Below, piece after piece: positions 1 through 64,000 of a stretch of 64,000 nucleotides of DNA. Location: assembly GCF_014861485.1 (NCBI RefSeq), contig NZ_JACZHT010000001.1:1-64000 (forward strand). Direction: 5' to 3'. The notes beneath the pieces are model-generated. The model was not told where the DNA came from. It worked only from the letters and a program-made list of their open reading frames with translations, and searched no databases. This DNA comes from Phaeovibrio sulfidiphilus (GTDB lineage Bacteria > Pseudomonadota > Alphaproteobacteria > Rhodospirillales > Rhodospirillaceae). The position numbers and the translations under genes were made by a program. Each line of letters starts with the position of its first letter. Position 1 is the first letter of the stretch.

Positions 1-575
1 CCCTGTCCCACGGGGGCCGCGCCCGCCTGTCCTGGCGCTGGTAGTCTACCCGGATCCGGGCTCCACCCCGGATCCATACATCTCCGGGCGGTCCGGTCGC
101 AGATCCCGCGACCGGGCCCCTCGCCCAACCGCCGGGCCACGGGCCAGGACGTGGGCTCGGGCCCGGATCCGGTGCACCACCCCGGGCGGATCCCCGCCCC
201 GCAGGCTATCCCGGATCCACCACCTGACAGACGACCTGCTGTCCCCGGGCGGTCTCCCCCAACTCTCCCCCGCCCTCCCCGGAAGGCGGGGGAGTTCGTT
301 TCCAGGCCTCGCGACAGCCTGTCCCGGCGTCGGGCGACCCGGCCTGACGGCACCATTGCGCCCCCTCCCCGTCGTCACCCCCCCGGCTCCCCGCCCGCCG
401 CAACCCCGGGCGCGGGCACCGGCCCGCCCCGGAATGCGCCCTTGGAGCCGGACAAAAGGCCTGGCCAGTCTCCCGGGAAACCGATACACAGGCACAATCC
501 GTTTTCCGGCTTCCGCTCCGCCTCCGACGGGCCGAGCTGTGACAGCGCCAATCCTTCCCAGGAGGCTCCGGCATC
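1..575. other. gene-free leading stretch
   Basis: No convincing coding region is seen; the open frames here are arginine/proline-rich shadows of high GC content. The octamer CCGGATCC occurs four times (about 50-57, 68-75, 163-170 and 211-218), the first within the palindrome CCCGGATCCGGG at 49-60. A 10-bp inverted repeat (CTCCCCCGCC at 265-274, complement at 285-294) could form a hairpin, but no clear T-run follows it. The last 20 bases carry the ribosome binding site of the next gene. Confidence 0.5.
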
Positions 576-1841
576 ATGGACCGATCGCGTGTGCTGCTCC
601 CGGCAACCGTTGCCCGGTTTGTTGTTGTTGCGCTTTTCTTTGACTCGCTCGCGCCCCTGTTTCCCGTCATCGCCCGGGATCACGCCCTGAGCGACGCGGC
701 GTTCCAGGCACTTCTCGGGGCGTGCTTCCTGGTGTTCGCCCTCGCCCAGTTGCTTTCGGTGCCCGTCATTCGCCGCATCGGCCTGCACCACGCGGCGGGG
801 CTGTCGTGCCTGTACCTGGGCGCCGCCGCGGCCGTGATCTGCACCAGCGGACACCCGGCGGTGTTTGCGGTCCTGTTCGTCTCGCTGTTTGGCGTGAACA
901 GCATCGGCTCGAACGCCACCCGGGTGGCCCTGCGCAACGTCACCTCGGACGAGGGCTTCCGGCGCCTCTTCGCCTGGGCCAGCAGTTTTGTGGAGCTCAT
1001 GCAGACCGCGACACCGGTCCTTGCGGGCGCCATTGCGGCGGCGTTCGGCTGGCGCTGGGCCGTGGTGGCTCTGGTCGCCCCGGTCGTCCTGGCCGGCGCC
1101 GTCATCGAGTGGAGCACGGTACGGCACCGCAGCCCGCACCCGAACCCGCAGACGGCAGGAGCCTACGGGGGCTGGCGCACGGTCCTGTCCCGGCGCACCT
1201 TCCTGATCCCGACCCTGATGGCGGCCGCGCTGCAGATCTCGTTTGCGCCGCTTCTGGCCCGACTGCCCTTCCTCGCGGCCAACGACCTGGGCCTGGGCCC
1301 CTTCGGGGTGGGCGTGGTCCTGTGCCTCGACAGTGTGGTGGTGGCCCTGGGCCTGCTCGTGTGCGGGCTGCTCGCCAAACGCCTTGCGACCCGAGCCAAG
1401 GCGCTGATCGGCTGCGCGATCCTGCTGGGCGGCGTGGTGCTGATGGTCTCCAGCCTCTGGACAACCCCCTGGTTCGGGGTGGCGGGCATACTTCTGGCAA
1501 CGGCGGCGTTCGGGTTCATCTACATTCCCTGCGCCAGCGAGGCCCTGAACGGACCCGAGACTGAGCGGGTCACCGCCTCGGCCCTGTTTGGTTTTCTCCA
1601 GCCCGTGGTGGCGGGGATTTCGGTGGGGCTGGGAAGCCTGCTGCCCCTCTCCCTGCTGACGGGAGGGGCCCTCATGACCGCGCTGGCCCTGGTCCTGACC
1701 ACGCTTCTTGCCGCGCTGTGGAGGACCGGCCCCGCACCCGCGACGGGCGCGGACACAGACACGGGTGCGGATATGGGTGAGGGTGCGGGGCCTCCCGCGA
1801 CAGACACGGGCGCGGGGCCTCCCGCGCAAAGGCTTGACTGA
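576..1841 (+). CDS. MFS transporter (421 aa)
   Basis: A polytopic inner-membrane protein with about twelve hydrophobic segments in the pattern of the major facilitator superfamily. The substrate cannot be named. The start follows an AGGAGG site about 11 bases upstream, and the protein opens directly with a short basic tail and a first membrane segment. After the last membrane helix the final ~35 residues are a low-complexity hydrophilic tail rich in Gly, Ala, Asp, Thr and Pro, in which a GPPA-containing unit recurs; the DNA there is visibly repetitive (about 1735-1830). The gene stands alone, with lnt starting about 270 bases downstream on the same strand. Membership of the superfamily is inferred from hydrophobic pattern, not from a specific signature. 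Confidence 0.8.
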   Translation: MDRSRVLLPATVARFVVVALFFDSLAPLFPVIARDHALSDAAFQALLGACFLVFALAQLLSVPVIRRIGLHHAAGLSCLYLGAAAAVICTSGHPAVFAVLFVSLFGVNSIGSNATRVALRNVTSDEGFRRLFAWASSFVELMQTATPVLAGAIAAAFGWRWAVVALVAPVVLAGAVIEWSTVRHRSPHPNPQTAGAYGGWRTVLSRRTFLIPTLMAAALQISFAPLLARLPFLAANDLGLGPFGVGVVLCLDSVVVALGLLVCGLLAKRLATRAKALIGCAILLGGVVLMVSSLWTTPWFGVAGILLATAAFGFIYIPCASEALNGPETERVTASALFGFLQPVVAGISVGLGSLLPLSLLTGGALMTALALVLTTLLAALWRTGPAPATGADTDTGADMGEGAGPPATDTGAGPPAQRLD

Positions 1842-2112
1842 CACCCCCAGCGCTGCAGACCGGGCGAACTGTTCCGTGAGCCGGGCCGGCCTGCGCCCGG
1901 CCTGACGCGCTGTGTACCGAGCCCCGCCACCCCCCGGGCATACCCCCTGCCGGACACCCACGCCCGGCCCCCGGTGACGGCTCCCGGAACGACCGACCCC
2001 GCGCCCTGCCCGTCCGCCCCGGGCACACGGGCGAGCCGGAAACCCCACGACAAGTCCAACCTGAATGAGGTATGTATATCCCCTTGGGAGGCTTACTGCA
2101 CTGAGGGGAACA

Positions 2113-4041
2113 ATGGTTCGTCTGGCACACCGGGTTCGTGCCCTGGACGGCTGGAAAGCCGCCGGGATTGTCTTTCTTGCCGGGCTTGTGGCGGTGGCCG
2201 CCATGCCCCCCCTGTACATCCTTCCGGCTCTTCTGATTGCCTTTCCGCTGGCGGTCTGGCGCCTTGACGCCACAACGAGCCTGAAAGGCGCACTCGGGAC
2301 CGGATTTCTCTTCGGGCTGGGACACTTCACGGGGCTGATCTACTGGGTCGGCTTCGCGTTCCTTGTGGACGCCGAGGAATTCGGCGCCCTCGCCCCCGTT
2401 GCGGTCCTGGGCCTTGCCACGCTGCTCGCGGTGATCCCGGCGCTGGTCTTCGCCGCCGCCCGGCTTCTGGGCGCCCGGGGACCGGGGCGAATTCTCCTGT
2501 TTGCCGGCCTGTGGACGCTGGGCGAGCTGCTGCGGGAGTACTATCTCAGCGGCTTCCCCTGGGCACCCGTGGGGCTGGTGTGGATGCCGTTCCTGGACAT
2601 GATCCAGTCCCTGGCCCTGTTCGGGGTCACGGGCCTGTCCCTGCTGACCGTGTTCGCCGCCGCGTCCTTTGCGGTCCTCGGGGACGAGCCCCGCACGCCG
2701 GGCCCTGCGCCCCGCTGGCGGGCCCTCGCCATGCCCGCAGCCGGGCTCGCCCTTCTGGCCCTGGTGGCCGCCGGAGGAGCCACCCGTATCGCCCTGAACG
2801 GCGGCGCCGGGCACTGGGACGAGGACGGCCGCTGGCACAGCGGGACACAGGCCCACGCGATGGCCCCGGCCAGCGCCGGATCCACTCCAGCCGTGTCTGC
2901 GACGGGCGGGCCGAGCGTCACGCCCACCGGCCCGGCGGACCCCGACCGGGCGGATAGCCCTGCGAACACCGCTGGCGACAGACAGGAAGCCGACCGTCTG
3001 GCAGAGGCTCCCCGGGCAGGCGACACACCCGCAGACCCACGCTCCCCGGCTGAAACGCCCGCACCCTCTGCCCGGGCCGACACCCCGCCTGGGGAAGCGA
3101 GCCCCGCAGACGCACCCTCCCCGGCTGAAACGCCCGCACCCTCTCCCCACGCCGACACTCCGCCTGCGGACAGGGACCGCCTGTTCCGGGCCCGCCTTGT
3201 GCAGCCCGCCATTCCCCAGGACCAGAAGTGGAGCGCCCTGAGGCGCTACGAGAACATCCGCTCCCACATTGTGCTGTCCCGCCTGCCGGGCCAGGACGAT
3301 GTGGATGCGGTGATCTGGGCCGAGACCGCCGTGGCCTTCGCCCTGAACGCCTCGCGCCAGCTCCAGGCCGATGTGGGGATGGCCGCCCCCGGGAACGGCC
3401 TCCTCCTGACGGGCGGACTGCGCCAGTCCGAGGGGGACAGCCCCACCTTCCAGGTCTGGAACAGCCTGTACGTTCTGGACCGGAGCGGCACCATCCTCGA
3501 CACCTACGACAAGGCCCACCTGGTGCCGTTCGGCGAGTACGTCCCCTTCCGGGGCCTTCCCGGCCTGCGGAAGGTCACGGAGGGGATGACCGACTTTTCG
3601 GCGGGCCCGGGGCCGCGCACCCTCACGACCGGACGCCTTCCGCCCTTCTCGCCGCTGGTGTGCTACGAGGTGATTTTCCCCTCGAGGGTCGTGGCGAAAA
3701 CCGGCCCGCGCCCGGAGTGGATCGTCAACATTACCAACGATGGTTGGTACGGCCGCACCAGCGGGCCCTACCAGCATTTCCAGATCGCCCGGGCCCGGGC
3801 TATAGAGGAAGGACTATCTCTTGTGCGGGTTGCCAACACGGGAATATCCGGAGTCGTATCCCCGCTTGGCGTGGTCTCTCCCCTGATCGAACTGGACCGA
3901 ACCGGGGTTCTGGATGTGGACATCCCCCGTCCTGCGGGCACTCTGACGCCTTTCGCCCGGTTCGGGAACGGAATTCCCCTTCTTCTCGCTCTCCTTTTCA
4001 GCATTTCCGGATATATTATAGTTCGCAACTATCGGGTTTGA
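2113..4041 (+). CDS. lnt: apolipoprotein N-acyltransferase Lnt with a long P/A-rich insert
   Basis: Transfers the third acyl chain onto the N-terminal cysteine of lipoproteins in the inner membrane. The N-terminal ~230 residues are hydrophobic helices; the C-terminal part is a nitrilase-type domain with the expected Glu-Lys-Cys triad: Glu404 in VIWAETA, Lys467 in TYDKAHLVPFGEY and Cys517 in LVCYEV. I chose ATG 2113 (642 aa) because GAGGGGA lies just upstream; an in-frame ATG at 2065 would add 16 residues. Between the membrane part and the catalytic domain, residues about 242-355 form an extra segment rich in Pro, Ala, Asp, Ser and Thr with an internal repeat, not usual in Lnt. Its partner enzyme Lgt is encoded at 52251. 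Confidence 0.93.
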   Translation: MVRLAHRVRALDGWKAAGIVFLAGLVAVAAMPPLYILPALLIAFPLAVWRLDATTSLKGALGTGFLFGLGHFTGLIYWVGFAFLVDAEEFGALAPVAVLGLATLLAVIPALVFAAARLLGARGPGRILLFAGLWTLGELLREYYLSGFPWAPVGLVWMPFLDMIQSLALFGVTGLSLLTVFAAASFAVLGDEPRTPGPAPRWRALAMPAAGLALLALVAAGGATRIALNGGAGHWDEDGRWHSGTQAHAMAPASAGSTPAVSATGGPSVTPTGPADPDRADSPANTAGDRQEADRLAEAPRAGDTPADPRSPAETPAPSARADTPPGEASPADAPSPAETPAPSPHADTPPADRDRLFRARLVQPAIPQDQKWSALRRYENIRSHIVLSRLPGQDDVDAVIWAETAVAFALNASRQLQADVGMAAPGNGLLLTGGLRQSEGDSPTFQVWNSLYVLDRSGTILDTYDKAHLVPFGEYVPFRGLPGLRKVTEGMTDFSAGPGPRTLTTGRLPPFSPLVCYEVIFPSRVVAKTGPRPEWIVNITNDGWYGRTSGPYQHFQIARARAIEEGLSLVRVANTGISGVVSPLGVVSPLIELDRTGVLDVDIPRPAGTLTPFARFGNGIPLLLALLFSISGYIIVRNYRV

Positions 4042-4088
4042 CTGTCCCGCACCTCCCGCAGCCTTTCGGCACAAAGGTCTCTATTTCC

Positions 4089-4117
4089 TTGACCAGGATC
4101 GACTATGGTGCTACATC
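4089..4117 (+). promoter_or_regulatory. candidate sigma70 promoter for the XRE regulator
   Basis: TTGACC (4089-4094) and TACATC (4112-4117) are separated by 17 bases, about 140 bases before the start codon of the regulator. The -35 is strong and the -10 is weak (3 of 6). Confidence 0.35.
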
Positions 4118-4257
4118 CTGACGAGTGATTCAGTTTCGACCCGAACTGAACCGGTGTTCTCGAGCGAAAGCACAGCGTCGGTCTCGCCTGATGAAGGTCC
4201 AGTGATCTGCGTTCCCTTTCTCCTGGAGGCCACCCCCGAACAAACGAGGACAGAACC

Positions 4258-4800
4258 ATGACCGCGATTAAGCAGCCCGACGACGACGACGAGACGGGCG
4301 CCCGGAGGTCTTCCAGGGGACGGACTCCCTCGGGACGGCCCAATCCGGTCGATGTGCACGTGGGTAACCGCGTCCGTCTGCGGCGCACCTTGCTTGGCAT
4401 GAGCCAGGAGCGGCTCGGTGAGGCTCTTGGTCTGACGTTCCAGCAGGTCCAGAAATACGAGCGTGGAGCCAACCGCATTGGCGCCAGCCGCCTGTGGGAT
4501 CTGTCGCGGGTTCTTGACGTGTCCATGTCCTATTTCTTCGATGAGATGGACGACGACACCATCCGCCACAGCCCCATGATCATTGCCCAGGTTCCCAGCG
4601 AACCCGCGCTGCCGGAAGCGGATCCCATGACCCGGCGCGAAACCCTCGAGCTGGTCAGGGCCTACTACCGCATCGGGGATTCCTCGGTGCGCAAGCGCAT
4701 TTTCGAGCTGACCAAGTCCCTCAGCGTTGCGACTGCCCGCCCCACCTTCTCGGTCGAGGGCCAGGACAATGAAGACGTGTCGGAAGCCGCCGCCGAATAA
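4258..4800 (+). CDS. XRE-family helix-turn-helix transcriptional regulator (180 aa)
   Basis: Cytoplasmic DNA-binding protein. Residues about 33-92 form a Cro/C1-type HTH: VGNRVRLRRTLLGMSQ, then LGEALGLTFQQVQKYERG and a downstream helix ending in MSYFF. This form is very common in Rhodospirillales and Rhizobiales and usually comes as a single domain followed by an acidic, poorly conserved tail, as here. The N-terminal 30 residues are charged and low complexity. The start codon follows 'ggaggccacccccg' in a typical Shine-Dalgarno position somewhat upstream. The gene is monocistronic: a candidate promoter lies upstream and a strong terminator directly follows the stop. The regulated genes cannot be inferred. 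Confidence 0.85.
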   Translation: MTAIKQPDDDDETGARRSSRGRTPSGRPNPVDVHVGNRVRLRRTLLGMSQERLGEALGLTFQQVQKYERGANRIGASRLWDLSRVLDVSMSYFFDEMDDDTIRHSPMIIAQVPSEPALPEADPMTRRETLELVRAYYRIGDSSVRKRIFELTKSLSVATARPTFSVEGQDNEDVSEAAAE

Positions 4801-4826
4801 TCCCCGTTTTCGGCGCTTGTTTCCAG

Positions 4827-4861
4827 AAAACCCCCGGAACTTCACCAAAGCCGGGGGTTTT
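4827..4861 (+). terminator. Rho-independent terminator after the XRE regulator
   Basis: The stem AAAACCCCCGG / CCGGGGGTTTT is a perfect inverted repeat with a 13-base loop. The T-run on the plus strand and the A-run on the other side allow action in both directions. Confidence 0.85.
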
Positions 4862-4959
4862 CCATTGGCGCCGGGCCAGCCCCGGCTCCCGTCCCGGACC
4901 GTCCCGCACGCGCGCCCCCCTGTCCCTGATTTCGCCCCGATTCAGCCACCGCCTTTTCC

Positions 4960-4988
4960 TTGGGTGCCCGGACCCTTGATGCTATAGT
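4960..4988 (+). promoter_or_regulatory. candidate sigma70 promoter for icd
   Basis: TTGGGT (4960-4965), a 17-base spacer and TATAGT (4983-4988, 5 of 6 to consensus) lie about 125 bases upstream of the icd start codon, in an otherwise gene-free stretch. Confidence 0.5.
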
Positions 4989-5111
4989 GCGCGGGTCCGA
5001 AGAACGGAGCCGGTCCCCGACCGCCCGTTCCCTTTCGCCTGGGGCGCACCCCGCCGGACACCCCCAACAACCTGCGCATCAACAAACCTCTGGTATGAAG
5101 GCGAAAAAAAC

Positions 5112-6326
5112 ATGAGCAAGATCAAGGTCAAAAATCCCGTCGTGGAGCTTGACGGCGATGAAATGACCCGCATCATCTGGCGCTTCATCAAGGACAAACT
5201 GATTCTGCCGTACCTGGACATCGACCTGAAGTACTACGACCTCGGGATCGAGAAGCGCGACGAGACGGATGACAAAATCACCGTCGATGCCGCCAACGCC
5301 ATCAAGCAGTACGGCGTGGGCGTGAAGTGCGCGACCATCACCCCCGACGAGGCCCGGGTCGAGGAGTTCGGACTGAAGAAAATGTGGAAGTCCCCCAACG
5401 GGACGATCCGGAACATTCTCGACGGCACGGTCTTCCGTGAGCCCATCTTGTGCCGCAACGTGCCGCGCCTGGTCCCCGGCTGGACCCAGCCCATCGTGAT
5501 CGGACGCCACGCCTACGGAGACCAGTACCGCGCCACCGACGTGCTGATCCCCGGCAAGGGACAGCTGACCCTGCGCTTCACGCCGGAAGACGGCTCGGCC
5601 CCGGTCGAGTGGGACGTGTTCGAGTTCCCGGGATCGGGCGTGGCCCTGTCCATGTACAACCTTGATGATTCCATCCGGGGCTTTGCGCGGGCCTGCTTCA
5701 ACTACGGCCTCAACCGCAACTACCCGGTTTACCTTTCCACCAAGAACACGATCCTGAAGGCCTACGACGGCCGCTTCAAGGACCTGTTCCAGGAGATCTT
5801 CGACGCCGAGTTCGCCACCGCCTTCAAGGCCGCCGGCCTGACCTACGAGCACCGCCTGATCGACGACATGGTGGCCTGCGCCATGAAGTGGAACGGCGGC
5901 TTCGTCTGGGCGTGCAAGAACTACGACGGGGACGTCCAGTCGGACACGCTGGCCCAGGGCTTCGGCTCCCTGGGGCTGATGACCTCGGTCCTGATGACGC
6001 CGGACGGAAACTGCGTTGAGGCGGAAGCCGCCCACGGCACGGTCACCCGTCACTATCGCCAGCACCAGAAGGGTCAGGAGACCTCGACCAACCCCATCGC
6101 CTCCATCTTCGCGTGGACGCAGGGGCTCAAGTACCGCGGCAAGTTCGACGGCACCCCCGACGTGGAGGCCTTCGCCGACACGCTGGAGAAGGTCTGCGTC
6201 GAGACTGTGGAGGCCGGGTTCATGACCAAGGATCTTGCGATCCTGATCTCCCCCGAGCAGCCCTGGATGACCACCAACCAGTTCCTGGACAAGCTGGACG
6301 AGGGTCTGAAGGCCCGCATGAAGTAA
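5112..6326 (+). CDS. icd: NADP-dependent isocitrate dehydrogenase (404 aa)
   Basis: Oxidative decarboxylation of isocitrate to 2-oxoglutarate in the TCA cycle, forming NADPH. The length and sequence are those of the eukaryote-like type common in alphaproteobacteria, not the E. coli type. Visible signatures are the N-terminal [13 protein letters not shown], the substrate-binding [18 protein letters not shown], the metal-binding DDMVACAMK and the NADP-contacting [10 protein letters not shown]. The start ATG follows GAAGGCG, and the protein begins with the expected short MSKIKVKNP. It is a single-gene unit with its own promoter candidate and terminator. Confidence 0.97.
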
Positions 6327-6333
6327 GACCGCT

Positions 6334-6362
6334 CCGGCCCGGGGGACACGCTCCCGGGCCGG
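6334..6362 (+). terminator. terminator-like hairpin after icd
   Basis: The perfect 10-bp stem CCGGCCCGGG / CCCGGGCCGG has a 9-base loop and starts 8 bases after the icd stop. Only a short TTG follows, so it may be a weak terminator or a transcript 3' end stabiliser. Confidence 0.6.
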
Positions 6363-6595
6363 TTGTCCATGGGGCGCCGCTTTGCAAGCAGGTGCGGCAA
6401 CCGACGAACGGGCGTGGCGCCCTCGCCCCCCCGGCGCCACAGGCCGGCCCATCCGCCCCGGGCGGAATGCCGGCGGGATGCTGGCGCATCGGGGAGCACT
6501 CCCCCCGGCGCCGCCGGGATTCTGGCGCATCGGGCAGCTCGCCCGCCCGGTCCCAGTCAGCGCCCCGCCCCGGGCCTCAGGGGTGCTTCACCAGA

Positions 6596-7501
6596 TCAGG
6601 GGTGTTTGATCAGGTCAATGGTGTGGACCGGCTCGAAGTTCTCGATGGCGTCCAGGATATCCGCGTTGATCAGCTCCTTGTAGGGCGCCCAGTCCACCGG
6701 AAGAAGCTCCTCCAGAACCTCCAGGGACTCGTCCCCCTTCATGGCCGTGTAGTAGGCGATGGCGATGGCCCGGGCCGCCGGATGCATGTCGGCCGCATTG
6801 CGGACCTGCGCGATCAGGATATCGTAGGCCTCCTGGTGGCGCCCGGCCTGGTCGGGCCTCCAGATGGTCTCATCGAAAATCAGAAACCGGGTCAGGGCCG
6901 GAGAGTCCGCCCCGGACAGGAACAGCGGGTTCTCGTCACTCTGGCCCCGCGGCTGATAGTACTGGAACGCCGGGTCCGAGATGGGAAACACCAGGGAGGC
7001 CGTCCCGTTCTCGAGGGTCTCGGGGTTGCCCATGGACGACTTGCCGTTGGCGTCGATATACGACGCGTAGGACACGCTGTCATCCGTGCAGGTGGTGAGG
7101 ATGTAGTAGGTAAAGCAGCAGTTGGCGCCGCCACTGTACATCTCCACCGGCAGGGTCCGGCATCCGGGCAGGGGGAAGTCACGCACCTCGGCGCGGGGGT
7201 TGAAGATAACAAAGCCCCGGGCGCTGGCATCCACCTCCCGCTCGTCGAACACGAGCTTGGCATCCAGGGTCTCGCCGCCGAACTCGGGCTCGGCCAGGAG
7301 GGCAAAGGGCCCGAAGTCCGTCCGGTAGGTTTTGGCGGCGGAACTGTCGATCCGAACCTCCTCACCGGGCTTGACCGGAACCGCCTCGCCCTCCCCGTCG
7401 CCACAGCCCGCCAGGGGTAGAGCGGCCGCAAGGGCAAGGGCCGCCGCCCCCGAAACGGCCGCCACCCGCCCGCGCCGCGGGCTGTCCGATGTCTTTCTCA
7501 T
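6596..7501 (-). CDS. predicted lipoprotein with CC motif, tandem paralogue A (301 aa)
   Basis: Unknown function. The start at 7501 is preferred over 7528 because GGGAG lies just upstream and the protein then begins with an ideal lipoprotein signal: basic n-region, Ala/Leu-rich helix and lipobox LAGC at about residue 32. The mature protein is ~270 residues, mostly hydrophilic, so it should sit in the periplasm anchored by lipid. It is clearly paralogous to the gene immediately upstream on the same strand. They share SGGANCC followed by TYY, a DP-F-Q-Y-P segment, DSPA--RF, a Trp-Arg-x-Asp block, AYYTAMKG and a closing INADIL region. The adjacent cysteine pair in ANCC is the most distinctive feature. 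The two genes lie 60 bases apart and are probably cotranscribed. Confidence 0.75.
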   Translation of the reverse strand: MRKTSDSPRRGRVAAVSGAAALALAAALPLAGCGDGEGEAVPVKPGEEVRIDSSAAKTYRTDFGPFALLAEPEFGGETLDAKLVFDEREVDASARGFVIFNPRAEVRDFPLPGCRTLPVEMYSGGANCCFTYYILTTCTDDSVSYASYIDANGKSSMGNPETLENGTASLVFPISDPAFQYYQPRGQSDENPLFLSGADSPALTRFLIFDETIWRPDQAGRHQEAYDILIAQVRNAADMHPAARAIAIAYYTAMKGDESLEVLEELLPVDWAPYKELINADILDAIENFEPVHTIDLIKHP

Positions 7502-7561
7502 GCACGTCTCCCTGTTCCTGGCATACACGCCCCCTGGACGCCCTGTCCCCCGTGCGGGGGC

Positions 7562-8488
7562 CTACGGCGCGTCTTCAAGGCGAATGGTGTGGATTGGATT
7601 GAAACCGCCAACAGCCCGCAGGATATCGGCGTTGATGACCGCGCGGAACGGCTGCCAGTCCGGGGGCAGCGCGGCCTCGAGAACCGGCAGCGCGGGCTCG
7701 CCTTTCATGGCGGTGTAATACGCCCGCGCCACCGCGGCAGAGGCCGGCGACACGCTGTGCTGGGCCGGGATTTTGGCGATCAGGTCGTCATAGGCCTGCG
7801 GGAACTCGCCCACCCGGTCCATGCGCCAGGCCCCGTTCTCAAACACCATGAAGCGGCTGACGGCCGGAGAGTCCGCGGTGGAGAAGGACACCCAGTTCGT
7901 CGCCCCCGGCAGGTCCGGACCATAGGACTGGAATACGGGATCCGTGACCGGGAAGGCCCGGACGCTCCCGTCCGCCCCGAGCCCGACAGCGTCCTCCATA
8001 AACGACTTGCTGCCGGAATCGACGTAGACGGCAAACGGCCCCGACGGGCACGAGCCGAGAAGATAGTAGGTGGAGCAGCAGTTGGCGCCGCCGCTGAACA
8101 GCTCAACACGGCGGGACTGGCACCCGGGCAGCGGCACATCGGCCACCGGCCGTCCCGCGCCAAGAAAGACAAAGCCCGTGGCGCTGGCGTCGACCTTGCG
8201 CCCGGCGTCATACAGGGTCGCATCGAAGCTCCCGCCGTCCGCCGCGGGCGAGGCCACGAGAGACAGGGGCCCCAGGTCCACCCGACAGGGCTCCGGGGGG
8301 CTGGTGTCAATCCGGACCACCTCGCCGTCCGCGAGAGCGCGCGGCCCGTTGACGGCACCTTTGGAAGGCGCACCGGGAGGCGCAACGGGGGACGCACTGC
8401 GGGCCCCGACCGCGCCCGGCCACAGGAGCAGCCCCGCAGCCAGAGCCATCCCCCCCAGACACGACAAGCCGAAACGATGATTAGCCAT
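7562..8488 (-). CDS. predicted exported protein with CC motif, tandem paralogue B (308 aa)
   Basis: Unknown function. It begins with a signal peptide (hydrophobic residues about 10-28, ending near AVGA) and lacks the lipobox cysteine of its neighbour, so it is probably a soluble periplasmic protein cleaved by signal peptidase I. The mature part aligns over its whole length with paralogue A: SGGANCC-STYY, FPVTDPVFQSYGP, DSPAVSRFMVF, AYDDLIAKI, AYYTAMKGEP and LPPDWQPF-INADIL. The gene is first of the pair, with the 331-base gap to lepA upstream. A duplication that left one lipid-anchored and one soluble copy is the simplest reading. Confidence 0.75.
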   Translation of the reverse strand: MANHRFGLSCLGGMALAAGLLLWPGAVGARSASPVAPPGAPSKGAVNGPRALADGEVVRIDTSPPEPCRVDLGPLSLVASPAADGGSFDATLYDAGRKVDASATGFVFLGAGRPVADVPLPGCQSRRVELFSGGANCCSTYYLLGSCPSGPFAVYVDSGSKSFMEDAVGLGADGSVRAFPVTDPVFQSYGPDLPGATNWVSFSTADSPAVSRFMVFENGAWRMDRVGEFPQAYDDLIAKIPAQHSVSPASAAVARAYYTAMKGEPALPVLEAALPPDWQPFRAVINADILRAVGGFNPIHTIRLEDAP

Positions 8489-8819
8489 GGCAGCCCCAAA
8501 CCGCTTTCACCCTGGAGTTATGTTAAGTCAAAAGACAACTTTTTGAAAGGGATGCGGATGCGGACCGCGGCGCACGGGGAACGCCGGCACAGGTCGCCTG
8601 GCAGAGTGGAAACAACGTGGCCGGGCTCTGACCTGTGTCCCGGTGGCGACTGGGGGGTATCAGGCGGGGCCAATGTGACCAGCCCCACACACGGTGGCCC
8701 AGTGGAGACGCCGCGTCCGCGCCCATGCAAAACGGGCCCGGGCGCACGTGGCGTCCGAGCCCGGAACGGTTCCCGTGACCGGCCCCTGCCCCGCAGACCC
8801 GGGGCGGCCGGCGCCGGTG
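8489..8819. other. intergenic region between lepA and the exported-protein pair
   Basis: No gene is seen. It holds the lepA terminator (8729-8763) and an AT-rich patch at about 8518-8550 (on the minus strand TTTCAA, 17 bases, TAACAT) that is the likely but weak promoter region for the exported-protein pair. Confidence 0.4.
8729..8763 (-). terminator. Rho-independent terminator of lepA
   Basis: On the minus strand a 13-position stem with a single mismatch (arms 8763-8751 and 8745-8733) and a 5-base loop is followed directly by TTTT. It lies about 57 bases after the lepA stop. Confidence 0.75.
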
Positions 8820-10625
8820 TTACTCGTCGTCCATTTTCAGGGCGCTGATAAAGGCGCTCTGGGGGATTTCCACCTTGCCGAACTGGCGCATGCGCTTCTT
8901 GCCGGCCTTCTGCTTTTCCAGAAGCTTCTTCTTTCGGGAAATGTCACCGCCGTAGCACTTGGCCGTCACGTCCTTGCGCAGGGCCGCGATGGTCTCGCGG
9001 GCGATGACCTTGCCGCCAATGGCCGCCTGGATGGGCACCTTGAACATGTGCCGCGGGATCAGATCCTTGAGCCGCGAGCAAATGGCCCGGCCCCGGTACT
9101 CGGCCTGGGAGCGGTGGGCGATAAAGGACAGGGCGTCCACCGGCTCGGCGTTCACCAGGATCGAGATGCGGACCAGGTCGCTTTCCTGGTAGTCGGCCAT
9201 CTCGTAGTCAAAGGACGCATAGCCCCGGGAAATGGATTTCAGACGGTCGTAGAAGTCGAACACGATCTCGTTGAGCGGCAGCTTGTAGACCGCCATCGCC
9301 CGGTTGCCCGCGTAGGTCAGATCCAGCTGGACGCCGCGACGCTCGGTACACAGGGCCAGAACCGGGCCCAGGTACTCGTCGGGCACCATGATGGTGGCCC
9401 GAACCCAGGGCTCCTCCATGGAGGCGATCTTCACCGGATCGGGCATGTCGGCCGGGTTGTGGAGGTCGATCCTCGTGCCGTCCGTCATGGTCAGCTTGTA
9501 GACCACCGAGGGGGCCGTGGTGATCAGGTCCAGGTTGAACTCGCGCTCCAGACGCTCCTGGATGATCTCCATGTGCAGGAGGCCCAGGAAGCCGCAGCGG
9601 AAGCCGAAGCCCAGAGCGGCCGAGGTGTCCGCCTGGTACTCGAAGCTGGAGTCATTGAGCTGGAGCTTGGCCAGGCTCTCGCGCAGGGCCTCGAAGTCCG
9701 AGGTGTCCACCGGGAACAGGCCGCACCACACCACAGGGACCGAGGGCTTGAACCCCGGAAGCGCCGTGGCCGCCGGGCGGCGGTCGTCGGTGAGGGTGTC
9801 GCCGATGCGGCAGTCCGCGACCGACTTGATGCCGGCCATGATAAAGCCCATCTCGCCCGCGGACAGGGTGCCCGTGTCCGTCATCTTGGGCGTGAACACG
9901 CCCACCCGGTCGATCTGGTAGGTGGCGCCGGTGGCCATCATGCGCAGGCGCATGCCCTTCTTGACCGTTCCCTCGCGCACGCGCACCAGGATGATGACGC
10001 CCAGGTACGGGTCGTACCACGAGTCCACCAGAAGCGCCTGGAGGGGCGCATCCGCATCCCCGGTCGGGGGCGGCAGGCGCTGGACCAGGGCCTCGAGCAC
10101 CTGCTCCACGTTGAGGCCGGTCTTGGCCGAGATCCCCACAGCCTCGGAGGCATCGATCCCGATCACGTCCTCGATCTGCTGCTTGACCCGCTCCTCGTCG
10201 GCGGCGGGGAGGTCAATCTTGTTCAGCACCGGGATAATCTCGTGCCCGGCGTCAATGGCCTGGTAGACGTTGGCCAGGGTCTGGGCCTCCACGCCCTGTG
10301 AGGCGTCCACCACCAGAAGGGAGCCTTCGCAGGCCGCCAGCGAGCGGGAGACCTCATAGGCGAAGTCCACGTGACCCGGGGTGTCCATCAGGTTCAACTG
10401 GTAGGTCCGCCCGTCCGTGGTCGAGGTGTAGGTCAGCCGAACGGTCTGAGCCTTGATGGTGATACCCCGCTCGCGCTCCAGGTCCATGGAATCAAGGAGC
10501 TGCTCCTTCATCTCCCGGGCCTCGATGTCGCCGCACAGCTGGATCAGCCGGTCAGCAAGGGTGGACTTGCCATGGTCAATGTGGGCAATAATCGAAAAAT
10601 TGCGGATGTGGGAAAGGTCGCTCAT
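8820..10625 (-). CDS. lepA: elongation factor 4 (LepA), 601 aa
   Basis: Ribosome-associated translational GTPase. The G domain is complete: [10 protein letters not shown] (P-loop), RGITIKAQ (switch I), DTPGHVDF (G3) and NKIDLP (G4). Domains II and III follow, and the C-terminal LepA-specific domain ends in [17 protein letters not shown], which distinguishes it from EF-G. Length is typical. The start ATG at 10625 gives the usual [22 protein letters not shown] opening. It has its own terminator and appears to be transcribed alone, with the HdeD-like gene 131 bases upstream on the same strand. Confidence 0.98.
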
Positions 10626-10756
10626 CGGATCCGGTCAACGCTGTCAGGAAAGAAGGCGACAATAGAGCATTCCCGCCCCGATGAAAAGGGGCATGCCCCG
10701 CCGGGCCGGGCGTCCCTTCGGTTGAGGAGACCGCCCGGCCGTGCTCGTGCCGGCTG

Positions 10757-11347
10757 TCAGGCCGAATCGCTGGAGGACCGGAGTTTCCACGCGAGAACCA
10801 TCAGAAGAACGCCGTAGGTCACCGAGAGCATGCCCACCGCGAGCGTCATGGCCACAAGGCTGGCCACCGTGTCCACCAGGCACAGCAGGACACCGAAAAC
10901 GATGGCCAGAATGCCCGACACGGTCATCACCGTGTCCGTATCCACAATCCCCTTCAGGTGGCCCGAGGCCCGCAGAAGGAAAAGACCGGCCGCAATGGAC
11001 CAGAACGCGATAACGAACTTGAGGGCGGTTGCCGCCATCAGGGGGCTGAGAAGCGCCAGAAGGCCGAACAGGATCCCGGTGGCGCCCGAGATCGCATAGG
11101 GCCACCAGGGCACCCCGAGTGTGTACATGCGCCAGCCGGTCATGGCGATGATCACGCCGTCGGCAAACACGAAGGCGGCAAACACAAGAAACAGAACACC
11201 CGACATGGGAACCGGCGCCAGGAACAGCAGAAGTCCGAAGACAACGCCCAGAAGGCCGCGAAGGCCGATCCATTTCCACTCCCTGGGCAGAAGCCGCCGG
11301 AACTCGACGACCATGACGTCCTCGCCTCCCGATTTCACATCTGTCAT
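10757..11347 (-). CDS. HdeD/DUF308-family membrane protein (196 aa)
   Basis: A small inner-membrane protein of about six transmembrane helices in three similar pairs, each with a short Gly-rich turn (for example GVVFGLLLF, GILFGLLAL and GILAIVFGVLL). This internal triplication is the hallmark of the HdeD/DUF308 family, linked in enterics to acid resistance but of unclear role elsewhere. A good ribosome binding site (AGGAGG) precedes the start at 11347. The gene is divergent from the LOG gene. The substrate or partner is unknown. Confidence 0.82.
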   Translation of the reverse strand: MTDVKSGGEDVMVVEFRRLLPREWKWIGLRGLLGVVFGLLLFLAPVPMSGVLFLVFAAFVFADGVIIAMTGWRMYTLGVPWWPYAISGATGILFGLLALLSPLMAATALKFVIAFWSIAAGLFLLRASGHLKGIVDTDTVMTVSGILAIVFGVLLCLVDTVASLVAMTLAVGMLSVTYGVLLMVLAWKLRSSSDSA

Positions 11348-11445
11348 GAGAACCTCCTTTTTTTGACCGGCTGGCAGACTATATTTTAGACGGTTTACAA
11401 TTCACCCGCACGCGGATTTTAGGGAAAGCCATTTCCTCCAAACGC

Positions 11446-11454
11446 TGGTATAAA
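11446..11454 (+). promoter_or_regulatory. candidate extended -10 promoter for the LOG gene
   Basis: TGGTATAAA fits an extended -10 element (TGnTATAAT) about 60 bases upstream of the start codon, in the AT-rich divergent region between the HdeD-like and LOG genes. No good -35 is visible. Confidence 0.4.
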
Positions 11455-11513
11455 AAATGCCCCCTCCGGGGATCCGGCGGGGACGGACGAACTGCATGAG
11501 GAATCCGAAACCA

Positions 11514-12122
11514 ATGACCAAGCCCCGTTCCATGGCCGTTTTCTGCGGGTCGCGCTCCGGTGACAATCCCCTGTACGCCGAGCACGCCGCGCGACTGGGA
11601 CGCCACCTTGCGGCGGCCCACATCACCCTTGTGTTCGGAGCGGGCAACGTGGGTCTCATGGGAGAGGTCGCCCGGGCGGCCCTTCACGGCGGCGGCCGGG
11701 TCGTGGGCGTTCTGCCCAAGGCGCTGCGCCACGTGGAAAAGCCCCTGAGCAACATGATGGAGTTCTACCTGACGGAGACCATGCACGAGCGCAAGAAGCT
11801 CATGTATGACCGCTCGGACGCCATCTGCATCCTGCCCGGAGGCCTGGGCACCCTGGACGAGATGTTCGAGGTTCTGACCTGGCGCATGATCGGCATTCTG
11901 GACAAGCCCGTCATCCTGGTGGACATGGACGGCTACTGGACGCCGCTTCTCACCATGATCCGCACCATGATCGACGAGGGTTTTGCCCCCGCCGACATCA
12001 CCGAGCTGTTCGTCCGGGTCGAGAGTGTGGACGATGTGGTGCCGACCGCCCGGGAACTCCTGAACCGCAAGCCCCAGGCGGCGGCCACGGAGTACGCGCT
12101 GCCCCGCACCTCCACGGGCTGA
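11514..12122 (+). CDS. LOG-family protein, predicted nucleoside-5'-monophosphate phosphoribohydrolase (202 aa)
   Basis: A Rossmann-fold enzyme of the 'lysine decarboxylase'/LOG family, whose characterised members release bases from nucleoside monophosphates (cytokinin activation in plants; purine or pyrimidine salvage in bacteria such as PpnN). The diagnostic motif PGGLGTLDEMFEVLTW is intact at about residue 108, and the N-terminal MAVFCGSRSGDNPLY is typical. The start at 11514 is supported by GAGGAA 9 bases upstream; in-frame ATGs at 11457 and 11496 are less likely. The gene is convergent with tsf and shares the terminator at 12347-12380. The physiological substrate is unknown. Confidence 0.88.
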   Translation: MTKPRSMAVFCGSRSGDNPLYAEHAARLGRHLAAAHITLVFGAGNVGLMGEVARAALHGGGRVVGVLPKALRHVEKPLSNMMEFYLTETMHERKKLMYDRSDAICILPGGLGTLDEMFEVLTWRMIGILDKPVILVDMDGYWTPLLTMIRTMIDEGFAPADITELFVRVESVDDVVPTARELLNRKPQAAATEYALPRTSTG

Positions 12123-12346
12123 GCCCAGGGGGCGCCGGGCGGCATCCGAGCCCCGGCCATGCCGGGCGGCTCCCCCGCGCCGGAGAGCCCCATAAGGGAC
12201 GTCAGGCGGCCGTGGCCACCGGCCTTGCACCCACGGCGCCAGCCCCCATCAGGGCCCCCGGCACGGGGCCCACAGAACCGCGCCCACAGAACCGCGGACG
12301 GCCCATCCGGGGCAGGCACATCCAAAGCCCCTCCCCCAGCAGACAC

Positions 12347-12380
12347 AAAAAAACCCGGACGGCGAACCGTCCGGGTTTTT
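12347..12380 (-). terminator. bidirectional terminator between LOG and tsf
   Basis: AACCCGGAC / GTCCGGGTT arms with an 8-base loop are flanked by an A-run on the left and a T-run on the right, so the hairpin can end both the rpsB-tsf transcript and the LOG transcript. Confidence 0.85.
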
Positions 12381-12425
12381 CGTTGCGTGGGACGCCGGGG
12401 AGAAACCCGCCCGGCTCAAGCCACA

Positions 12426-13355
12426 TCAGCCGCCGACAGCCGCCGCGACCTCGGCCGCGAAGTCGGTGACTTCCTTCTCGATGCCCTCGCCCAGCTGGAA
12501 GCGCACGAAGCCGGCCAGCTCCACGGGAGCGCCAACGTCCTTCGCCGCGTTTTCCAGAACCTTGTTGATCTTGGTCTCGCCGTCGACGACGAAGATCTGC
12601 TCCAGCAGGACGATCTCTTCCAGGAACTTGCGGATACGCCCCTCGAGCATCTTCTCGATGATGTTCTCCGGCTTGCCCTCGGCCTTCGCCTTCTCGGAGT
12701 GGATGGCCTTCTCGCGGTCGAGAACCGGCTGCTCCACGTGCTCCTTGGCGAGGTACTGCGGGTTGGCCGCAGCGACGTGCATGGCAATCTGGCGACCCAG
12801 AGCGTCCAGCTTCTCGCGGTCACCCTCGGAGGACAGGGCCACCAGGACGCCGATCTTGCCCAGACCCGGGCGGACAGCGCTGTGGACGTAGGCGGAGACA
12901 ACACCCTTCTCGACGGACAGGCAGGCCGTGCGACGCAGGTTCATGTTCTCGCCGATGGTGGCGATCAGGTGGGTGATCTGCTCGGCAACGGTGCGGCCCT
13001 CGGCGCCGGGGAACGGCAGGGAGGCCAGCTTCTCGATGTCGCCACCGGCCTGGAGCGCCAGGCGGGTGGTCTCCTCGACCAGGCCCTGGAACAGATCGTT
13101 GCGGGCGACGAAGTCGGTCTCCGCGTTGATCTCGACGAGCGCACCCGAGGTGCCCTCAACAGCGGCGCCGACCAGACCCTCGGCCGCCGTGCGACCGGCC
13201 TTCTTCGCAGCCTGGGCCAGGCCCTTCTTGCGCAGCCAGTCAATGGCGGCTTCCATGTCGCCACCGACCTCGCTGAGGGCCTTCTTGCAGTCCATCATAC
13301 CTGCGCCGCACTTCTCGCGCAGTTCCTTGACCAGAGCAGCGGTAATTTCAGCCAT
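12426..13355 (-). CDS. tsf: translation elongation factor Ts (309 aa)
   Basis: Guanine-nucleotide exchange factor for EF-Tu. The N-terminal UBA-like domain opens with [19 protein letters not shown] and MMDCKKAL, and the core contains the EF-Tu-contacting [10 protein letters not shown]. The start at 13355 is fixed by GAGGAA upstream and by the conserved N-terminus; the frame is open further upstream, but that part is not protein-like. Length is normal for alphaproteobacteria. It is the second gene of the rpsB-tsf operon, about 100 bases after rpsB. The alanine-rich C-terminal end (EVAAAVGG) is usual. Confidence 0.97.
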
Positions 13356-13457
13356 TGGGAATATTCCTCTTGAATAGATAAGACCGGCAGACGACGAGCG
13401 AAGCCCGCCGTCCCCGGTCATGGTGACACTCGCGGATCCGCAAGGGACAGCGAGACG

Positions 13458-14246
13458 TTACCCGGCGATGCCTTCGTCGTCCGCTGCATCGGCGTCGGCA
13501 GCGACGTCGCCCGGGAGGCTCTCGGCGGCGCCGATGTCAATGCCCTGGGCCCCAAGCTGCGCCTGGATGCCGTCCAGGATCGAGCCGCTGATGAGCTCGC
13601 AGTACATCTGGATGGCGCGGATCGCGTCGTCGTTGCCCGGGATCGGGTAGGTGATGCCGTCCGGGTTGGAGTTGGAGTCGATGACCGCAATCACGGGCAT
13701 GCCCAGCTTGTTGGCCTCGGCAACCGCAAGGTCTTCCTTGCAGGTGTCGATGATGAAGAGCATGTCCGGGAGGCCGCCCATGTCCTTGATGCCGCCCAGG
13801 GCAAGCGACAGCTTGTCCTTCTCGCGCTGCAGGTTGAGCTGCTCCTTCTTGGTGAGCCCCTGGAGCTCGCCGGCATCGAAACGGGCTTCCAGATCACGAA
13901 GACGCTTGATGGAGTGGGAGATGGTCTTCCAGTTGGTCAGCATGCCACCGAGCCAGCGGTGGTTCACGTAGTACTGGCCGCAGCGACGGGCGTACTCGGC
14001 GATGGGCTCCTGCGCCTGGCGCTTGGTGCCAACGAACAGGATGCGACCGCCGGCCGCAGCAACCTCGCGGGCCGCCTGCATGGCGCGGTACAGCATCGGG
14101 ACCGTCTGCTGGAGGTCGATGATGTGCACGTTGTCGCGCACGCCGTACAGGAACGGCGCCATCTTGGGGTTCCAGCGGCGGGTGTTGTGGCCGAAGTGGG
14201 CACCGGCCTCGACGAGCTGGCGCATGGTAAAGGTGGGCATGGTCAT
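13458..14246 (-). CDS. rpsB: 30S ribosomal protein S2 (262 aa)
   Basis: Small-subunit ribosomal protein. Recognised by [22 protein letters not shown] at the N-terminus, then [33 protein letters not shown] and [15 protein letters not shown]-like blocks. The last ~20 residues are an acidic Ala/Asp-rich tail, a common S2 extension in alphaproteobacteria. The first ATG (14246) has AAGG 8 bases before it and is preferred over the in-frame ATG two codons later. A promoter candidate at 14393-14421 would give a leader of about 140 bases, long enough for S2 autoregulation, although no named leader motif was recognised. Confidence 0.98.
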
Positions 14247-14392
14247 GTGAGCAACCTTTTCATTCTTCCGGTTGGACCTCCGCGAGAGGTGTGAAAGTCG
14301 AGCCGCCGACAGGGGCGGACCGACACCGGAGGGACGCTGGACCCCGCTCAGGGTTCCGGCAACCGCTCTCTCGCGTGTGGGATAAGGGTCTG

Positions 14393-14421
14393 TATTTATC
14401 CACGCGGGCCGTCCGGGTCAA
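14393..14421 (-). promoter_or_regulatory. candidate sigma70 promoter for rpsB-tsf
   Basis: On the minus strand TTGACC (14421-14416), a 17-base spacer and TAAATA (14398-14393), within an otherwise GC-rich region upstream of rpsB. The -10 matches 3 of 6 positions but sits in a distinct AT-rich patch. Confidence 0.45.
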
Positions 14422-14516
14422 GCACAAACGCTCCGGACCGGCTCCGGGGGGCGCCGCACTCTTGATTCTTTCCAGACTGGGGAGGATACTGGCCCTTTCC
14501 GTGACAAACGGGACGT

Positions 14517-15506
14517 ATGACCATGACTTCAGGCCCTTCCGACCCCACCGGACCGTCCGGCCCCGCCCCCGGGGGCGCGCCTGCGGCCACGTCCGGGGGC
14601 GCCCCGGCTCACGGTGACGACGCGTTCCGGGCGGTGTGTGCCTCCGGCCTGCCTGTGAGCGGATCCGAGGCCTCGGATACCACCATCCTCACCCACCGGG
14701 CCCTCGAGGCCATCAACCACGCCGCCTTGCGCATCGGCCAGATCCTGGCCCAGAGCGGTGCCCACACCGCCGTGGTGCGCGAGAACGTCACCGCCATTGC
14801 CCGCAGCATGGGCGCCGACGGCGTGGACCTTCGGGTGGGCTATGCCTCCCTGACCCTGACCCTGCGCCACGACCGGAACTCCATCACCCGCATGACCGCG
14901 GTCGGCCCCCAGGGCGTGAACCAGCGGCTGGAGGACTCGCTTCGGGCCCTCGTGCGCCGGGTGCTGGACGGCGAGGATCTGACCCCCGTCGCCCTGCTGG
15001 CGGAAATCGACCGCATCGAGCGGGAGACGCGGCGCTATCCCCTGTGGGTGACCTCCCTTGCCGTGGGGGCGGCGTGCGCCGCGTTCTGCGTCCTGCTCCA
15101 GGGCGACCTGGCCACGGTGCTCGCGGTTCTGCCGGTGGCCACCGCGGCCCAGGCGATCCGGGCCGTCCTGAAGCGACGCCACTTCAACGACTATCTGTCC
15201 ATCTTGCTGCTGGCCTTCACCTCGTGCCTGGGGGCGACGCTTCTTGCGAGCCTGTTCGGGTCTGCAACACCCGGGACCGCCATGATCGGCCCGACCCTGC
15301 TGCTGGTCCCCGGTGTCCCCGCCATCAACGGGCTGGCCGACGTCCTGGAGGGGCGCCCCACCCTGGGCGCGGCCCGGCTGACCGTCGTGGCCATGGTCAT
15401 TGTCTTCCTGGCCATCGGGGTCTGGAACGCGGCCTTCCTTCTGGAGGCCGACGCCTTTCTCGGCACCTGGATGGCGCCGGTGGAGCAGGGAGCCCCGGCA
15501 CCGTGA
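14517..15506 (+). CDS. threonine/serine exporter family, large subunit (ThrE N-terminal domain; 329 aa)
   Basis: Inner-membrane protein of the ThrE/YjjP type (DUF1212). The first ~45 residues are Pro/Ser/Gly-rich linker; residues about 50-170 are the cytosolic domain, with the characteristic LRIGQILAQSGAHTAVVRENV; about five hydrophobic helices follow. Its stop codon overlaps the start of the next gene (TGATG), which encodes the complementary small membrane domain. In Corynebacterium ThrE the two parts are one chain, whereas here they are split, as in YjjP/YjjB. Transport of threonine or serine is inferred from the family; YjjP/YjjB itself exports succinate, so the substrate is open. Confidence 0.82.
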   Translation: MTMTSGPSDPTGPSGPAPGGAPAATSGGAPAHGDDAFRAVCASGLPVSGSEASDTTILTHRALEAINHAALRIGQILAQSGAHTAVVRENVTAIARSMGADGVDLRVGYASLTLTLRHDRNSITRMTAVGPQGVNQRLEDSLRALVRRVLDGEDLTPVALLAEIDRIERETRRYPLWVTSLAVGAACAAFCVLLQGDLATVLAVLPVATAAQAIRAVLKRRHFNDYLSILLLAFTSCLGATLLASLFGSATPGTAMIGPTLLLVPGVPAINGLADVLEGRPTLGAARLTVVAMVIVFLAIGVWNAAFLLEADAFLGTWMAPVEQGAPAP

Positions 15507-15991
15507 TGACCTCTCCCCTTGTTCAGGCGCTGCTGGCGCCCGAGTTCGCCCTGCACCTTGCGGCCGGAGGTGTGGCCGCCGCCGGGTTCGGCGTGCTGTT
15601 CAACTTCGCGCCCCGGTCCCTGCTCTGGTGCCTGGCCATGGGGGTTCTGGCGGTGGGGGTGCGCAAGATCGCCCTGTCGTCAGGCCTGGCCCTTGAGGGC
15701 GCGTCCCTTCTGGCAGGAATCGCGGTGGGCGTGGCCGTCCAGATCCCCCACCGGAAGCTGGGGCTCACCCGGGCCGCCCTGGCGGTGGCCGGATGCATCC
15801 CGCTTGTGCCCGGGGGTTTTATCGCCCGCGCCATCATCGGGCTGTTCACCCTGACGACCCGACCGCCGGACCCGGCCTTCGTGGCGGTGGTTTTGCATGA
15901 TTTTCTGGCCGCGGTCTTCACGCTGGCCGCCCTCGGGGTGGGGGTGTCCCTGTCGCTTCAGGTCTTCCGCCGCCGGGGCCTTGATCTCTAG
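15506..15991 (+). CDS. threonine/serine exporter family, small subunit (ThrE C-terminal / YjjB-like; 161 aa)
   Basis: A short membrane protein of about five helices matching the C-terminal half of ThrE (DUF3815). The ATG at 15506 shares its A with the TGA of the preceding gene, so translation is probably coupled. The PLVPGGFIARAIIG segment resembles the conserved Pro-Gly-rich motif of the family, also visible as LLVPGVPAING in the large subunit. The two proteins should form one exporter complex. The gene ends convergently with the photosynthesis operon. Confidence 0.8.
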   Translation: MTSPLVQALLAPEFALHLAAGGVAAAGFGVLFNFAPRSLLWCLAMGVLAVGVRKIALSSGLALEGASLLAGIAVGVAVQIPHRKLGLTRAALAVAGCIPLVPGGFIARAIIGLFTLTTRPPDPAFVAVVLHDFLAAVFTLAALGVGVSLSLQVFRRRGLDL

Positions 15992-16106
15992 ACCCGGACC
16001 GGAGGGACAAGGGCCGGGGTCATGCGAGGGCCCGGTTGCCGGGAGGCGCGGGCGGACACGGGGGGACAAAGAGAGGACGGGGGGCGAAGCCGCGGGTTTC
16101 CTGCCA

Positions 16107-16140
16107 CAAAAACACGGCCACCCTGTCCGGGACACGGTGG
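16107..16140 (-). terminator. candidate terminator of the photosynthesis operon
   Basis: On the minus strand CCACC-x-TGTCC pairs with GGACA-x-GGTGG (16140-16118), and a TTTTT run follows after 5 bases (16112-16108). It lies about 110 bases after the last stop codon of the operon. Confidence 0.5.
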
Positions 16141-16248
16141 TGTGCGCGGCGGAATGCGCGGTCCCGGCTGTGGGACACGGAGCGTGAGGGGCGAGCCGCC
16201 CCCCACTGTGTCTGTCCGCGCGCCGGCCTCGCGGCGCACCGCAAAGAC

Positions 16249-17691
16249 CTACCAGCGCACCGCAAAGACGCAGGCCGAGTCTCCGCGCGCCGCACAGGCG
16301 TGCTCGGTCACCCGGGACTGGGGGTGGACCAGAACCCGGAACAGGGTCTCGAAGGTGGCGGCGTAATAGACGCACGAGGCGCCCGAGCCTCCGGCCGCCT
16401 CCCGGGCCAGGGGCGAGTCCTCGATGGTCAGGGTCCAGGGCGAGCCCGCCTTCCACGAGAACCGGCCCGTGCCGGTGAACGTCCAGGCATTGCGGGAAAT
16501 GGCGCTCAGCAGGATGCGCGCGGCCAGGGGCGGCGGCAGCCGCTTCAGAAGCCACGAGACGGACTTGGGAATCCGGTTTTCCAGAAGATACTCGGCGGTG
16601 GTCTCGCCCGCGCGGCGCATGACCTGCTCGCACACAGCCGGATCCAGAACCTCGCGCAGAGCCCGGTGGAGGGCAATGACCTCGCCCTCGGGGATCATCT
16701 TCTCGGGAAGCGCGACCAGGTAGCCCGCAAGCCCCGCCTTCTCGAAAACCTGCCGGATGTCGTCCGGGCTGGCCAGAGCCTCGAGCGCCCTGCGCACCTG
16801 AATCACCGAGTTGGGGCCAATCCGGCCGCTCATTTCCAGCTTCTGCGATGACATGATTTTTTGCCTCTCTTCATGAAACGCCGCCACATCGCCCTTCAAC
16901 TCGTCACGGGCCCGGTGGGACACCAGGCCCCACTTCCAGAGAGTCTCCGAGGAGAACGGTAAAATCAGGAACCAGTGCTCCAGAACGCCGAGCGCGGTCA
17001 GGGTTGCAAGAAAAACGTAAAAGGCCGTCGCGGCCGGAAAGTCCGCCGGGGGCGCGGCCGCAGCCGAGCCCGCGCTCCCCACCAGCCAGGCAAGAACCAT
17101 GGTGGCGGCGGTCACAACGAAGGGGAACAGGAAGTTCACCGGACGGCACAGGAAATAGGTTTTCAGGTATTCAAGGTGCGGCGGCAGGAAGCTCTCCGAC
17201 AGATTGCGGGCCCCCAGGAACAGGTTCAGCTTCGCCGACAGCCGCATGCCCCACAGGATGACGAAGGTCCACAGGGCCGTGTCGTTGGGCTGGCCCCAGG
17301 TGAGCACCACCAGGACCAGGAAGGTCAGGACGATCGCGATCTCGTGGTAGAGGATGGTCTGGGTTCCGTAGCGGAACCGGGCCCAGCCGGTGGCGTCCGC
17401 CGGACAGCTGGAGCGCCGCGGCCCCGTGATGTAGCCAAACAGGAACACGATCTCGTTCCAGCCCCAGACCAGCAGGCCACAGGTGAAGGCGCAGTACACG
17501 GCCCCAAGCGAGGTCAGGGACGCGGTCGCCTGAATCCCGTACAGGGACACGAGCATCACAGCGGTGGCCGCAAGAAGGGTCAGCGGGTAGGTGCGCCGGG
17601 GCAGCCCATCCAGAAAGAGGATCGCCCCGGTGGAGAACCACCAGGTGAACAGGACAAACAGAACGGGAAACAGAAAATCGGTCAGAATCAT
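16249..17691 (-). CDS. puhE-bchJ: fused PuhE (photosynthetic complex assembly protein 2) - BchJ (V4R, vinyl reductase-associated) protein
   Basis: A single uninterrupted 480-residue frame joins two photosynthesis proteins. Residues 1-~275 are PuhE/DUF3623: polytopic membrane protein with WWFSTGAILFLDGLPR, LVWGWNEIVFLFGYITGPRR and RLSAKLNLFLGARNLSESFLPPHL. Residues ~287-480 are BchJ with a V4R-type domain: IGPNSVIQVRRALEA, GETTAEYLLENRIP and the C-terminal Cys-containing VTEHACAARGDSACVF region. PuhE helps assemble the reaction-centre/LH1 core; BchJ is associated with 8-vinyl reduction and substrate delivery in bacteriochlorophyll synthesis. At the junction, AGAGAGG (16870-16864) stands 9 bases before an in-frame ATG (16854), so free BchJ might also be made by internal initiation. 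It is the last gene of the operon. Domain calls are by family resemblance; the fusion is seen directly. Confidence 0.88.
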   Translation of the reverse strand: MILTDFLFPVLFVLFTWWFSTGAILFLDGLPRRTYPLTLLAATAVMLVSLYGIQATASLTSLGAVYCAFTCGLLVWGWNEIVFLFGYITGPRRSSCPADATGWARFRYGTQTILYHEIAIVLTFLVLVVLTWGQPNDTALWTFVILWGMRLSAKLNLFLGARNLSESFLPPHLEYLKTYFLCRPVNFLFPFVVTAATMVLAWLVGSAGSAAAAPPADFPAATAFYVFLATLTALGVLEHWFLILPFSSETLWKWGLVSHRARDELKGDVAAFHEERQKIMSSQKLEMSGRIGPNSVIQVRRALEALASPDDIRQVFEKAGLAGYLVALPEKMIPEGEVIALHRALREVLDPAVCEQVMRRAGETTAEYLLENRIPKSVSWLLKRLPPPLAARILLSAISRNAWTFTGTGRFSWKAGSPWTLTIEDSPLAREAAGGSGASCVYYAATFETLFRVLVHPQSRVTEHACAARGDSACVFAVRW

Positions 17692-17817
17692 GGAAGCCGG
17701 GAGCGCCTGGGGACAGTCGGAGGGGCGAGGAAAGCGGACGCGGTGCGGGGGGTCAGGGGCCGTCCCCCGCCGGCTGCGGGAAGGCCGCGCGGTCTCCCGG
17801 AAGGCTGCCGGAGCCGG

Positions 17818-18309
17818 TCATGGCCGCCCCCCTGCCGGGGTCGCCTGCGCATCACGGGCGCTGCGGGCCGCCTCATAAATTCGCAGAAGCTGTCCCGCCG
17901 TCGCGGGGCCGAACGCTGCGGCCTCCAGCTTCAGGGGGGTGCCCGGGTCCACCACCATCAGGCGGTGATCCTCGGTCATCTGGAAGCGGTAGGGCGCATC
18001 CAGGGGCACATCGTTCATGCGCCGGGTGCGCCGGTGGCTGGTGGTCATGCCGGTGAGGAAACCCGTATTGCCGGGCTCGATGGTCAGGAGCAGGGGGCCG
18101 TCACGCTCCAGGGCGATGCCGAGCGCCTCGTTCTCGAGCGACAGGATGTACACGTCCACGAAATCGGCAACCGGGCTGTCGTACTCCGCCGCCGGGTCAT
18201 AGCCCGTCAGGCGCGCGCCGATCGCAAGGGCAAGGGCCGCAATCACGACGACCGCGATCACCCAGACCGCCACTGGAGGGAAAGGAGGACGACGACGGGA
18301 CCGGTCCAT
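17818..18309 (-). CDS. puhC: photosynthetic complex assembly protein PuhC (163 aa)
   Basis: Membrane-anchored protein needed for efficient reaction-centre/LH1 assembly in purple bacteria. One transmembrane helix near the N-terminus (about residues 12-32: VAVWVIAVVVIAALALAIGA) is followed by a periplasmic domain of ~130 residues containing LTIEPGNTGFLTGM and RRTRRMN, typical of the PuhC/TIGR03054 family. It lies between puhB and puhE as in other phototrophic alphaproteobacteria. The start is the ATG giving the basic MDRSRRRPP n-region. It stands 80 bases after puhB. Confidence 0.85.
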   Translation of the reverse strand: MDRSRRRPPFPPVAVWVIAVVVIAALALAIGARLTGYDPAAEYDSPVADFVDVYILSLENEALGIALERDGPLLLTIEPGNTGFLTGMTTSHRRTRRMNDVPLDAPYRFQMTEDHRLMVVDPGTPLKLEAAAFGPATAGQLLRIYEAARSARDAQATPAGGRP

Positions 18310-18389
18310 GGAAACGAGTACTCCCTTTTCAGCGCATCACGCGGCGGACACACAGGCCGCCAGAAACCCCGCCCGGGGGCCGCCCGGGC

Positions 18390-19103
18390 TCAGGCCGCTG
18401 CGCCACCGCCATCCAGACCGGGGGCCGGAGCGGACGAGCCGTCCGGAACCGAAGACGCTCCGGTGGCCGGCGCCGCAGCGCTTTCGTCTGCCTCGGAGGC
18501 CGCGCGGGCCTTCCCGGCCGCATCCGCAAGCAAACGGGCCACAGCCTCCGCGTCGTGAACCGAGCGCATCATGGGCTGGGAAAACTTCACGTGCCAGGGG
18601 CGGGCGTTGGGCCACAGCGTGAAATACGCAATGCGCACCGGCGGCTTCAGCGCAAGGGGAATGTCCCCGGTGCCGTCCCGGTGCAGCCTGAGAGCCGCTG
18701 ACTCGATGGAGGTAAAGGGCAGGTTGATGGTCCGCGGGACCACCAGGCCGAAGTGCAGGACCACACGCTTCGAGGTGATCGTGTAGATCGTTCCCCGGGC
18801 GGTGAACCAGGCATAGCCGAACACCAGAAGAAGAACAAAGCACGCAGGTGCAATGAGAGGCACCGCGGAGACCAGTGCGTCCTGGAAGGAGACCGGAGCC
18901 TCCACCCGGAACATGGCCTCCGCGATGTCCCAGACGAACAGGACCACGAAGTACGCTGCAATCAGCCGGACGTGATAGGCCCGGACAACAAGACCGAGCC
19001 ACTCCGGAGACCCCTGCCAGAGGAGATCCTCACCGTCCGGCAGGGCGCTCGGCAAGCCCTTGATGGGAGAGGGCTCAACGAAATCATCGTGGTCAAAGCT
19101 CAT
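18390..19103 (-). CDS. puhB: photosynthetic complex assembly protein PuhB (237 aa)
   Basis: Inner-membrane assembly factor for the reaction centre. The opening is typical of PuhB: LPDGEDLLWQGSPEW, then an early helix pair (about 38-58 and 78-100), then a PH-like domain with TITSKRVVLHFGLVVPRTINLPFTSIESA. The last ~45 residues are an Ala/Ser/Pro-rich low-complexity tail. It starts 6 bases after the puhA stop, so it is co-translated within the operon. Length is slightly above the usual ~215 because of the tail. Confidence 0.9.
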   Translation of the reverse strand: MSFDHDDFVEPSPIKGLPSALPDGEDLLWQGSPEWLGLVVRAYHVRLIAAYFVVLFVWDIAEAMFRVEAPVSFQDALVSAVPLIAPACFVLLLVFGYAWFTARGTIYTITSKRVVLHFGLVVPRTINLPFTSIESAALRLHRDGTGDIPLALKPPVRIAYFTLWPNARPWHVKFSQPMMRSVHDAEAVARLLADAAGKARAASEADESAAAPATGASSVPDGSSAPAPGLDGGGAAA

Positions 19104-19109
19104 CGTATG

Positions 19110-19850
19110 TTACCAGACCGTCTTCGTGTACAGACCGCCGCCGGAGAAGTAGCCGAGAATACGGTCTTCCTGACGGAGGGTGATGGTGCTGCCGCCGATC
19201 TTCGGCGCCGCATTGAAGTGCGCGCTGTCAACCGCCGAGACGTAAACCGTACGCTTCTTCGCGTCCAGAACGCCACGGGTGAAGGGCACCAGAACCGATC
19301 CGACCTGGTAGTAGCGGATCATGCATTCCGGCCGGTCGATCCACACGTCGGTGACCTCGCCCACGACGACACCGTCCGCCGCCACGACCTTCATGCCGCG
19401 GGGGTCCGGATCGTTCGGAGCCAGCCAGTACGTGGAATCGCTGGAAATCGGAATAATGCGGGGGCTGCCGTCCCACATGGGATCGGGAATATCCGCACGC
19501 TCGGTCCAGGCTGCGGGACCCACACCGTCAATGATGGGATCGCCCGTCGGGATCAGCGGAGAACCCGCCCAGCGCCGCGACGGAGCGGCCTTGACCGGAC
19601 GCGTATCGCGCTCGTCATTCGGAACCGTGTAGGTGCGGTTCCGGGCAAGGTGGAAGGTCTTCGGGTCGCACATGGCGTGCGGGCCCATGGCCTCCAGCTC
19701 ACCGGAGAGATCGTGCTCGAGAGGATAGCCCTCGCGACGGTCCTCCATGCGCAGATAGACGATCAGCCAGAAAACAAAGGTAACGAAAAAGATCGCGGTA
19801 ACGAGCGTTGCTACGTCAAAGTTACCGACGAGATGGCCAACATAATTCAT
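19110..19850 (-). CDS. puhA: photosynthetic reaction centre H subunit (246 aa)
   Basis: Caps the cytoplasmic side of the L/M reaction centre and controls proton delivery to QB. One transmembrane helix (about residues 13-35, LVTAIFFVTFVFWLIVYLR) is followed by a cytoplasmic domain with REGYPLE, FHLA, GDPIIDGVGPAAW and the PRC-barrel-like DVWIDRPECMIRYYQV. The start at 19850 is supported by AGGAGG upstream; the frame is open 47 codons further but the added part is not protein-like. It lies 22 bases after lhaA. Confidence 0.97.
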   Translation of the reverse strand: MNYVGHLVGNFDVATLVTAIFFVTFVFWLIVYLRMEDRREGYPLEHDLSGELEAMGPHAMCDPKTFHLARNRTYTVPNDERDTRPVKAAPSRRWAGSPLIPTGDPIIDGVGPAAWTERADIPDPMWDGSPRIIPISSDSTYWLAPNDPDPRGMKVVAADGVVVGEVTDVWIDRPECMIRYYQVGSVLVPFTRGVLDAKKRTVYVSAVDSAHFNAAPKIGGSTITLRQEDRILGYFSGGGLYTKTVW

Positions 19851-19872
19851 GGCATAGCCTCCTGAAGTGCGC

Positions 19873-21636
19873 CTAGCCCGGAAGCCCGGAGAGCCCGAAA
19901 CGGCCCCGTGGCAGGCCTGTCCCGCCAGATCCCTGGCGAGCAAGGGGTAGGATGACCACCACTGTGGCAATAAGCAATACAATTTCGACAAAATAGACGC
20001 ACAGGAACCCGCCGTAAGCCGCGGCCTTCGGGCTCAGCATCAGGGACAGGATGCCCTCAAAGACCCACTGGAACACACCGCCCAGAAGGGTCGCGCCGCC
20101 CATGGCCGTGGCCTGCACGGCGCCCCAGGCGCCCAGGGTCAGGCCCGCATCCCAGTCCTCGGCCAGGGACATGGCCGCCGTCAGGGTGCCGACGGCGAAC
20201 AGGCCGCCGCCCAGCCCCACCAGGATCGAGCCCAGGTAGTACAGCATGGCGGACGAGAGCAGGCCCGAGAGGATCACGCAGACAAAGGCCGGAATCCCCA
20301 CCACAAGCCCGATGGTGGACAGCTGGAGCGGACCGAATCCGCTCTCCAGGACCTTGGCGGACAAGCCGAAACCCAGAAGCGAGCCGAAGGCGAAGAACGC
20401 CGTCAGCAGCGTTGTGGCCGAGACCTTCAGGTCCAGAACCTTGCCGCCGAAGGGCTCCAGCAGGATGTCCTGCATGGAAAACGCCGCCGTGCCCAGGAAG
20501 ATCGAGAGCAGAAGGGTCTTCAGGTAGGGCTGTTCGGAGAACCGGGCCCAGGCCTCGCGGAAATCGGGCTCGGGGGCCTCGTCATCGGGCCGGATGCGGC
20601 CCGGATCCCGGGGCTCCTGCTTCCAGAGCGCCACCAGGTTCAGGATCAGGGTCAGCACGCCCACGGACTGGATGGTCCGGATCAGGGCCGTCTCGCTGAA
20701 GGGCGAGAGCATGTAGCTGAAGAAGAAGCTGGCCAGGATCATGCCCACCAGCAGCATGACGTACATCAGCGCCACCACCCGGGGGCGGCGGGATTCGTCA
20801 GCCAGATCGGTGGCCAGCGCCAGACCCGCGGTCTGGGTGGTGTGGAAGCCGAGCCCCACCATCAGGAAGGCCGCAGCCCCGCCCAGATAGCCGCCCAGAA
20901 GGCCGTAGGAGGAGTTCCCCTCCCCCGTCAGCAGCATGAGCGCAAAGGGCATCAGGGCCAGCCCCAGGAACTGGGACAAGGTGCCAAGCCAGATGAACGG
21001 CACCCGCCGCCAGCCGATAAAGGACCGGAAATGGTCGGACTTGAAGCCGATCAGGATCCGGAACGGGGCGAACAGGATGGGCAGCGCCACCATGATGGCG
21101 ATGGCGAAAATGGGGATATTCATCTCCACGTTCATGACCCGGTTCAGGGTTCCCGTCAGGAGAACCATGGCCATGCCCACAGAGATCTGGAACAGGGACA
21201 GCCGCAGAAGCCGGTTCAGGGGCAGTCCGTCGGAGGCCGCGTCCGCAAACGGCAGATACTTGGGCGCAAGCGTGCCCCAGGCCGAGGCCAGGGTCCGCCC
21301 GGTGCGGGCCGCCCCGTCCACCAGGTGGTCTTTCTGCTCGAATCCCTCGCGGGCGGGCAGCTGGACAAAATCGGCGGCGGACTCGGCTTTCGAGGCCCAG
21401 CCCTCCAGTTTCTTCTGGAAGCGGTCAAGGACACCGCCCCCGGCGGCGCCCTCCCCGTCCCCGGGGGCTCCGTCGTCCGCCCCCGCGCTGCCGGACTGCA
21501 CACGTCCCGCCATATCGCCCGCCTTGCGGACAACGTTTTTCCACAGCGCCCCTGACTTCTCCCCCAGGTCCTGGCCCAGAGTCCCAAGTTTCGCGCGCCA
21601 TTCGGGCGTATCAGTGTCGTCCGGCTTGTTGGTCAT
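19873..21636 (-). CDS. lhaA: LH1 assembly protein LhaA (PucC/BCD family, MFS-like), 587 aa
   Basis: A twelve-helix membrane protein that assists bacteriochlorophyll delivery and LH1 assembly. The family region begins near residue 117 with LAPKYLPFADAASDGLPLNRLLRLSLFQISVGMA and includes the loops GFKSDHFRSFIGWRRVPFIW and GLGFHTTQTAGLALATDLA. The first ~115 residues are an extra hydrophilic segment rich in Gly, Ala, Asp and Lys with amphipathic stretches, making this protein clearly longer than the usual ~480. The start overlaps the bchM stop (ATGA), so translation is coupled and an upstream start is unlikely; a downstream start inside the extension cannot be excluded. PucC is an alternative family name, but position next to puhA favours LhaA. 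Confidence 0.93.
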   Translation of the reverse strand: MTNKPDDTDTPEWRAKLGTLGQDLGEKSGALWKNVVRKAGDMAGRVQSGSAGADDGAPGDGEGAAGGGVLDRFQKKLEGWASKAESAADFVQLPAREGFEQKDHLVDGAARTGRTLASAWGTLAPKYLPFADAASDGLPLNRLLRLSLFQISVGMAMVLLTGTLNRVMNVEMNIPIFAIAIMVALPILFAPFRILIGFKSDHFRSFIGWRRVPFIWLGTLSQFLGLALMPFALMLLTGEGNSSYGLLGGYLGGAAAFLMVGLGFHTTQTAGLALATDLADESRRPRVVALMYVMLLVGMILASFFFSYMLSPFSETALIRTIQSVGVLTLILNLVALWKQEPRDPGRIRPDDEAPEPDFREAWARFSEQPYLKTLLLSIFLGTAAFSMQDILLEPFGGKVLDLKVSATTLLTAFFAFGSLLGFGLSAKVLESGFGPLQLSTIGLVVGIPAFVCVILSGLLSSAMLYYLGSILVGLGGGLFAVGTLTAAMSLAEDWDAGLTLGAWGAVQATAMGGATLLGGVFQWVFEGILSLMLSPKAAAYGGFLCVYFVEIVLLIATVVVILPLARQGSGGTGLPRGRFGLSGLPG

Positions 21637-22333
21637 TTCGGAAGAAGCTCCAGTGCCTGGGAGATATAGAAGCCTTTCACCACGCGGGCGGTGCGGCCAA
21701 TTTTCCAGCCCTTCAGGCCGGGCTCGTTACGGATGGCCTCGTGGAAGCGCTCTTCCGCGAGGGGGATGATCCGGGGCGAGCGGTCCGACTTGGGAAACAG
21801 CTTGCCGATCACGTGCATCGTCGCCAGAAGCGGCGTGCGCGGAGCATACGTGAACACGATCGAGCCCCGGACGTGGGGCGCCCAGTTGGCCAGAACCCGG
21901 ACCGTGTCGTTCAGGTCGTAGTGGATCAGGCAGTCCATGGCCACGATGTGGTCGAAGTCCCCGTAGACGGGCGCAAACGCGTCTCCGACCTTCAGCTCCA
22001 GGGAGCCCTTGAGCACCTCGCCCGTGGCCCGCTCCACACCCACGTCGATCAGGGTGCGCGACAGGTCCACGCCCACCACGTCGGCGCCCCGGCGGGCCGC
22101 CTCGATGGAGAGCATGGCCGGGCCGCAGCCGGCGTCAAACAGGCTCTGGCCCGCAAGATCGGCGGGAAGCCAGGACAGAAGGGTGCTGCGCATCCGGTCC
22201 CGCCCCTCGCGCACCGTCTGGCGGATGCGGTTCAGGGGGGAGTTGGACGTCATCTGCGCCCACTTGTGGGCGGCCTGGCGATCGAAGTAGTGCTCGACCT
22301 CGCCGCGGCGCTGTTCATAGGCGGGATCGTGCA

Positions 22334-22334
<1 letters not shown>
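21633..22334 (-). CDS. bchM: magnesium-protoporphyrin IX O-methyltransferase (233 aa)
   Basis: Methylates the C13 propionate of Mg-protoporphyrin IX using S-adenosylmethionine, the step after magnesium chelation. Motif I of class I methyltransferases is LFDAGCGPAMLSIEAARRGADVVGVDLS; further family marks are IVAMDCLIHYD and VFTYAPRTPLLA. Length is normal. It is the sixth gene of the operon; its ATG shares a base with the bchL stop (TGATG) and its own stop overlaps the lhaA start. Its substrate is made by the BchH chelatase encoded two genes upstream. Confidence 0.96.
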
Positions 22335-23266
<932 letters not shown>

Positions 23267-26200
23267 CTAGGCGGCGTCCTCCGACACGTTCTCCATGGCG
23301 TCCTCGAGCTCCTCGGAAGCGTTGCGAAGCGCTTCCAGGGTGGCCTCGTCGGGCTCCCAGTACTTGCGCTCGTGGGCTTCCAGCAGGCGGTTGGCCACCC
23401 GGGCCGAGGCCTGGGGGTTCAGCTTGCCCAGACGCTCGCGCATCTTCTCGTCGAGCATGAAGGTCTCGGTGATGTGCTGGTAGACCCAGGGCGCGACCTG
23501 CCCGGTGGTCGCCGACCAGCCCAGGGTGTTGGTCACGTGGGCCTCGATCTGGCGCACACCCTCGTAGCCGTGCTCCAGCATGCCCTCGTACCACTTGGGG
23601 TTCAGGACACGGGTGCGGGTCTCGAGAGCCACCTGCTCCGCCAGCGAGCGGACCTTGCCGTCGCCCTTGGTCTGGTCGCCGATGTAGACCGGAACCTCCT
23701 CGCCGCCCTTCGCCCGGGACACGGCCTTGGAGATGCCGCCCAGGGTGTCGAAGTAGTGGTCGATGGTGGTGACGCCCAGCTCCATGGATTCCAGGTTCTG
23801 GTAGGCCAGGTCCACGTCCGAGAGCATGGTCTGGAACAGCTCGGCCTGCGCCTGCGAGCGACCGTTGACCCCGTAGGCGAAGCTCTTGCGCCGGGTGAAG
23901 GTGTCGGCCAGCTCGTCGCCGCCCTCCCAGCGCCCGGAGTCCACAAGCAGGTTCACGTTCGAGCCGTAGGCTCCGTCCGCGTTCGAGAACACCCGCAGCG
24001 CGGCCGTCTCGAAGTCACAGCCCTGCTTGGCCATGTAGGCCAGGGTGTGCTTGCGCACGAAGTTCATCTCGTCGGGCTCGTCGGCGCGGGCGGCAAGCAG
24101 GGCCGCCTCTGCCAGCAGACGGGTCTGGAGCGGCAGAAGGTCGCGGAAAATGCCCGACAGGGTCATGACCACATCCACGCGGGGACGGGTCATCTCCTCG
24201 GCCGGGATCAGTTCCGCCCCGCACAGGCGCCCGTAGTTGTCGAACCGGGGACGCGTGCCCATCAGGGACAGGGCCTGGGCCACGGGGACACCCTCGTTCT
24301 TGAGATTGTCCGCGCCCCACAGGACCATGGCGACGGTCTCGGGGCAGGCGCCACCGTTGTCCGCCTTGTGGCGCTCGATGATCAGGTCCGCGTGACGGCG
24401 ACCGTCCTCCATCGCGTAGCGCGACGGAATGCGGAACGGATCGAAGCCGTGCATGTTGCGTCCCGTGGGCAGAACCGCGGGGGAGCGCAGCAGGTCGCCG
24501 CCGGGGGCCGGGCGCACATAGCGGCCGTCCAGCGCCACAACCAGGGCCGGAAGCTCGTGATCCTCGGACAGGAGCCCGTTGATGCGGGCCAGATCCGCCC
24601 AGGCCTCGCGGGCCTTCTCGTCCTTTCCGGCGATCTTCTCGGGCTTCTCCCCGGCGAAAAGACGGTCCAGATCCTCTTTCGAGGCCTTGAAGCCGTGGGT
24701 CGCCTCGCACATGGCGCCCAGAAGATCCTTGCGCTCGTCCGCCGACGGCGGCTTGCCGATCACGTGCAGGCCGAAGGGAATGTTGGTCTGCTCGACCTCA
24801 AGCAGCTTGGTCCAGAGCTCGTCCACCTTGTGAGCCGCATCCTCGCCCCAGAGGGGTTCGGCCTCGGCCAGTTCCAGCTCGGCGGCCTGGGCCTGGATCA
24901 CGTCGATCATGCGGAAACGCTCGCTCTCGTCGTCGTCCGGGCCGCTGGAGCGCCAGCGCTGGAGCGAGGACTTGAGCTCCTGGAGCCCCTTGTGCAGACC
25001 GGCCTCGGTCACGGAGGGCGTCAGGTAGGTGATGAGCGTGGCCGACCCGCGCCGCTTGGCCAGCGAGCCCTCGGACGGGTTGTTCGAGGCGTAGAAGTAG
25101 AAGTTCGGCAGATCCCCGATCAGACGCTCGGGCCAGCACTTGCCGGACAGGGCCGTCTGCTTGCCGGGCATGAACTCCAGCGCGCCGTGCATGCCGAAGT
25201 GCAGCACCGCGTCCACGTCCATCACCTCGCGCAGGTAGCGGTAGAACGCCGCAAACGCGTGGGTGGGCGCAAAACCGCGCTCGAACAGAAGGCGCATGGG
25301 GTCACCCTCGTAGCCGAAGGTCGGCTGGATGCCCACAAACACATTCCCGAACTGCTGGCCCAGGACAAAGATCGTGGCGCCGTCCGTCAGGTCACGGCCG
25401 GGAGCCGAGCCCCACTGGGCCTCGATGTCCGCCAGGTACTTCTCGCGCCGGACGTGGTCGTCCGTGGGGATGCGCACATGCACGTTGGCAGGCGCACCGA
25501 ACTTGGAGGCATTGCCGCCCTGGATCATCTTGCGCAGGGCGTCCGGGCTTTCCGGAACCTCGCCCACGTCGTAGCCCTCGGCCTTCATGCGGTTGAGGGT
25601 GTTGAACAGGGACTCGTAGACCGAAAGATAGGCCGCCGTTCCCGTCGCCCCCGCGTTGGGCGGGAAGTTGAACAGGATAATGGCCACCTTGCGATCCTGC
25701 CGCGCCTTCCGGCGCAGGCGGATCATCTTCAGCACACGGCCCACCAGGGTCTCGACCCGCTCGGGCTCGGCGCACATCTCGTGGCCCTGCCGGTCGTCGG
25801 CGCCATCGGCCCGGCCCCCGTACAGCATGGGGTTGATGCAGCCGTCCAGCTCGGGAATGGCCATCATCATGGTGGCTTCCACGGGCATCAGGCCGCGCTC
25901 CGACTCCTTCCACTGGGAGAGGGTCTGGAACTCCACCGCCATGGTGGTCATGTAGGGCACGTCCAGCCGGGAGAGGATCTCCTCGGCGGCGTGGGAGTCG
26001 TTGTAGGCCGGTCCGCCCACCAGGGAGAACCCGGTCAGGGACAGAAGCAGGTCGATGGTGGGACGGCCCGCCTTGTCGAAGAAGAACTCCTCGACCGCCG
26101 GGCGGTTGTCGAGCCCGGCCGCGTAGGCCGGAATGACCCGCAGGCCCTTCTCCTCGAGGGCCGTGATGACCGCGTCATAGTGCTCGGTGTTGCCCGCCAG

Positions 26201-26977
26201 AACGTAGGAGCGCATCAGCAGAAGGCCCACCGTTCCCTTCGAGCCATCCACCGCCGGCAGATGGGAGAGGTCGTCCGTCACCCGGGTCTCGAGCCGCGGG
26301 TGGTAGAGACCGGTTTCCGGGTACTCCACCGGCGCTGCGGGCTTGAGGGTGCCCTTCAGGTGGGCGTGGCGCCCCCGTGCGTAGCGGTCGATCAGGAAGC
26401 GGACCATGTTGACCAGGTTGTCGTCGGACCCGGCCAGCCAGTACTGGAGCGCGATGAAATAGGCCCGCAGGTCCTGGGCCTTGCCGGGAATCAGGCGCAG
26501 CAGCTTGGGCAGCCGCTTGAGCATGGCCATCTGGTTTGCGCCGCCCTCCGAGCTCTTGCCCTTGTCGCCGCGCAGGCGCTTGAGCATGGCCAGGGGGCCG
26601 CGGTTCGCGCCCTCGAAGGTGAAGTCGCCCATCTTGGTCAGATTGACGATCTGCCCCTCCGCCAGCGCACCGAACAGCGCGTAGCAGTGGTCGCGGCGCG
26701 CCTCGAGGGCGGGCCGGATGGCCTGGATCTGGTCGTCCAGGAACAGCATGGTGGCGACGATGATGTCGGCCTGGCCGACGTCCGCAACCGCCTGCTCGAG
26801 GGCACGGGGATTGTCCGCCCACTCGACGGCGGCGTGCATGTTCAGCTCGATCCCCGGAATGTCCCGCACCAGATCCGCGCGGGCCCGTGCGACGGCACCG
26901 GCAAGGTGCCCGTCCAGGGTGATAATAACGACGCGCAGGGGCGCGCGCCGGTCAGCTTCCGAAATGGGCTTTTGCAT
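23267..26977 (-). CDS. bchH: magnesium chelatase subunit H (1236 aa)
   Basis: The porphyrin-binding catalytic subunit of Mg-chelatase, inserting Mg2+ into protoporphyrin IX together with BchI and BchD, which are not encoded in this window. The chain shows the CobN/Mg-chelatase architecture: an N-terminal DUF3479-type region, then blocks such as [37 protein letters not shown] (here [14 protein letters not shown]), [11 protein letters not shown] and [14 protein letters not shown]. Length is normal for the family (~1200). The start overlaps the bchB 3' end by 26 bases. The opposite strand is open for nearly the same length, but that frame is a GC-driven shadow. Confidence 0.98.
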
Positions 26978-28562
26978 CGTAGAGCGTCTCTATAGAAATG
27001 CGCGCAAGACCGCGTTCCGCAGCGTAGCGCTCCGTGTTACGACGTGCCTTCCCCCGTACGAAGAAGGGGATCTTTTTCAGCTCGCGTTCCGCTTCGGGCT
27101 CCCAGACAGGCGCCCCGTCACCCGAGGCCCCGCCGGATGCGGACGACGGGCTGTCCCCGTCGGCTTCCGCCACAGCGGTCGCGGGCTCTGCCAGTGCCTC
27201 GTCGCCGCGGGGGACAACGCCCCCCACAAGGTGCGACGCACCGGCGCCCGCGTGGAACTCGAAGTCCTCACGGAACATGCCAAGCAGGTGTTCTTCCAGC
27301 CCCATCATAAGCGGATGGACCCAGGTATCAAACAGTACGTTTGCTCCCTCGACACCCATCTGCGGTGCGTAGCGGGCCGGAAAGTCCTGGACGTGGACGG
27401 GCGAACTGATCACCGCACAGGGAACACCCAGCCGCTTGGCAATGTGGCGTTCCATCTGGGTTCCCAGAACGATCTCCGGGCGGGCCTCCTCAATGGCGGC
27501 CTCCACCTCCAGGTAGTCGTCAGAAATCAGGGCCTCGACGCCGTACTTTTCGGCGCAGGCCCGCACGTCCCGGGCAAACTCCCGGGAGTACGTCCCAAGC
27601 CCCACCACGGCAAACCCCATCTCCTCGGCGGCAACCCGGGCACAGGCCATCACGTGGGTTGCGTCGCCGAACAGGAAAACACGCTTTCCTGTCAGGTAGT
27701 TGGAGTCCACCGAGCGGGAATACCAGGGCATCCGCAGGCGGGGATCGTCCAGCGCGGGGACGGTCTCCAGCCCCGCCACCCGGGCGACCTCGGCCAGGAA
27801 GTCCCGCGTGGCGCCCACACCGATGGGCACCGTGCGCACCGAGGGCTGGCCGAACGCGCGCTCCAGGAACCGGGCGGCGGTGTCGGCAATCTCGGGGTAG
27901 AGGACAACGTTGAAATCCGCCTCGCCCAGGCGCGCCAGGTCATGGGCGCTGGCCCCGAGGGGCGCGACCACGTTCACCCGGACGCCGCACAGGTCCAGCA
28001 GCTTGCGGACCTCCTCGACGTCGTCGCGGTTCCGGAATCCGAGGGAAATCGGGCCCAGGATGTTGCACGAGGGGGCTGCCCCCTCGGGCCGGGGCGGACG
28101 CTTGCCCCCCGGCGGAGCCTTGGGCCCCGCAATGCCGCGCACCAGGGAGTGGAACGCCTCGGAGGCACCCCAGTTGTCCTTGCGCATGTACGAGGGCAGC
28201 TTGAGGGGCACCACGGGCACGGGCAGGCCCACGGCCTTTCCGAGCCCGCCCGGATCGTCCTGGAGAAGCTCGCCCGTGCAGGTCTCGGCCGTCAGGATCA
28301 CCTGGGGCCTGAAGCGCTCGTAGGCCTTTCTCAGGGTGTCCTGGAACAGGGCGGCGGAATCCCCGCCCATGTCGCGGGCGTCAAAGCTGCTGTAGGTCAC
28401 CGCCGGGCGCGAGGGCCGGCGCTCGACCATGGTAAACAGAAGGTCGGCGTAGGAATCCCCGGACGGCGCGTGAAGGACGCAGTGGACGCCCTTCATCGAC
28501 GACGCAACCCGGATGGCCCCCATGTGGGGCGGTCCCTCGTAAGTCCAGACCGTCAAGTGCAT
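26952..28562 (-). CDS. bchB: light-independent protochlorophyllide reductase subunit B (536 aa)
   Basis: With BchN forms the catalytic heterotetramer that reduces ring D of protochlorophyllide in the dark. The N-terminus [16 protein letters not shown] is diagnostic, and Asp36 (in SGDSYAD) is the unusual aspartate ligand of the NB cluster. [12 protein letters not shown] and [13 protein letters not shown] follow. The C-terminal ~50 residues ([22 protein letters not shown]) are the conserved substrate-recruiting helix domain. Two low-complexity linkers (about residues 143-160, and an Ala/Asp/Ser/Gly stretch before the C-terminal domain) make it slightly longer than typical. It lies 4 bases after bchN. 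Confidence 0.97.
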
Positions 28563-28566
28563 GCTG

Positions 28567-30347
<1,781 letters not shown>

Positions 30348-30821
30348 CAAGACTGCCTCACTTTTGCTGGTCGCCTCCCAGGTCCGGCACAGGACAAAAA
30401 GAGGCGGGAGCCGTCGCTCTATGGGCCCCGGGACGGGGGCCCGCTCGGGGCGATACACTAGAGGCCCCCCTTGCACGGTGTCAACCGGACTGTGGGGGAA
30501 AGCCGCCCGGGCGCACGGCTTCGGCGCGTGCTGCCGGGACGGGTGCGGGCCGGGGCACCGCCCCCTGCAACGCCGGGAACAGGGACGGGGATCCGTTCAA
30601 TCCGGACGGGTTCGCGCACGGCGCCGGGACCAGCCCGGATGGCGAGTGCCAGCCCGCCGCGTGCCGGGACCGGCACCGGGCCGGACGCCGGGCCCGCCGA
30701 CGAACACCGGGCCGGTGCCAAAAACCATTTCAGGTCAAGACCGAAGAACACCCGGCCACCGGACAGGGCCGAACCCGGCGGCGCCCGTCAGGGGAGCGTC
30801 AGGCCCCGACGGCCGACGGCC
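30348..30821. other. upstream region of the photosynthesis operon
   Basis: No gene is seen between the bchF start and the ymdB-like stop. It should carry the operon's control elements. A sigma70-like promoter is visible at 30457-30484. I searched by eye for TGT-N12-ACA (PpsR/CrtJ type) sites in the first 150 bases upstream of bchF and found no perfect copy. The part from about 30490 to 30820 is very GC-rich without recognisable structure. Confidence 0.5.
30457..30484 (-). promoter_or_regulatory. candidate sigma70 promoter of bchF operon
   Basis: On the minus strand a perfect TTGACA (30484-30479), a 16-base spacer and TCTAGT (30462-30457, 4 of 6). Transcription would start about 100 bases before the bchF GTG. 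Confidence 0.45.
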
Positions 30822-31646
30822 TCAGGGCGCGGCTCCCTGAAATCCGGTGGGCGTCAGGCTGCCGCCGATGCGAATGGGCTCGACCGCCAGGGCCAGGCCG
30901 GTCCGCTCGTCGGTCTCCACAAACAGCCCGCAGACTGTGGCCGCGCCCTCGGCAGGCGTGAGCCGCTCGGTCGGGGTCTTGCGCACAAAACGGTGGATGG
31001 ACGAGCCCTTCACCATGCCGATGACCGAATCATAGTCGCCGCACATCCCGGCGTCGGTCATGTAGGCCGTTCCGCCGGCCAGAATATGGTGGTCGGCCGT
31101 GGGCACGTGGGTGTGGCCACCCACCACAAGGGACACCCGGCCATCGCAGTAGTGCCCGATGGCCATTTTCTCGCTGGTGGCCTCCGCATGGACGTCCACC
31201 ACGATGGCGTTCACCCGGCCCGAGAGGGGGTGGCGGGCCAGAATCTCGTCCACAATCCGGAAGGGGCAGTCGAGAGGCTCCATGAACAGGCGCCCCATGA
31301 CCTGAAGCACCAGAGCCTTGCGCCCCCGGCCCACGTCCACGACTACCGCACCCACACCGGGCGTGCCCTCGGGGAAGTTGGCCGGGCGGATCACCCGGTG
31401 TTCCCGGTCGATATAGGGGATCAGGTCGCGCTGGTCCCAGACGTGGTTGCCCATGGTGATCACGTCCACGCCGCCCGCGAGGAAGGTCTCGGCATGCTTG
31501 GCGCCGAGCCCGAACCCATGGGTCGCGTTTTCAGCGCAGACCACCACCAGGTCCGCCCGGTAGTGCTCGCGCATGGACGGAAGAACGTTCAGGAGAGCGT
31601 CACGACCCGTGCGCCCGACCACGTCCCCGAAATACAAAATCCTCAT
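30822..31646 (-). CDS. YmdB-family metallophosphoesterase (TIGR00282; 274 aa)
   Basis: A calcineurin-like metallophosphoesterase; characterised relatives cleave 2',3'-cyclic or 3',5'-cyclic nucleotides. Metal-binding motifs are all present: FGDVVGRTGRDAL at the N-terminus, MGNHVWDQRD (Asn-His), VDVHAEATSEK and GGHTHVPTAD near residue 200. The start at 31646 gives the usual MRILYFGD opening and overlaps the stop of the upstream 5-FCL gene (ATGA); the frame is open 16 codons further. This pairing with the 5-formyltetrahydrofolate cyclo-ligase gene is common in alphaproteobacteria. The cellular substrate is not established. Confidence 0.92.
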   Translation of the reverse strand: MRILYFGDVVGRTGRDALLNVLPSMREHYRADLVVVCAENATHGFGLGAKHAETFLAGGVDVITMGNHVWDQRDLIPYIDREHRVIRPANFPEGTPGVGAVVVDVGRGRKALVLQVMGRLFMEPLDCPFRIVDEILARHPLSGRVNAIVVDVHAEATSEKMAIGHYCDGRVSLVVGGHTHVPTADHHILAGGTAYMTDAGMCGDYDSVIGMVKGSSIHRFVRKTPTERLTPAEGAATVCGLFVETDERTGLALAVEPIRIGGSLTPTGFQGAAP

Positions 31647-32242
31647 TCCGCACCCGCTTTCAGGAACGTTTCTCCACAATCGAACAGGCCGCACTCGGTG
31701 GCCACGGCCTCCAGCCTGCGGTCGTGGGGCTCCATCGGAAGCCCCTCAACCTGCTGGCAGGAAAAGGCCAGCCCAAGGGTGCGAACCTCCTGCCCGCCCG
31801 CCCCGGCCAGAGCCTCGAGCGTGCGGTCGTAATAGCCCCCGCCCTGACCCAGACGGCCACCGGTCCGGTCGAACCCCAGAAGGGGAACCAGAACATGATC
31901 CGGAACAACCGCCTGAGCCGTCGCCGGGGGCTCAAGGGCCCCACAGGGACCGGCCTCAAGGATATCCCCGAAAGTCCATGCGCGAAAGCCCAGAGATGAG
32001 CCCGGATCCCGAATGACCGGAAGGGCAAGGCGGTAGCCCCGGTCCTCGAGCGCCCGCATGAGCGGCCGGGGATCCACCTCGCCGGGGATCGGCCAGTACC
32101 CGGCTACAACCGCGCCCGCGCCCTGGGGGGCAAAGCGCTCCAGCGCGAAGGGCACCAGGGCCCTGGCGGCCGCCTCGCCGTGGTCTGCGCAAAAGGTACG
32201 ACGGCGAGCCCGCAAAAGGCGGCGCAGGCCGGTCTTGTCCAT
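31643..32242 (-). CDS. 5-formyltetrahydrofolate cyclo-ligase (199 aa)
   Basis: Converts 5-formyl-THF to 5,10-methenyl-THF with ATP (the ygfA/fau product). Family marks: basic N-terminal LRRLLRARRR, PIPGEVDPRPLM, VLVPLLGFDRTGGRLGQGGGYYDRTL (nucleotide-binding Gly-rich loop) and LGLAFSCQQVE near the C-terminus. The start at 32242 gives the expected length; the frame continues open for about 190 codons upstream, but that part is Arg/Gly/Cys-rich and not coding-like. The gene lies downstream of 6S RNA, the arrangement seen in many proteobacteria, and is coupled to the metallophosphoesterase gene. Confidence 0.95.
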   Translation of the reverse strand: MDKTGLRRLLRARRRTFCADHGEAAARALVPFALERFAPQGAGAVVAGYWPIPGEVDPRPLMRALEDRGYRLALPVIRDPGSSLGFRAWTFGDILEAGPCGALEPPATAQAVVPDHVLVPLLGFDRTGGRLGQGGGYYDRTLEALAGAGGQEVRTLGLAFSCQQVEGLPMEPHDRRLEAVATECGLFDCGETFLKAGAE

Positions 32243-32823
32243 GATCTGAGCGCCGGACACCCGGAGCCTCCCTCTGATCGCGTGCGCACGGGGCCCGGGC
32301 CTCCCGCACATCGTGTGTCCGGATTCGCATCCGGATCTCCAAAAAGGCGCCGGGTGCCGGACCGGCGGCCAACCGCCGCACTCCCCCGCCCCCGGATGCC
32401 CGCGTGCACCCCGCAAAGGCGCCGGGTGCGCCCCGGGTGCGCGCCACATCCCATACGCGCGACGTGTGCGCCACATGCAGCCTGCACACACTCCGCGCTT
32501 CCGCACACAGATACGGCCCGCGTGCGCCGTTACCGTACCGCAGCCCCATGGGATCCATGCCTCCGCCAGCCCGGCAGCACTCTGCGAACGGACCGGGCAG
32601 CTCCCGGCCAGACCACGCTGGCGCCAGGAGAGGGGTAAAACAGCGGACCCCAAGCCCGCGGCGTCCGGCTTGCGGGTCATCCTCCCCCGCATCACCCCGA
32701 ACGGGCGCCCCGCGCGCTCCCCGGGCGCGGCGCACCGAGCCCGATGCGCGGACATCCTGCCCCGCACCGTCCGGGGCAATGCCCGCCCACGGCGGCGCAA
32801 GCGCACTGCAAGCCGCCATCATG
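32243..32823. other. gene-free region between 6S RNA terminator and the cyclo-ligase gene
   Basis: No gene is seen. Short direct repeats occur: AAAGGCGCCGGGTGC-like text at about 32342 and 32415, and GCGCCACAT repeated near 32440-32475. No promoter was recognised, so the cyclo-ligase may depend on read-through past the 6S RNA terminator. Confidence 0.4.
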
Positions 32824-32859
32824 GCAAAAAAGAAGGGCGGCGGAAACACCGCAGCCCTT
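32824..32859 (-). terminator. Rho-independent terminator downstream of 6S RNA
   Basis: On the minus strand AAGGGC-x-GCGG pairs with CCGC-x-GCCCTT around a 5-base loop, followed by a run of T (32831-32825). It lies about 25 bases beyond the 6S RNA 3' end. Confidence 0.8.
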
Positions 32860-32882
32860 TGAAGACCCAAAGAAAAAAGGAG

Positions 32883-33053
32883 TTAGGTGTGCGGCCGCCA
32901 TAAAGACCGTGGGTACGCGACCTCCACTCGGGCCGCAGGCACTTACGTGGGCGCCATATGGCCGGACCAGGGTCCGGTCAGGGACAGCTCCCGAAAAGAA
33001 TCGTATAGCCCCCGGGAGTGTGCTTGCCTCACGCATCCAACAGCGTCCGCACA
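32883..33053 (-). ncRNA. ssrS: 6S RNA
   Basis: A ~170-nt structured RNA that binds the sigma70 holoenzyme. Evidence: it lies between zapA and the 5-FCL gene, where 6S RNA is found in many proteobacteria. Its ends pair (TGTGCGG at 33053-33047 with CCGCACA at 32894-32888). It ends in ACACCTAACTCC followed by a T-run. The 3' half contains CCACGGTCTTTATGG, which resembles alphaproteobacterial 6S RNA as I recall it. A perfect 7-bp hairpin CCGGACC/GGTCCGG at 32962-32977 fits the terminal stem. A -10-like TATAAG (33061-33056) lies just upstream of the proposed 5' end. Exact ends are approximate. Confidence 0.75.
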
Positions 33054-33076
33054 GTCTTATACTAACCCCGACGGGG

Positions 33077-33272
33077 AGATTTCGCAATGGTCCGGCGAAA
33101 ATTTATCGCCGTGGGAGGCGGAATTTTCGCAAGGGCCCGGCGAAAATTTATCGCCGTGGGAGACGGGATTTTCGCAAGGGTCCGGCGAAAATTTATTGCC
33201 GTCGGGAGGCGGGATTTTCGCAAGGGTCCGACGAAAAATTCTCTCCGCCGGGACGGGTTTTTCGCACGCCAA
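33077..33272. repeat. 45-bp hairpin-forming tandem repeats (about four copies)
   Basis: The heptamer TTCGCAA (last copy TTCGCAC) begins at 33081, 33126, 33171, 33217 and 33261, giving periods of 45, 45, 46 and 44 bases. Each full unit contains TTTTCGC, 9 bases, then GCGAAAA, a stem of 6 to 9 bp, and overlapping it GGCGA-AAATTTA-TCGCC, a competing stem. The array lies between zapA and the 6S RNA promoter and is AT-richer than its surroundings. Confidence 0.9.
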
Positions 33273-33328
33273 GCCGACCGGACTCCCCGAGCCCTGGACG
33301 GGTGTCAGGAAAGGGTGTCAGGGGAGCG

Positions 33329-33688
33329 TCAGGTGCGCTCCAGCCCCTCGGCGATTCCCTCGATCCGGCTTGTGAGACGCTCGATCACCCGGGCCAGCTT
33401 TTCCTCGGCCAGCTCGCGGGCGCTGGGACCGTCCCCGTCCTCGTCCGGCCCGGCCCCCAGGGCCTTGCGCAGGTCGTGAAGCTCGGCCGAGACGTCCGAC
33501 AGCTCGTCGGCGATCAGCAGGGACACCATCACGAACATCAGGTTCTCGTGGACATGGCCCACAGAGGACAGAAGCTGGCGGCAGCGGTGGTCCACGTACT
33601 GCCCGAGCCGGACAAGATGCTCCTCCTGGCCGTCCTCACAGGCGATGCGGTACGTCTTGCCGTTTATCTGTATCGGAAGGGTGGGCAT
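33329..33688 (-). CDS. zapA: cell division protein ZapA (119 aa)
   Basis: Small cytoplasmic protein that cross-links FtsZ filaments at the division ring. The N-terminal globular part starts PTLPIQINGKTYRIACEDGQEEHL, typical of ZapA, followed by QYVDHRCRQLLSS and a long C-terminal coiled coil with heptads. The start at 33688 fits the family; the frame is open 20 codons further. The last part before the coiled coil is an acidic low-complexity spacer. It lies upstream of 6S RNA and downstream of the DUF4164 gene, a conserved alphaproteobacterial order. Confidence 0.92.
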   Translation of the reverse strand: MPTLPIQINGKTYRIACEDGQEEHLVRLGQYVDHRCRQLLSSVGHVHENLMFVMVSLLIADELSDVSAELHDLRKALGAGPDEDGDGPSARELAEEKLARVIERLTSRIEGIAEGLERT

Positions 33689-33888
33689 AATCGTCCTGGC
33701 CTCATACTGGGAAGTCCGGTTCCTTGGGGTTCGTCCGGAAGTATACACGTCCCGGGATTTCTAAAAACGCTCTTTTTCCGGGGGGCACATGGGCCTGCGC
33801 CCGGCTCCTGGCCTGACCGGACAGACCGGGCCTTCCACAGACAGGGCCCGCGAGCCCGGGCGGGCCGGGGAGCGCAAGGCCCGGTTCC

Positions 33889-34164
33889 TCAGGAGCCCAG
33901 AACGCCCCGCACCCGGACGATCGCCTTCTCGACCCGGCGGGAGACCGTGTCGGATATGGTCAGAAGGTTCTGGTAGTTGGCCCGCAGATCCTCGATCTCG
34001 CGCCGCAGCTGTTCCTCCTGGGACGAGGGGAACCCGTCCCGGGGATCGCGCGGCTCCTTCAGTCCGATGGTCGCAGCGTCCAGCCTGTCCACCGCCCGGC
34101 TGAGCCCGTCCAGGGCCTGCTCGATGCGGTCCAGCTTGTAAATCGCGATTTCCTTCTCCAACAC
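33889..34164 (-). CDS. DUF4164-type coiled-coil protein (91 aa)
   Basis: A short, highly charged, all-helical protein with heptad patterns (DRIEQALDGLSRAVDRLDAA and EEQLRREIEDLRANYQNLL), as in the uncharacterised DUF4164 proteins that precede zapA in alphaproteobacteria. It starts with GTG at 34164 after a GGGGCAGG stretch. The position suggests a link to cell division, but no function is known. It is separated from zapA by about 200 bases. Confidence 0.72.
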   Translation of the reverse strand: MLEKEIAIYKLDRIEQALDGLSRAVDRLDAATIGLKEPRDPRDGFPSSQEEQLRREIEDLRANYQNLLTISDTVSRRVEKAIVRVRGVLGS

Positions 34165-34348
34165 CCTGCCCCGTTTGCCTGGTCGTTCCTGCCCCGTGGG
34201 GCCTCCGGCGAACTATGCCCGCGAAACGTCTGCCGGTCAACGTTCCGGCCCGGCCCGGAGGCGGCCGCACCGCAACATTACGGAAGATTAACCCCCAATC
34301 CGGCCAAAATTAACGATAACGCCGGCGATTCAAGGGCGTTACCCCCTG

Positions 34349-34376
34349 TTGCGGTTGCCCCGTTCCATGGTATGAA
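34349..34376 (+). promoter_or_regulatory. candidate promoter of accBC
   Basis: TTGCGG (34349-34354), a 16-base spacer and TATGAA (34371-34376) with TG just upstream (extended -10), about 88 bases before the accB start. Confidence 0.4.
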
Positions 34377-34463
34377 CCCTACGTTCAAAGAGATCCTTCA
34401 CGTCATGCCGATCCCGTCCGGCGGGACGGCCCCTGAAAAGAACCGAGCAAGAGAGAACTCCCC

Positions 34464-34919
34464 ATGTCGAATCCCGCCATCGACAGCGAAGCCATCCGGA
34501 CGCTGGCGAACCTTCTGGTTGAAACCGGCCTGACCGAAATCGAGTACGACAACGGAAAGGTCCGCCTGCGGGTTGCCAAAACCGCGCCGGCGGTTCAGGC
34601 GACCGCACCGGTTGCTGTCCCCGTGGCCGCCGCGGCCGCAGCTCCCGCCCCCCAGGCCGCCGCAGCCGGCGACCCGGGCGACCACCCCGGCGCCGTCAAG
34701 GCTCCCATGGTGGGCGTGATCTACCACGCTCCCGAGCCGGGTGCCCCTCCGTTCATCCGCACCGGAGACCGGGTCACCGAAGGCCAGACCCTCTGCCTGA
34801 TCGAGGCCATGAAGACGTTCAACCCGGTTCGCGCGACCCGCTCCGGCACCGTTGCCGCCATTCTGGTGGACGACGCCACGCCGGTCGAGTTCGGCGAGCC
34901 GCTCGTCATCATCGAGTAA
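34464..34919 (+). CDS. accB: biotin carboxyl carrier protein of acetyl-CoA carboxylase (151 aa)
   Basis: Carries the biotin that shuttles CO2 between biotin carboxylase and carboxyltransferase. N-terminal helical part, then an Ala/Pro-rich flexible linker (about residues 48-75), then the biotinyl domain with IEAMKTFN; Lys117 is the biotinylation site. The domain begins [18 protein letters not shown], the usual thumb-containing form. It is followed by accC 53 bases downstream, the classic accBC operon, with accA at 56764. Confidence 0.97.
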
Positions 34920-34972
34920 AGCGCGGACGCTTCCCTCCGCGTCCTTGTATCCGGCTTCAGGGATATCGCCTT

Positions 34973-36313
<1,341 letters not shown>

Positions 36314-36685
36314 GGCCCTTGCCCGAACCGTCCACCAGGACACAGAAAAAGCCCGGCCGCTCACGCAGCCGGGCTTTTTTGCATTCGGGGATCAGGGGAA
36401 ATCCAGGGGGCTGTTGGGCACGCTCCCGGACGGATCTTCAGGGGAATGCAAGGGGGCCGAACGGCACCTGAGAGGGATCTTTGGGGGAAGCCGGGTGAAC
36501 CGCCCTGGACCCCGGGGGAACCGCCCGGGCCCCCTGGGGAATGCGGGGGCCTGTTGGGCGCGCTCCCGGAAGGATCCGAGGGTAACCACCCAGCAACCGG
36601 ACGGGATCCGGGCGCGGGGGAAAGCCGCAAGCCCCACGGACCCGCACAGGCCCGGCGCGCTCGCGACCCCGCTTCCCGCAGTGCC
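36314..36685. other. intergenic region between accC and panC
   Basis: No gene is seen. It contains the accC terminator and, between about 36397 and 36584, two imperfect direct copies of a ~48-base segment that includes TGTTGGGC-x-CGCTCCCGGA. Confidence 0.6.
36346..36380 (+). terminator. Rho-independent terminator after accC
   Basis: AAAAAGCCCGGC / GCCGGGCTTTTTT with a 10-base loop, about 35 bases after the accC stop; A-run and T-run on both sides allow bidirectional action. Confidence 0.9.
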
Positions 36686-37660
36686 TCAGTGGCTGCAGCA
36701 GCCGCACCAGGGGGCAACGCTGTCGTCACCGGTGAAGGGCACGGTCACGTTGTCGATCAGGCGGGTCTGCCCCAGGTAGACCGCGCCCAGAAGCCGCGCC
36801 GGACGGGAGGGATCAACCTCGGTGACCGGCTCGAAGGTGTCGGCGTCCCGCAGCTCCATGTAGTCGATGGCGGTGAAGCCGGCGTTCGACAGGGCAATCT
36901 TGGCGCAGTCGATGCACTTCTGGAGGCCCCGGGTCTGGATGCCGCACTTCTCGCGCTCCACGTCGGACATCATGCACTTCGAGATGTTGACCAGGCTGCG
37001 GTAGAACAGGGGGGCGATTTCCCGTTCCTCGTCGGTGAGGTACTGGTTGCGCGAGGACAGGGCAAGGCCGGAGGCATCCCGCTGGGTCGGCGCGGGCACG
37101 ATGCGGGCCGGTATGTCCAGATCCCGCGCCAGACGGCGGATCACCAGAAGCTGCTGGTAGTCCTTCTCGCCGAAGATGGCAATGTCGGGCATGACCCGGA
37201 TCAGGAGCTTGGTCACCACGGTGGCCACGCCCCGGAAGTGGCCCGGGCGGCGATCCCCGCACAGCCCGCGGGAGACCCCCTCGACCGTGACGTTGGTGGC
37301 GTAGCCCTCGGGGTACATGTCCTCCACGGAGGGCGCATACAGCATGCTGGCGCCGACCTCCCGGAGCTTCTTCGCGTCATCCTCCAGGGACCGGGGATAG
37401 CGCTCGAAATCCTCGCCCGGACCGAACTGGGTCGGGTTCACAAAGACGGAGACAACCACCTTGTCCGCCTGCTCCAGAGCCATGCGAACCAGCGCCAGGT
37501 GCCCCTCGTGCAGGGCTCCCATGGTGGGCACCAGGGCGACCTTCAGGCGCTGGGCCCGCCAGGCCATGGTTTTCCGCCTCAGGGCCGCGGTGTCGTGAAC
37601 GACCTCCAGGTCGGAAGTCGGACGGGAGGAGCCGGACGTCTCGTTCTGTGCATTTGTCAT
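36686..37660 (-). CDS. panC: pantoate-beta-alanine ligase (324 aa)
   Basis: ATP-dependent condensation of pantoate with beta-alanine, the last step of pantothenate synthesis. Nucleotidyltransferase marks: PTMGALHEGHLALVR (HIGH-type motif), VSVFVNPTQFGPGEDF, YPR, FGEKDYQQLLVIRR (KMSKS-like) and LALSSRNQYL. The protein is longer than the usual ~285: ~25 polar residues precede the family start, and a short Cys-rich end (CGCCSH) follows. An internal start cannot be excluded. It lies downstream of panB, 72 bases apart. Confidence 0.95.
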   Translation of the reverse strand: MTNAQNETSGSSRPTSDLEVVHDTAALRRKTMAWRAQRLKVALVPTMGALHEGHLALVRMALEQADKVVVSVFVNPTQFGPGEDFERYPRSLEDDAKKLREVGASMLYAPSVEDMYPEGYATNVTVEGVSRGLCGDRRPGHFRGVATVVTKLLIRVMPDIAIFGEKDYQQLLVIRRLARDLDIPARIVPAPTQRDASGLALSSRNQYLTDEEREIAPLFYRSLVNISKCMMSDVEREKCGIQTRGLQKCIDCAKIALSNAGFTAIDYMELRDADTFEPVTEVDPSRPARLLGAVYLGQTRLIDNVTVPFTGDDSVAPWCGCCSH

Positions 37661-37732
37661 GAAGAAGCGGTCTCGAAAAAGTTGAGGACAAATCGGCTGG
37701 AAAAAACAGGAACAAAAAGGCCGGTCTGCCCC

Positions 37733-38554
37733 CTAGAGGGGCGCAACCATCTCGGCCGTACCGGGGAACCGGCGATTTTTCACATCGTCGGCGTAGGCGG
37801 CAACCGCCCGGTCAACCTCCCCGGCAAGGGAGGCATACTGGCGGACAAAACGGGGCGTGAACTCGGTGAACAGGCCCAGAAGATCCTCGGCCACAAGGAT
37901 CTGGCCATCACACTCCACCGAGGCACCGATACCAATGGTCGGCACAGTCACCGTGCGGGTGATCTCCCGGGCCAGCGCCGCAACGGTTCCCTCGATCACG
38001 ATGGAGAAGGCACCGGCGTTTTCCAGGGCGCGGGCGTCCGCAACAATCTGCTCGGCCGCGCGGGCGTCACGACCCTGGGTCCGGTAGCCGCCCATGACGT
38101 TCACCATCTGGGGCCGAAGGCCGATGTGACCCATCACGGGAATGCCGCGCAGAACCAGGTACTCGACGGTCTCGGCCATTTCCTCGCCGCCCTCGATCTT
38201 CACGGCCTGGGCGCCGCTCTCGGCAAGAAGGCGGGCCGCGTGGCGGAAGGTGACGCCGGGGCCCTCGCCGGTGGTGCCGAAGGGCATGTCCACAACGACC
38301 ATGGCGCGGCGCGAGGCCCGGACAACGGCCGCCCCGTGGCGGATCATCATGTCCAGGGTCACGGACAGGGTGGTGTCCATGCCGTAGACCACCATGCCCA
38401 GGGAATCCCCAACCAGAAGGAAGTCACAGTGGGGGTCCAGCAACCGGGCCATCGGCGCCGTGTAGGCCGTCAGCGACACGAGCGGCGTCCCGCCTTTCCG
38501 TGCAAGGACGTCGTTCACGCTGAAGCGTTTGATTTTCTCTCCTGCAGCGCTCAT
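37733..38554 (-). CDS. panB: 3-methyl-2-oxobutanoate hydroxymethyltransferase (273 aa)
   Basis: Transfers a hydroxymethyl group from methylene-THF to 2-oxoisovalerate, giving ketopantoate. A TIM-barrel enzyme with the metal-binding [27 protein letters not shown] and MGHIGLRPQ blocks and the later [14 protein letters not shown]. Length and start are typical. It forms a panB-panC unit on the minus strand; nadK is upstream on the same strand, about 140 bases away. Confidence 0.97.
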
Positions 38555-38644
38555 TTCAAGAAGCTCCCCCCCACGAGCGGTCCCGGATAGCGGGTTCTTG
38601 TACCCGCTCCACCGGCAAAGGGGAAGGAAAAGGTACCAATGTGG

Positions 38645-38683
38645 CGCTTTTCAGGCCCTTTGCAGGAGAAACCGCGAAAAGCG
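38645..38683. other. inverted repeat between nadK and panB
   Basis: CGCTTTTC (38645-38652) and GAAAAGCG (38676-38683) form a perfect 8-bp inverted repeat around a 23-base loop. It could be a nadK transcript end or an operator for panB; no T-run allows a decision. Confidence 0.3.
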
Positions 38684-38695
38684 GACACAGGGCAC

Positions 38696-39472
38696 CTAAT
38701 TCATAAACTGCTCGTTCAAGATCCGGTCCTCGAGGTTGTGCTCCGGATCAAACAGCAGGTTCAGGGAGATCGAGCGCTTCTCCCGGATGGCCACCCGCTC
38801 GATGGAGCGCACCTCGGTAAAGTCGGCGGACACGGACACGGGCCGCTTCTCCCGCTGCAGAACCTCGATCACCACCTGGGCCCGGTTCAGGAGCACGGCG
38901 CCGCGCCAGCGCCGGGGACGAAAGGCGCTGATGGGGGTCAGGGCCAGCACATTGGCCCCGAGCGGCAGGATGGGCCCGTGAGCCGAGGCATTGTAGGCCG
39001 TGGACCCGGCCGCGGTGGACAGGAGAACCCCGTCGCAGACCAGTTCCTCCAGCCGGACCTTTCCGTCCACGATCAGGCGCAAGATGGCGGCCTGGCGGCT
39101 TTCGCGCAGCAGGGCGACCTCGTTGATGGCCAGAGCCACCACCTTCTGCCCGTCCACGGTGGTGGCGTGCATCTCCAGGGGGTGAAGGGTGACGGGCTGG
39201 GCGCACCGCAGGCGCTCCAGAAGGTTGTCCTCCGAATAGGCGTTCAGCAGGAAGCCGACCGACCCCCGGTTCATGCCGAAAATGGGCACGCGGCTCTGGA
39301 GATGGGCGTGAAGGGTCTCCAGCATGAACCCGTCCCCTCCAAGGGCCACGATGATGTTGGCCTCGGACGGGGGAACCCACTCATAACGGGCCTTCAGGCG
39401 CCCGATCGCCTCCTGGGCTGCGGCAATCGGTGCCGCGACAAACGCAATACGCAGGGGATCGGAGGCCGGCAT
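38696..39472 (-). CDS. nadK: NAD kinase (258 aa)
   Basis: Phosphorylates NAD to NADP. Key motifs are intact: [15 protein letters not shown] (GGDG), [25 protein letters not shown] and the second nucleotide-binding [24 protein letters not shown]. The start ATG at 39472 shares a base with the stop of the upstream secreted-protein gene (TGATG), which fixes it; the open frame continues upstream but overlaps that gene. Length is typical of alphaproteobacterial NadK. Confidence 0.96.
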
Positions 39473-40119
39473 CAGTTCACCTTGCACAGACCGTTGTCGA
39501 GAAGGGTCAGCTTGATCGTTGTGGCCGCCTCGATGGGAGGATAGTCGCGGTAGTCTCCGCTGTCGTTCCTCAGGCGCAGATCCCACTGGCCGACCGTGTC
39601 GTCCACGAGGGGAAGCCTCCAGGTCTCGCCGGGGCCCATGCAGCTGGTGCCAAAACTCAGCTCGGTCCAGTTCTCCTGCCCCCGGGGCGAGAGATAGGCA
39701 TAGCAGTAGGCCTCCTTCGAGGCGTTCACGATCTGGATGCTGCGGTTGCCGGCGCCGGCCTCTGCGGGCAGGCCCAGGACCAGGACGGCGGCCAGAAGGG
39801 CCCACACCGCCAGCCCCCGCGCCAGAGCCGCCGACCGGGCGGACACGCGAAAGCCGGACCAGCCCCCCGACCGGGCGGACGGGGCCTCTGCCCTGCCGAC
39901 CGGAGAGCCGGAACGGGGGCCCGAGCGGGCACCGGCCAGGGCACCGACCATGGCACCACGGTGGGCAGCGGTCCGGGCGCCACGATGCAAACCGGGCCCA
40001 CTGCGGGACAGCGCAGCGGCGCGCAGGGCCTCACGGCCCACGGACCGCCCTCCCCGCCCCCGGGATCCTGATCGTTGAAAGGCGGGGACCATCACGCCCG
40101 CGATCGTCTTCAGAGTCAT
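39472..40119 (-). CDS. small predicted exported protein with Arg-rich N-terminal part (up to 215 aa)
   Basis: Function not recognised. The C-terminal ~100 residues look like a secreted domain: a hydrophobic helix ([18 protein letters not shown]), then [21 protein letters not shown] and [12 protein letters not shown], ending in [10 protein letters not shown], with three or four cysteines. The start is uncertain. The ATG at 40119 lies about 55 bases after a good promoter candidate and gives 215 aa with ~95 Arg/Gly/Ser/Ala-rich residues before the helix. A GTG at 39846 would give a normal 33-residue signal peptide and a 124-aa protein; an ATG at 39951 is a third option. The stop overlaps the nadK start, so the two are translationally coupled. 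Confidence 0.55.
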
Positions 40120-40471
40120 TGTCGCCGTCTTCCACACGGAGTTTCCACAGGGCATGCCCGAACCGTCGTTGAAAGCAATTCTAACCGACTCTGAGGGGGC
40201 AAGACAATCATCGTTCGGACGCCCCTGCCCTCTGCGCCCCGGCGCGCACATCCGACGAAACAGACACAGGGTCCAGAACAGCAATCTAGACCAGCGCTCC
40301 ATACCCCGGCGCGACCCGGGCCCCTTCCCTCTGCCGGAGAGAAGCGCGCTCCAGAAGCCGCGACAGCACACCGCCAGCACACTCGCGGTCCGGCTGGCTG
40401 CACCCGCTCGTGATCCCCAGGCAGTCACCCCGCTGTCTGTGATGTGCACGGGACACGGGTCCCAGGCGTCG
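40120..40471. other. intergenic region upstream of the secreted protein
   Basis: No gene is seen. It contains the promoter candidate at 40178-40207; the rest (40210-40471) shows no recognised structure. Confidence 0.4.
40178..40207 (-). promoter_or_regulatory. candidate sigma70 promoter of the secreted protein-nadK unit
   Basis: On the minus strand TTGTCT (40207-40202), an 18-base spacer and TAGAAT (40183-40178, 5 of 6). It would drive the exported protein and nadK. Confidence 0.45.
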
Positions 40472-41017
40472 TCACGGCGGGTCACACAGACGCTGGAGTT
40501 TCTCAAGAACCCGGGGATCCAGGTCCACCTCCGCCGCACTGTCATAGATCTTCACGGCAATCCGTCCGTCCCGGGCCTGACGGACAACAACGGGCCAGGA
40601 AATAAAATCCACAGCGCCCCGCTTGATTTCCAACAGTCCCAGCTCGGTCGGCCAGGTCTCGGGAAACCCGGGCAGCGGTACAGTGCGCCGTGCAACGATC
40701 CTGGCCAGCGGGTCCAGGAGGCCATCCAGATCTTTCGGCCTGATGCAGTGTCGCGGTTTCTTGCCGGAGCGGTACGTCACCAGAATCGAAAACGGGGCGC
40801 CGGAGGCCGATCTTTGGGCCGTTACGTCCACAGTGTCATTGGAAAACCCGATAACCATGACGTCATCGTCCTCGTGGGGCACAATGGGCGCTCCGGCCTC
40901 GAACTCCACGGGCAGGTCATTGTAGATCGTCAAACCCACGACACCCGCGATCGTGACGAGACAGCCCAAAAGCAGTCCTGTTGCGACGCCGCACCCGATT
41001 TTCGTCTTCACTCCCAT
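40472..41017 (-). CDS. uncharacterised membrane-anchored protein (181 aa)
   Basis: Function not recognised. After a short basic start (MGVKTK), a single hydrophobic segment (residues about 9-30, GVATGLLLGCLVTIAGVVGLTIY) acts as an uncleaved anchor or signal, followed by a ~150-residue hydrophilic domain that should be periplasmic. Basic patches (RSGKKPRH) and a C-terminal DPRVLEKLQRLCDPP are visible. The start at 41017 is favoured by the signal-like N-terminus; the frame is open 47 codons further. It lies 82 bases after tcdA on the same strand. Confidence 0.65.
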   Translation of the reverse strand: MGVKTKIGCGVATGLLLGCLVTIAGVVGLTIYNDLPVEFEAGAPIVPHEDDDVMVIGFSNDTVDVTAQRSASGAPFSILVTYRSGKKPRHCIRPKDLDGLLDPLARIVARRTVPLPGFPETWPTELGLLEIKRGAVDFISWPVVVRQARDGRIAVKIYDSAAEVDLDPRVLEKLQRLCDPP

Positions 41018-41099
41018 TCCACGACACCCTTTCTCTTTTGCGCCCCGGCCCGGTAACCCGCAGAACCGCCGTGTGTACACCGGTTCGGGCCGTGTGCAC

Positions 41100-41819
41100 T
41101 CAGGACGCCCGGGGCGGATCCGCCAGGTGTCCGGCGCGGGCCAGGAGATCGCGCACAATCACCGAGGCGGCCAGAAGCCCGGCCGAGGCCGGCACAAACG
41201 TCAGGCTCCCGGGCACCGCCGTCTCCGGGTTCCACCGCCGGGGCATCTCCCGCGACCAGATCACCCGCACGCCCGACGTGACCCCCTCGGACCGCAGGCG
41301 CTTGCGGACCACCCGGGCCAGCGGGCAGGTCTCGGTGCGGGCGATGTCAGTGCAGGTCAGGAACTCGGGAGCGATCTTGTTCCCCGTTCCCATGACCGAA
41401 ACGAACGGAAGCCCCCGCGCGCGGGTCTCCAGGCACAGGTCCACCTTGGCCGCCACGTCATCGACCGCATCAATCACGGCATCATACCCCGGGCCAAAGA
41501 GCGCCCCGAACCCGCCGGGCTCATAGCGGCGGGTGTCCACCTGCACCTGGCAGTCCGGGTTGATGGCGCGGATGCGCTGGGCCATGACCTCGGCCTTCAG
41601 CTGCCCCACTGTCCCGACAAGGGCTGGGATCTGGCGGTTGATGTTCGAGGCGGCGATGGTGTCGAAATCCACCAGCCCGATGCGCCCCAGGCCGCAGCGC
41701 GCCAGGGCCTCGAGCGCGTGGGAGCCCACGCCACCGATCCCGAACACCAGAGCGGAGGAGCGCCGCAGGGCGTCGACCGCATCGGGGCCCAGAACCATTT
41801 CCATACGGGACAGATCCAC
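41100..41819 (-). CDS. tcdA: tRNA threonylcarbamoyladenosine dehydratase TcdA (239 aa)
   Basis: E1-like ATP-dependent enzyme that cyclises t6A37 in tRNA to ct6A. The ThiF/E1 adenylation fold begins VFGIGGVGSHALEALARCGLG, with the acidic strand LVDFDTIAASNINRQIPAL and VIDAVDDVAAKVDL. The segment DIARTETCPLARVVRKRLR is typical of TcdA/CsdL rather than of ThiF or MoeB, which have zinc-binding CxxC pairs absent here. The GTG at 41819 is chosen because AGGAA precedes it and the family N-terminus (RMEMVLG) follows closely. The flgE terminator lies just upstream. Confidence 0.9.
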   Translation of the reverse strand: MDLSRMEMVLGPDAVDALRRSSALVFGIGGVGSHALEALARCGLGRIGLVDFDTIAASNINRQIPALVGTVGQLKAEVMAQRIRAINPDCQVQVDTRRYEPGGFGALFGPGYDAVIDAVDDVAAKVDLCLETRARGLPFVSVMGTGNKIAPEFLTCTDIARTETCPLARVVRKRLRSEGVTSGVRVIWSREMPRRWNPETAVPGSLTFVPASAGLLAASVIVRDLLARAGHLADPPRAS

Positions 41820-41863
41820 AGGCGTTCCTTTCCCAGACCCCGGACGTGCGGGGGAACAGACAT

Positions 41864-41891
41864 AAAAAAGCCCCGGCGTTCGCGCCGGGGC
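41864..41891 (-). terminator. Rho-independent terminator of the fliK-flgD-flgE operon
   Basis: On the minus strand GCCCCGGCG / CGCCGGGGC closes a 4-base loop and is followed by TTTTTT, about 50 bases after the flgE stop. A second hairpin (CCGGACGAA / TTCGTCCGG, 41900-41920) lies between it and the stop codon. Confidence 0.9.
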
Positions 41892-41941
41892 ACCCGGGGC
41901 CGGACGAATTCTTCGTCCGGAGCACGGGATCTCGCAGCGCA

Positions 41942-44449
41942 CTAGCGCTTGATGTTCACCAGTTCGTTCAGCATGTCGTCGGAGGTGGTGATGATCTTCG
42001 TCGCAGCCGAGTAGGCCCGCTGGGTCGTGATCATGTTCGTGAACTCCGTGCCGATATCAGCGGTGGAGGCCTCCAGGGTTCCCTGGTTGGTCTTGCCCGC
42101 AAGACCCGAGTTGGCCTCGCGCAAGGTGGGCAGACCGGACTGGGACGTGTCGATAAAGGTGTTGCCGGTGACGGCCGCAAGTCCGTTTCCGTTCATGAAC
42201 GTGGCCAGCGGGATCTGGAAGATGGGCAGCCGCACGCCGTTGTCAAACTTGGCGATGACGATGCCCTCCGGGGAGATCTCGATTTCCTGGAAGTTGCCGA
42301 ACTTCTTGCCGTCCTGGGTCTTGTAGTGCTCCACGAAGGCGCTGTCCAGCTGCTGCATGCCGTCCTTGGCGCCGTAGTTCCCCAGCCACTGGTTGATGCT
42401 CTGGGCCGCCGAGCCGTTCGCCCAGGCGATGTCGATGTTGGTGGTGGGGTCCGTGTCGCCTTCCTTGTCGGTCCCGAAAATCTTCATCACGTTGCCCGAA
42501 CCGTCGAACCACAGGGCGCACGGGTAGTCGGCGGCGTTCTCGTTGGTGGCGACGATCTTGCCCTGATCATTGCGGTTGATCCAGGCTCCGCGCCAGTCCT
42601 GCGGCTTCAGTGCGGTCGTGTCAATGGTCGCATCGCGCAGGTCGAGGGCGAGGATCGTCCAGGGTGCGACGTCACTCCCGTCATCCTTGAGGGGATTAAC
42701 CTGAAGGACGGCGGATTTTCCGGCTGTATTTCTCGTATTGGCGGTATCAACCACCATGTCCACACCGAAGGCGTTGCGCATGATCACGGCCTGGTCGGCG
42801 GTCTTGGCCTCCACCCAGGTGGCGGGGACGGTTTTGCCACCCGTCACCGTCTTGACCGAACCGGTCACCTTCACCTTGTCCAGTTTAGCCTTGGCATCCG
42901 CAAGGGTCGTTTTGGCAGTGGCCAGATCTTTCTGGGCAGTGGTCACAGCAGCTTGAAAGGGCTGAACCGCATCACCCGCGGCCTTCTTTGCCGCATCATA
43001 TCCCGGCGCCCCCGGCGCGAGGGTCAGATCATAATTTGCATCATAGACCGACGTTGCGGCAACTGCGGCCATAACGTTGTCACCGGCGGTCTTTTTCGCC
43101 TGATCGTATCCCGCATCCGTCGGCGTGAGTGTCAGATCATAGCCCGCAACGTAGGCAGGATTCGCGGCAATGGCCGCGGCCCTGGCGTCTCCTGCTGCCT
43201 TTTTTACCGCATTGTATCCCGAGTCCGCCGGCGTAAGCGTCAGATCATAGCTGGCATCATAGGCCGTTGCGGCTATTGCTATGACCAGTTCAGTCTTCGC
43301 CTTGGCAAGGGCCTTGTCGGCGCTGGTCACACCTTGCTGTGCTGTGTCAACGTTGCCCTGCGCCAGAACCTCGGCCGCCGAGTCCTTGTACTTCGTGCGG
43401 GCCTCGTAACAGGTGGCCAGATGGAGGGCCCTGGCCACCTTGTCGATCATTGCCGGGAGGGTCTGCTGGCTGCTCACATCAATCGAGATGACGTTGGGCG
43501 CCCCGGCATCGGAAGGATCATCTCCCTCCGACTGGTTCAGCGGATTCGCGGTACCACCCGAAGCCGAATCGATAAACTTCAGCGTCCACTGGTTCCCATT
43601 CAGCGTCACCTTGAGGTCAGAACCGGCGGCCGGTTTCTCGGTAAAATCAAGGCGCCCGGAGGACTCGTAGACCTTGCCGAGCTGGGACTTCTGCTGGATG
43701 CTGTAGGCCCCTCTGGGCGGATCGATAAACGAATCCCAGCGCTGGCTGCCCACCTTCGTCCAGTTGTAGGACAGGCTGTGGCCAATGCCCAGCGAGTCAT
43801 ACATGGGAACGTTGACCCGCCGCGCCACGCCCACCTTGGCATCGCCCTGAAGGTTGATGCTCAGCTTGATGTTGCGGGTGGCCTCGGCCGAGCTCCCCAG
43901 CACGCCCACGTTCAGGGGCCGCAGGTTTTCCGGGCTCATGTCGTTGGACAGGATCGGCCGGATGACGCCCTCCTCGGTGGGGTAGGCGCGCATGTAGACA
44001 TCGTCACCGATCTTGATGGTTTCCCGCGACGGATCCCCGTCCCAGGTCATCAGCGGCCAGCCCTGGAGATAGTATCCTGCCGCGTTGACGAAGTAGCCGT
44101 TCTGGTCCGTCTGGAACGAGCCCGCCCGGGTGTACAGGAACGTCCCGGTGTTGGGGCCGGGGGACACCACAAAGAAGCCCGAGCCGGCGATACCCACGTC
44201 GTTCAGGTTGGTGGTGGCCTGAAGCATGCCCTGGTTTTCGATCATCATGCGCGGACGCGCCTGCACGCCGCCCGCCGTATAGTTGAAGCGGGAGATCTGC
44301 TGGGTCACAAGGGTCTGGAACTGGGTGTCCGTCGACTTGTATCCGACCGTGTTGATGTTCGTCACGTTGTCAGCGATTGCGCCCATGGCGACGGTCTGGG
44401 CCTGAAGCCCCGACACACCCGAGAAAAGCGCTCCATACAGCGATGCCAT
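41942..44449 (-). CDS. flgE: flagellar hook protein FlgE with repeat insertion (835 aa)
   Basis: Subunit of the flagellar hook. The N-terminal SLYGALFSGVSGLQAQTVAMGAIADNVTNINTVGYK and the C-terminal QRAYSAATKIITTSDDMLNELVNIKR are the conserved D0/D1 elements. The protein is about twice the usual ~400-residue length: the variable D2/D3 part is enlarged. Within it, residues about 390-500 carry three 36-residue repeats (YDLTLTP-D-GY--AKK-AGD), flanked by Ala/Lys-rich helical segments that look coiled-coil forming. The repeat period is exact at the DNA level (108 bases). It is the last gene of the hook operon. Confidence 0.95.
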   Translation of the reverse strand: MASLYGALFSGVSGLQAQTVAMGAIADNVTNINTVGYKSTDTQFQTLVTQQISRFNYTAGGVQARPRMMIENQGMLQATTNLNDVGIAGSGFFVVSPGPNTGTFLYTRAGSFQTDQNGYFVNAAGYYLQGWPLMTWDGDPSRETIKIGDDVYMRAYPTEEGVIRPILSNDMSPENLRPLNVGVLGSSAEATRNIKLSINLQGDAKVGVARRVNVPMYDSLGIGHSLSYNWTKVGSQRWDSFIDPPRGAYSIQQKSQLGKVYESSGRLDFTEKPAAGSDLKVTLNGNQWTLKFIDSASGGTANPLNQSEGDDPSDAGAPNVISIDVSSQQTLPAMIDKVARALHLATCYEARTKYKDSAAEVLAQGNVDTAQQGVTSADKALAKAKTELVIAIAATAYDASYDLTLTPADSGYNAVKKAAGDARAAAIAANPAYVAGYDLTLTPTDAGYDQAKKTAGDNVMAAVAATSVYDANYDLTLAPGAPGYDAAKKAAGDAVQPFQAAVTTAQKDLATAKTTLADAKAKLDKVKVTGSVKTVTGGKTVPATWVEAKTADQAVIMRNAFGVDMVVDTANTRNTAGKSAVLQVNPLKDDGSDVAPWTILALDLRDATIDTTALKPQDWRGAWINRNDQGKIVATNENAADYPCALWFDGSGNVMKIFGTDKEGDTDPTTNIDIAWANGSAAQSINQWLGNYGAKDGMQQLDSAFVEHYKTQDGKKFGNFQEIEISPEGIVIAKFDNGVRLPIFQIPLATFMNGNGLAAVTGNTFIDTSQSGLPTLREANSGLAGKTNQGTLEASTADIGTEFTNMITTQRAYSAATKIITTSDDMLNELVNIKR
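43000..43323. repeat. three 108-bp tandem repeats inside flgE
   Basis: GTCAGATCAT recurs at 43239, 43131 and 43023, exactly 108 bases apart. The surrounding codons encode the three 36-residue units of the FlgE insertion; the outer limits are approximate. Confidence 0.8.
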
Positions 44450-44636
44450 CTTGCTTGCTCCTGCCTGTCCGCCCGGTGGGGGAAACCGTGTCTGCCCCGG
44501 GGCTCAAAACCTGAAAAAGTGCGGGAATGCGGGGACGGGCCCCCTGTCTTCCGTGAAACTGTACCGGTCCTGTCCTGGACCCGCCGCGGCCCGGGGTCTT
44601 CTTGTCCCCGGTCTCGGCAGCGGTGTCCCGGGATCC

Positions 44637-45575
44637 CTAGGCCTTCTTGTCCTTGTCCTTGTCGGCGTCCGCGGTCTTGTCCTTGCCCTTGTCCGCGTCC
44701 TCGGCCTTCGCCTTGTCCTTGTCTGTGTCTGTGGCCTTTGCCGCGTCCTTGTCCGCATCCTTGTCCTTGGCCTCGTCCTTCGGCTTTTCGGGGGGCACGC
44801 CCATTTTGACGGCACCCTCGTCGGGCCGCTTGCGGAACACGCCCACCACGTGGGCCAGGTCCACCGCGCTCTCGCCCATGGCGATCTTGGTTCCCCCCTG
44901 GGAGTCGGTGGTGTAGGCGGTCACCCGGCCCACAGCGTTGGGGGTCAGGGGGACTTTGGCCTTGTTCGCATCCAGGATCTCGCGGCCCTGGGCGTCTCTC
45001 TGGTAGATGATCGCGCCCGTCTCGTCGCGTGCGGTCAGGGTCACCCGGTAGGCGCCATCCTTCATCTTTGTGCCGCCCTCGTCGGTTCCGTCCCAGAGAA
45101 CCTTGTGCATGCCCTGGGTCAGCAAGTCCCCGGCGTCCTTGCCGGTGATGGAGCGGACGAACTTCTTGTCCAGGGTGTGGATGGTCAGGCTCACGCTCGA
45201 CGCCTCCACAGGCAGGTAGTACGTGAACAGGGCCTCGCCATCCTGGAGGGTGATGGCGTCCGTGGGGGCCTCCACCCACTGGTCCAGGTAGTTCGTGGCC
45301 AGAGCCGCCTGGTTGGCCACCGTCAGCCCCGAGAGGGTCTCGAGGTTCTTGTTGGTCTGGATGGCCTGCTCCACCGAGGCGTACTGCACCAGCTGGTTTG
45401 TGAACTCGCTGGACTCCATCGGGGACAGGGGATCCTGGTTCCGGATCTGGGTGATCAGGAGCTTCAGGAAGGTGTCAAAATTCCCCAGAAAGGAAATCTG
45501 GTCCTTTGTGGACTGGGTCATCGGTCCATTCGGGACCGAGGAATTGACAAAGCTCGTGGCGGTTGACTGCACCAT
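44637..45575 (-). CDS. flgD: flagellar hook assembly scaffold FlgD with Lys/Asp-rich tail (312 aa)
   Basis: Caps the growing hook during FlgE polymerisation. Conserved N-terminal region: FLKLLITQIRNQDPLSPMESSEFTNQLVQYASVEQ, then the Tudor/FnIII-like part with DGTDEGGTKMKDGAYRVTLTA. The last ~50 residues are an unusual run of Lys, Asp and Ala (KDKDADKDAAK-like units), not normally present in FlgD and encoded by highly repetitive DNA. It lies 14 bases after fliK and about 190 bases before flgE. Confidence 0.94.
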   Translation of the reverse strand: MVQSTATSFVNSSVPNGPMTQSTKDQISFLGNFDTFLKLLITQIRNQDPLSPMESSEFTNQLVQYASVEQAIQTNKNLETLSGLTVANQAALATNYLDQWVEAPTDAITLQDGEALFTYYLPVEASSVSLTIHTLDKKFVRSITGKDAGDLLTQGMHKVLWDGTDEGGTKMKDGAYRVTLTARDETGAIIYQRDAQGREILDANKAKVPLTPNAVGRVTAYTTDSQGGTKIAMGESAVDLAHVVGVFRKRPDEGAVKMGVPPEKPKDEAKDKDADKDAAKATDTDKDKAKAEDADKGKDKTADADKDKDKKA

Positions 45576-45589
45576 GTTCTGTTCTCCGC

Positions 45590-47386
45590 TCAGACCCGAA
45601 CGTCCACACCGCCCCGGGCACGGGCGCGGGCAAGACGCTGCTGGTCCATATCATCCTGAAGCAGGACGGCCTCGTCCGCGGCGGCATCCGCGTCGTCCAT
45701 CCCTGCCAGCCGTCCCGGGCCTCCCGCGCCCTGGCGGCGGCCGCCTTCATCGTTTTGCTGGCTGCGCAGCTCGAAGCTCAGGCCGTTGCTGTCGGTTTTC
45801 AGGCCCGCGTCCTGAAGGGCACGCTCCAGCGTCCGCTGGTCGGAGCGCAGCATCTCGAGGGTTTCCGGCCGGTCCACAATGATCGCGGCCCGGACCTGCC
45901 CGGTCTCGGACGACAGATCCATCTTCACCTCAACGCGCCCCAGGGACGCGGGACGCAGCTGGATGCGGATCTCGTCCATACCCCGGTCCAGGGCCTTGGT
46001 GATATTCACCCGGACCTGGTCGATCACGGCCCTCGCCTGGGCAGGGGTGTGGGACCGGGGGGCTGTGCGCGTGGCCTGCTCCACCTGCGGAACGTCGGAC
46101 GGACGCCCGGAGGACTGGGGCGCAGCCATCTGGGCGGACTGGATCTCGGCGCCCGCGCCGGCCCGTGCGGCTCCGGCAGCCGGGGCGGATGACGTCGCCG
46201 ACGCGGTCCCGGCGGCCTGACGCACGGTGGCAGCGGTCTCGGCCTTGCGGGCCTCGGTGCGCAGCGCGTCCGTGCGGGCTGCTTCGGGTTTGGCAGCCGC
46301 CTGACGCTCGGCCAGAAGTTTCTCAAAGGATGCGGGGCCCTGGGTCGCAGCCGCCGCGGGGTTTGTGTTCTGCCCCAGGTTCGAGGCCTGGGCCTGCTGC
46401 ACAACCGTCTGCTGGGCCGGACTCCGGTTGAGCCCGGAGCCGTCCCGCGCGGTCTGCTGCCCGCCCGTATCGGTGCCGGAGGAGGCGGGCTCGGCCACCG
46501 GGCGCGCGGTGTCGGCCTCGGCGCTCCGGGCGGCAGTGCCCCGGGCGCCCTGGTCCGTAACCCGGACCCGCACATCAAGACGGCTGTCCGCATCAAGGGA
46601 GCGGGCAAGATCGGCGGCCTGGGCCTGCACCGCCGGATCAGCGGTCTGGGCTGACGTGCCGGAGGGAGCGGTCGCGGTGCCCGCCACCGTTCCCGGAACC
46701 GGGCCGGAGGGCGTGCGGTCCGCGCGGGGCGAGACCTCTGTCGGAACCGGCTCCGGCGCCGCGGGCGCGGGGGCCTCGGTCGCCGCCTGGGCCTGGGTGA
46801 GCGCAGCCTTCCCGGCCGTGTCGGCGGGTGTGCCGGTCCCGGTCATGGCGTCCGGGTTTCCGGCCCGCAGACCGTCCACCGGTGCCGCAGGTCCACCGGT
46901 AACCCCACCGGCGGCCGGATCCCCGGGCGTTCCGGAAACAGGCGCAACGTCGGTCAGGGCGGCGCCAAGGGTCACAAGGGTGGAGGCCTCCACAAGCCCG
47001 GTTCCGACGGCGGGCGCGGACGGTTCCTGAGGAGCGGCCTCTGAGGGACGGGCCGGGGCCGCGGTCTGGGCGGGGCCGGAGGCATCCGTGCGCTCGCGCT
47101 CGCGGGGCTTCGGGGCCTCGGGGGCGGCTGCCCGGGCGGGAGCCGGTGCCGGGGCGGGCGCCGCGGCCTTGTCCTTGCGGGCACTGCTGGAGCGCTCCAT
47201 GTCCCGGAGCATCTTCCGGTGCAGGTCCACCTCAACGGATTTCGACCCGAGGCTCTCGGAGCGGGCATCCAGAAGGGCCTGAAAAAGCTCGGCAGCGCTG
47301 TTCTCTTTCCGGGACGAGGGACCGCCAGCCGTGCCGCTCTGGGCAACAGCCGCACCCTTCCCCTGAATGATGCCATTCACTTCCAT
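45590..47386 (-). CDS. fliK: flagellar hook-length control protein FliK (598 aa)
   Basis: Secreted molecular ruler that sets hook length and triggers the export switch. Recognition rests on the C-terminal Flg_hook domain at about residues 455-540: DEIRIQLRPASLGRVEVKMDLSSETGQVRAAIIV and LRSDQRTLERALQDAGLK. The preceding ~450 residues are low-complexity, rich in Ala, Pro, Thr, Gly and Arg, as expected for the stretched ruler part. It is the first gene of the hook operon; a perfect sigma54-type promoter lies 70 bases upstream. Confidence 0.9.
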   Translation of the reverse strand: MEVNGIIQGKGAAVAQSGTAGGPSSRKENSAAELFQALLDARSESLGSKSVEVDLHRKMLRDMERSSSARKDKAAAPAPAPAPARAAAPEAPKPRERERTDASGPAQTAAPARPSEAAPQEPSAPAVGTGLVEASTLVTLGAALTDVAPVSGTPGDPAAGGVTGGPAAPVDGLRAGNPDAMTGTGTPADTAGKAALTQAQAATEAPAPAAPEPVPTEVSPRADRTPSGPVPGTVAGTATAPSGTSAQTADPAVQAQAADLARSLDADSRLDVRVRVTDQGARGTAARSAEADTARPVAEPASSGTDTGGQQTARDGSGLNRSPAQQTVVQQAQASNLGQNTNPAAAATQGPASFEKLLAERQAAAKPEAARTDALRTEARKAETAATVRQAAGTASATSSAPAAGAARAGAGAEIQSAQMAAPQSSGRPSDVPQVEQATRTAPRSHTPAQARAVIDQVRVNITKALDRGMDEIRIQLRPASLGRVEVKMDLSSETGQVRAAIIVDRPETLEMLRSDQRTLERALQDAGLKTDSNGLSFELRSQQNDEGGRRQGAGGPGRLAGMDDADAAADEAVLLQDDMDQQRLARARARGGVDVRV

Positions 47387-47456
47387 TGGTCGAAGCCCCC
47401 TGGCTGGCGTGAAACAAACCCGGCGGGCGCCCGAAAGCGCCCTCTGTCACCAGAGA

Positions 47457-47472
47457 AGCAAACATCGTGCCA
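47457..47472 (-). promoter_or_regulatory. sigma54 (RpoN) promoter of the hook operon
   Basis: On the minus strand TGGCAC-GATGT-TTGCT, a full match to the -24/-12 consensus TGGCAC-N5-TTGCW. Transcription would start about 60 bases before the fliK start codon. RpoN control of hook genes is well known in many flagellated bacteria. Confidence 0.8.
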
Positions 47473-47646
47473 AACTCGAAAAAGCCTGGCATTCCCATAC
47501 ATTCCGGGGGTTTCCTGCCGAGTCTCGTGAGACTGCAAAACCGGCGGGCGCCCCACCGGCGGGCGGAGCTCCCCCTGCCCTGCCCGGCAAAACCTGCCTG
47601 CACGGACCAAAATGCACCGGCGCCGGAGCGGGAAAGGACGGCCCGA

Positions 47647-47688
47647 GACAGGGCAGCCAGGACAGAGCAGCCAGGACAGAGCAGCCAA
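47647..47688. repeat. three 14-bp tandem repeats
   Basis: GACAGRGCAGCCAR is present three times back to back (47647-47660, 47661-47674, 47675-47688) in the fliK upstream region. Confidence 0.8.
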
Positions 47689-47949
47689 GACAACGCAAAC
47701 ACGACCGCGGGAACAAAGGGGCACGGGAGTTCGCCGGGACGGGGCCTGTGCGACACCGGGGAGCCCGGGACCGGACAAGGGGCCACCCGAGGGGAGCCCA
47801 GGGAAAGGCGCCGCGAGGCAGTGCCCGCAGGCCTCCCCGCGCCCAGCGCCGGACATCGGCCAGCCTGTCCGCGCCCGGGATCAGGCCGCATCACCGGCCA
47901 GCGTGCGGATCAGACAGCGTCACCGGCCCGCGGGCCAGCGTGCAAGGGA

Positions 47950-48708
47950 TCAGACGGCGTCGCCGCTTACATCCGGCTCCTCGCCGTGGGTGCGAAAGAG
48001 CGCCACGGTCTCGGAAAGCCCGTCGCGCAGCGCCCGCGCATTGGTCCCGCGCAGGACCACCCGCGTTCCGGGGCGGCCGTCCTCCAGGAACGGATAGCTG
48101 CCGATGGCGGTCTCGGGGTAGCGGTCCTGGATCTCGGCCAGCACGTCGGCAATCTCGCCCTCGCGCACGTAGCCCCCTGCCGTGACGGACAGGATGGGAA
48201 GGCCCTGCTCCAGCCCCTCCACGAGACAATCAAACATGACCTGCATGATCCGGGGCACCCCGGGCAGGACGTACACGTTCTCCAGACGGAACCCGGGAGC
48301 GCCGCTCACAGGATTTTCCAGAAGCTCGGCCCCCTCGGGGATGTCGGCCATGCGAAGCCGGGCCGCGTTCAAGGTGGCGCGCCCGATCATGTGGCGGGCC
48401 AGAGCCGCCTCGGCCTCCGCATTGCGGACCACAGCGCGGCCGAACATCTTGGCGATGGTTGCGGTGGTGATGTCATCGTGGGTGGGGCCGATGCCGCCGG
48501 TGGTGAACACATAGCGGTTGCGCGCGCGAAGGGCCCCGACGGCCTCAATGATGGCCTCCTCCACGTCGGGCACCACCCGGATCTCGCGCAGGGCGATCCC
48601 CCGGGCATTCAGCTTTCCCGCGATATAGGCCGCGTTCCGGTCCTGCGTGCGCCCCGAGAGGATCTCGTCGCCGATAATGACAAGTGCCGCGTGAATTGTA
48701 CCCTTCAC
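47950..48708 (-). CDS. CinA-like molybdopterin-binding domain protein (252 aa)
   Basis: Matches the N-terminal MoCF-biosynthesis domain of CinA (competence/damage-inducible protein A; relatives have ADP-ribose pyrophosphatase activity). Marks: VIIGDEILSGRTQDRNAAYIA, VFTTGGIGPTHDDITTATIAK and NVYVLPGVPRIMQVMFD. The C-terminal nicotinamide-nucleotide deamidase domain of full CinA is absent, as in many alphaproteobacterial stand-alone versions. The GTG start at 48708 is supported by GGAG upstream and the family N-terminus; the frame is open for another 74 codons without family resemblance. Its role in the cell is not established. Confidence 0.85.
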   Translation of the reverse strand: MKGTIHAALVIIGDEILSGRTQDRNAAYIAGKLNARGIALREIRVVPDVEEAIIEAVGALRARNRYVFTTGGIGPTHDDITTATIAKMFGRAVVRNAEAEAALARHMIGRATLNAARLRMADIPEGAELLENPVSGAPGFRLENVYVLPGVPRIMQVMFDCLVEGLEQGLPILSVTAGGYVREGEIADVLAEIQDRYPETAIGSYPFLEDGRPGTRVVLRGTNARALRDGLSETVALFRTHGEEPDVSGDAV

Positions 48709-48710
48709 CG

Positions 48711-48905
48711 TCAGATCTCCAGTTTGGGCCCCGGAGGGCACCGGGCGCGCGGGACCGGAGCCGGACAGGGCAAGATGAACAGACAGACTGCCGCGGCCAG
48801 GGCGGTCGCTCCGGCCACCCTGAGCGCGATGACAGGGCCCCATGACGCATCTCCCGGCGCCCCGGCCAGTGCGGTGCGGAGACCCTGGACGGAGACGAAA
48901 CCCAT
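48711..48905 (-). CDS. possible small membrane protein (64 aa)
   Basis: Weakly supported. The frame ends 2 bases before the GTG of the CinA-like gene, which would allow translational coupling, and encodes one hydrophobic helix (about residues 24-47, PVIALRVAGATALAAAVCLFILP) followed by a Pro/Arg-rich end. No family was recognised, and GC-rich DNA often yields open frames of this size by chance. Confidence 0.25.
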   Translation of the reverse strand: MGFVSVQGLRTALAGAPGDASWGPVIALRVAGATALAAAVCLFILPCPAPVPRARCPPGPKLEI

Positions 48906-49009
48906 CTCCCGGCGCCCCGGCCTCCATCATCCGTTACCGGCGAACCGGTGCGCTAAACCGCCCCCCTCCGTCACCGGCGGGCCGCTGTGTTGAGCGGGCG
49001 GCCCGGCGC

Positions 49010-49468
49010 CTACAGCCAGTCCTGGATCAGGGGGATCAGCGGGATGTCCGCCGGAGGCATGGGCAGGGAGGGAAGCTCGGCGCCCCGGACCCATTTCAGG
49101 GCCTGACCCTCGCACCCGCGGGGCCGGCCCTCCCAGGTGCGGCAGGCAAAGACCGGCATCAGCAGATGGAAGTCCTCGTAGGCGTGGGAGGCAAACGTCA
49201 GCGGCGCAAGGCAGCTTTCGCCGGTGTCGATCCCCAGTTCCTCGGCCAGCTCCCGGACCAGGGCGGCCTCGGGGGTCTCGCCGGGCTGGACCTTGCCCCC
49301 CGGAAACTCCCACAGACCGGCCATGGAGCGCCCCTCCGGACGCTGGGCCACCAGGACCCGACCGTCCGGATCAATCAGGGCGCAGGCCACCACAAGCACC
49401 AGCGGCCCCGCCGGACCGGACTGCCGGGCAACGGACCGGCAGCCCCCCTCTTCCCATTCCTCCATCAC
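49010..49468 (-). CDS. mutT: 8-oxo-dGTP diphosphatase, MutT type (152 aa)
   Basis: Sanitises oxidised guanine nucleotides. The Nudix box is complete: GGKVQPGETPEAALVRELAEELGI, matching G-x5-E-x7-REUxEExGU. The preceding AQRPEGRSMAGLWEFPGG is specific to MutT-type enzymes. The N-terminal ~22 residues before the core are extra, so a GTG nearer the core is possible. It lies 16 bases after argJ on the same strand, an arrangement common in alphaproteobacteria. Confidence 0.93.
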   Translation of the reverse strand: MMEEWEEGGCRSVARQSGPAGPLVLVVACALIDPDGRVLVAQRPEGRSMAGLWEFPGGKVQPGETPEAALVRELAEELGIDTGESCLAPLTFASHAYEDFHLLMPVFACRTWEGRPRGCEGQALKWVRGAELPSLPMPPADIPLIPLIQDWL

Positions 49469-49484
49469 CGCGCGCCCCGTCCCG

Positions 49485-50726
49485 TCAGGTCCGGTAGTCG
49501 GCGTTGATGTCGATGTAGGCGTGGGTCAGGTCACAGGTCCAGACCGTGGCCCGTCCGTCCCCCAGACCGATATCGGCCTCGATCAGGATCTCCTGACCCT
49601 TCATGTGCTCGGCAACGGGGGTTTCGTCGTAGCCCTCGACGGCCTCGCCGTTCTCGGAGATCACAACGCCGCCGATGGCAATGCGAAGACGGTCGCGGTC
49701 CGCCTCCTCGCCCGACTTGCCCACGGCCATAACCACACGGCCCCAGTTGGCGTCGGCCCCGGCGATGGCGGTCTTGACCAGCGGCGAGTTGGCAATAGCC
49801 AGCGCAATGCGCTTGGCCGCGTCGTTGGAGGTGGCGCCGGTCACGGTCACGGTGACGAAGCGGGTGGCGCCCTCCCCGTCCCGGACCACCTGGTGGGCCA
49901 GATCCAGAAGGACGCTGAACAGGGCCGCGCGGAAGCCGTCCAGGCGCGGATCCTCCAGGTCGGTGACCGGGGCATTTCCGGCCTTTCCGGTGGCGAACAC
50001 CAACAGCGTGTCCGAGGTGGACGTGTCACTGTCCACCGTGATGGAGTTGAAGGACCGGTCCGCACCCTCCCGAAGAAGAGCCTCCAGAACGTCGGGCGCA
50101 ATGGCGGCGTCGGTCACCACAAAGGACAGCATGGTGGCCATGTCCGGGGCAATCATGCCCGAGCCCTTGGCGATACCGCTGATGCGCACCGTCTTGCCGT
50201 CGATGCTGGTTTCGGCTCCGGCGCCCTTCGGATAGGTGTCGGTGGTGGAGATGGCGGTGGCCGCCTGCTCCCAGCTCGCCTCGGAGGACAGCTCCGGTGC
50301 CATGGCCTCGAGGCACGATGCAATCCTCGGACCGTCCAGGGGCACGCCGATGGTCCCGGTGGAGGCGTGGAAGATCTCCTCGGGACGGCAGCCCAGAATG
50401 CGCGAGGCGGCCTCGATGGTGATCCGCACGCCCTCCTGGCCCCGGGCACCGGTGAACGCGTTGGCGTTGCCCGAGTTCACCACAAGACCCCGGGCACGCC
50501 CGGCCCCGGCGGCCAGAGCCTGGCGGCACCAGTCCACCGCCGCCGAACGGGTTTTCGAGCGGGTGAACACACCGGCCGCCGTCGTCCCCTCGCAAAAGCG
50601 CATCAGCAGAAGATCGGGGCGCCCCCGGTAGCGCAGCCCGGTGTTGGTGGTCACCATCCCGACGCCGTCGATGGAGGCAAGGTCAGGAAAAGCAGCAGGA
50701 GCCAGGGGCGAGCGGGCCAGAGACAT
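49485..50726 (-). CDS. argJ: bifunctional glutamate N-acetyltransferase / ornithine acetyltransferase (413 aa)
   Basis: Recycles the acetyl group in arginine synthesis (and, in the bifunctional form, makes N-acetylglutamate). The precursor self-cleaves before the catalytic Thr in APDMATMLSF, present here, giving alpha and beta chains. Other marks are NSGNANAFTG, SFNSITVDSDTSTSDT and GADANWGRVVMAVG. The start at 50726 follows AAGGAG; the frame is open 88 codons further without resemblance to the family. The ribosome binding site sits within a set of GGAAC-containing repeats. Confidence 0.97.
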   Translation of the reverse strand: MSLARSPLAPAAFPDLASIDGVGMVTTNTGLRYRGRPDLLLMRFCEGTTAAGVFTRSKTRSAAVDWCRQALAAGAGRARGLVVNSGNANAFTGARGQEGVRITIEAASRILGCRPEEIFHASTGTIGVPLDGPRIASCLEAMAPELSSEASWEQAATAISTTDTYPKGAGAETSIDGKTVRISGIAKGSGMIAPDMATMLSFVVTDAAIAPDVLEALLREGADRSFNSITVDSDTSTSDTLLVFATGKAGNAPVTDLEDPRLDGFRAALFSVLLDLAHQVVRDGEGATRFVTVTVTGATSNDAAKRIALAIANSPLVKTAIAGADANWGRVVMAVGKSGEEADRDRLRIAIGGVVISENGEAVEGYDETPVAEHMKGQEILIEADIGLGDGRATVWTCDLTHAYIDINADYRT

Positions 50727-50730
50727 GCAG

Positions 50731-50782
50731 GGAACTCCTTGGAACACGGGAACGTGATGGAACACGGAAACGGATGGAACAG
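50731..50782. repeat. GGAACACGG direct repeats before argJ
   Basis: GGAACACGGRAACG-GAT occurs twice (50741-50758 and 50759-50775), with further GGAAC copies on both sides (50731 and 50776), ending at the argJ Shine-Dalgarno. Confidence 0.7.
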
Positions 50783-50916
50783 AAAAACACGGCCGCACAC
50801 CCGCGCAGCCCGGCGGCCGGGCGGACACGCCACGGGAACGCGGGCGCACAGCGCGCGGACATCGGGCTCCGCGCCGCACGCGCACAGCCCAAAGGGCCGA
50901 TGGCGCACAGGCGGAG

Positions 50917-50952
50917 CAAAGACGAGGAGAGGCACCCGGGCACCTCTCCTCG
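50917..50952 (-). terminator. terminator of the PPIase gene
   Basis: CGAGGAGAGG (50923-50932) and CCTCTCCTCG (50943-50952) form a perfect 10-bp stem with a 10-base loop; TCTTTGC follows on the minus strand. Confidence 0.6.
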
Positions 50953-51074
50953 CCAGAATTGGAGCGCCGCACAGCGGCACCGGACGTCATCCTGCCCCAG
51001 GCAGGGGCGCCTCATGCCGCAAGCGCGGGCACATCATGCCGCAGGCAGGGCGACGAAGCAAACCGGGCGTTCGG

Positions 51075-51995
51075 TTACTTCTTCTTGCCGGTCTCGGCGG
51101 GCGCGGCAGCCGGAGCCGGGGCCGCAGCCGCGTCCTCGTCGGCCTTCAGGGGCTTGCCGTCCATGTCAAACATCTCGACCTTGGCCTCCTTCTTCAGGCG
51201 GGTCAGCTCCTGGTCGATGACCTGCTGGGCGAGCATGGCGCGAATCTGCTCCCGGACCGCATCAAGCGGCGGGAACTGGGAGTCACGGAACTCCTCGACC
51301 TTGATCACGTGCCAGCCGAAGCTGCTCTTGACGGGCTTCGGGGAGACCTCGCCCTTCTTCATGGCGAAGGCCGCCTGGGAGAACTCGGGGACCATCCGCT
51401 CGGCGGAGAAGAAGCCCAGATCGCCGCCGTTCTGACGGCCGCCCGGATCCTGGGTGTTCTCGTTGGCGAGCTTCGCGAAGTCCTCGCCCTTCTTCAGGCG
51501 CTCGATCAGCTTCTTGGCCGCCTCCTCGGTGTCCACCAGGATGTGGCGGGCGTGGACCTCCTTCTCCGGCTTGAAGGACGCCTTGAGCTCGTCGTAGCGC
51601 TTCTGGATGTCCTGATCCGTGATGCGGTCGTGCAGAACCTTGGCAACCCAGGCGTTCCCCACCAGCTGGTCAAGCAGCGTGGCCAGATCCTTCTGGACCT
51701 CCGGATCCTTGTCGAGACCGGCCTTGCGCCCGGCCTCGGTCAGGAGCTTTGCATCCACAACGCCTTCCAGGATCTGCTCGTAGACAACCGACAGGGGCAG
51801 AGCCGCCATCTGGGGCTGGCTGGCCTTCAGGTTGTCGAAACGGGCCTGGATGACGGACAGGTGCAGGTCCGTGCCGTTGATCCGCGCCACAACCGGATCA
51901 GCCGGAGCCTGGGCAAGCGCACCACCGGCCGCAAGGCTCAGCGGAAGAAGAGCGGCACCCGCAAGGGCAAGGCGGCGAAAGCGAGAGAGGGACAT
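51075..51995 (-). CDS. periplasmic parvulin-type peptidyl-prolyl isomerase (306 aa)
   Basis: Predicted periplasmic chaperone/foldase of the PrsA/PpiC/SurA-like group. Signal peptide at residues 1-~29 (LALAGAALLPLSLAAGGALA). An N-terminal SurA-like helical part is followed by the rotamase core: VHARHILVDTEEAAKKLIERL, then GGDLGFFSAERMVPEFSQAAFAMKKGEVS and SSFGWHVIKVEE. The last ~30 residues are an Ala/Pro-rich tail ending in lysines. The start at 51995 is supported by AAGGAA upstream and the signal peptide. It is divergent from lgt. Confidence 0.92.
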   Translation of the reverse strand: MSLSRFRRLALAGAALLPLSLAAGGALAQAPADPVVARINGTDLHLSVIQARFDNLKASQPQMAALPLSVVYEQILEGVVDAKLLTEAGRKAGLDKDPEVQKDLATLLDQLVGNAWVAKVLHDRITDQDIQKRYDELKASFKPEKEVHARHILVDTEEAAKKLIERLKKGEDFAKLANENTQDPGGRQNGGDLGFFSAERMVPEFSQAAFAMKKGEVSPKPVKSSFGWHVIKVEEFRDSQFPPLDAVREQIRAMLAQQVIDQELTRLKKEAKVEMFDMDGKPLKADEDAAAAPAPAAAPAETGKKK

Positions 51996-52250
51996 CGTCA
52001 ATTTCCTTACAGATGGACAGCCCCGGAACACCCGGGAAGTCGGACAGAGGTGAAACAAGAGACACTGTGAACACTCAACCGTCGCGGCAGGCCGATAACG
52101 GATCCCGCCGAGCTCCGCAACACGAGGTGTCCAGCTTCCGGAGGCAAAAAGCACCTTATACTTTTTTCACCTGAGGGAAAATCGTACAAAGTAAGTCGAA
52201 ACTGTTTTTTTCTTCGGTTTTTTCTCCGGCAGCGCCCCGAAAGGTCCGTC

Positions 52251-53102
52251 ATGACCCTTGCGATTCCGTTTCCCGCCATCGACCCGGTCCTGCTTCAGGT
52301 GGGGCCGGTCGCCATACGCTGGTACGCCCTCGCCTATGTGGCCGGACTTCTGTTCGGCTGGTGGTACCTGAGAGCGCTGTGCCGCCGCTCATCGCCCCCC
52401 ATCATGGACGACCGCCAGACCGAGGATCTGCTGGTCTGGGTGACCCTGGGCGTCATCCTGGGCGGCCGGCTGGGCTACGTGCTGTTCTACAACACGACCT
52501 GGTATCTCCAGAACCCTCTGGACGTGATCAAGGTCTGGGAAGGGGGCATGAGCTTCCACGGGGGCGTGCTCGGGGTCATCGGAGCCCTGTGGCTGTTTTC
52601 CCGACGCACGGGCACCCGGTTCCTGCGCATGGCGGATGCGGTGGTCACCGTGGCGCCCCTGGGCCTTTTCCTGGGGCGGCTTGCGAATTTCGTGAACGGC
52701 GAGCTGTTCGGACGGGTGGCGACGGACGTGCCCTGGGCGGTGATCTTCCCCGGCGGCGGCCCCGAGCCGCGGCACCCCAGCCAGATTTACGAGGCTTTCT
52801 CGGAAGGACTCCTGCTGCTGGTGCTCCTGGGGCTTCTGTGGCGCTTCACGGGCCTGTCCCGGCGCCCGGGCGCCATGACCGGCGTGTTCCTGATGGGCTA
52901 CGGAACGGCGCGGACCGTCTGCGAGCTGTTCCGGGAGCCCGACGCCCAGATTGGCTTCCTGGAGGCAGGCCTCACCATGGGCCAGGTACTCTCGGTGCCC
53001 CTGATCCTTGCGGGGCTGGTGTTCCTGGTCATGGCCCTCCGGCGGCCTCCGGTGAGCGCCGGCACCGGGACGAACGCCCCCGCGCGGGGCCGGGCGTCGT
53101 GA
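52251..53102 (+). CDS. lgt: prolipoprotein diacylglyceryl transferase (283 aa)
   Basis: Adds diacylglycerol to the lipobox cysteine of prolipoproteins in the inner membrane. Seven helices; the signature GRLANFVNGELFGR is intact, as are IRWYALAYVAG at the N-terminus, GGMSFHGGVLG and RHPSQIYEAFSEG. Length is normal. Its stop overlaps the start of the methyltransferase gene (GTGA), and lgt-NDUFAF7-pgeF order is common in alphaproteobacteria. Substrates in this window include the lipoproteins at 6596 and 55305. Confidence 0.97.
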   Translation: MTLAIPFPAIDPVLLQVGPVAIRWYALAYVAGLLFGWWYLRALCRRSSPPIMDDRQTEDLLVWVTLGVILGGRLGYVLFYNTTWYLQNPLDVIKVWEGGMSFHGGVLGVIGALWLFSRRTGTRFLRMADAVVTVAPLGLFLGRLANFVNGELFGRVATDVPWAVIFPGGGPEPRHPSQIYEAFSEGLLLLVLLGLLWRFTGLSRRPGAMTGVFLMGYGTARTVCELFREPDAQIGFLEAGLTMGQVLSVPLILAGLVFLVMALRRPPVSAGTGTNAPARGRAS

Positions 53103-54208
53103 GCACCGGGACCAACACCCCGGCCGGGGACAGCCTGCGCGCCCTTCTGGAGCAGGCCCGCGAGATCCCGGTGGAGACATGGATGGGCCTGTGCGCCCAG
53201 GCCTACTACGCCCGGGGAACCGCCATCGGAGCCCGGGGGGACTTCATCACCGCCCCCGAGTGCACCCAGATCTTCGGCGAGCTTCTGGGGCTGTGGGCCG
53301 TGGTGGTCTGGCAAAGCATGGGAAGCCCCGCCGGCCTGATCCTGGCCGAGGCCGGACCCGGGCGCGGCACCCTGATGCGCGATGCGCTGCGGGCCAGCCG
53401 CCTGGTCCCGGCGTTCGGGGCCGCCGTGTCGGTGGCCCTGGTGGAGACAAGCCCCGCCCTGCGCCGCCAGCAGGAGCAGGCCCTTGCCGACAGCCCGGTT
53501 CCCGTGCGCTGGTTCGACCGCCTGGAGGATCTGCCCGACGCGCCCCTGATCCTTCTGGCCAACGAGTTTCTCGACGCCCTGCCCATCCGGCAATACCAGC
53601 GGAGCGCTGATGGCTGGTGCGAGCGCCGGGTCCGGATGGAGAGCCCGGACCCCCTGCGCCTGGCCTTCTGCCTCTCGCCCCCGCTGGCCGGGGATCCGCC
53701 GTTTTTGCAGCCGGCCCACCGGAAGGCCCAGCCGGGAGAGTGGGTGGAGACCTGTCCCGCCGCCCACGCCGTGGTGGAGGCTCTGGCGCGGCGCTTCGCC
53801 ACCCGCCCCGGCGCCGCCCTGTTCCTGGACTACGGCCCGGCGGCCAGTGCGCCCGGCGACAGTCTCCAGGCCCTGAAGGGGCACGCCTATGCCCCCCTGC
53901 TCGACGAGCCGGGTGCGGTGGACCTGACCGCCCACGTGGACTTCCAGGCCCTGGCCCACACGGCCCGGGCTGCGGGCGCGGGGGTCGAGCCCCTTGTCCG
54001 GCAGGGTGCGTTTCTCACCAGCCTGGGCCTGCTGGAGCGCGCCCGGGCCCTTCAGGCGGGCACCGCCGACGAGTCCCAAAAGCTCGCCATTGCAGATGCG
54101 GTGCGCCGCCTGGTGGATCCCCTCCAGATGGGAAGCCTGTTCAAGGTCATGGGGATGCGCTCCGAGGGCCTCGCGCCCCTGCCGGGATTCTCGGGCCCGG
54201 CGGGCTGA
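53099..54208 (+). CDS. NDUFAF7/MidA-family class I SAM-dependent methyltransferase (369 aa)
   Basis: Bacterial relative of mitochondrial NDUFAF7, which methylates an arginine in a complex I subunit. Marks: YYARGTAIGARGDFITAPECTQIFGELLGLW, then the SAM loop LAEAGPGRGTLMRDALR and LLANEFLDALPIRQYQ. The GTG at 53099 overlaps the lgt TGA and is the likely start. By analogy it may act on NADH dehydrogenase, but no complex I gene is in the window. It is followed after 326 bases by pgeF. Confidence 0.88.
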   Translation: MSTGTNTPAGDSLRALLEQAREIPVETWMGLCAQAYYARGTAIGARGDFITAPECTQIFGELLGLWAVVVWQSMGSPAGLILAEAGPGRGTLMRDALRASRLVPAFGAAVSVALVETSPALRRQQEQALADSPVPVRWFDRLEDLPDAPLILLANEFLDALPIRQYQRSADGWCERRVRMESPDPLRLAFCLSPPLAGDPPFLQPAHRKAQPGEWVETCPAAHAVVEALARRFATRPGAALFLDYGPAASAPGDSLQALKGHAYAPLLDEPGAVDLTAHVDFQALAHTARAAGAGVEPLVRQGAFLTSLGLLERARALQAGTADESQKLAIADAVRRLVDPLQMGSLFKVMGMRSEGLAPLPGFSGPAG

Positions 54209-54534
54209 CGCGCCTTCCGCACCCCGCTGGCCGACGCGTCTTCCGCACCCCGGGAGCCCGGCGGCCCGGATGGAGCCAGCGGGTGCGCGGGGATGCGGCA
54301 CAACAGAGGGACCGGCCCCCCTGTCCTCCACCCCCCGGGCGGAGGGCCCCGCCCCGCCCCCTGTCCCCGGTTCCGGAGGTCTCACGCAGCCGCACCCCGG
54401 AGCGGGGGAGCGCGACCGGTGCCCGCCTGTCCTGCCCACGCCCGTCACTCGGCCGCATCCTCCGCAGGGTGATTGACGCCCCCTGCGCCTTCGGGCATCG
54501 TTTGAACCATGCGCATTTTCAGAGGGTTCCCGCC
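54209..54534. other. gap between the methyltransferase and pgeF genes
   Basis: No gene is seen. CGC-CTTCCGCACCCC occurs twice near 54210-54255 (direct repeat of about 16 bases). The pgeF ribosome binding site AGAGGG is at its end. Confidence 0.4.
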
Positions 54535-55308
54535 ATGTTGATCACAGTCCCCGTCCTCGCCTCCCTTCCCAAGCTGAAGCATGGCTTTTTCACCCGCCAG
54601 GGCGGGGTCTCCACCGGCGTCCACGCCTCCTTGAACGTGTCGCGCTCCAACGGGGATTCCCCGAAGGCCGTGCAGGAAAACCGCAGACGCGCCGCCCGCG
54701 CCCTGGGCTACGGGGAGGGCGGGCTCCTGACCGTCACCCAGGATCACACCAACACGGCCCTGAGCGTCAACGCTCCCTTCTCGCCCAGGGAAACGCCACC
54801 GGTGGCGGACGCCCTGGTCACCCGCACCCCGGGGCTTCTTCTGGGCATCATGACCGCCGACTGCGCGCCGATCCTTCTGGTGGATCCGGAGGCCCGGGTC
54901 ATCAGCGCCTGCCACGCCGGATCGAAGGGCGCGCTGGTGGGCATCGTCGAGGCCACGGTTGAGGCCATGGAATCCGCCGGCGCCCGTCCGTCGCGCATTC
55001 TGGCCGCCATCGGGCCCTGCATCGGGACCGCCTCCTACGAGGTCGGCGACGACTTCCGCGCCCCGTTCCTGAAGAAGGACGAGGCCAGCGCCCGCTTCTT
55101 CACCCGCGCCACCGACGCGGGCCCCTGGCACTTCGACCTGAACGGCTTTGTGGAGGACCGGCTCAACGCCATGAACGTGGGCGAGGTCATTCGCCTGGAC
55201 CGGGACACCTTCCAGGAGCAGGATCTGTTTTTCAGCTACCGCCACGCCACCTTGCACTCGGGCGGCGTCTGCGGCCGCCAGCTCTCCGCCATAGCCCTGG
55301 AGCCATGA
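54535..55308 (+). CDS. pgeF: peptidoglycan editing factor PgeF / laccase-domain (YfiH) protein (257 aa)
   Basis: Copper-oxidase-like-fold family; E. coli YfiH removes mis-incorporated L-Ser from UDP-MurNAc peptides, and other members act on purine nucleosides. Marks: HGFFTRQGGVSTGVHASLN, MTADCAPILLVDP, CHAGSKGALVGIVEATVEAM, IGPCIG and the terminal HSGGVCGRQLSAIAL. The metal-site Cys and His residues are present; the usual aromatic residue after HAG is replaced by Ser (HAGSKG). The start has AGAGGG upstream. Its stop overlaps the next gene (ATGA). Confidence 0.9.
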   Translation: MLITVPVLASLPKLKHGFFTRQGGVSTGVHASLNVSRSNGDSPKAVQENRRRAARALGYGEGGLLTVTQDHTNTALSVNAPFSPRETPPVADALVTRTPGLLLGIMTADCAPILLVDPEARVISACHAGSKGALVGIVEATVEAMESAGARPSRILAAIGPCIGTASYEVGDDFRAPFLKKDEASARFFTRATDAGPWHFDLNGFVEDRLNAMNVGEVIRLDRDTFQEQDLFFSYRHATLHSGGVCGRQLSAIALEP

Positions 55309-56348
55309 CCCCCCGCCACGCCCGCCGGACTGCGCTTCTGGGCGGCCTGTGCGGCGCCCTGCTGGCGGGGTGCGCCGAAATGCCCGGGCCCTACGCCCAC
55401 CGGGACCTGGGCCGGCTGGAGAACCCGCTGGTGGCGCTGAAATCCGGCGCCGGTGTCACGGTCAGGCCGGTGGAGGGGCTGCCCGTTCCCTGGAACCGCC
55501 TGATCGCCCTGGAGGCGGTGGAGCTTCTGCACGGACAGGGAATCCCCGCGGAAACCGGAACCGCAAGCCCCCTCGGGCACACCCTGACCTGGACCCTGGA
55601 CGGCGCGCCCATGGCCACCGATACCCCTGCGGCCGGGGCCTCCGCGCCGAAGGGACCGCGCGTGATCCGCCTGGCCTGGACCCTGGACGGTGAGCCCGGC
55701 GAGCCGGTGACGGTACCCGTCGAGGCCGTCCTGTGGGACCGGGCCGCTCCGGAAGCCGCAATCGCCGTGGCCCGCCCGGTGGTGGAGGCCCTGGCCCGGC
55801 AGCTGGGCGGCGGACCGGAAGAGCCCCGCTCCCGCGCACAGGCATCAGCGGACAGCGAACCCGGTGCCGGTCCCGCAGCCCCGCCCCGCCCGGACGCGAG
55901 GGCCGAGGCCCCGCCCCGTGTGCCCCCTGCCGCCCGGACAAGCCCCGAGGAGCAGCGCCGCGAGCGCGAGCGCGCCGCCGAGGCCGCCACGGTGGTGGCC
56001 CTCAAGCCCCGGATCACCCGGGCCCCCGGGGACGGGGTCCAGGCGCTGACCCGCGCCCTGAGCGCACAGATCACCGCCGCCGGGGTCCGCCTGACGGAAA
56101 ACCCGGCCAAGGCGACCTTCGCCATTGTGGGCACGGTCACCACGGAACCTGTGGCGGGAAAGAAAGAGAAGGTGACCCTGGTCTGGGAGGTTCAGGATCC
56201 ACGCTCCGGCGCGGTGCTGGGAACCGCCACCCAGGAGAACTTCATCCCGGCCGGTCTTCTGGACCAGCCCTGGGGACCGCTTGCGGACACCATCGCCGCC
56301 GGAGCCCTGGAGGGCATCGGCGAAATCCTGGCCGCCCCGCCGCCCTGA
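55305..56348 (+). CDS. predicted lipoprotein (347 aa)
   Basis: Function not recognised. A lipoprotein signal (MTPRHARRTALLGGLCGALLAGC, lipobox LAGC with Cys at about residue 23) is followed by a ~325-residue domain in two parts separated by a Pro/Ala/Arg-rich linker (about residues 180-225). The C-terminal part has a repeated-strand look, with KATFAIVGTVTTEPVAGKKEKVTLVWEV and QDPRSGAVLGTATQEN. The start overlaps the pgeF stop. Comparable lipoproteins follow pgeF in some alphaproteobacteria, from memory. It probably sits on the periplasmic face of a membrane. Confidence 0.78.
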   Translation: MTPRHARRTALLGGLCGALLAGCAEMPGPYAHRDLGRLENPLVALKSGAGVTVRPVEGLPVPWNRLIALEAVELLHGQGIPAETGTASPLGHTLTWTLDGAPMATDTPAAGASAPKGPRVIRLAWTLDGEPGEPVTVPVEAVLWDRAAPEAAIAVARPVVEALARQLGGGPEEPRSRAQASADSEPGAGPAAPPRPDARAEAPPRVPPAARTSPEEQRRERERAAEAATVVALKPRITRAPGDGVQALTRALSAQITAAGVRLTENPAKATFAIVGTVTTEPVAGKKEKVTLVWEVQDPRSGAVLGTATQENFIPAGLLDQPWGPLADTIAAGALEGIGEILAAPPP

Positions 56349-56397
56349 GACGGCCCGGAACGGCCCGAAGGCGCCAGGACCGCGCGGCCCGGATCCG

Positions 56398-56431
56398 GAC
56401 AAAAAAAAACGGAGCCGGAAACCGGCTCCGT
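56398..56431 (-). terminator. Rho-independent terminator of the accA-DUF2892 unit
   Basis: ACGGAGCCGG / CCGGCTCCGT with a 3-base loop; on the minus strand a T-run of about nine follows. It lies 10 bases after the DUF2892 stop. Confidence 0.88.
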
Positions 56432-56440
56432 CAGCGGGCC

Positions 56441-56716
56441 TCAGCCCTGAAAGCGGCTGTCGTCGTCCTCGGGGGGCGACGTCCCGTCCCCGTCCCCGTC
56501 ACCATCCCGACCCAGGATCGTGTAGAGAAAGCAGAACTGCAGCCAGGCGCTGGCCAGCAGGGCCGCGCCGATCAGTCCGACCAGCACCTGCCCGAACAGG
56601 CCGAAAAAGCCCACGTTGTTGGTGATGGCCAGAAGAAGGAAGGCAATGCCCACAATAATGCGGACCGTGCGGTCCCTGGAGCTCATATTTTTTGGAAAAC
56701 GATCAAAAAAAGCCAT
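56441..56716 (-). CDS. DUF2892 family small membrane protein (91 aa)
   Basis: Short inner-membrane protein: KNMSSRDRTVRIIVGIAFLLLAI is the family opening (asparagine, then DR-x-xR before the first helix), followed by a second helix pair with GLFGQVLVGLIGAALLASAW. The tail is an Asp/Gly repeat (RDGDGDGDG) ending in acidic residues. The C-terminal domain of YgaP-type proteins belongs to the same family. Function unknown. It lies 47 bases after accA and is followed by a terminator. Confidence 0.8.
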   Translation of the reverse strand: MAFFDRFPKNMSSRDRTVRIIVGIAFLLLAITNNVGFFGLFGQVLVGLIGAALLASAWLQFCFLYTILGRDGDGDGDGTSPPEDDDSRFQG

Positions 56717-56763
56717 GGAGTCTGTCCTTTCCCTCGGAAAGGGCGCCGCCGGAACCGGCCCGG

Positions 56764-57717
56764 TCAGGCCAGCCCCTCACGCCCCATACGCAGAAACTTC
56801 TCGCGACGCTTCTGGCGCAAGGTGGCCCCGTCCAGCGTCCCCAGTTCCCTCAGGTGCCGCTCGAAGGCATCCCCGACGGAGGCGAAAACCGCAGCGCGGT
56901 CGCGGTGCGCACCGCCCATGGGCTCGGCAATGACCTCGTCAATGATCTTGAATTCCAGAAGATCCTGAGCCGTCAGGCGCAGGGCCTCGGCCGCCTGCTG
57001 GGCCATGCCGCCCGAGCGCCACAGGATCGAGGCGCACCCCTCGGGGGAAATCACCGAGTAGATGGAGTGCTCCAGCATCATGACCGTGTTGCCGGCCGCG
57101 ATGGCAATGGCGCCGCCCGATCCGCCCTCGCCGATCACGCACGACACCAGGGGCGCGCGCAGATCAAGGCAGGCATCAATGGAGCGGGCAATGGCCTCGG
57201 CCTGGCCGCGCTCCTCGGCGGACACGCCCGGATAGGCGCCGGCGGTGTCCACCAGGGTCAGCACCGGAAGCTGGAAACGGTCGGCCAGATCCAGAAGCTT
57301 GCAGACCTTGCGGTAGCCCTCGGGCATGGCCATGCCGAAGTTGTGGCGCAGGCGGGTTTCCGTGTCGTCGCCCTTCTCCTGGCCGACAACCACGACGCCC
57401 TGGCCCCGGAAGCGGGCCAGACCGCCGATAATCGCCCGGTCCTCGCCGAACACCCGGTCTCCGGCCAGCGGCGTGACGTCGGTGAACAGGGCCTTCAGGT
57501 AGTCGATGCAGTGGGGCCGGTTCGGGTGACGGGCCACCTGGGTCTTCTGCCAGGGGGTCAGCTTGGCGTAAACGCCCTTCAGCTGCTTGTCGACCTTGAC
57601 CTGGAGGCGGCCGACCTCCTCGGCGATATTCAGGCCGTCCGCATCGGACAGGTGCCGCAGCTCCTCAATCTTGCTTTCCAGTTCGGCAATGGGCTTTTCA
57701 AAGTCGAGAAAATACAT
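56764..57717 (-). CDS. accA: acetyl-CoA carboxylase carboxyltransferase subunit alpha (317 aa)
   Basis: With AccD transfers the carboxyl group from biotin to acetyl-CoA. Marks: [64 protein letters not shown] and [16 protein letters not shown]. The start at 57717 gives the standard N-terminus; the frame is open 15 codons upstream. AccD is not in the window; accBC are at 34464-36313. The gene probably shares a transcript with the DUF2892 gene. Confidence 0.97.
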
Positions 57718-57866
57718 GACAGGCGCATCCGGCTTTCGTGGGTAAAGGCTCGGCCCCCGCAAGACAGCATCCGGGCAACCGACACAAAACGTCTGCCTTC
57801 TGCTAGCACAGCGCAGAAGAGAAACAAAACAGATTTATGCAGTCCGCCCCGGGTTTCGGGCGCACG

Positions 57867-58727
57867 TCAGGCCGGCCAGCGGATCCGGAGCCCCTCGAAC
57901 AGGCGGGCGTAGTCCGGTTCCCGGTCCGGATCGATCAAGCCGTGGCGGATCCCGAAATCAATCAGAACGAGCGCCACGTTGAACTTGAAATCGTCGGTTT
58001 CGCGCAGGGTCGACATGACCCGCTCCACCGGCCAGAGCATGAATTCCTGCACCTCGCCATCCGTGCAGCGGGGCGTGACCTGGTCGGGAACCTCCAGATC
58101 GTAGACGAACAGGGTATCACAGCGCAGGCCGCCCGGAACCTCCATGCGGTAGCTGACAAACCCGGCCGAGCGGGCGTGACGCATGAGCGGAGCGGTAAAT
58201 CCGGCCTCCTCGCGCGCCTCCTTGATGAGGTTGTCCCGCAAGGACAGGCCCGCGGGCTGGCCGCCCGCAACGATGTTGTCGAGCTTGCCCGGGGCGACCG
58301 CCTTGTCAGGCGAGCGCCGGGCAATCCACATCTTGAACTCCTCGCCCGTGCGCACGATCCCGTTCAGGTGCACACCATAGGCCCTCACACCGAACAAGGT
58401 GACGGCGCCCCGGTCCAGAAGCATGAGGGTCGGCGCGGTCCAGCCCGAACTCACCCGGTACATCTCACCGCGGATCGAGCGGATGAAGCCGTCCCCGTGG
58501 AGCGCTGCGACGACGTCCTCCATGGCCCGGGAGCGAGCTTCCAGCGTCGAGAGGCGTTCGTCCAGCGCCACGTGGTCTCCGAAAAAACGGAAGACGCCGG
58601 AGAAGTCTCTCAGCCTCGGAAGGACCGGTCGTGGAATCCAGCCCACGGCCTTTCCGTCGATGAAAAAAGGAGAATAACCGGATAGATCCCGGACCCGGCA
58701 GGCCTGGATATGGCGCAGATAATTCAC
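57867..58727 (-). CDS. DUF4743 / Nudix hydrolase family protein (286 aa)
   Basis: N-terminal DUF4743-type domain (residues about 1-115, with GYSPFFIDGKAVGWIPRPVLP) fused to a Nudix domain. The Nudix box is GGQPAGLSLRDNLIKEAREEAGF (residues ~150-172). This combination matches the plant and fungal 'thiamine pyrophosphokinase-related' Nudix proteins that degrade damaged thiamine diphosphates. The bacterial substrate is inferred, not shown. It lies on the minus strand between accA and sufE and appears to be its own unit. Confidence 0.85.
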   Translation of the reverse strand: MNYLRHIQACRVRDLSGYSPFFIDGKAVGWIPRPVLPRLRDFSGVFRFFGDHVALDERLSTLEARSRAMEDVVAALHGDGFIRSIRGEMYRVSSGWTAPTLMLLDRGAVTLFGVRAYGVHLNGIVRTGEEFKMWIARRSPDKAVAPGKLDNIVAGGQPAGLSLRDNLIKEAREEAGFTAPLMRHARSAGFVSYRMEVPGGLRCDTLFVYDLEVPDQVTPRCTDGEVQEFMLWPVERVMSTLRETDDFKFNVALVLIDFGIRHGLIDPDREPDYARLFEGLRIRWPA

Positions 58728-58842
58728 AGAGTCCTCAACATCAGGCGATTGAAAACGATGGTATCCCGGTGTTCAGGCTTTCACGCATTCCACGAAAAAT
58801 CAACGTTATTTTTAAGAGAGATTTCTTCCCCCAGTCAGGGAT

Positions 58843-59283
58843 TCAGCGGTCCCCGGCACGACGGGCACAGCCCTTGATGACGGCTTCCATTGAGGCCACC
58901 CCGTTGCGCCTGTTCGGGCTGATGTGAGCGGCAAGCCCCATCCGGGAAAGCTCCCGCTCCGCATCGGTCGCCAAAATCTGGTCAGACGTCTTGCCAGAAT
59001 ACAGGACAAGCATCACCGCGGCCAGCCCCCGAACGATATGCGCGTCGGAATCCACAAGAAAAAAGAGCCTGCGAGTGCCGTCCGGGTCGTCCTGAACCCT
59101 CGGAAGCAGCCACACCTGGCTCATGCAGCCGGGAACACGGGCCGCATCTGTCCGGGCCTCCTCGGGGAACGGGGGCAGCTTGCGGCCCAGGTCAATCAGA
59201 TACCGGTACCGGTCCTCCCAGTCGTCAAACAGACCGAACGTCTCAACAAGATCGTCTGCGCCCAGCGCCTCAAGTTCCGTCAT
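58843..59283 (-). CDS. sufE: SufE-family sulfur acceptor protein (146 aa)
   Basis: Accepts sulfur from the cysteine desulfurase SufS for Fe-S cluster assembly. The acceptor cysteine is in VPGCMSQVWL; the family also shows LVETFGLFDDWEDRYRYLIDLGRKLPPFP and LVLYSGKTSDQIL. The ATG at 59283 gives the family length. The rest of the suf operon is not in the window, which is usual for the stand-alone alphaproteobacterial copy. Its start overlaps the end of the upstream small membrane-protein gene by 14 bases. Confidence 0.93.
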   Translation of the reverse strand: MTELEALGADDLVETFGLFDDWEDRYRYLIDLGRKLPPFPEEARTDAARVPGCMSQVWLLPRVQDDPDGTRRLFFLVDSDAHIVRGLAAVMLVLYSGKTSDQILATDAERELSRMGLAAHISPNRRNGVASMEAVIKGCARRAGDR

Positions 59284-59572
59284 GGGTGGTTCCTGTATCC
59301 CTGCCGCCCGCGTGCTCCGGCCCGGTGCCGAGGGCCACGCCCGCCCTGCCCTGCTGTTCCGCCGCCCGCTCCCGGTAGCGCACAAGCGCCCGGGACAGGG
59401 CCCAGAAGCCCCCCGCCACAAGGGCAAGGACACCGCAGACGCTCAGAAAGAGGCCCACGGCCCCCGCGAAATGCCCCTCGCGCCACGTGTCCACAACAAC
59501 GGGATTGAGCGCAATGAAGGGCCCTCCGAGAAGCGTCAGAACAGCCAGAGAGCGGAGTATATACGTGTCCAT
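59270..59572 (-). CDS. small uncharacterised membrane protein (100 aa)
   Basis: No family recognised. Two hydrophobic helices (residues about 5-27, ILRSLAVLTLLGGPFIALNP, and 38-63, AVGLFLSVCGVLALVAGGFWAL) are followed by a basic segment and a Gly/Thr-rich tail. Its 3' end overlaps sufE by 14 bases, suggesting co-translation. The start follows the short leader between it and the large membrane protein gene upstream. Confidence 0.6.
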   Translation of the reverse strand: MDTYILRSLAVLTLLGGPFIALNPVVVDTWREGHFAGAVGLFLSVCGVLALVAGGFWALSRALVRYRERAAEQQGRAGVALGTGPEHAGGRDTGTTHDGT

Positions 59573-59631
59573 GGGGGCTCCTGCAAAAGAAATAAGGACG
59601 CTCGGGGCGGAACACCAGCCTCCGGGCCAAG

Positions 59632-62271
59632 TCAGTCCGGAGGCCCGGCGACCGGGGGCATGGCGGCAGAGGGATCGGCGACGGGGTCCACCGCGGCCGG
59701 CGGCTCGACAGCCGGCGGCTCGACAGCCGGGGGCCGAAGCGTCTGCCGGTCCGCGTCCGCAAGACCGGTCATGACCACCTGCCCGTCCAGAACCCGCACC
59801 ACCGCGTAGCGGGCCTGCTCCCAGGTCTTTGCCGTCCCCTCCTGAAAGAAGAACGAGTCCGGCGCAATCCGGACCCCACCCTTCCCGGGGCGCACCCCGA
59901 TCGGGATCTCTCTGCCCCCGGCCTCACAGCCCCCCTCCTGCGGAACCGCCCGCAGGGACCGGGCCACCGAGCCCCCGTCCAGAAACAGGCAGCCCCTGTC
60001 CCGCGGGGCCAGCTTGCCCCTCAAACCGTCGATACCGTAGGCCAGGGCCATGTAGTCCCCCTGCACCAGAGAGCGGGGATCCACAGGCCGAAGGGGAAGG
60101 TACACCTCGTGCCCGTGGGCGACAATCTGTTCCTTGGCCCGACCGTCCGCCACCTCCAGACCGACGGGGACCAGTGCGCACACCAGGCCCGAGACCAGTG
60201 CGGCCGGGCGCCAGACGGGGCCTCGCAGGCGCTTTTGGGCCAGCGCACCCCAGACCGCGAGGAACACCAGCCCTCCGGCGGCCAGGGACAGGGCCTTCCC
60301 GTCCAGAGGCAGGGCGAGGCTGTAGTAGAACCAGCCCACGGACCACGCGCCCAGGGCAAAGCCCGCCACCAGAAGCGGCCAGCCCACCACCACCAGGGCG
60401 AGCGCCCCGAGACCCACAAGCGCCGCCCCTCCGGCCGGCACCAGAAGGGTTCCGCCCAGGAGCACCAGCGCCGCAGCCAAAGAACCCGGGCTCCATCGGC
60501 CCTCGGACGCCAGAACCGCCGCCGCAAGAAGCACTCCGCCCATCAGGACCGCGAGGCCCCGGGGCGCCAGAACGGGCAGCTCCAGCCCGTAGGGGCCCAG
60601 AAACTCGATGACCGCAGGGATCAGAAACGCCGAGACCAGAAGCGCCACGCCCACGGCCCGGGCCCCTGCCGACGGACGCCATACGGCAACGAGCCCCAGC
60701 GCCAGAACCACCGGGGCAAGGCCCAGAAACACCCATGCCTGGAGAGACGCCCCAAGGCCCATCATGACCATCTGCCCAAGCAGGGCGAGGATCCCGGCCA
60801 CCACCCCGAAGAGCCCGGCCGGCACATCGGCCCCGCTGGCCCGCTTCACGGCAAAGTAAAGGGATGTGAGGACAACGCCGGCCACAGCCCCGTTCCGGAC
60901 GCAAAAATCCAGCGACTCCCAGCTGTTGGCAAGATAGTCAAAGCTGAACAGACCGACAAAAAGCGAAAGGGCGACAAGGGACCAGAAGAACAGGCAGGCC
61001 CGAACCTGGGTTGACAGGGCCCCGCTCCCGCGGACCGCCAGGGCGGCCAGCGCAAAGCTCACGCCCGAGGCCAGAGGGGCCCAGGACAAAAGCCGGGTGC
61101 CGATGAACGCGGCCAGAAGCTCGTACCACAGGCCGGCCACTCCGAACGCAAGAGCCGTCACCCCCAGCCAGGAGCCCAGCGCTGCCCCCACCCAAAGCGC
61201 CCCCCGGACGAGCTTTCCCGCGCCGGCTCCCGGCCCGGCCCGGAAAAACAGACGCCGGGCGCCCGCCATCATCAGGGCCAGAAACCCGAGGGTCACGGCG
61301 CTGATGCCAATCCAGGCAATCCAGCTTTCCACGTCGAAGACATCCAGAAGACCGAAATGCTCCGCGCCCTCCCAGCCGGCCCGGATGACCAGCCCCGTCC
61401 CCATAACCAGGGCGACGACGAACAGGTACCCCTGAAGCCAGGGTTTAAGCCCTCCCCAGCGCAGCAGAGCCAGAAGAACCACCGAGACCAGGAGGATCCG
61501 GGCGGGGATCCCAAGAGCCAGCCGGACCAGGTCCAGCTCAATCAGGGCGTGGCAGCCGGCAACAAGGAACAGCGCCCCGGACAGGGCCGCGAACACCGGC
61601 CCGAACCAGCGGTCCGGGCGTACCGCAGACAGAAGCAGCCGCCACGTCACCAGCAGAGCCATGAAACCGCCGCTCAGCAGGAGAGCCTTCACCACCGTCA
61701 GATCCTCGGTGCGGAAGAAAATCCAGCTCGGACGGACCTCAACAAGATGAAGGCCGATGGCCGTCACCCCCACCACCGCACAGACCGCAAGAGCGGCGTC
61801 CTCCAGTGTGAGAACCGCCCAGACCGCGGCCACCAGAGTCCAGACCGCAAACAGTTCCCACGTGTTGGCGCCGGTCTGCCAGATCTGCCCGTGAACGGCA
61901 AACAAAAGGCCGCCCAGAACCGCCCCCGCACAGGCCAGGGAACTGCGCACGACGCCCGGCGGCGTCACCGCCCAGCCCACACCGCAGCCCGCAAGCGCGG
62001 CCATCAGCGCCCCCAGCTTCAGGGCCGGCGCCATGGTCCACCAGTTGGCCGCGTAGAAGAACACCGCCGCGGCCAGAATCTGCGCAAGCGCGGCGGCGAA
62101 CAGACCTGCGGCCAGAAGGGAGGCGGTGGAGCGCGTGGCCCCCGCCGGGCCACCGGGCTCGGGCGCTCCGATGGCCCCGCCCCGCTCCCGCGCCCCGGCC
62201 GGGGCCCGCCGAAACAGCGCGGGCGGAATGCGGGGCTGAATACCCGTGAGCAGGTCCGATACAGCCGCCAT
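59632..62271 (-). CDS. large polytopic membrane protein with C-terminal GDYXXLXY domain (879 aa)
   Basis: N-terminal ~70 cytoplasmic residues, then around twenty hydrophobic helices, then a C-terminal periplasmic domain carrying VDPRSLVQGDYMALAYG at about residue 735. This matches the GDYXXLXY family; the membrane part resembles DUF2157/DUF4401 proteins. Function is unknown in all of these. The start at 62271 gives MAAVSDLLTGIQ; the frame is open 36 codons further without support. The last ~40 residues are a Pro/Ala/Val repeat tail (AVEPPAVEPPAAVDP). It lies 59 bases before the small membrane-protein gene on the same strand. Confidence 0.8.
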   Translation of the reverse strand: MAAVSDLLTGIQPRIPPALFRRAPAGARERGGAIGAPEPGGPAGATRSTASLLAAGLFAAALAQILAAAVFFYAANWWTMAPALKLGALMAALAGCGVGWAVTPPGVVRSSLACAGAVLGGLLFAVHGQIWQTGANTWELFAVWTLVAAVWAVLTLEDAALAVCAVVGVTAIGLHLVEVRPSWIFFRTEDLTVVKALLLSGGFMALLVTWRLLLSAVRPDRWFGPVFAALSGALFLVAGCHALIELDLVRLALGIPARILLVSVVLLALLRWGGLKPWLQGYLFVVALVMGTGLVIRAGWEGAEHFGLLDVFDVESWIAWIGISAVTLGFLALMMAGARRLFFRAGPGAGAGKLVRGALWVGAALGSWLGVTALAFGVAGLWYELLAAFIGTRLLSWAPLASGVSFALAALAVRGSGALSTQVRACLFFWSLVALSLFVGLFSFDYLANSWESLDFCVRNGAVAGVVLTSLYFAVKRASGADVPAGLFGVVAGILALLGQMVMMGLGASLQAWVFLGLAPVVLALGLVAVWRPSAGARAVGVALLVSAFLIPAVIEFLGPYGLELPVLAPRGLAVLMGGVLLAAAVLASEGRWSPGSLAAALVLLGGTLLVPAGGAALVGLGALALVVVGWPLLVAGFALGAWSVGWFYYSLALPLDGKALSLAAGGLVFLAVWGALAQKRLRGPVWRPAALVSGLVCALVPVGLEVADGRAKEQIVAHGHEVYLPLRPVDPRSLVQGDYMALAYGIDGLRGKLAPRDRGCLFLDGGSVARSLRAVPQEGGCEAGGREIPIGVRPGKGGVRIAPDSFFFQEGTAKTWEQARYAVVRVLDGQVVMTGLADADRQTLRPPAVEPPAVEPPAAVDPVADPSAAMPPVAGPPD

Positions 62272-63508
62272 CCGTTTGTCCTCCCCAAGGTCGTGCGCTG
62301 CACCCGGCACACACCGCCGGACAGCGCCAGAAGAAACAGAAATCCGGGCCGCGGGTGAACGGGCGCAGCCCCTCCCCACGGCCCCTCACCGGTGCCCCCC
62401 AGGGTGCGGGCCCGGTCCGGCTCCGGACACGGGCAGAGGCATGCGCACGGGCACGGGCACGGGGAGAGATGCAGGCATGCGCACGGCCCGAAGACCGCAC
62501 CAGCCCGGGCAGACAGCCGCAGGCGCGCGCATCCAAAAACACCCGGCACCCGGGAATGCTAGCACACCCGCAAAAAAGAGACGCCCCCTTTTTCGGCAGG
62601 AAACAAGGCCCTGGCGCAGAAACCGTACCATAGAAAGGACATCACTAAACACCCTCCGGTTGAGTAGACCGGGACCAGACGGAACCCCCGCTGCCCCCGG
62701 GGCAACACCCTTGACCCCGGGTCCGGAGGACGCGCCAAACGCCCGGGGCAGAGGGCACCCCCGGGCCCTGTCCGAACGCCCGCCAATGGGTGGACGCGCC
62801 CCCCCCCGGGGCCAACCCCGCAACACCCGTTGCCCCGGCGCCCTGGCACCCCCACATTACACACTGTAAAATGAGCGCCTCCGGCATCCGGACACCCCTG
62901 CGCACCGGAAAACGCCCCGAGGCCTCTGCCTGCAACAGTGGACAGCAGGACATGAGGAACGCTGAACGGCGGCCCTGCCGCACCCCCGCAGTGTCCGGGC
63001 CCGCACGATGGCCCGGCCACGGTCTTCCGCCGGGCCGCGCGGTCCCCGCCAGCGCCGCCACCAAGGCCCGGAGAACGGGGGACCGGTCCGGAAGACAGGC
63101 GACCGCTCCGGATCGCGCCTCCTTCGGACCCCACCGTGCGCCCCCTGCCACACACGCGGCCCGTACAGCCCGCAGCGCAAGCCCCCTGTGCCGCGCTCGC
63201 CTCACACACGGCTGGCCGACAGGGACCGGCCCGCGCCGGGACTCCCGGGCGGACACCCGCGCCACGGGGTCTGAATGGAGGCCGAACGGCCCCGGCACAC
63301 GCGGCCGGCTCGCCTCCCGAGACCTCCCACGGGACCGCCCGGCCCAAAGGCCCCTCCCTCCGGCACAGAAAAAGGGCCGGACCCGCTGGAAACGCTTTTT
63401 TTTATCCCTTATTAACAACCAGCCACAGTAAGATGGCCGAAACTACACACGTGCATCGCCGATCCGGGCGGACACTCCCTCACCAGAACGGACGTGGAGA
63501 CTTGCAGA
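62272..63508. other. 1.2-kb gene-free stretch
   Basis: No convincing gene is seen on either strand; open frames here are Arg/Pro/Gly-rich shadows. Notable points are GCACGGGCAC-type short repeats near 62450, an AT-rich palindrome TTACA-CAC-TGTAA at 62857-62869 and an AT-rich patch at about 63388-63430 that may hold the promoter of the wbaP-like gene. A GGAG-type ribosome binding site precedes that gene. Confidence 0.5.
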
Positions 63509-64000
63509 ATGGCTGAACGCCAACGAACAACACTCGGGGGCCTCTCTTATGTGTCCCTTGCCCTTGTGCTTGCGGATCTGAGCGCCCTTCTGGTCGCCTT
63601 CGCGGGAGCCTTTGTCGTGCGGCTTCTGCTTCCGGGCGCCCTGTCCCCCCTGACGGGCCAGGGGATCCTTCCGTTCCTGTTCCTGTTCCCCTGCCTGTTC
63701 GGCCTTCTCAAGCTCTACCCGGGAGCCCTGCTCCACCCGGCCGAGGAACTCAAGCGGCTGAGCCTTGCGGTCTCCCTTGGCGTGCTGATCCTGTTCGCCC
63801 TGTTTTTCTTCACGAAAAGCGGGGACGTCTACTCGCGCCTGTTCTTCCTGTTTTTCTGGGCCTCCGCGCTGGTGTGCGTACCTGCGGCGCGCACCCTGAT
63901 GCGCCTGAAGTTCTGCGACAGGAGATGGTGGCAGGTGCCGGTGATTGTTGTGGCCAACGCCTCCGCCCTCAGGGATCTGCCCATGGACGCCTGCCGGGTG
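63509..64000 (+). CDS. WbaP-like undecaprenyl-phosphate sugar phosphotransferase, N-terminal part (cut by window end)
   Basis: The visible 164 residues comprise four or five hydrophobic helices, with LKLYPGALLHPAEELKRLSLAVSL between the third and fourth and RTLMRLKFCDRRWWQVPVIVVANA after the last. This loop pattern (LYPG-x-HP-EELKR, then a Cys-Arg-Trp-Trp segment before a Rossmann-like domain) is typical of the N-terminus of WbaP-type polyisoprenyl-phosphate hexose-1-phosphate transferases that start surface polysaccharide synthesis. The catalytic C-terminal domain lies beyond the window. The start ATG follows GTGGAGA. Confidence 0.78.
   Translation, partial: MAERQRTTLGGLSYVSLALVLADLSALLVAFAGAFVVRLLLPGALSPLTGQGILPFLFLFPCLFGLLKLYPGALLHPAEELKRLSLAVSLGVLILFALFFFTKSGDVYSRLFFLFFWASALVCVPAARTLMRLKFCDRRWWQVPVIVVANASALRDLPMDACRV

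Follow-up and report, generated by a model that had tools for sequence, protein, structure and literature searches.

Some bacterial genes give rise to two products from a single reading frame by means of an in-frame internal start, with cheA, clpB, and infB as examples. PuhE is recognized by its family profiles (TIGR03055, and DUF3623 or PF12291) and by its place in the puh operon, and BchJ is recognized by TIGR02019 and a V4R domain. BchJ was first considered to be a vinyl reductase; passages of two papers state that 8-vinyl reduction persists when the gene is inactivated, and discuss a role as carrier, scaffold, or chaperone (PMC4432870, PMC7242693). One of these passages cites the suggestion that BchJ acts between Mg-chelatase and BchM (PMC4432870).

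In Phaeovibrio sulfidiphilus, these two components occur within one protein. Its PuhE part is like known PuhE proteins in profile and in operon position, and differs from them by the addition of a C-terminal BchJ domain. The BchJ part has the complete profile, the three invariant cysteines, and the predicted H-NOX/Bet3-like fold of known BchJ proteins; it differs in being attached to a membrane protein and in having alanine in place of the cysteine of the PLCR motif. A long and a short product from one frame are proposed for puhE::bchJ, as in cheA, clpB, and infB, with the difference that the short product here would correspond to a formerly independent gene and that its start is predicted. 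No report of a PuhE-BchJ fusion was found in the titles and abstract beginnings of the open-access literature among the matches listed, and the words ‘fused’ and ‘fusion’ appear in neither PMC6052148 nor PMC11762602 (main text). The component families are known, and the combination of the fusion with an apparently kept start seems to be new.

The fused gene and its operon

The window analyzed here is a stretch of 64,000 nucleotides of P. sulfidiphilus DNA, and the features of the fused gene within it are collected in Table 1. An earlier note on this DNA had described a frame of 480 codons that encodes PuhE followed by a complete BchJ. The frame and both domains are as described, with the two NCBIfam profiles over their cut-offs, but it lies on the minus strand, from an ATG at 17691 down to 16249, and translation of the plus strand across this interval is interrupted by stops. 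In the 480-residue protein, Pfam places DUF3623 at residues 4-260 (316 bits) and V4R (PF02830) at residues 419-479 (42.1 bits, cut-off 31). The NCBIfam match to PuhE scores 274.9 bits (cut-off 164.05) and covers positions 2-245 of the 245 in the profile, and that to BchJ scores 177.9 bits (cut-off 74.3) over positions 1-188 of 188.

Table 1. Features of the puhE::bchJ gene, in coordinates of the window.
Feature	Position	Strand	Basis
puhE::bchJ fused ORF, 480 aa	16249..17691	-	ORF and Pfam/NCBIfam matches
PuhE domain, residues 9-256	16924..17667	-	TIGR03055 / PF12291
Inter-domain linker, residues 257-289	16825..16923	-	low model confidence
Shine-Dalgarno-like AGAGAGG	16864..16870	-	9 bases 5' of internal ATG; duplex -7.2 kcal/mol
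Internal ATG in frame, probably the kept bchJ start (free BchJ of 201 aa)	16852..16854	-	joint start features
Second in-frame ATG 5' of BchJ domain	16831..16833	-	poor start context
BchJ domain, residues 290-478	16258..16824	-	TIGR02019; V4R at 419-479
TAG stop codon of fusion	16249..16251	-	sequence

The gene is the last in a run on the same strand that consists of bchF, bchN, bchB, bchH, bchL, bchM, lhaA (of the PucC family), puhA, puhB, puhC, and puhE::bchJ, so that the PuhE part sits in the puh operon beside puhA, puhB, and puhC. A search of positions 15900-18000 found no sigma-70-like promoter, and the two terminator-like matches in the same interval are within the number expected from shuffled sequences (mean 1.4, sd 1.1).

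Two side observations concern the neighboring genes. The longest puhA ORF (19110-19991) begins with a TTG (19991) that lies within the final part of lhaA (19873-21636); its PRCH domain starts only at residue 53, and for this reason the true puhA start is probably an internal ATG (MNYVGHL). On the plus strand, a ThrE-like exporter, apparently in two successive frames (14517-15506, and then a frame ending at 15991), converges on the end of puhE::bchJ; the first of these frames scores 28 bits, far under the cut-off of 550, and the second part was judged by eye.

Distribution and origin of the fusion

PuhE was found over cut-off in 12 of 73 genomes drawn from the family, 26 of 317 from the order, 27 of 385 from the class, and 31 of 398 from the phylum, which amounts to 75 genomes when each is counted once. 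BchJ was sought in 52 of these, with matches in all 12 of the family draw and in 18 of the 40 others. For the 23 genomes present only in the phylum draw, the analysis covered the PuhE frames, and one of them (G1010) was assessed by frame length alone (263 aa). The same 12 genomes of the family draw hold both PuhE and BchJ above cut-off, and a thirteenth BchJ match in that draw (G058) is far under it.

A PuhE::BchJ fusion is present in three of the 75 genomes. Besides Phaeovibrio (G000), these are Pararhodospirillum oryzae NBRC 107573 (G029), in which the fusion lies on contig NZ_BJZO01000011.1 and aligns with query residues 1-480, and a single-contig genome of 3,876,289 bases with the same genus code (G030), presumably that of P. 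photometricum. Both domains are complete and above cut-off in all three proteins, and each of the three genomes has a single PuhE match and a single BchJ match. The earlier note took the two genes to be separate in known phototrophs and proposed a search of relatives. Of the 75 PuhE genomes, 72 show no such fusion, including one (G033) whose puhE is truncated where its contig stops; Pararhodospirillum shares the fusion. PuhE is followed in frame by neither a BchJ nor a CobW match in 62 of the 75. Since puhE and bchJ are separate in 27 of the 30 genomes that have both, tethering is no general requirement.

The fused proteins of Phaeovibrio and Pararhodospirillum are 59-60% identical. The three fusions form one clade in a PuhE tree of 34 of the 75 genomes (support 100/99), and likewise in a BchJ tree (99/99) and a joint tree (100/99), each built from 15 of the 30 genomes that have the two genes. 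The gene order bchM-lhaA-puhA-puhB-puhC-puhE-bchJ is common to G037 (which we take to be Rhodospirillum rubrum), G171, and the single-contig Pararhodospirillum genome, with puhE and bchJ separate but adjacent in the first two. In a further genome (G039), puhE and bchJ share a frame, separated only by one TAA and a short spacer; the order upstream differs there, as only puhC, puhE, and bchJ were matched in the 11 kb fetched. The clade and the operon order fit a single event in a common ancestor, in which the stop was lost in frame.

Several other long frames were considered. In G596, G654, and G638, PuhE is located in the final part of a long open frame; these were not counted as fusions because no BchJ or CobW match occurs in the frame. 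The long BchJ frames of G344 (819) and G411 (698) match BchJ but neither of the other two queries, PuhE and CobW, and their upstream part looks, by eye, like a chance-open frame beside another gene.

A probable internal start between the domains

An in-frame start codon with a ribosome-binding context is present between the domains. The earlier note had placed AGAGAGG nine bases before an in-frame ATG at 16854, and the sequence has exactly this arrangement (16870-16864 and 16854-16852). In each of the three fusions, an in-frame ATG remains 10-20 codons 5' of the BchJ motif RIGPN, and in four unfused relatives the nearest ATGs are 7-14 codons before this motif.

The junction ATGs were compared with a background of 1869 internal in-frame ATGs, drawn from 237 ORFs across 464 kb of the Phaeovibrio contig; the fused ORF and its six ATGs were left out. 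Shine-Dalgarno pairing alone is matched by 145 of the background ATGs for Phaeovibrio, 12 for P. oryzae, and 434 for G030. With pairing and low local structure taken together, a choice of features that was the analyst's own and was applied to all three species against the Phaeovibrio background, the numbers are one, none, and one of 1869. When the comparison is confined to the 231 ATGs in contexts that are at least 65% hydrophilic, the joint features are again matched by one, none, and one. A logistic start score with four features, trained on only 20 unambiguous starts (AUC 0.79), is matched by three (Phaeovibrio), none (P. oryzae), and seven (G030) of the 1869. The second ATG of G030 is matched in the joint features by 13 of 1869, and the second in-frame ATG of Phaeovibrio (16833) has 413 background ATGs that are as good.

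Native starts provide a scale for these ranks. Eight other genes of the run have starts that, on the joint measure, are matched by two (puhE) to 167 (bchN) of the 1869 background ATGs, and 10 of the 20 unambiguous starts are matched by fewer than 1%. Judged on this scale, the junction ATG appears no worse a start than the native ones. The ancestral bchJ start thus apparently survives in the fused gene, as the earlier note had supposed, and the same appears to hold in the two further species. There is no stop to separate the domains, and therefore translation of puhE must enter bchJ; free BchJ is the optional product, and the start context suggests that fused and free forms are probably both made.

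Linker, structure, and membrane side

The distance from LWKWG to RIGPN is 34, 41, and 50 codons in the three fusions. These hydrophilic linkers differ in length by 7 and 9 codons, yet remain in frame and without a stop. They have also diverged rapidly: between the two Pararhodospirillum genomes, dN is 0.55 for the linker compared with 0.10 for PuhE and 0.18 for BchJ. In neutral simulations with indels, 12-18% of runs keep the linker open, and without indels 41-53% do so. Retention of the open linker in three genomes therefore favors selection only weakly.

A model of the full-length protein, made from 14 alignment rows after removal of two BchJ-fragment rows with misplaced N-termini and the row of L091, has a mean pLDDT of 76.5 and a pTM of 0.52. 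PuhE has seven long predicted helices (residues 4-28, 32-56, 62-84, 102-131, 138-158, 188-212, and 218-242), and a further helix (248-281) runs into the linker, with pLDDT below 50 at residues 257-266 and 279-290. BchJ alone is modeled well (87.5). A Foldseek search with the BchJ model gave H-NOX proteins as the best matches (E 1e-5, TM about 0.5). VIA-align with the full-length model, a search dominated by the BchJ part, placed BcsD and Bet3/TRAPP first (Z about 12), followed by H-NOX (about 10). These likenesses, found with predicted models, are resemblances of fold and not of function. When the PuhE and BchJ parts were used as sequence queries against the PDB, nothing matched up to E 1.

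The positions of lysine and arginine point to the membrane side of the fused domain. Across 14 proteins, loops 1, 3, and 5 have on average 1.8, 3.2, and 3.9 such residues, and loops 2, 4, and 6 have 0.36, 0.36, and 0.14, although the counts of loops 3 and 5 are partly an effect of length because these loops are also the longest. By the positive-inside rule, this distribution predicts a cytoplasmic C-terminus for PuhE. The 14 residues that directly follow the seventh helix (243-256) carry few charges, with a mean of 0.5 lysine or arginine.

Three cysteines that are invariant across the 15 BchJ proteins compared are kept in the Phaeovibrio fusion. As a separate observation, the PLCR cysteine of many BchJ proteins is replaced by alanine at 16405-16407; the g15 relatives and G344 lack this cysteine as well.

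A second partner at the same end of PuhE

The picture of the fusion given in the earlier note has to be widened, as PuhE has a second recurrent partner at its C-terminus. In nine of the 75 genomes (G031, G032, G034, G035, G036, G002, G647, G414, and G1048), this end of PuhE is fused in frame to a CobW-type GTPase. The truncated G033 is a genus-mate of five of these and was left uncounted. The same arrangement occurs in named contigs, for example those of Rhodovibrio sodomensis (L079:3971-5905) and Lichenicoccus roseus; the loci with this fusion also include L072, L071, L073, L074, L076, L077, L078, L105, and L007.

In the GTPase part, PF02492 was found in all four of the proteins scanned and PF07683 in three of them. 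A wider comparison of 21 rows comprised 17 distinct proteins, one of which (L081) ends at the end of its stretch. The P-loop is present in all 17, the CxCC motif is absent in five (those of G031, G032, G034, G035, and G036, g15), and some have His-rich stretches. In PuhE::CobW-type GTPase as in PuhE::BchJ, one continuous frame carries the added domain at the C-terminus of PuhE. In the GTPase fusion, a linker of about 21 residues leads to the P-loop; 14 of the 17 proteins have no methionine in it, one has a linker methionine, and two have one at the end of PuhE. As most linkers lack a methionine, this fusion is generally without a kept internal start, unlike PuhE::BchJ. The occurrence of a GTPase at this end of PuhE agrees with the cytoplasmic placement predicted above.

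One of the genomes with the GTPase fusion (G002) also has two adjacent BchJ matches (L101:16171-17069), of which one is complete and the other comprises only the C-terminal half, which suggests a partial duplication of bchJ.

Alternative explanations

Different explanations can be given for a continuous frame with a start-like junction. An artefact of sequencing or assembly, which the earlier note had itself named as a possible refutation, would join two separate genes, and a run of six A does adjoin the junction. The Phaeovibrio genome, that of strain DSM 23193, is an Illumina assembly of 2,585,463 bases in 31 contigs, one of 750,242 bases, and it was obtained at 100x coverage (PMC7714858). 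The same fusion is found in P. oryzae NBRC 107573 and in the single-contig Pararhodospirillum genome, and these homologous fusions in two other assemblies refute the artefact, to which we give almost no weight. The fusion could also be a nearly neutral accident, in which drift removed the stop, the cell tolerates the tail, a free form or proteolysis supplies BchJ function, and the tether has no role. The separate genes of the other 27 genomes, the fast-evolving linkers, and the fraction of simulated linkers that stay open despite indels all count in its favor. It accounts less well for a fusion kept in both genera over the long divergence that their protein identities indicate, and for changes in linker length that are all in frame and free of stops; furthermore, the recurrence of another fusion at the same end of PuhE suggests a permissive or favored site. 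We therefore regard such an accident as unlikely.

It might instead be that full-length PuhE-BchJ is the sole acting form, with the internal ATG and the Shine-Dalgarno-like stretch either vestigial or by-products of a hydrophilic, A-rich linker. Ribosomes that start on puhE continue into bchJ without a stop in their way, the linkers are indeed hydrophilic, and pairing alone falls short of extreme in two of the three species (Phaeovibrio and G030). However, an in-frame ATG near the presumed BchJ start is kept at all three diverged junctions, and the joint start features are rare even against hydrophilic contexts, so that a purely fused product seems to us improbable. A gene with two products, one of them BchJ held by PuhE at the cytoplasmic face and the other a free BchJ, with a fusion that goes back to one ancestral loss of the stop in frame, is in our judgment the probable explanation on the evidence of sequence.

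Proposed roles and implications

The joined frame, its single clade, the lack of a second copy of either domain, and the start-like junctions in all three genomes are established from their sequences. In the proposed explanation with two products, the ancestor of Phaeovibrio and Pararhodospirillum would have lost the in-frame stop between adjacent puhE and bchJ genes and kept the start of bchJ. One product would be PuhE-BchJ, a membrane protein of seven helices with BchJ behind a variable linker of 34-50 residues and predicted to be in the cytoplasm. The other would be a soluble, free BchJ of about 201 residues from the internal start. Tethering would keep a protein that handles tetrapyrroles at the membrane, where PuhE takes part in assembling the core complex and in controlling bacteriochlorophyll, and free BchJ would serve the soluble enzymes of the pathway. 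The earlier idea that the tether couples pigment synthesis to assembly of the core complex is plausible in view of the roles described in the literature and the predicted topology.

A broader and more tentative possibility, which we hold to be doubtful at present, is that PuhE is a membrane dock for proteins that handle tetrapyrroles or metals, such as BchJ and the CobW-type metallochaperone GTPase, and that in Phaeovibrio and Pararhodospirillum internal initiation sets the ratio of docked to free BchJ. Recruitment to such a dock would be covalent in lineages with a fusion, and presumably by non-covalent contact in others.

A natural fusion that is kept in two genera is genomic evidence that PuhE and BchJ work at one location, and it suggests PuhE as the site of BchJ action. 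It predicts an interaction between the two proteins where they are separate, and the recurrent fusion of PuhE to the GTPase points in the same direction. If the internal start is indeed kept, a single gene would supply both a tethered and a free pigment carrier in these bacteria.
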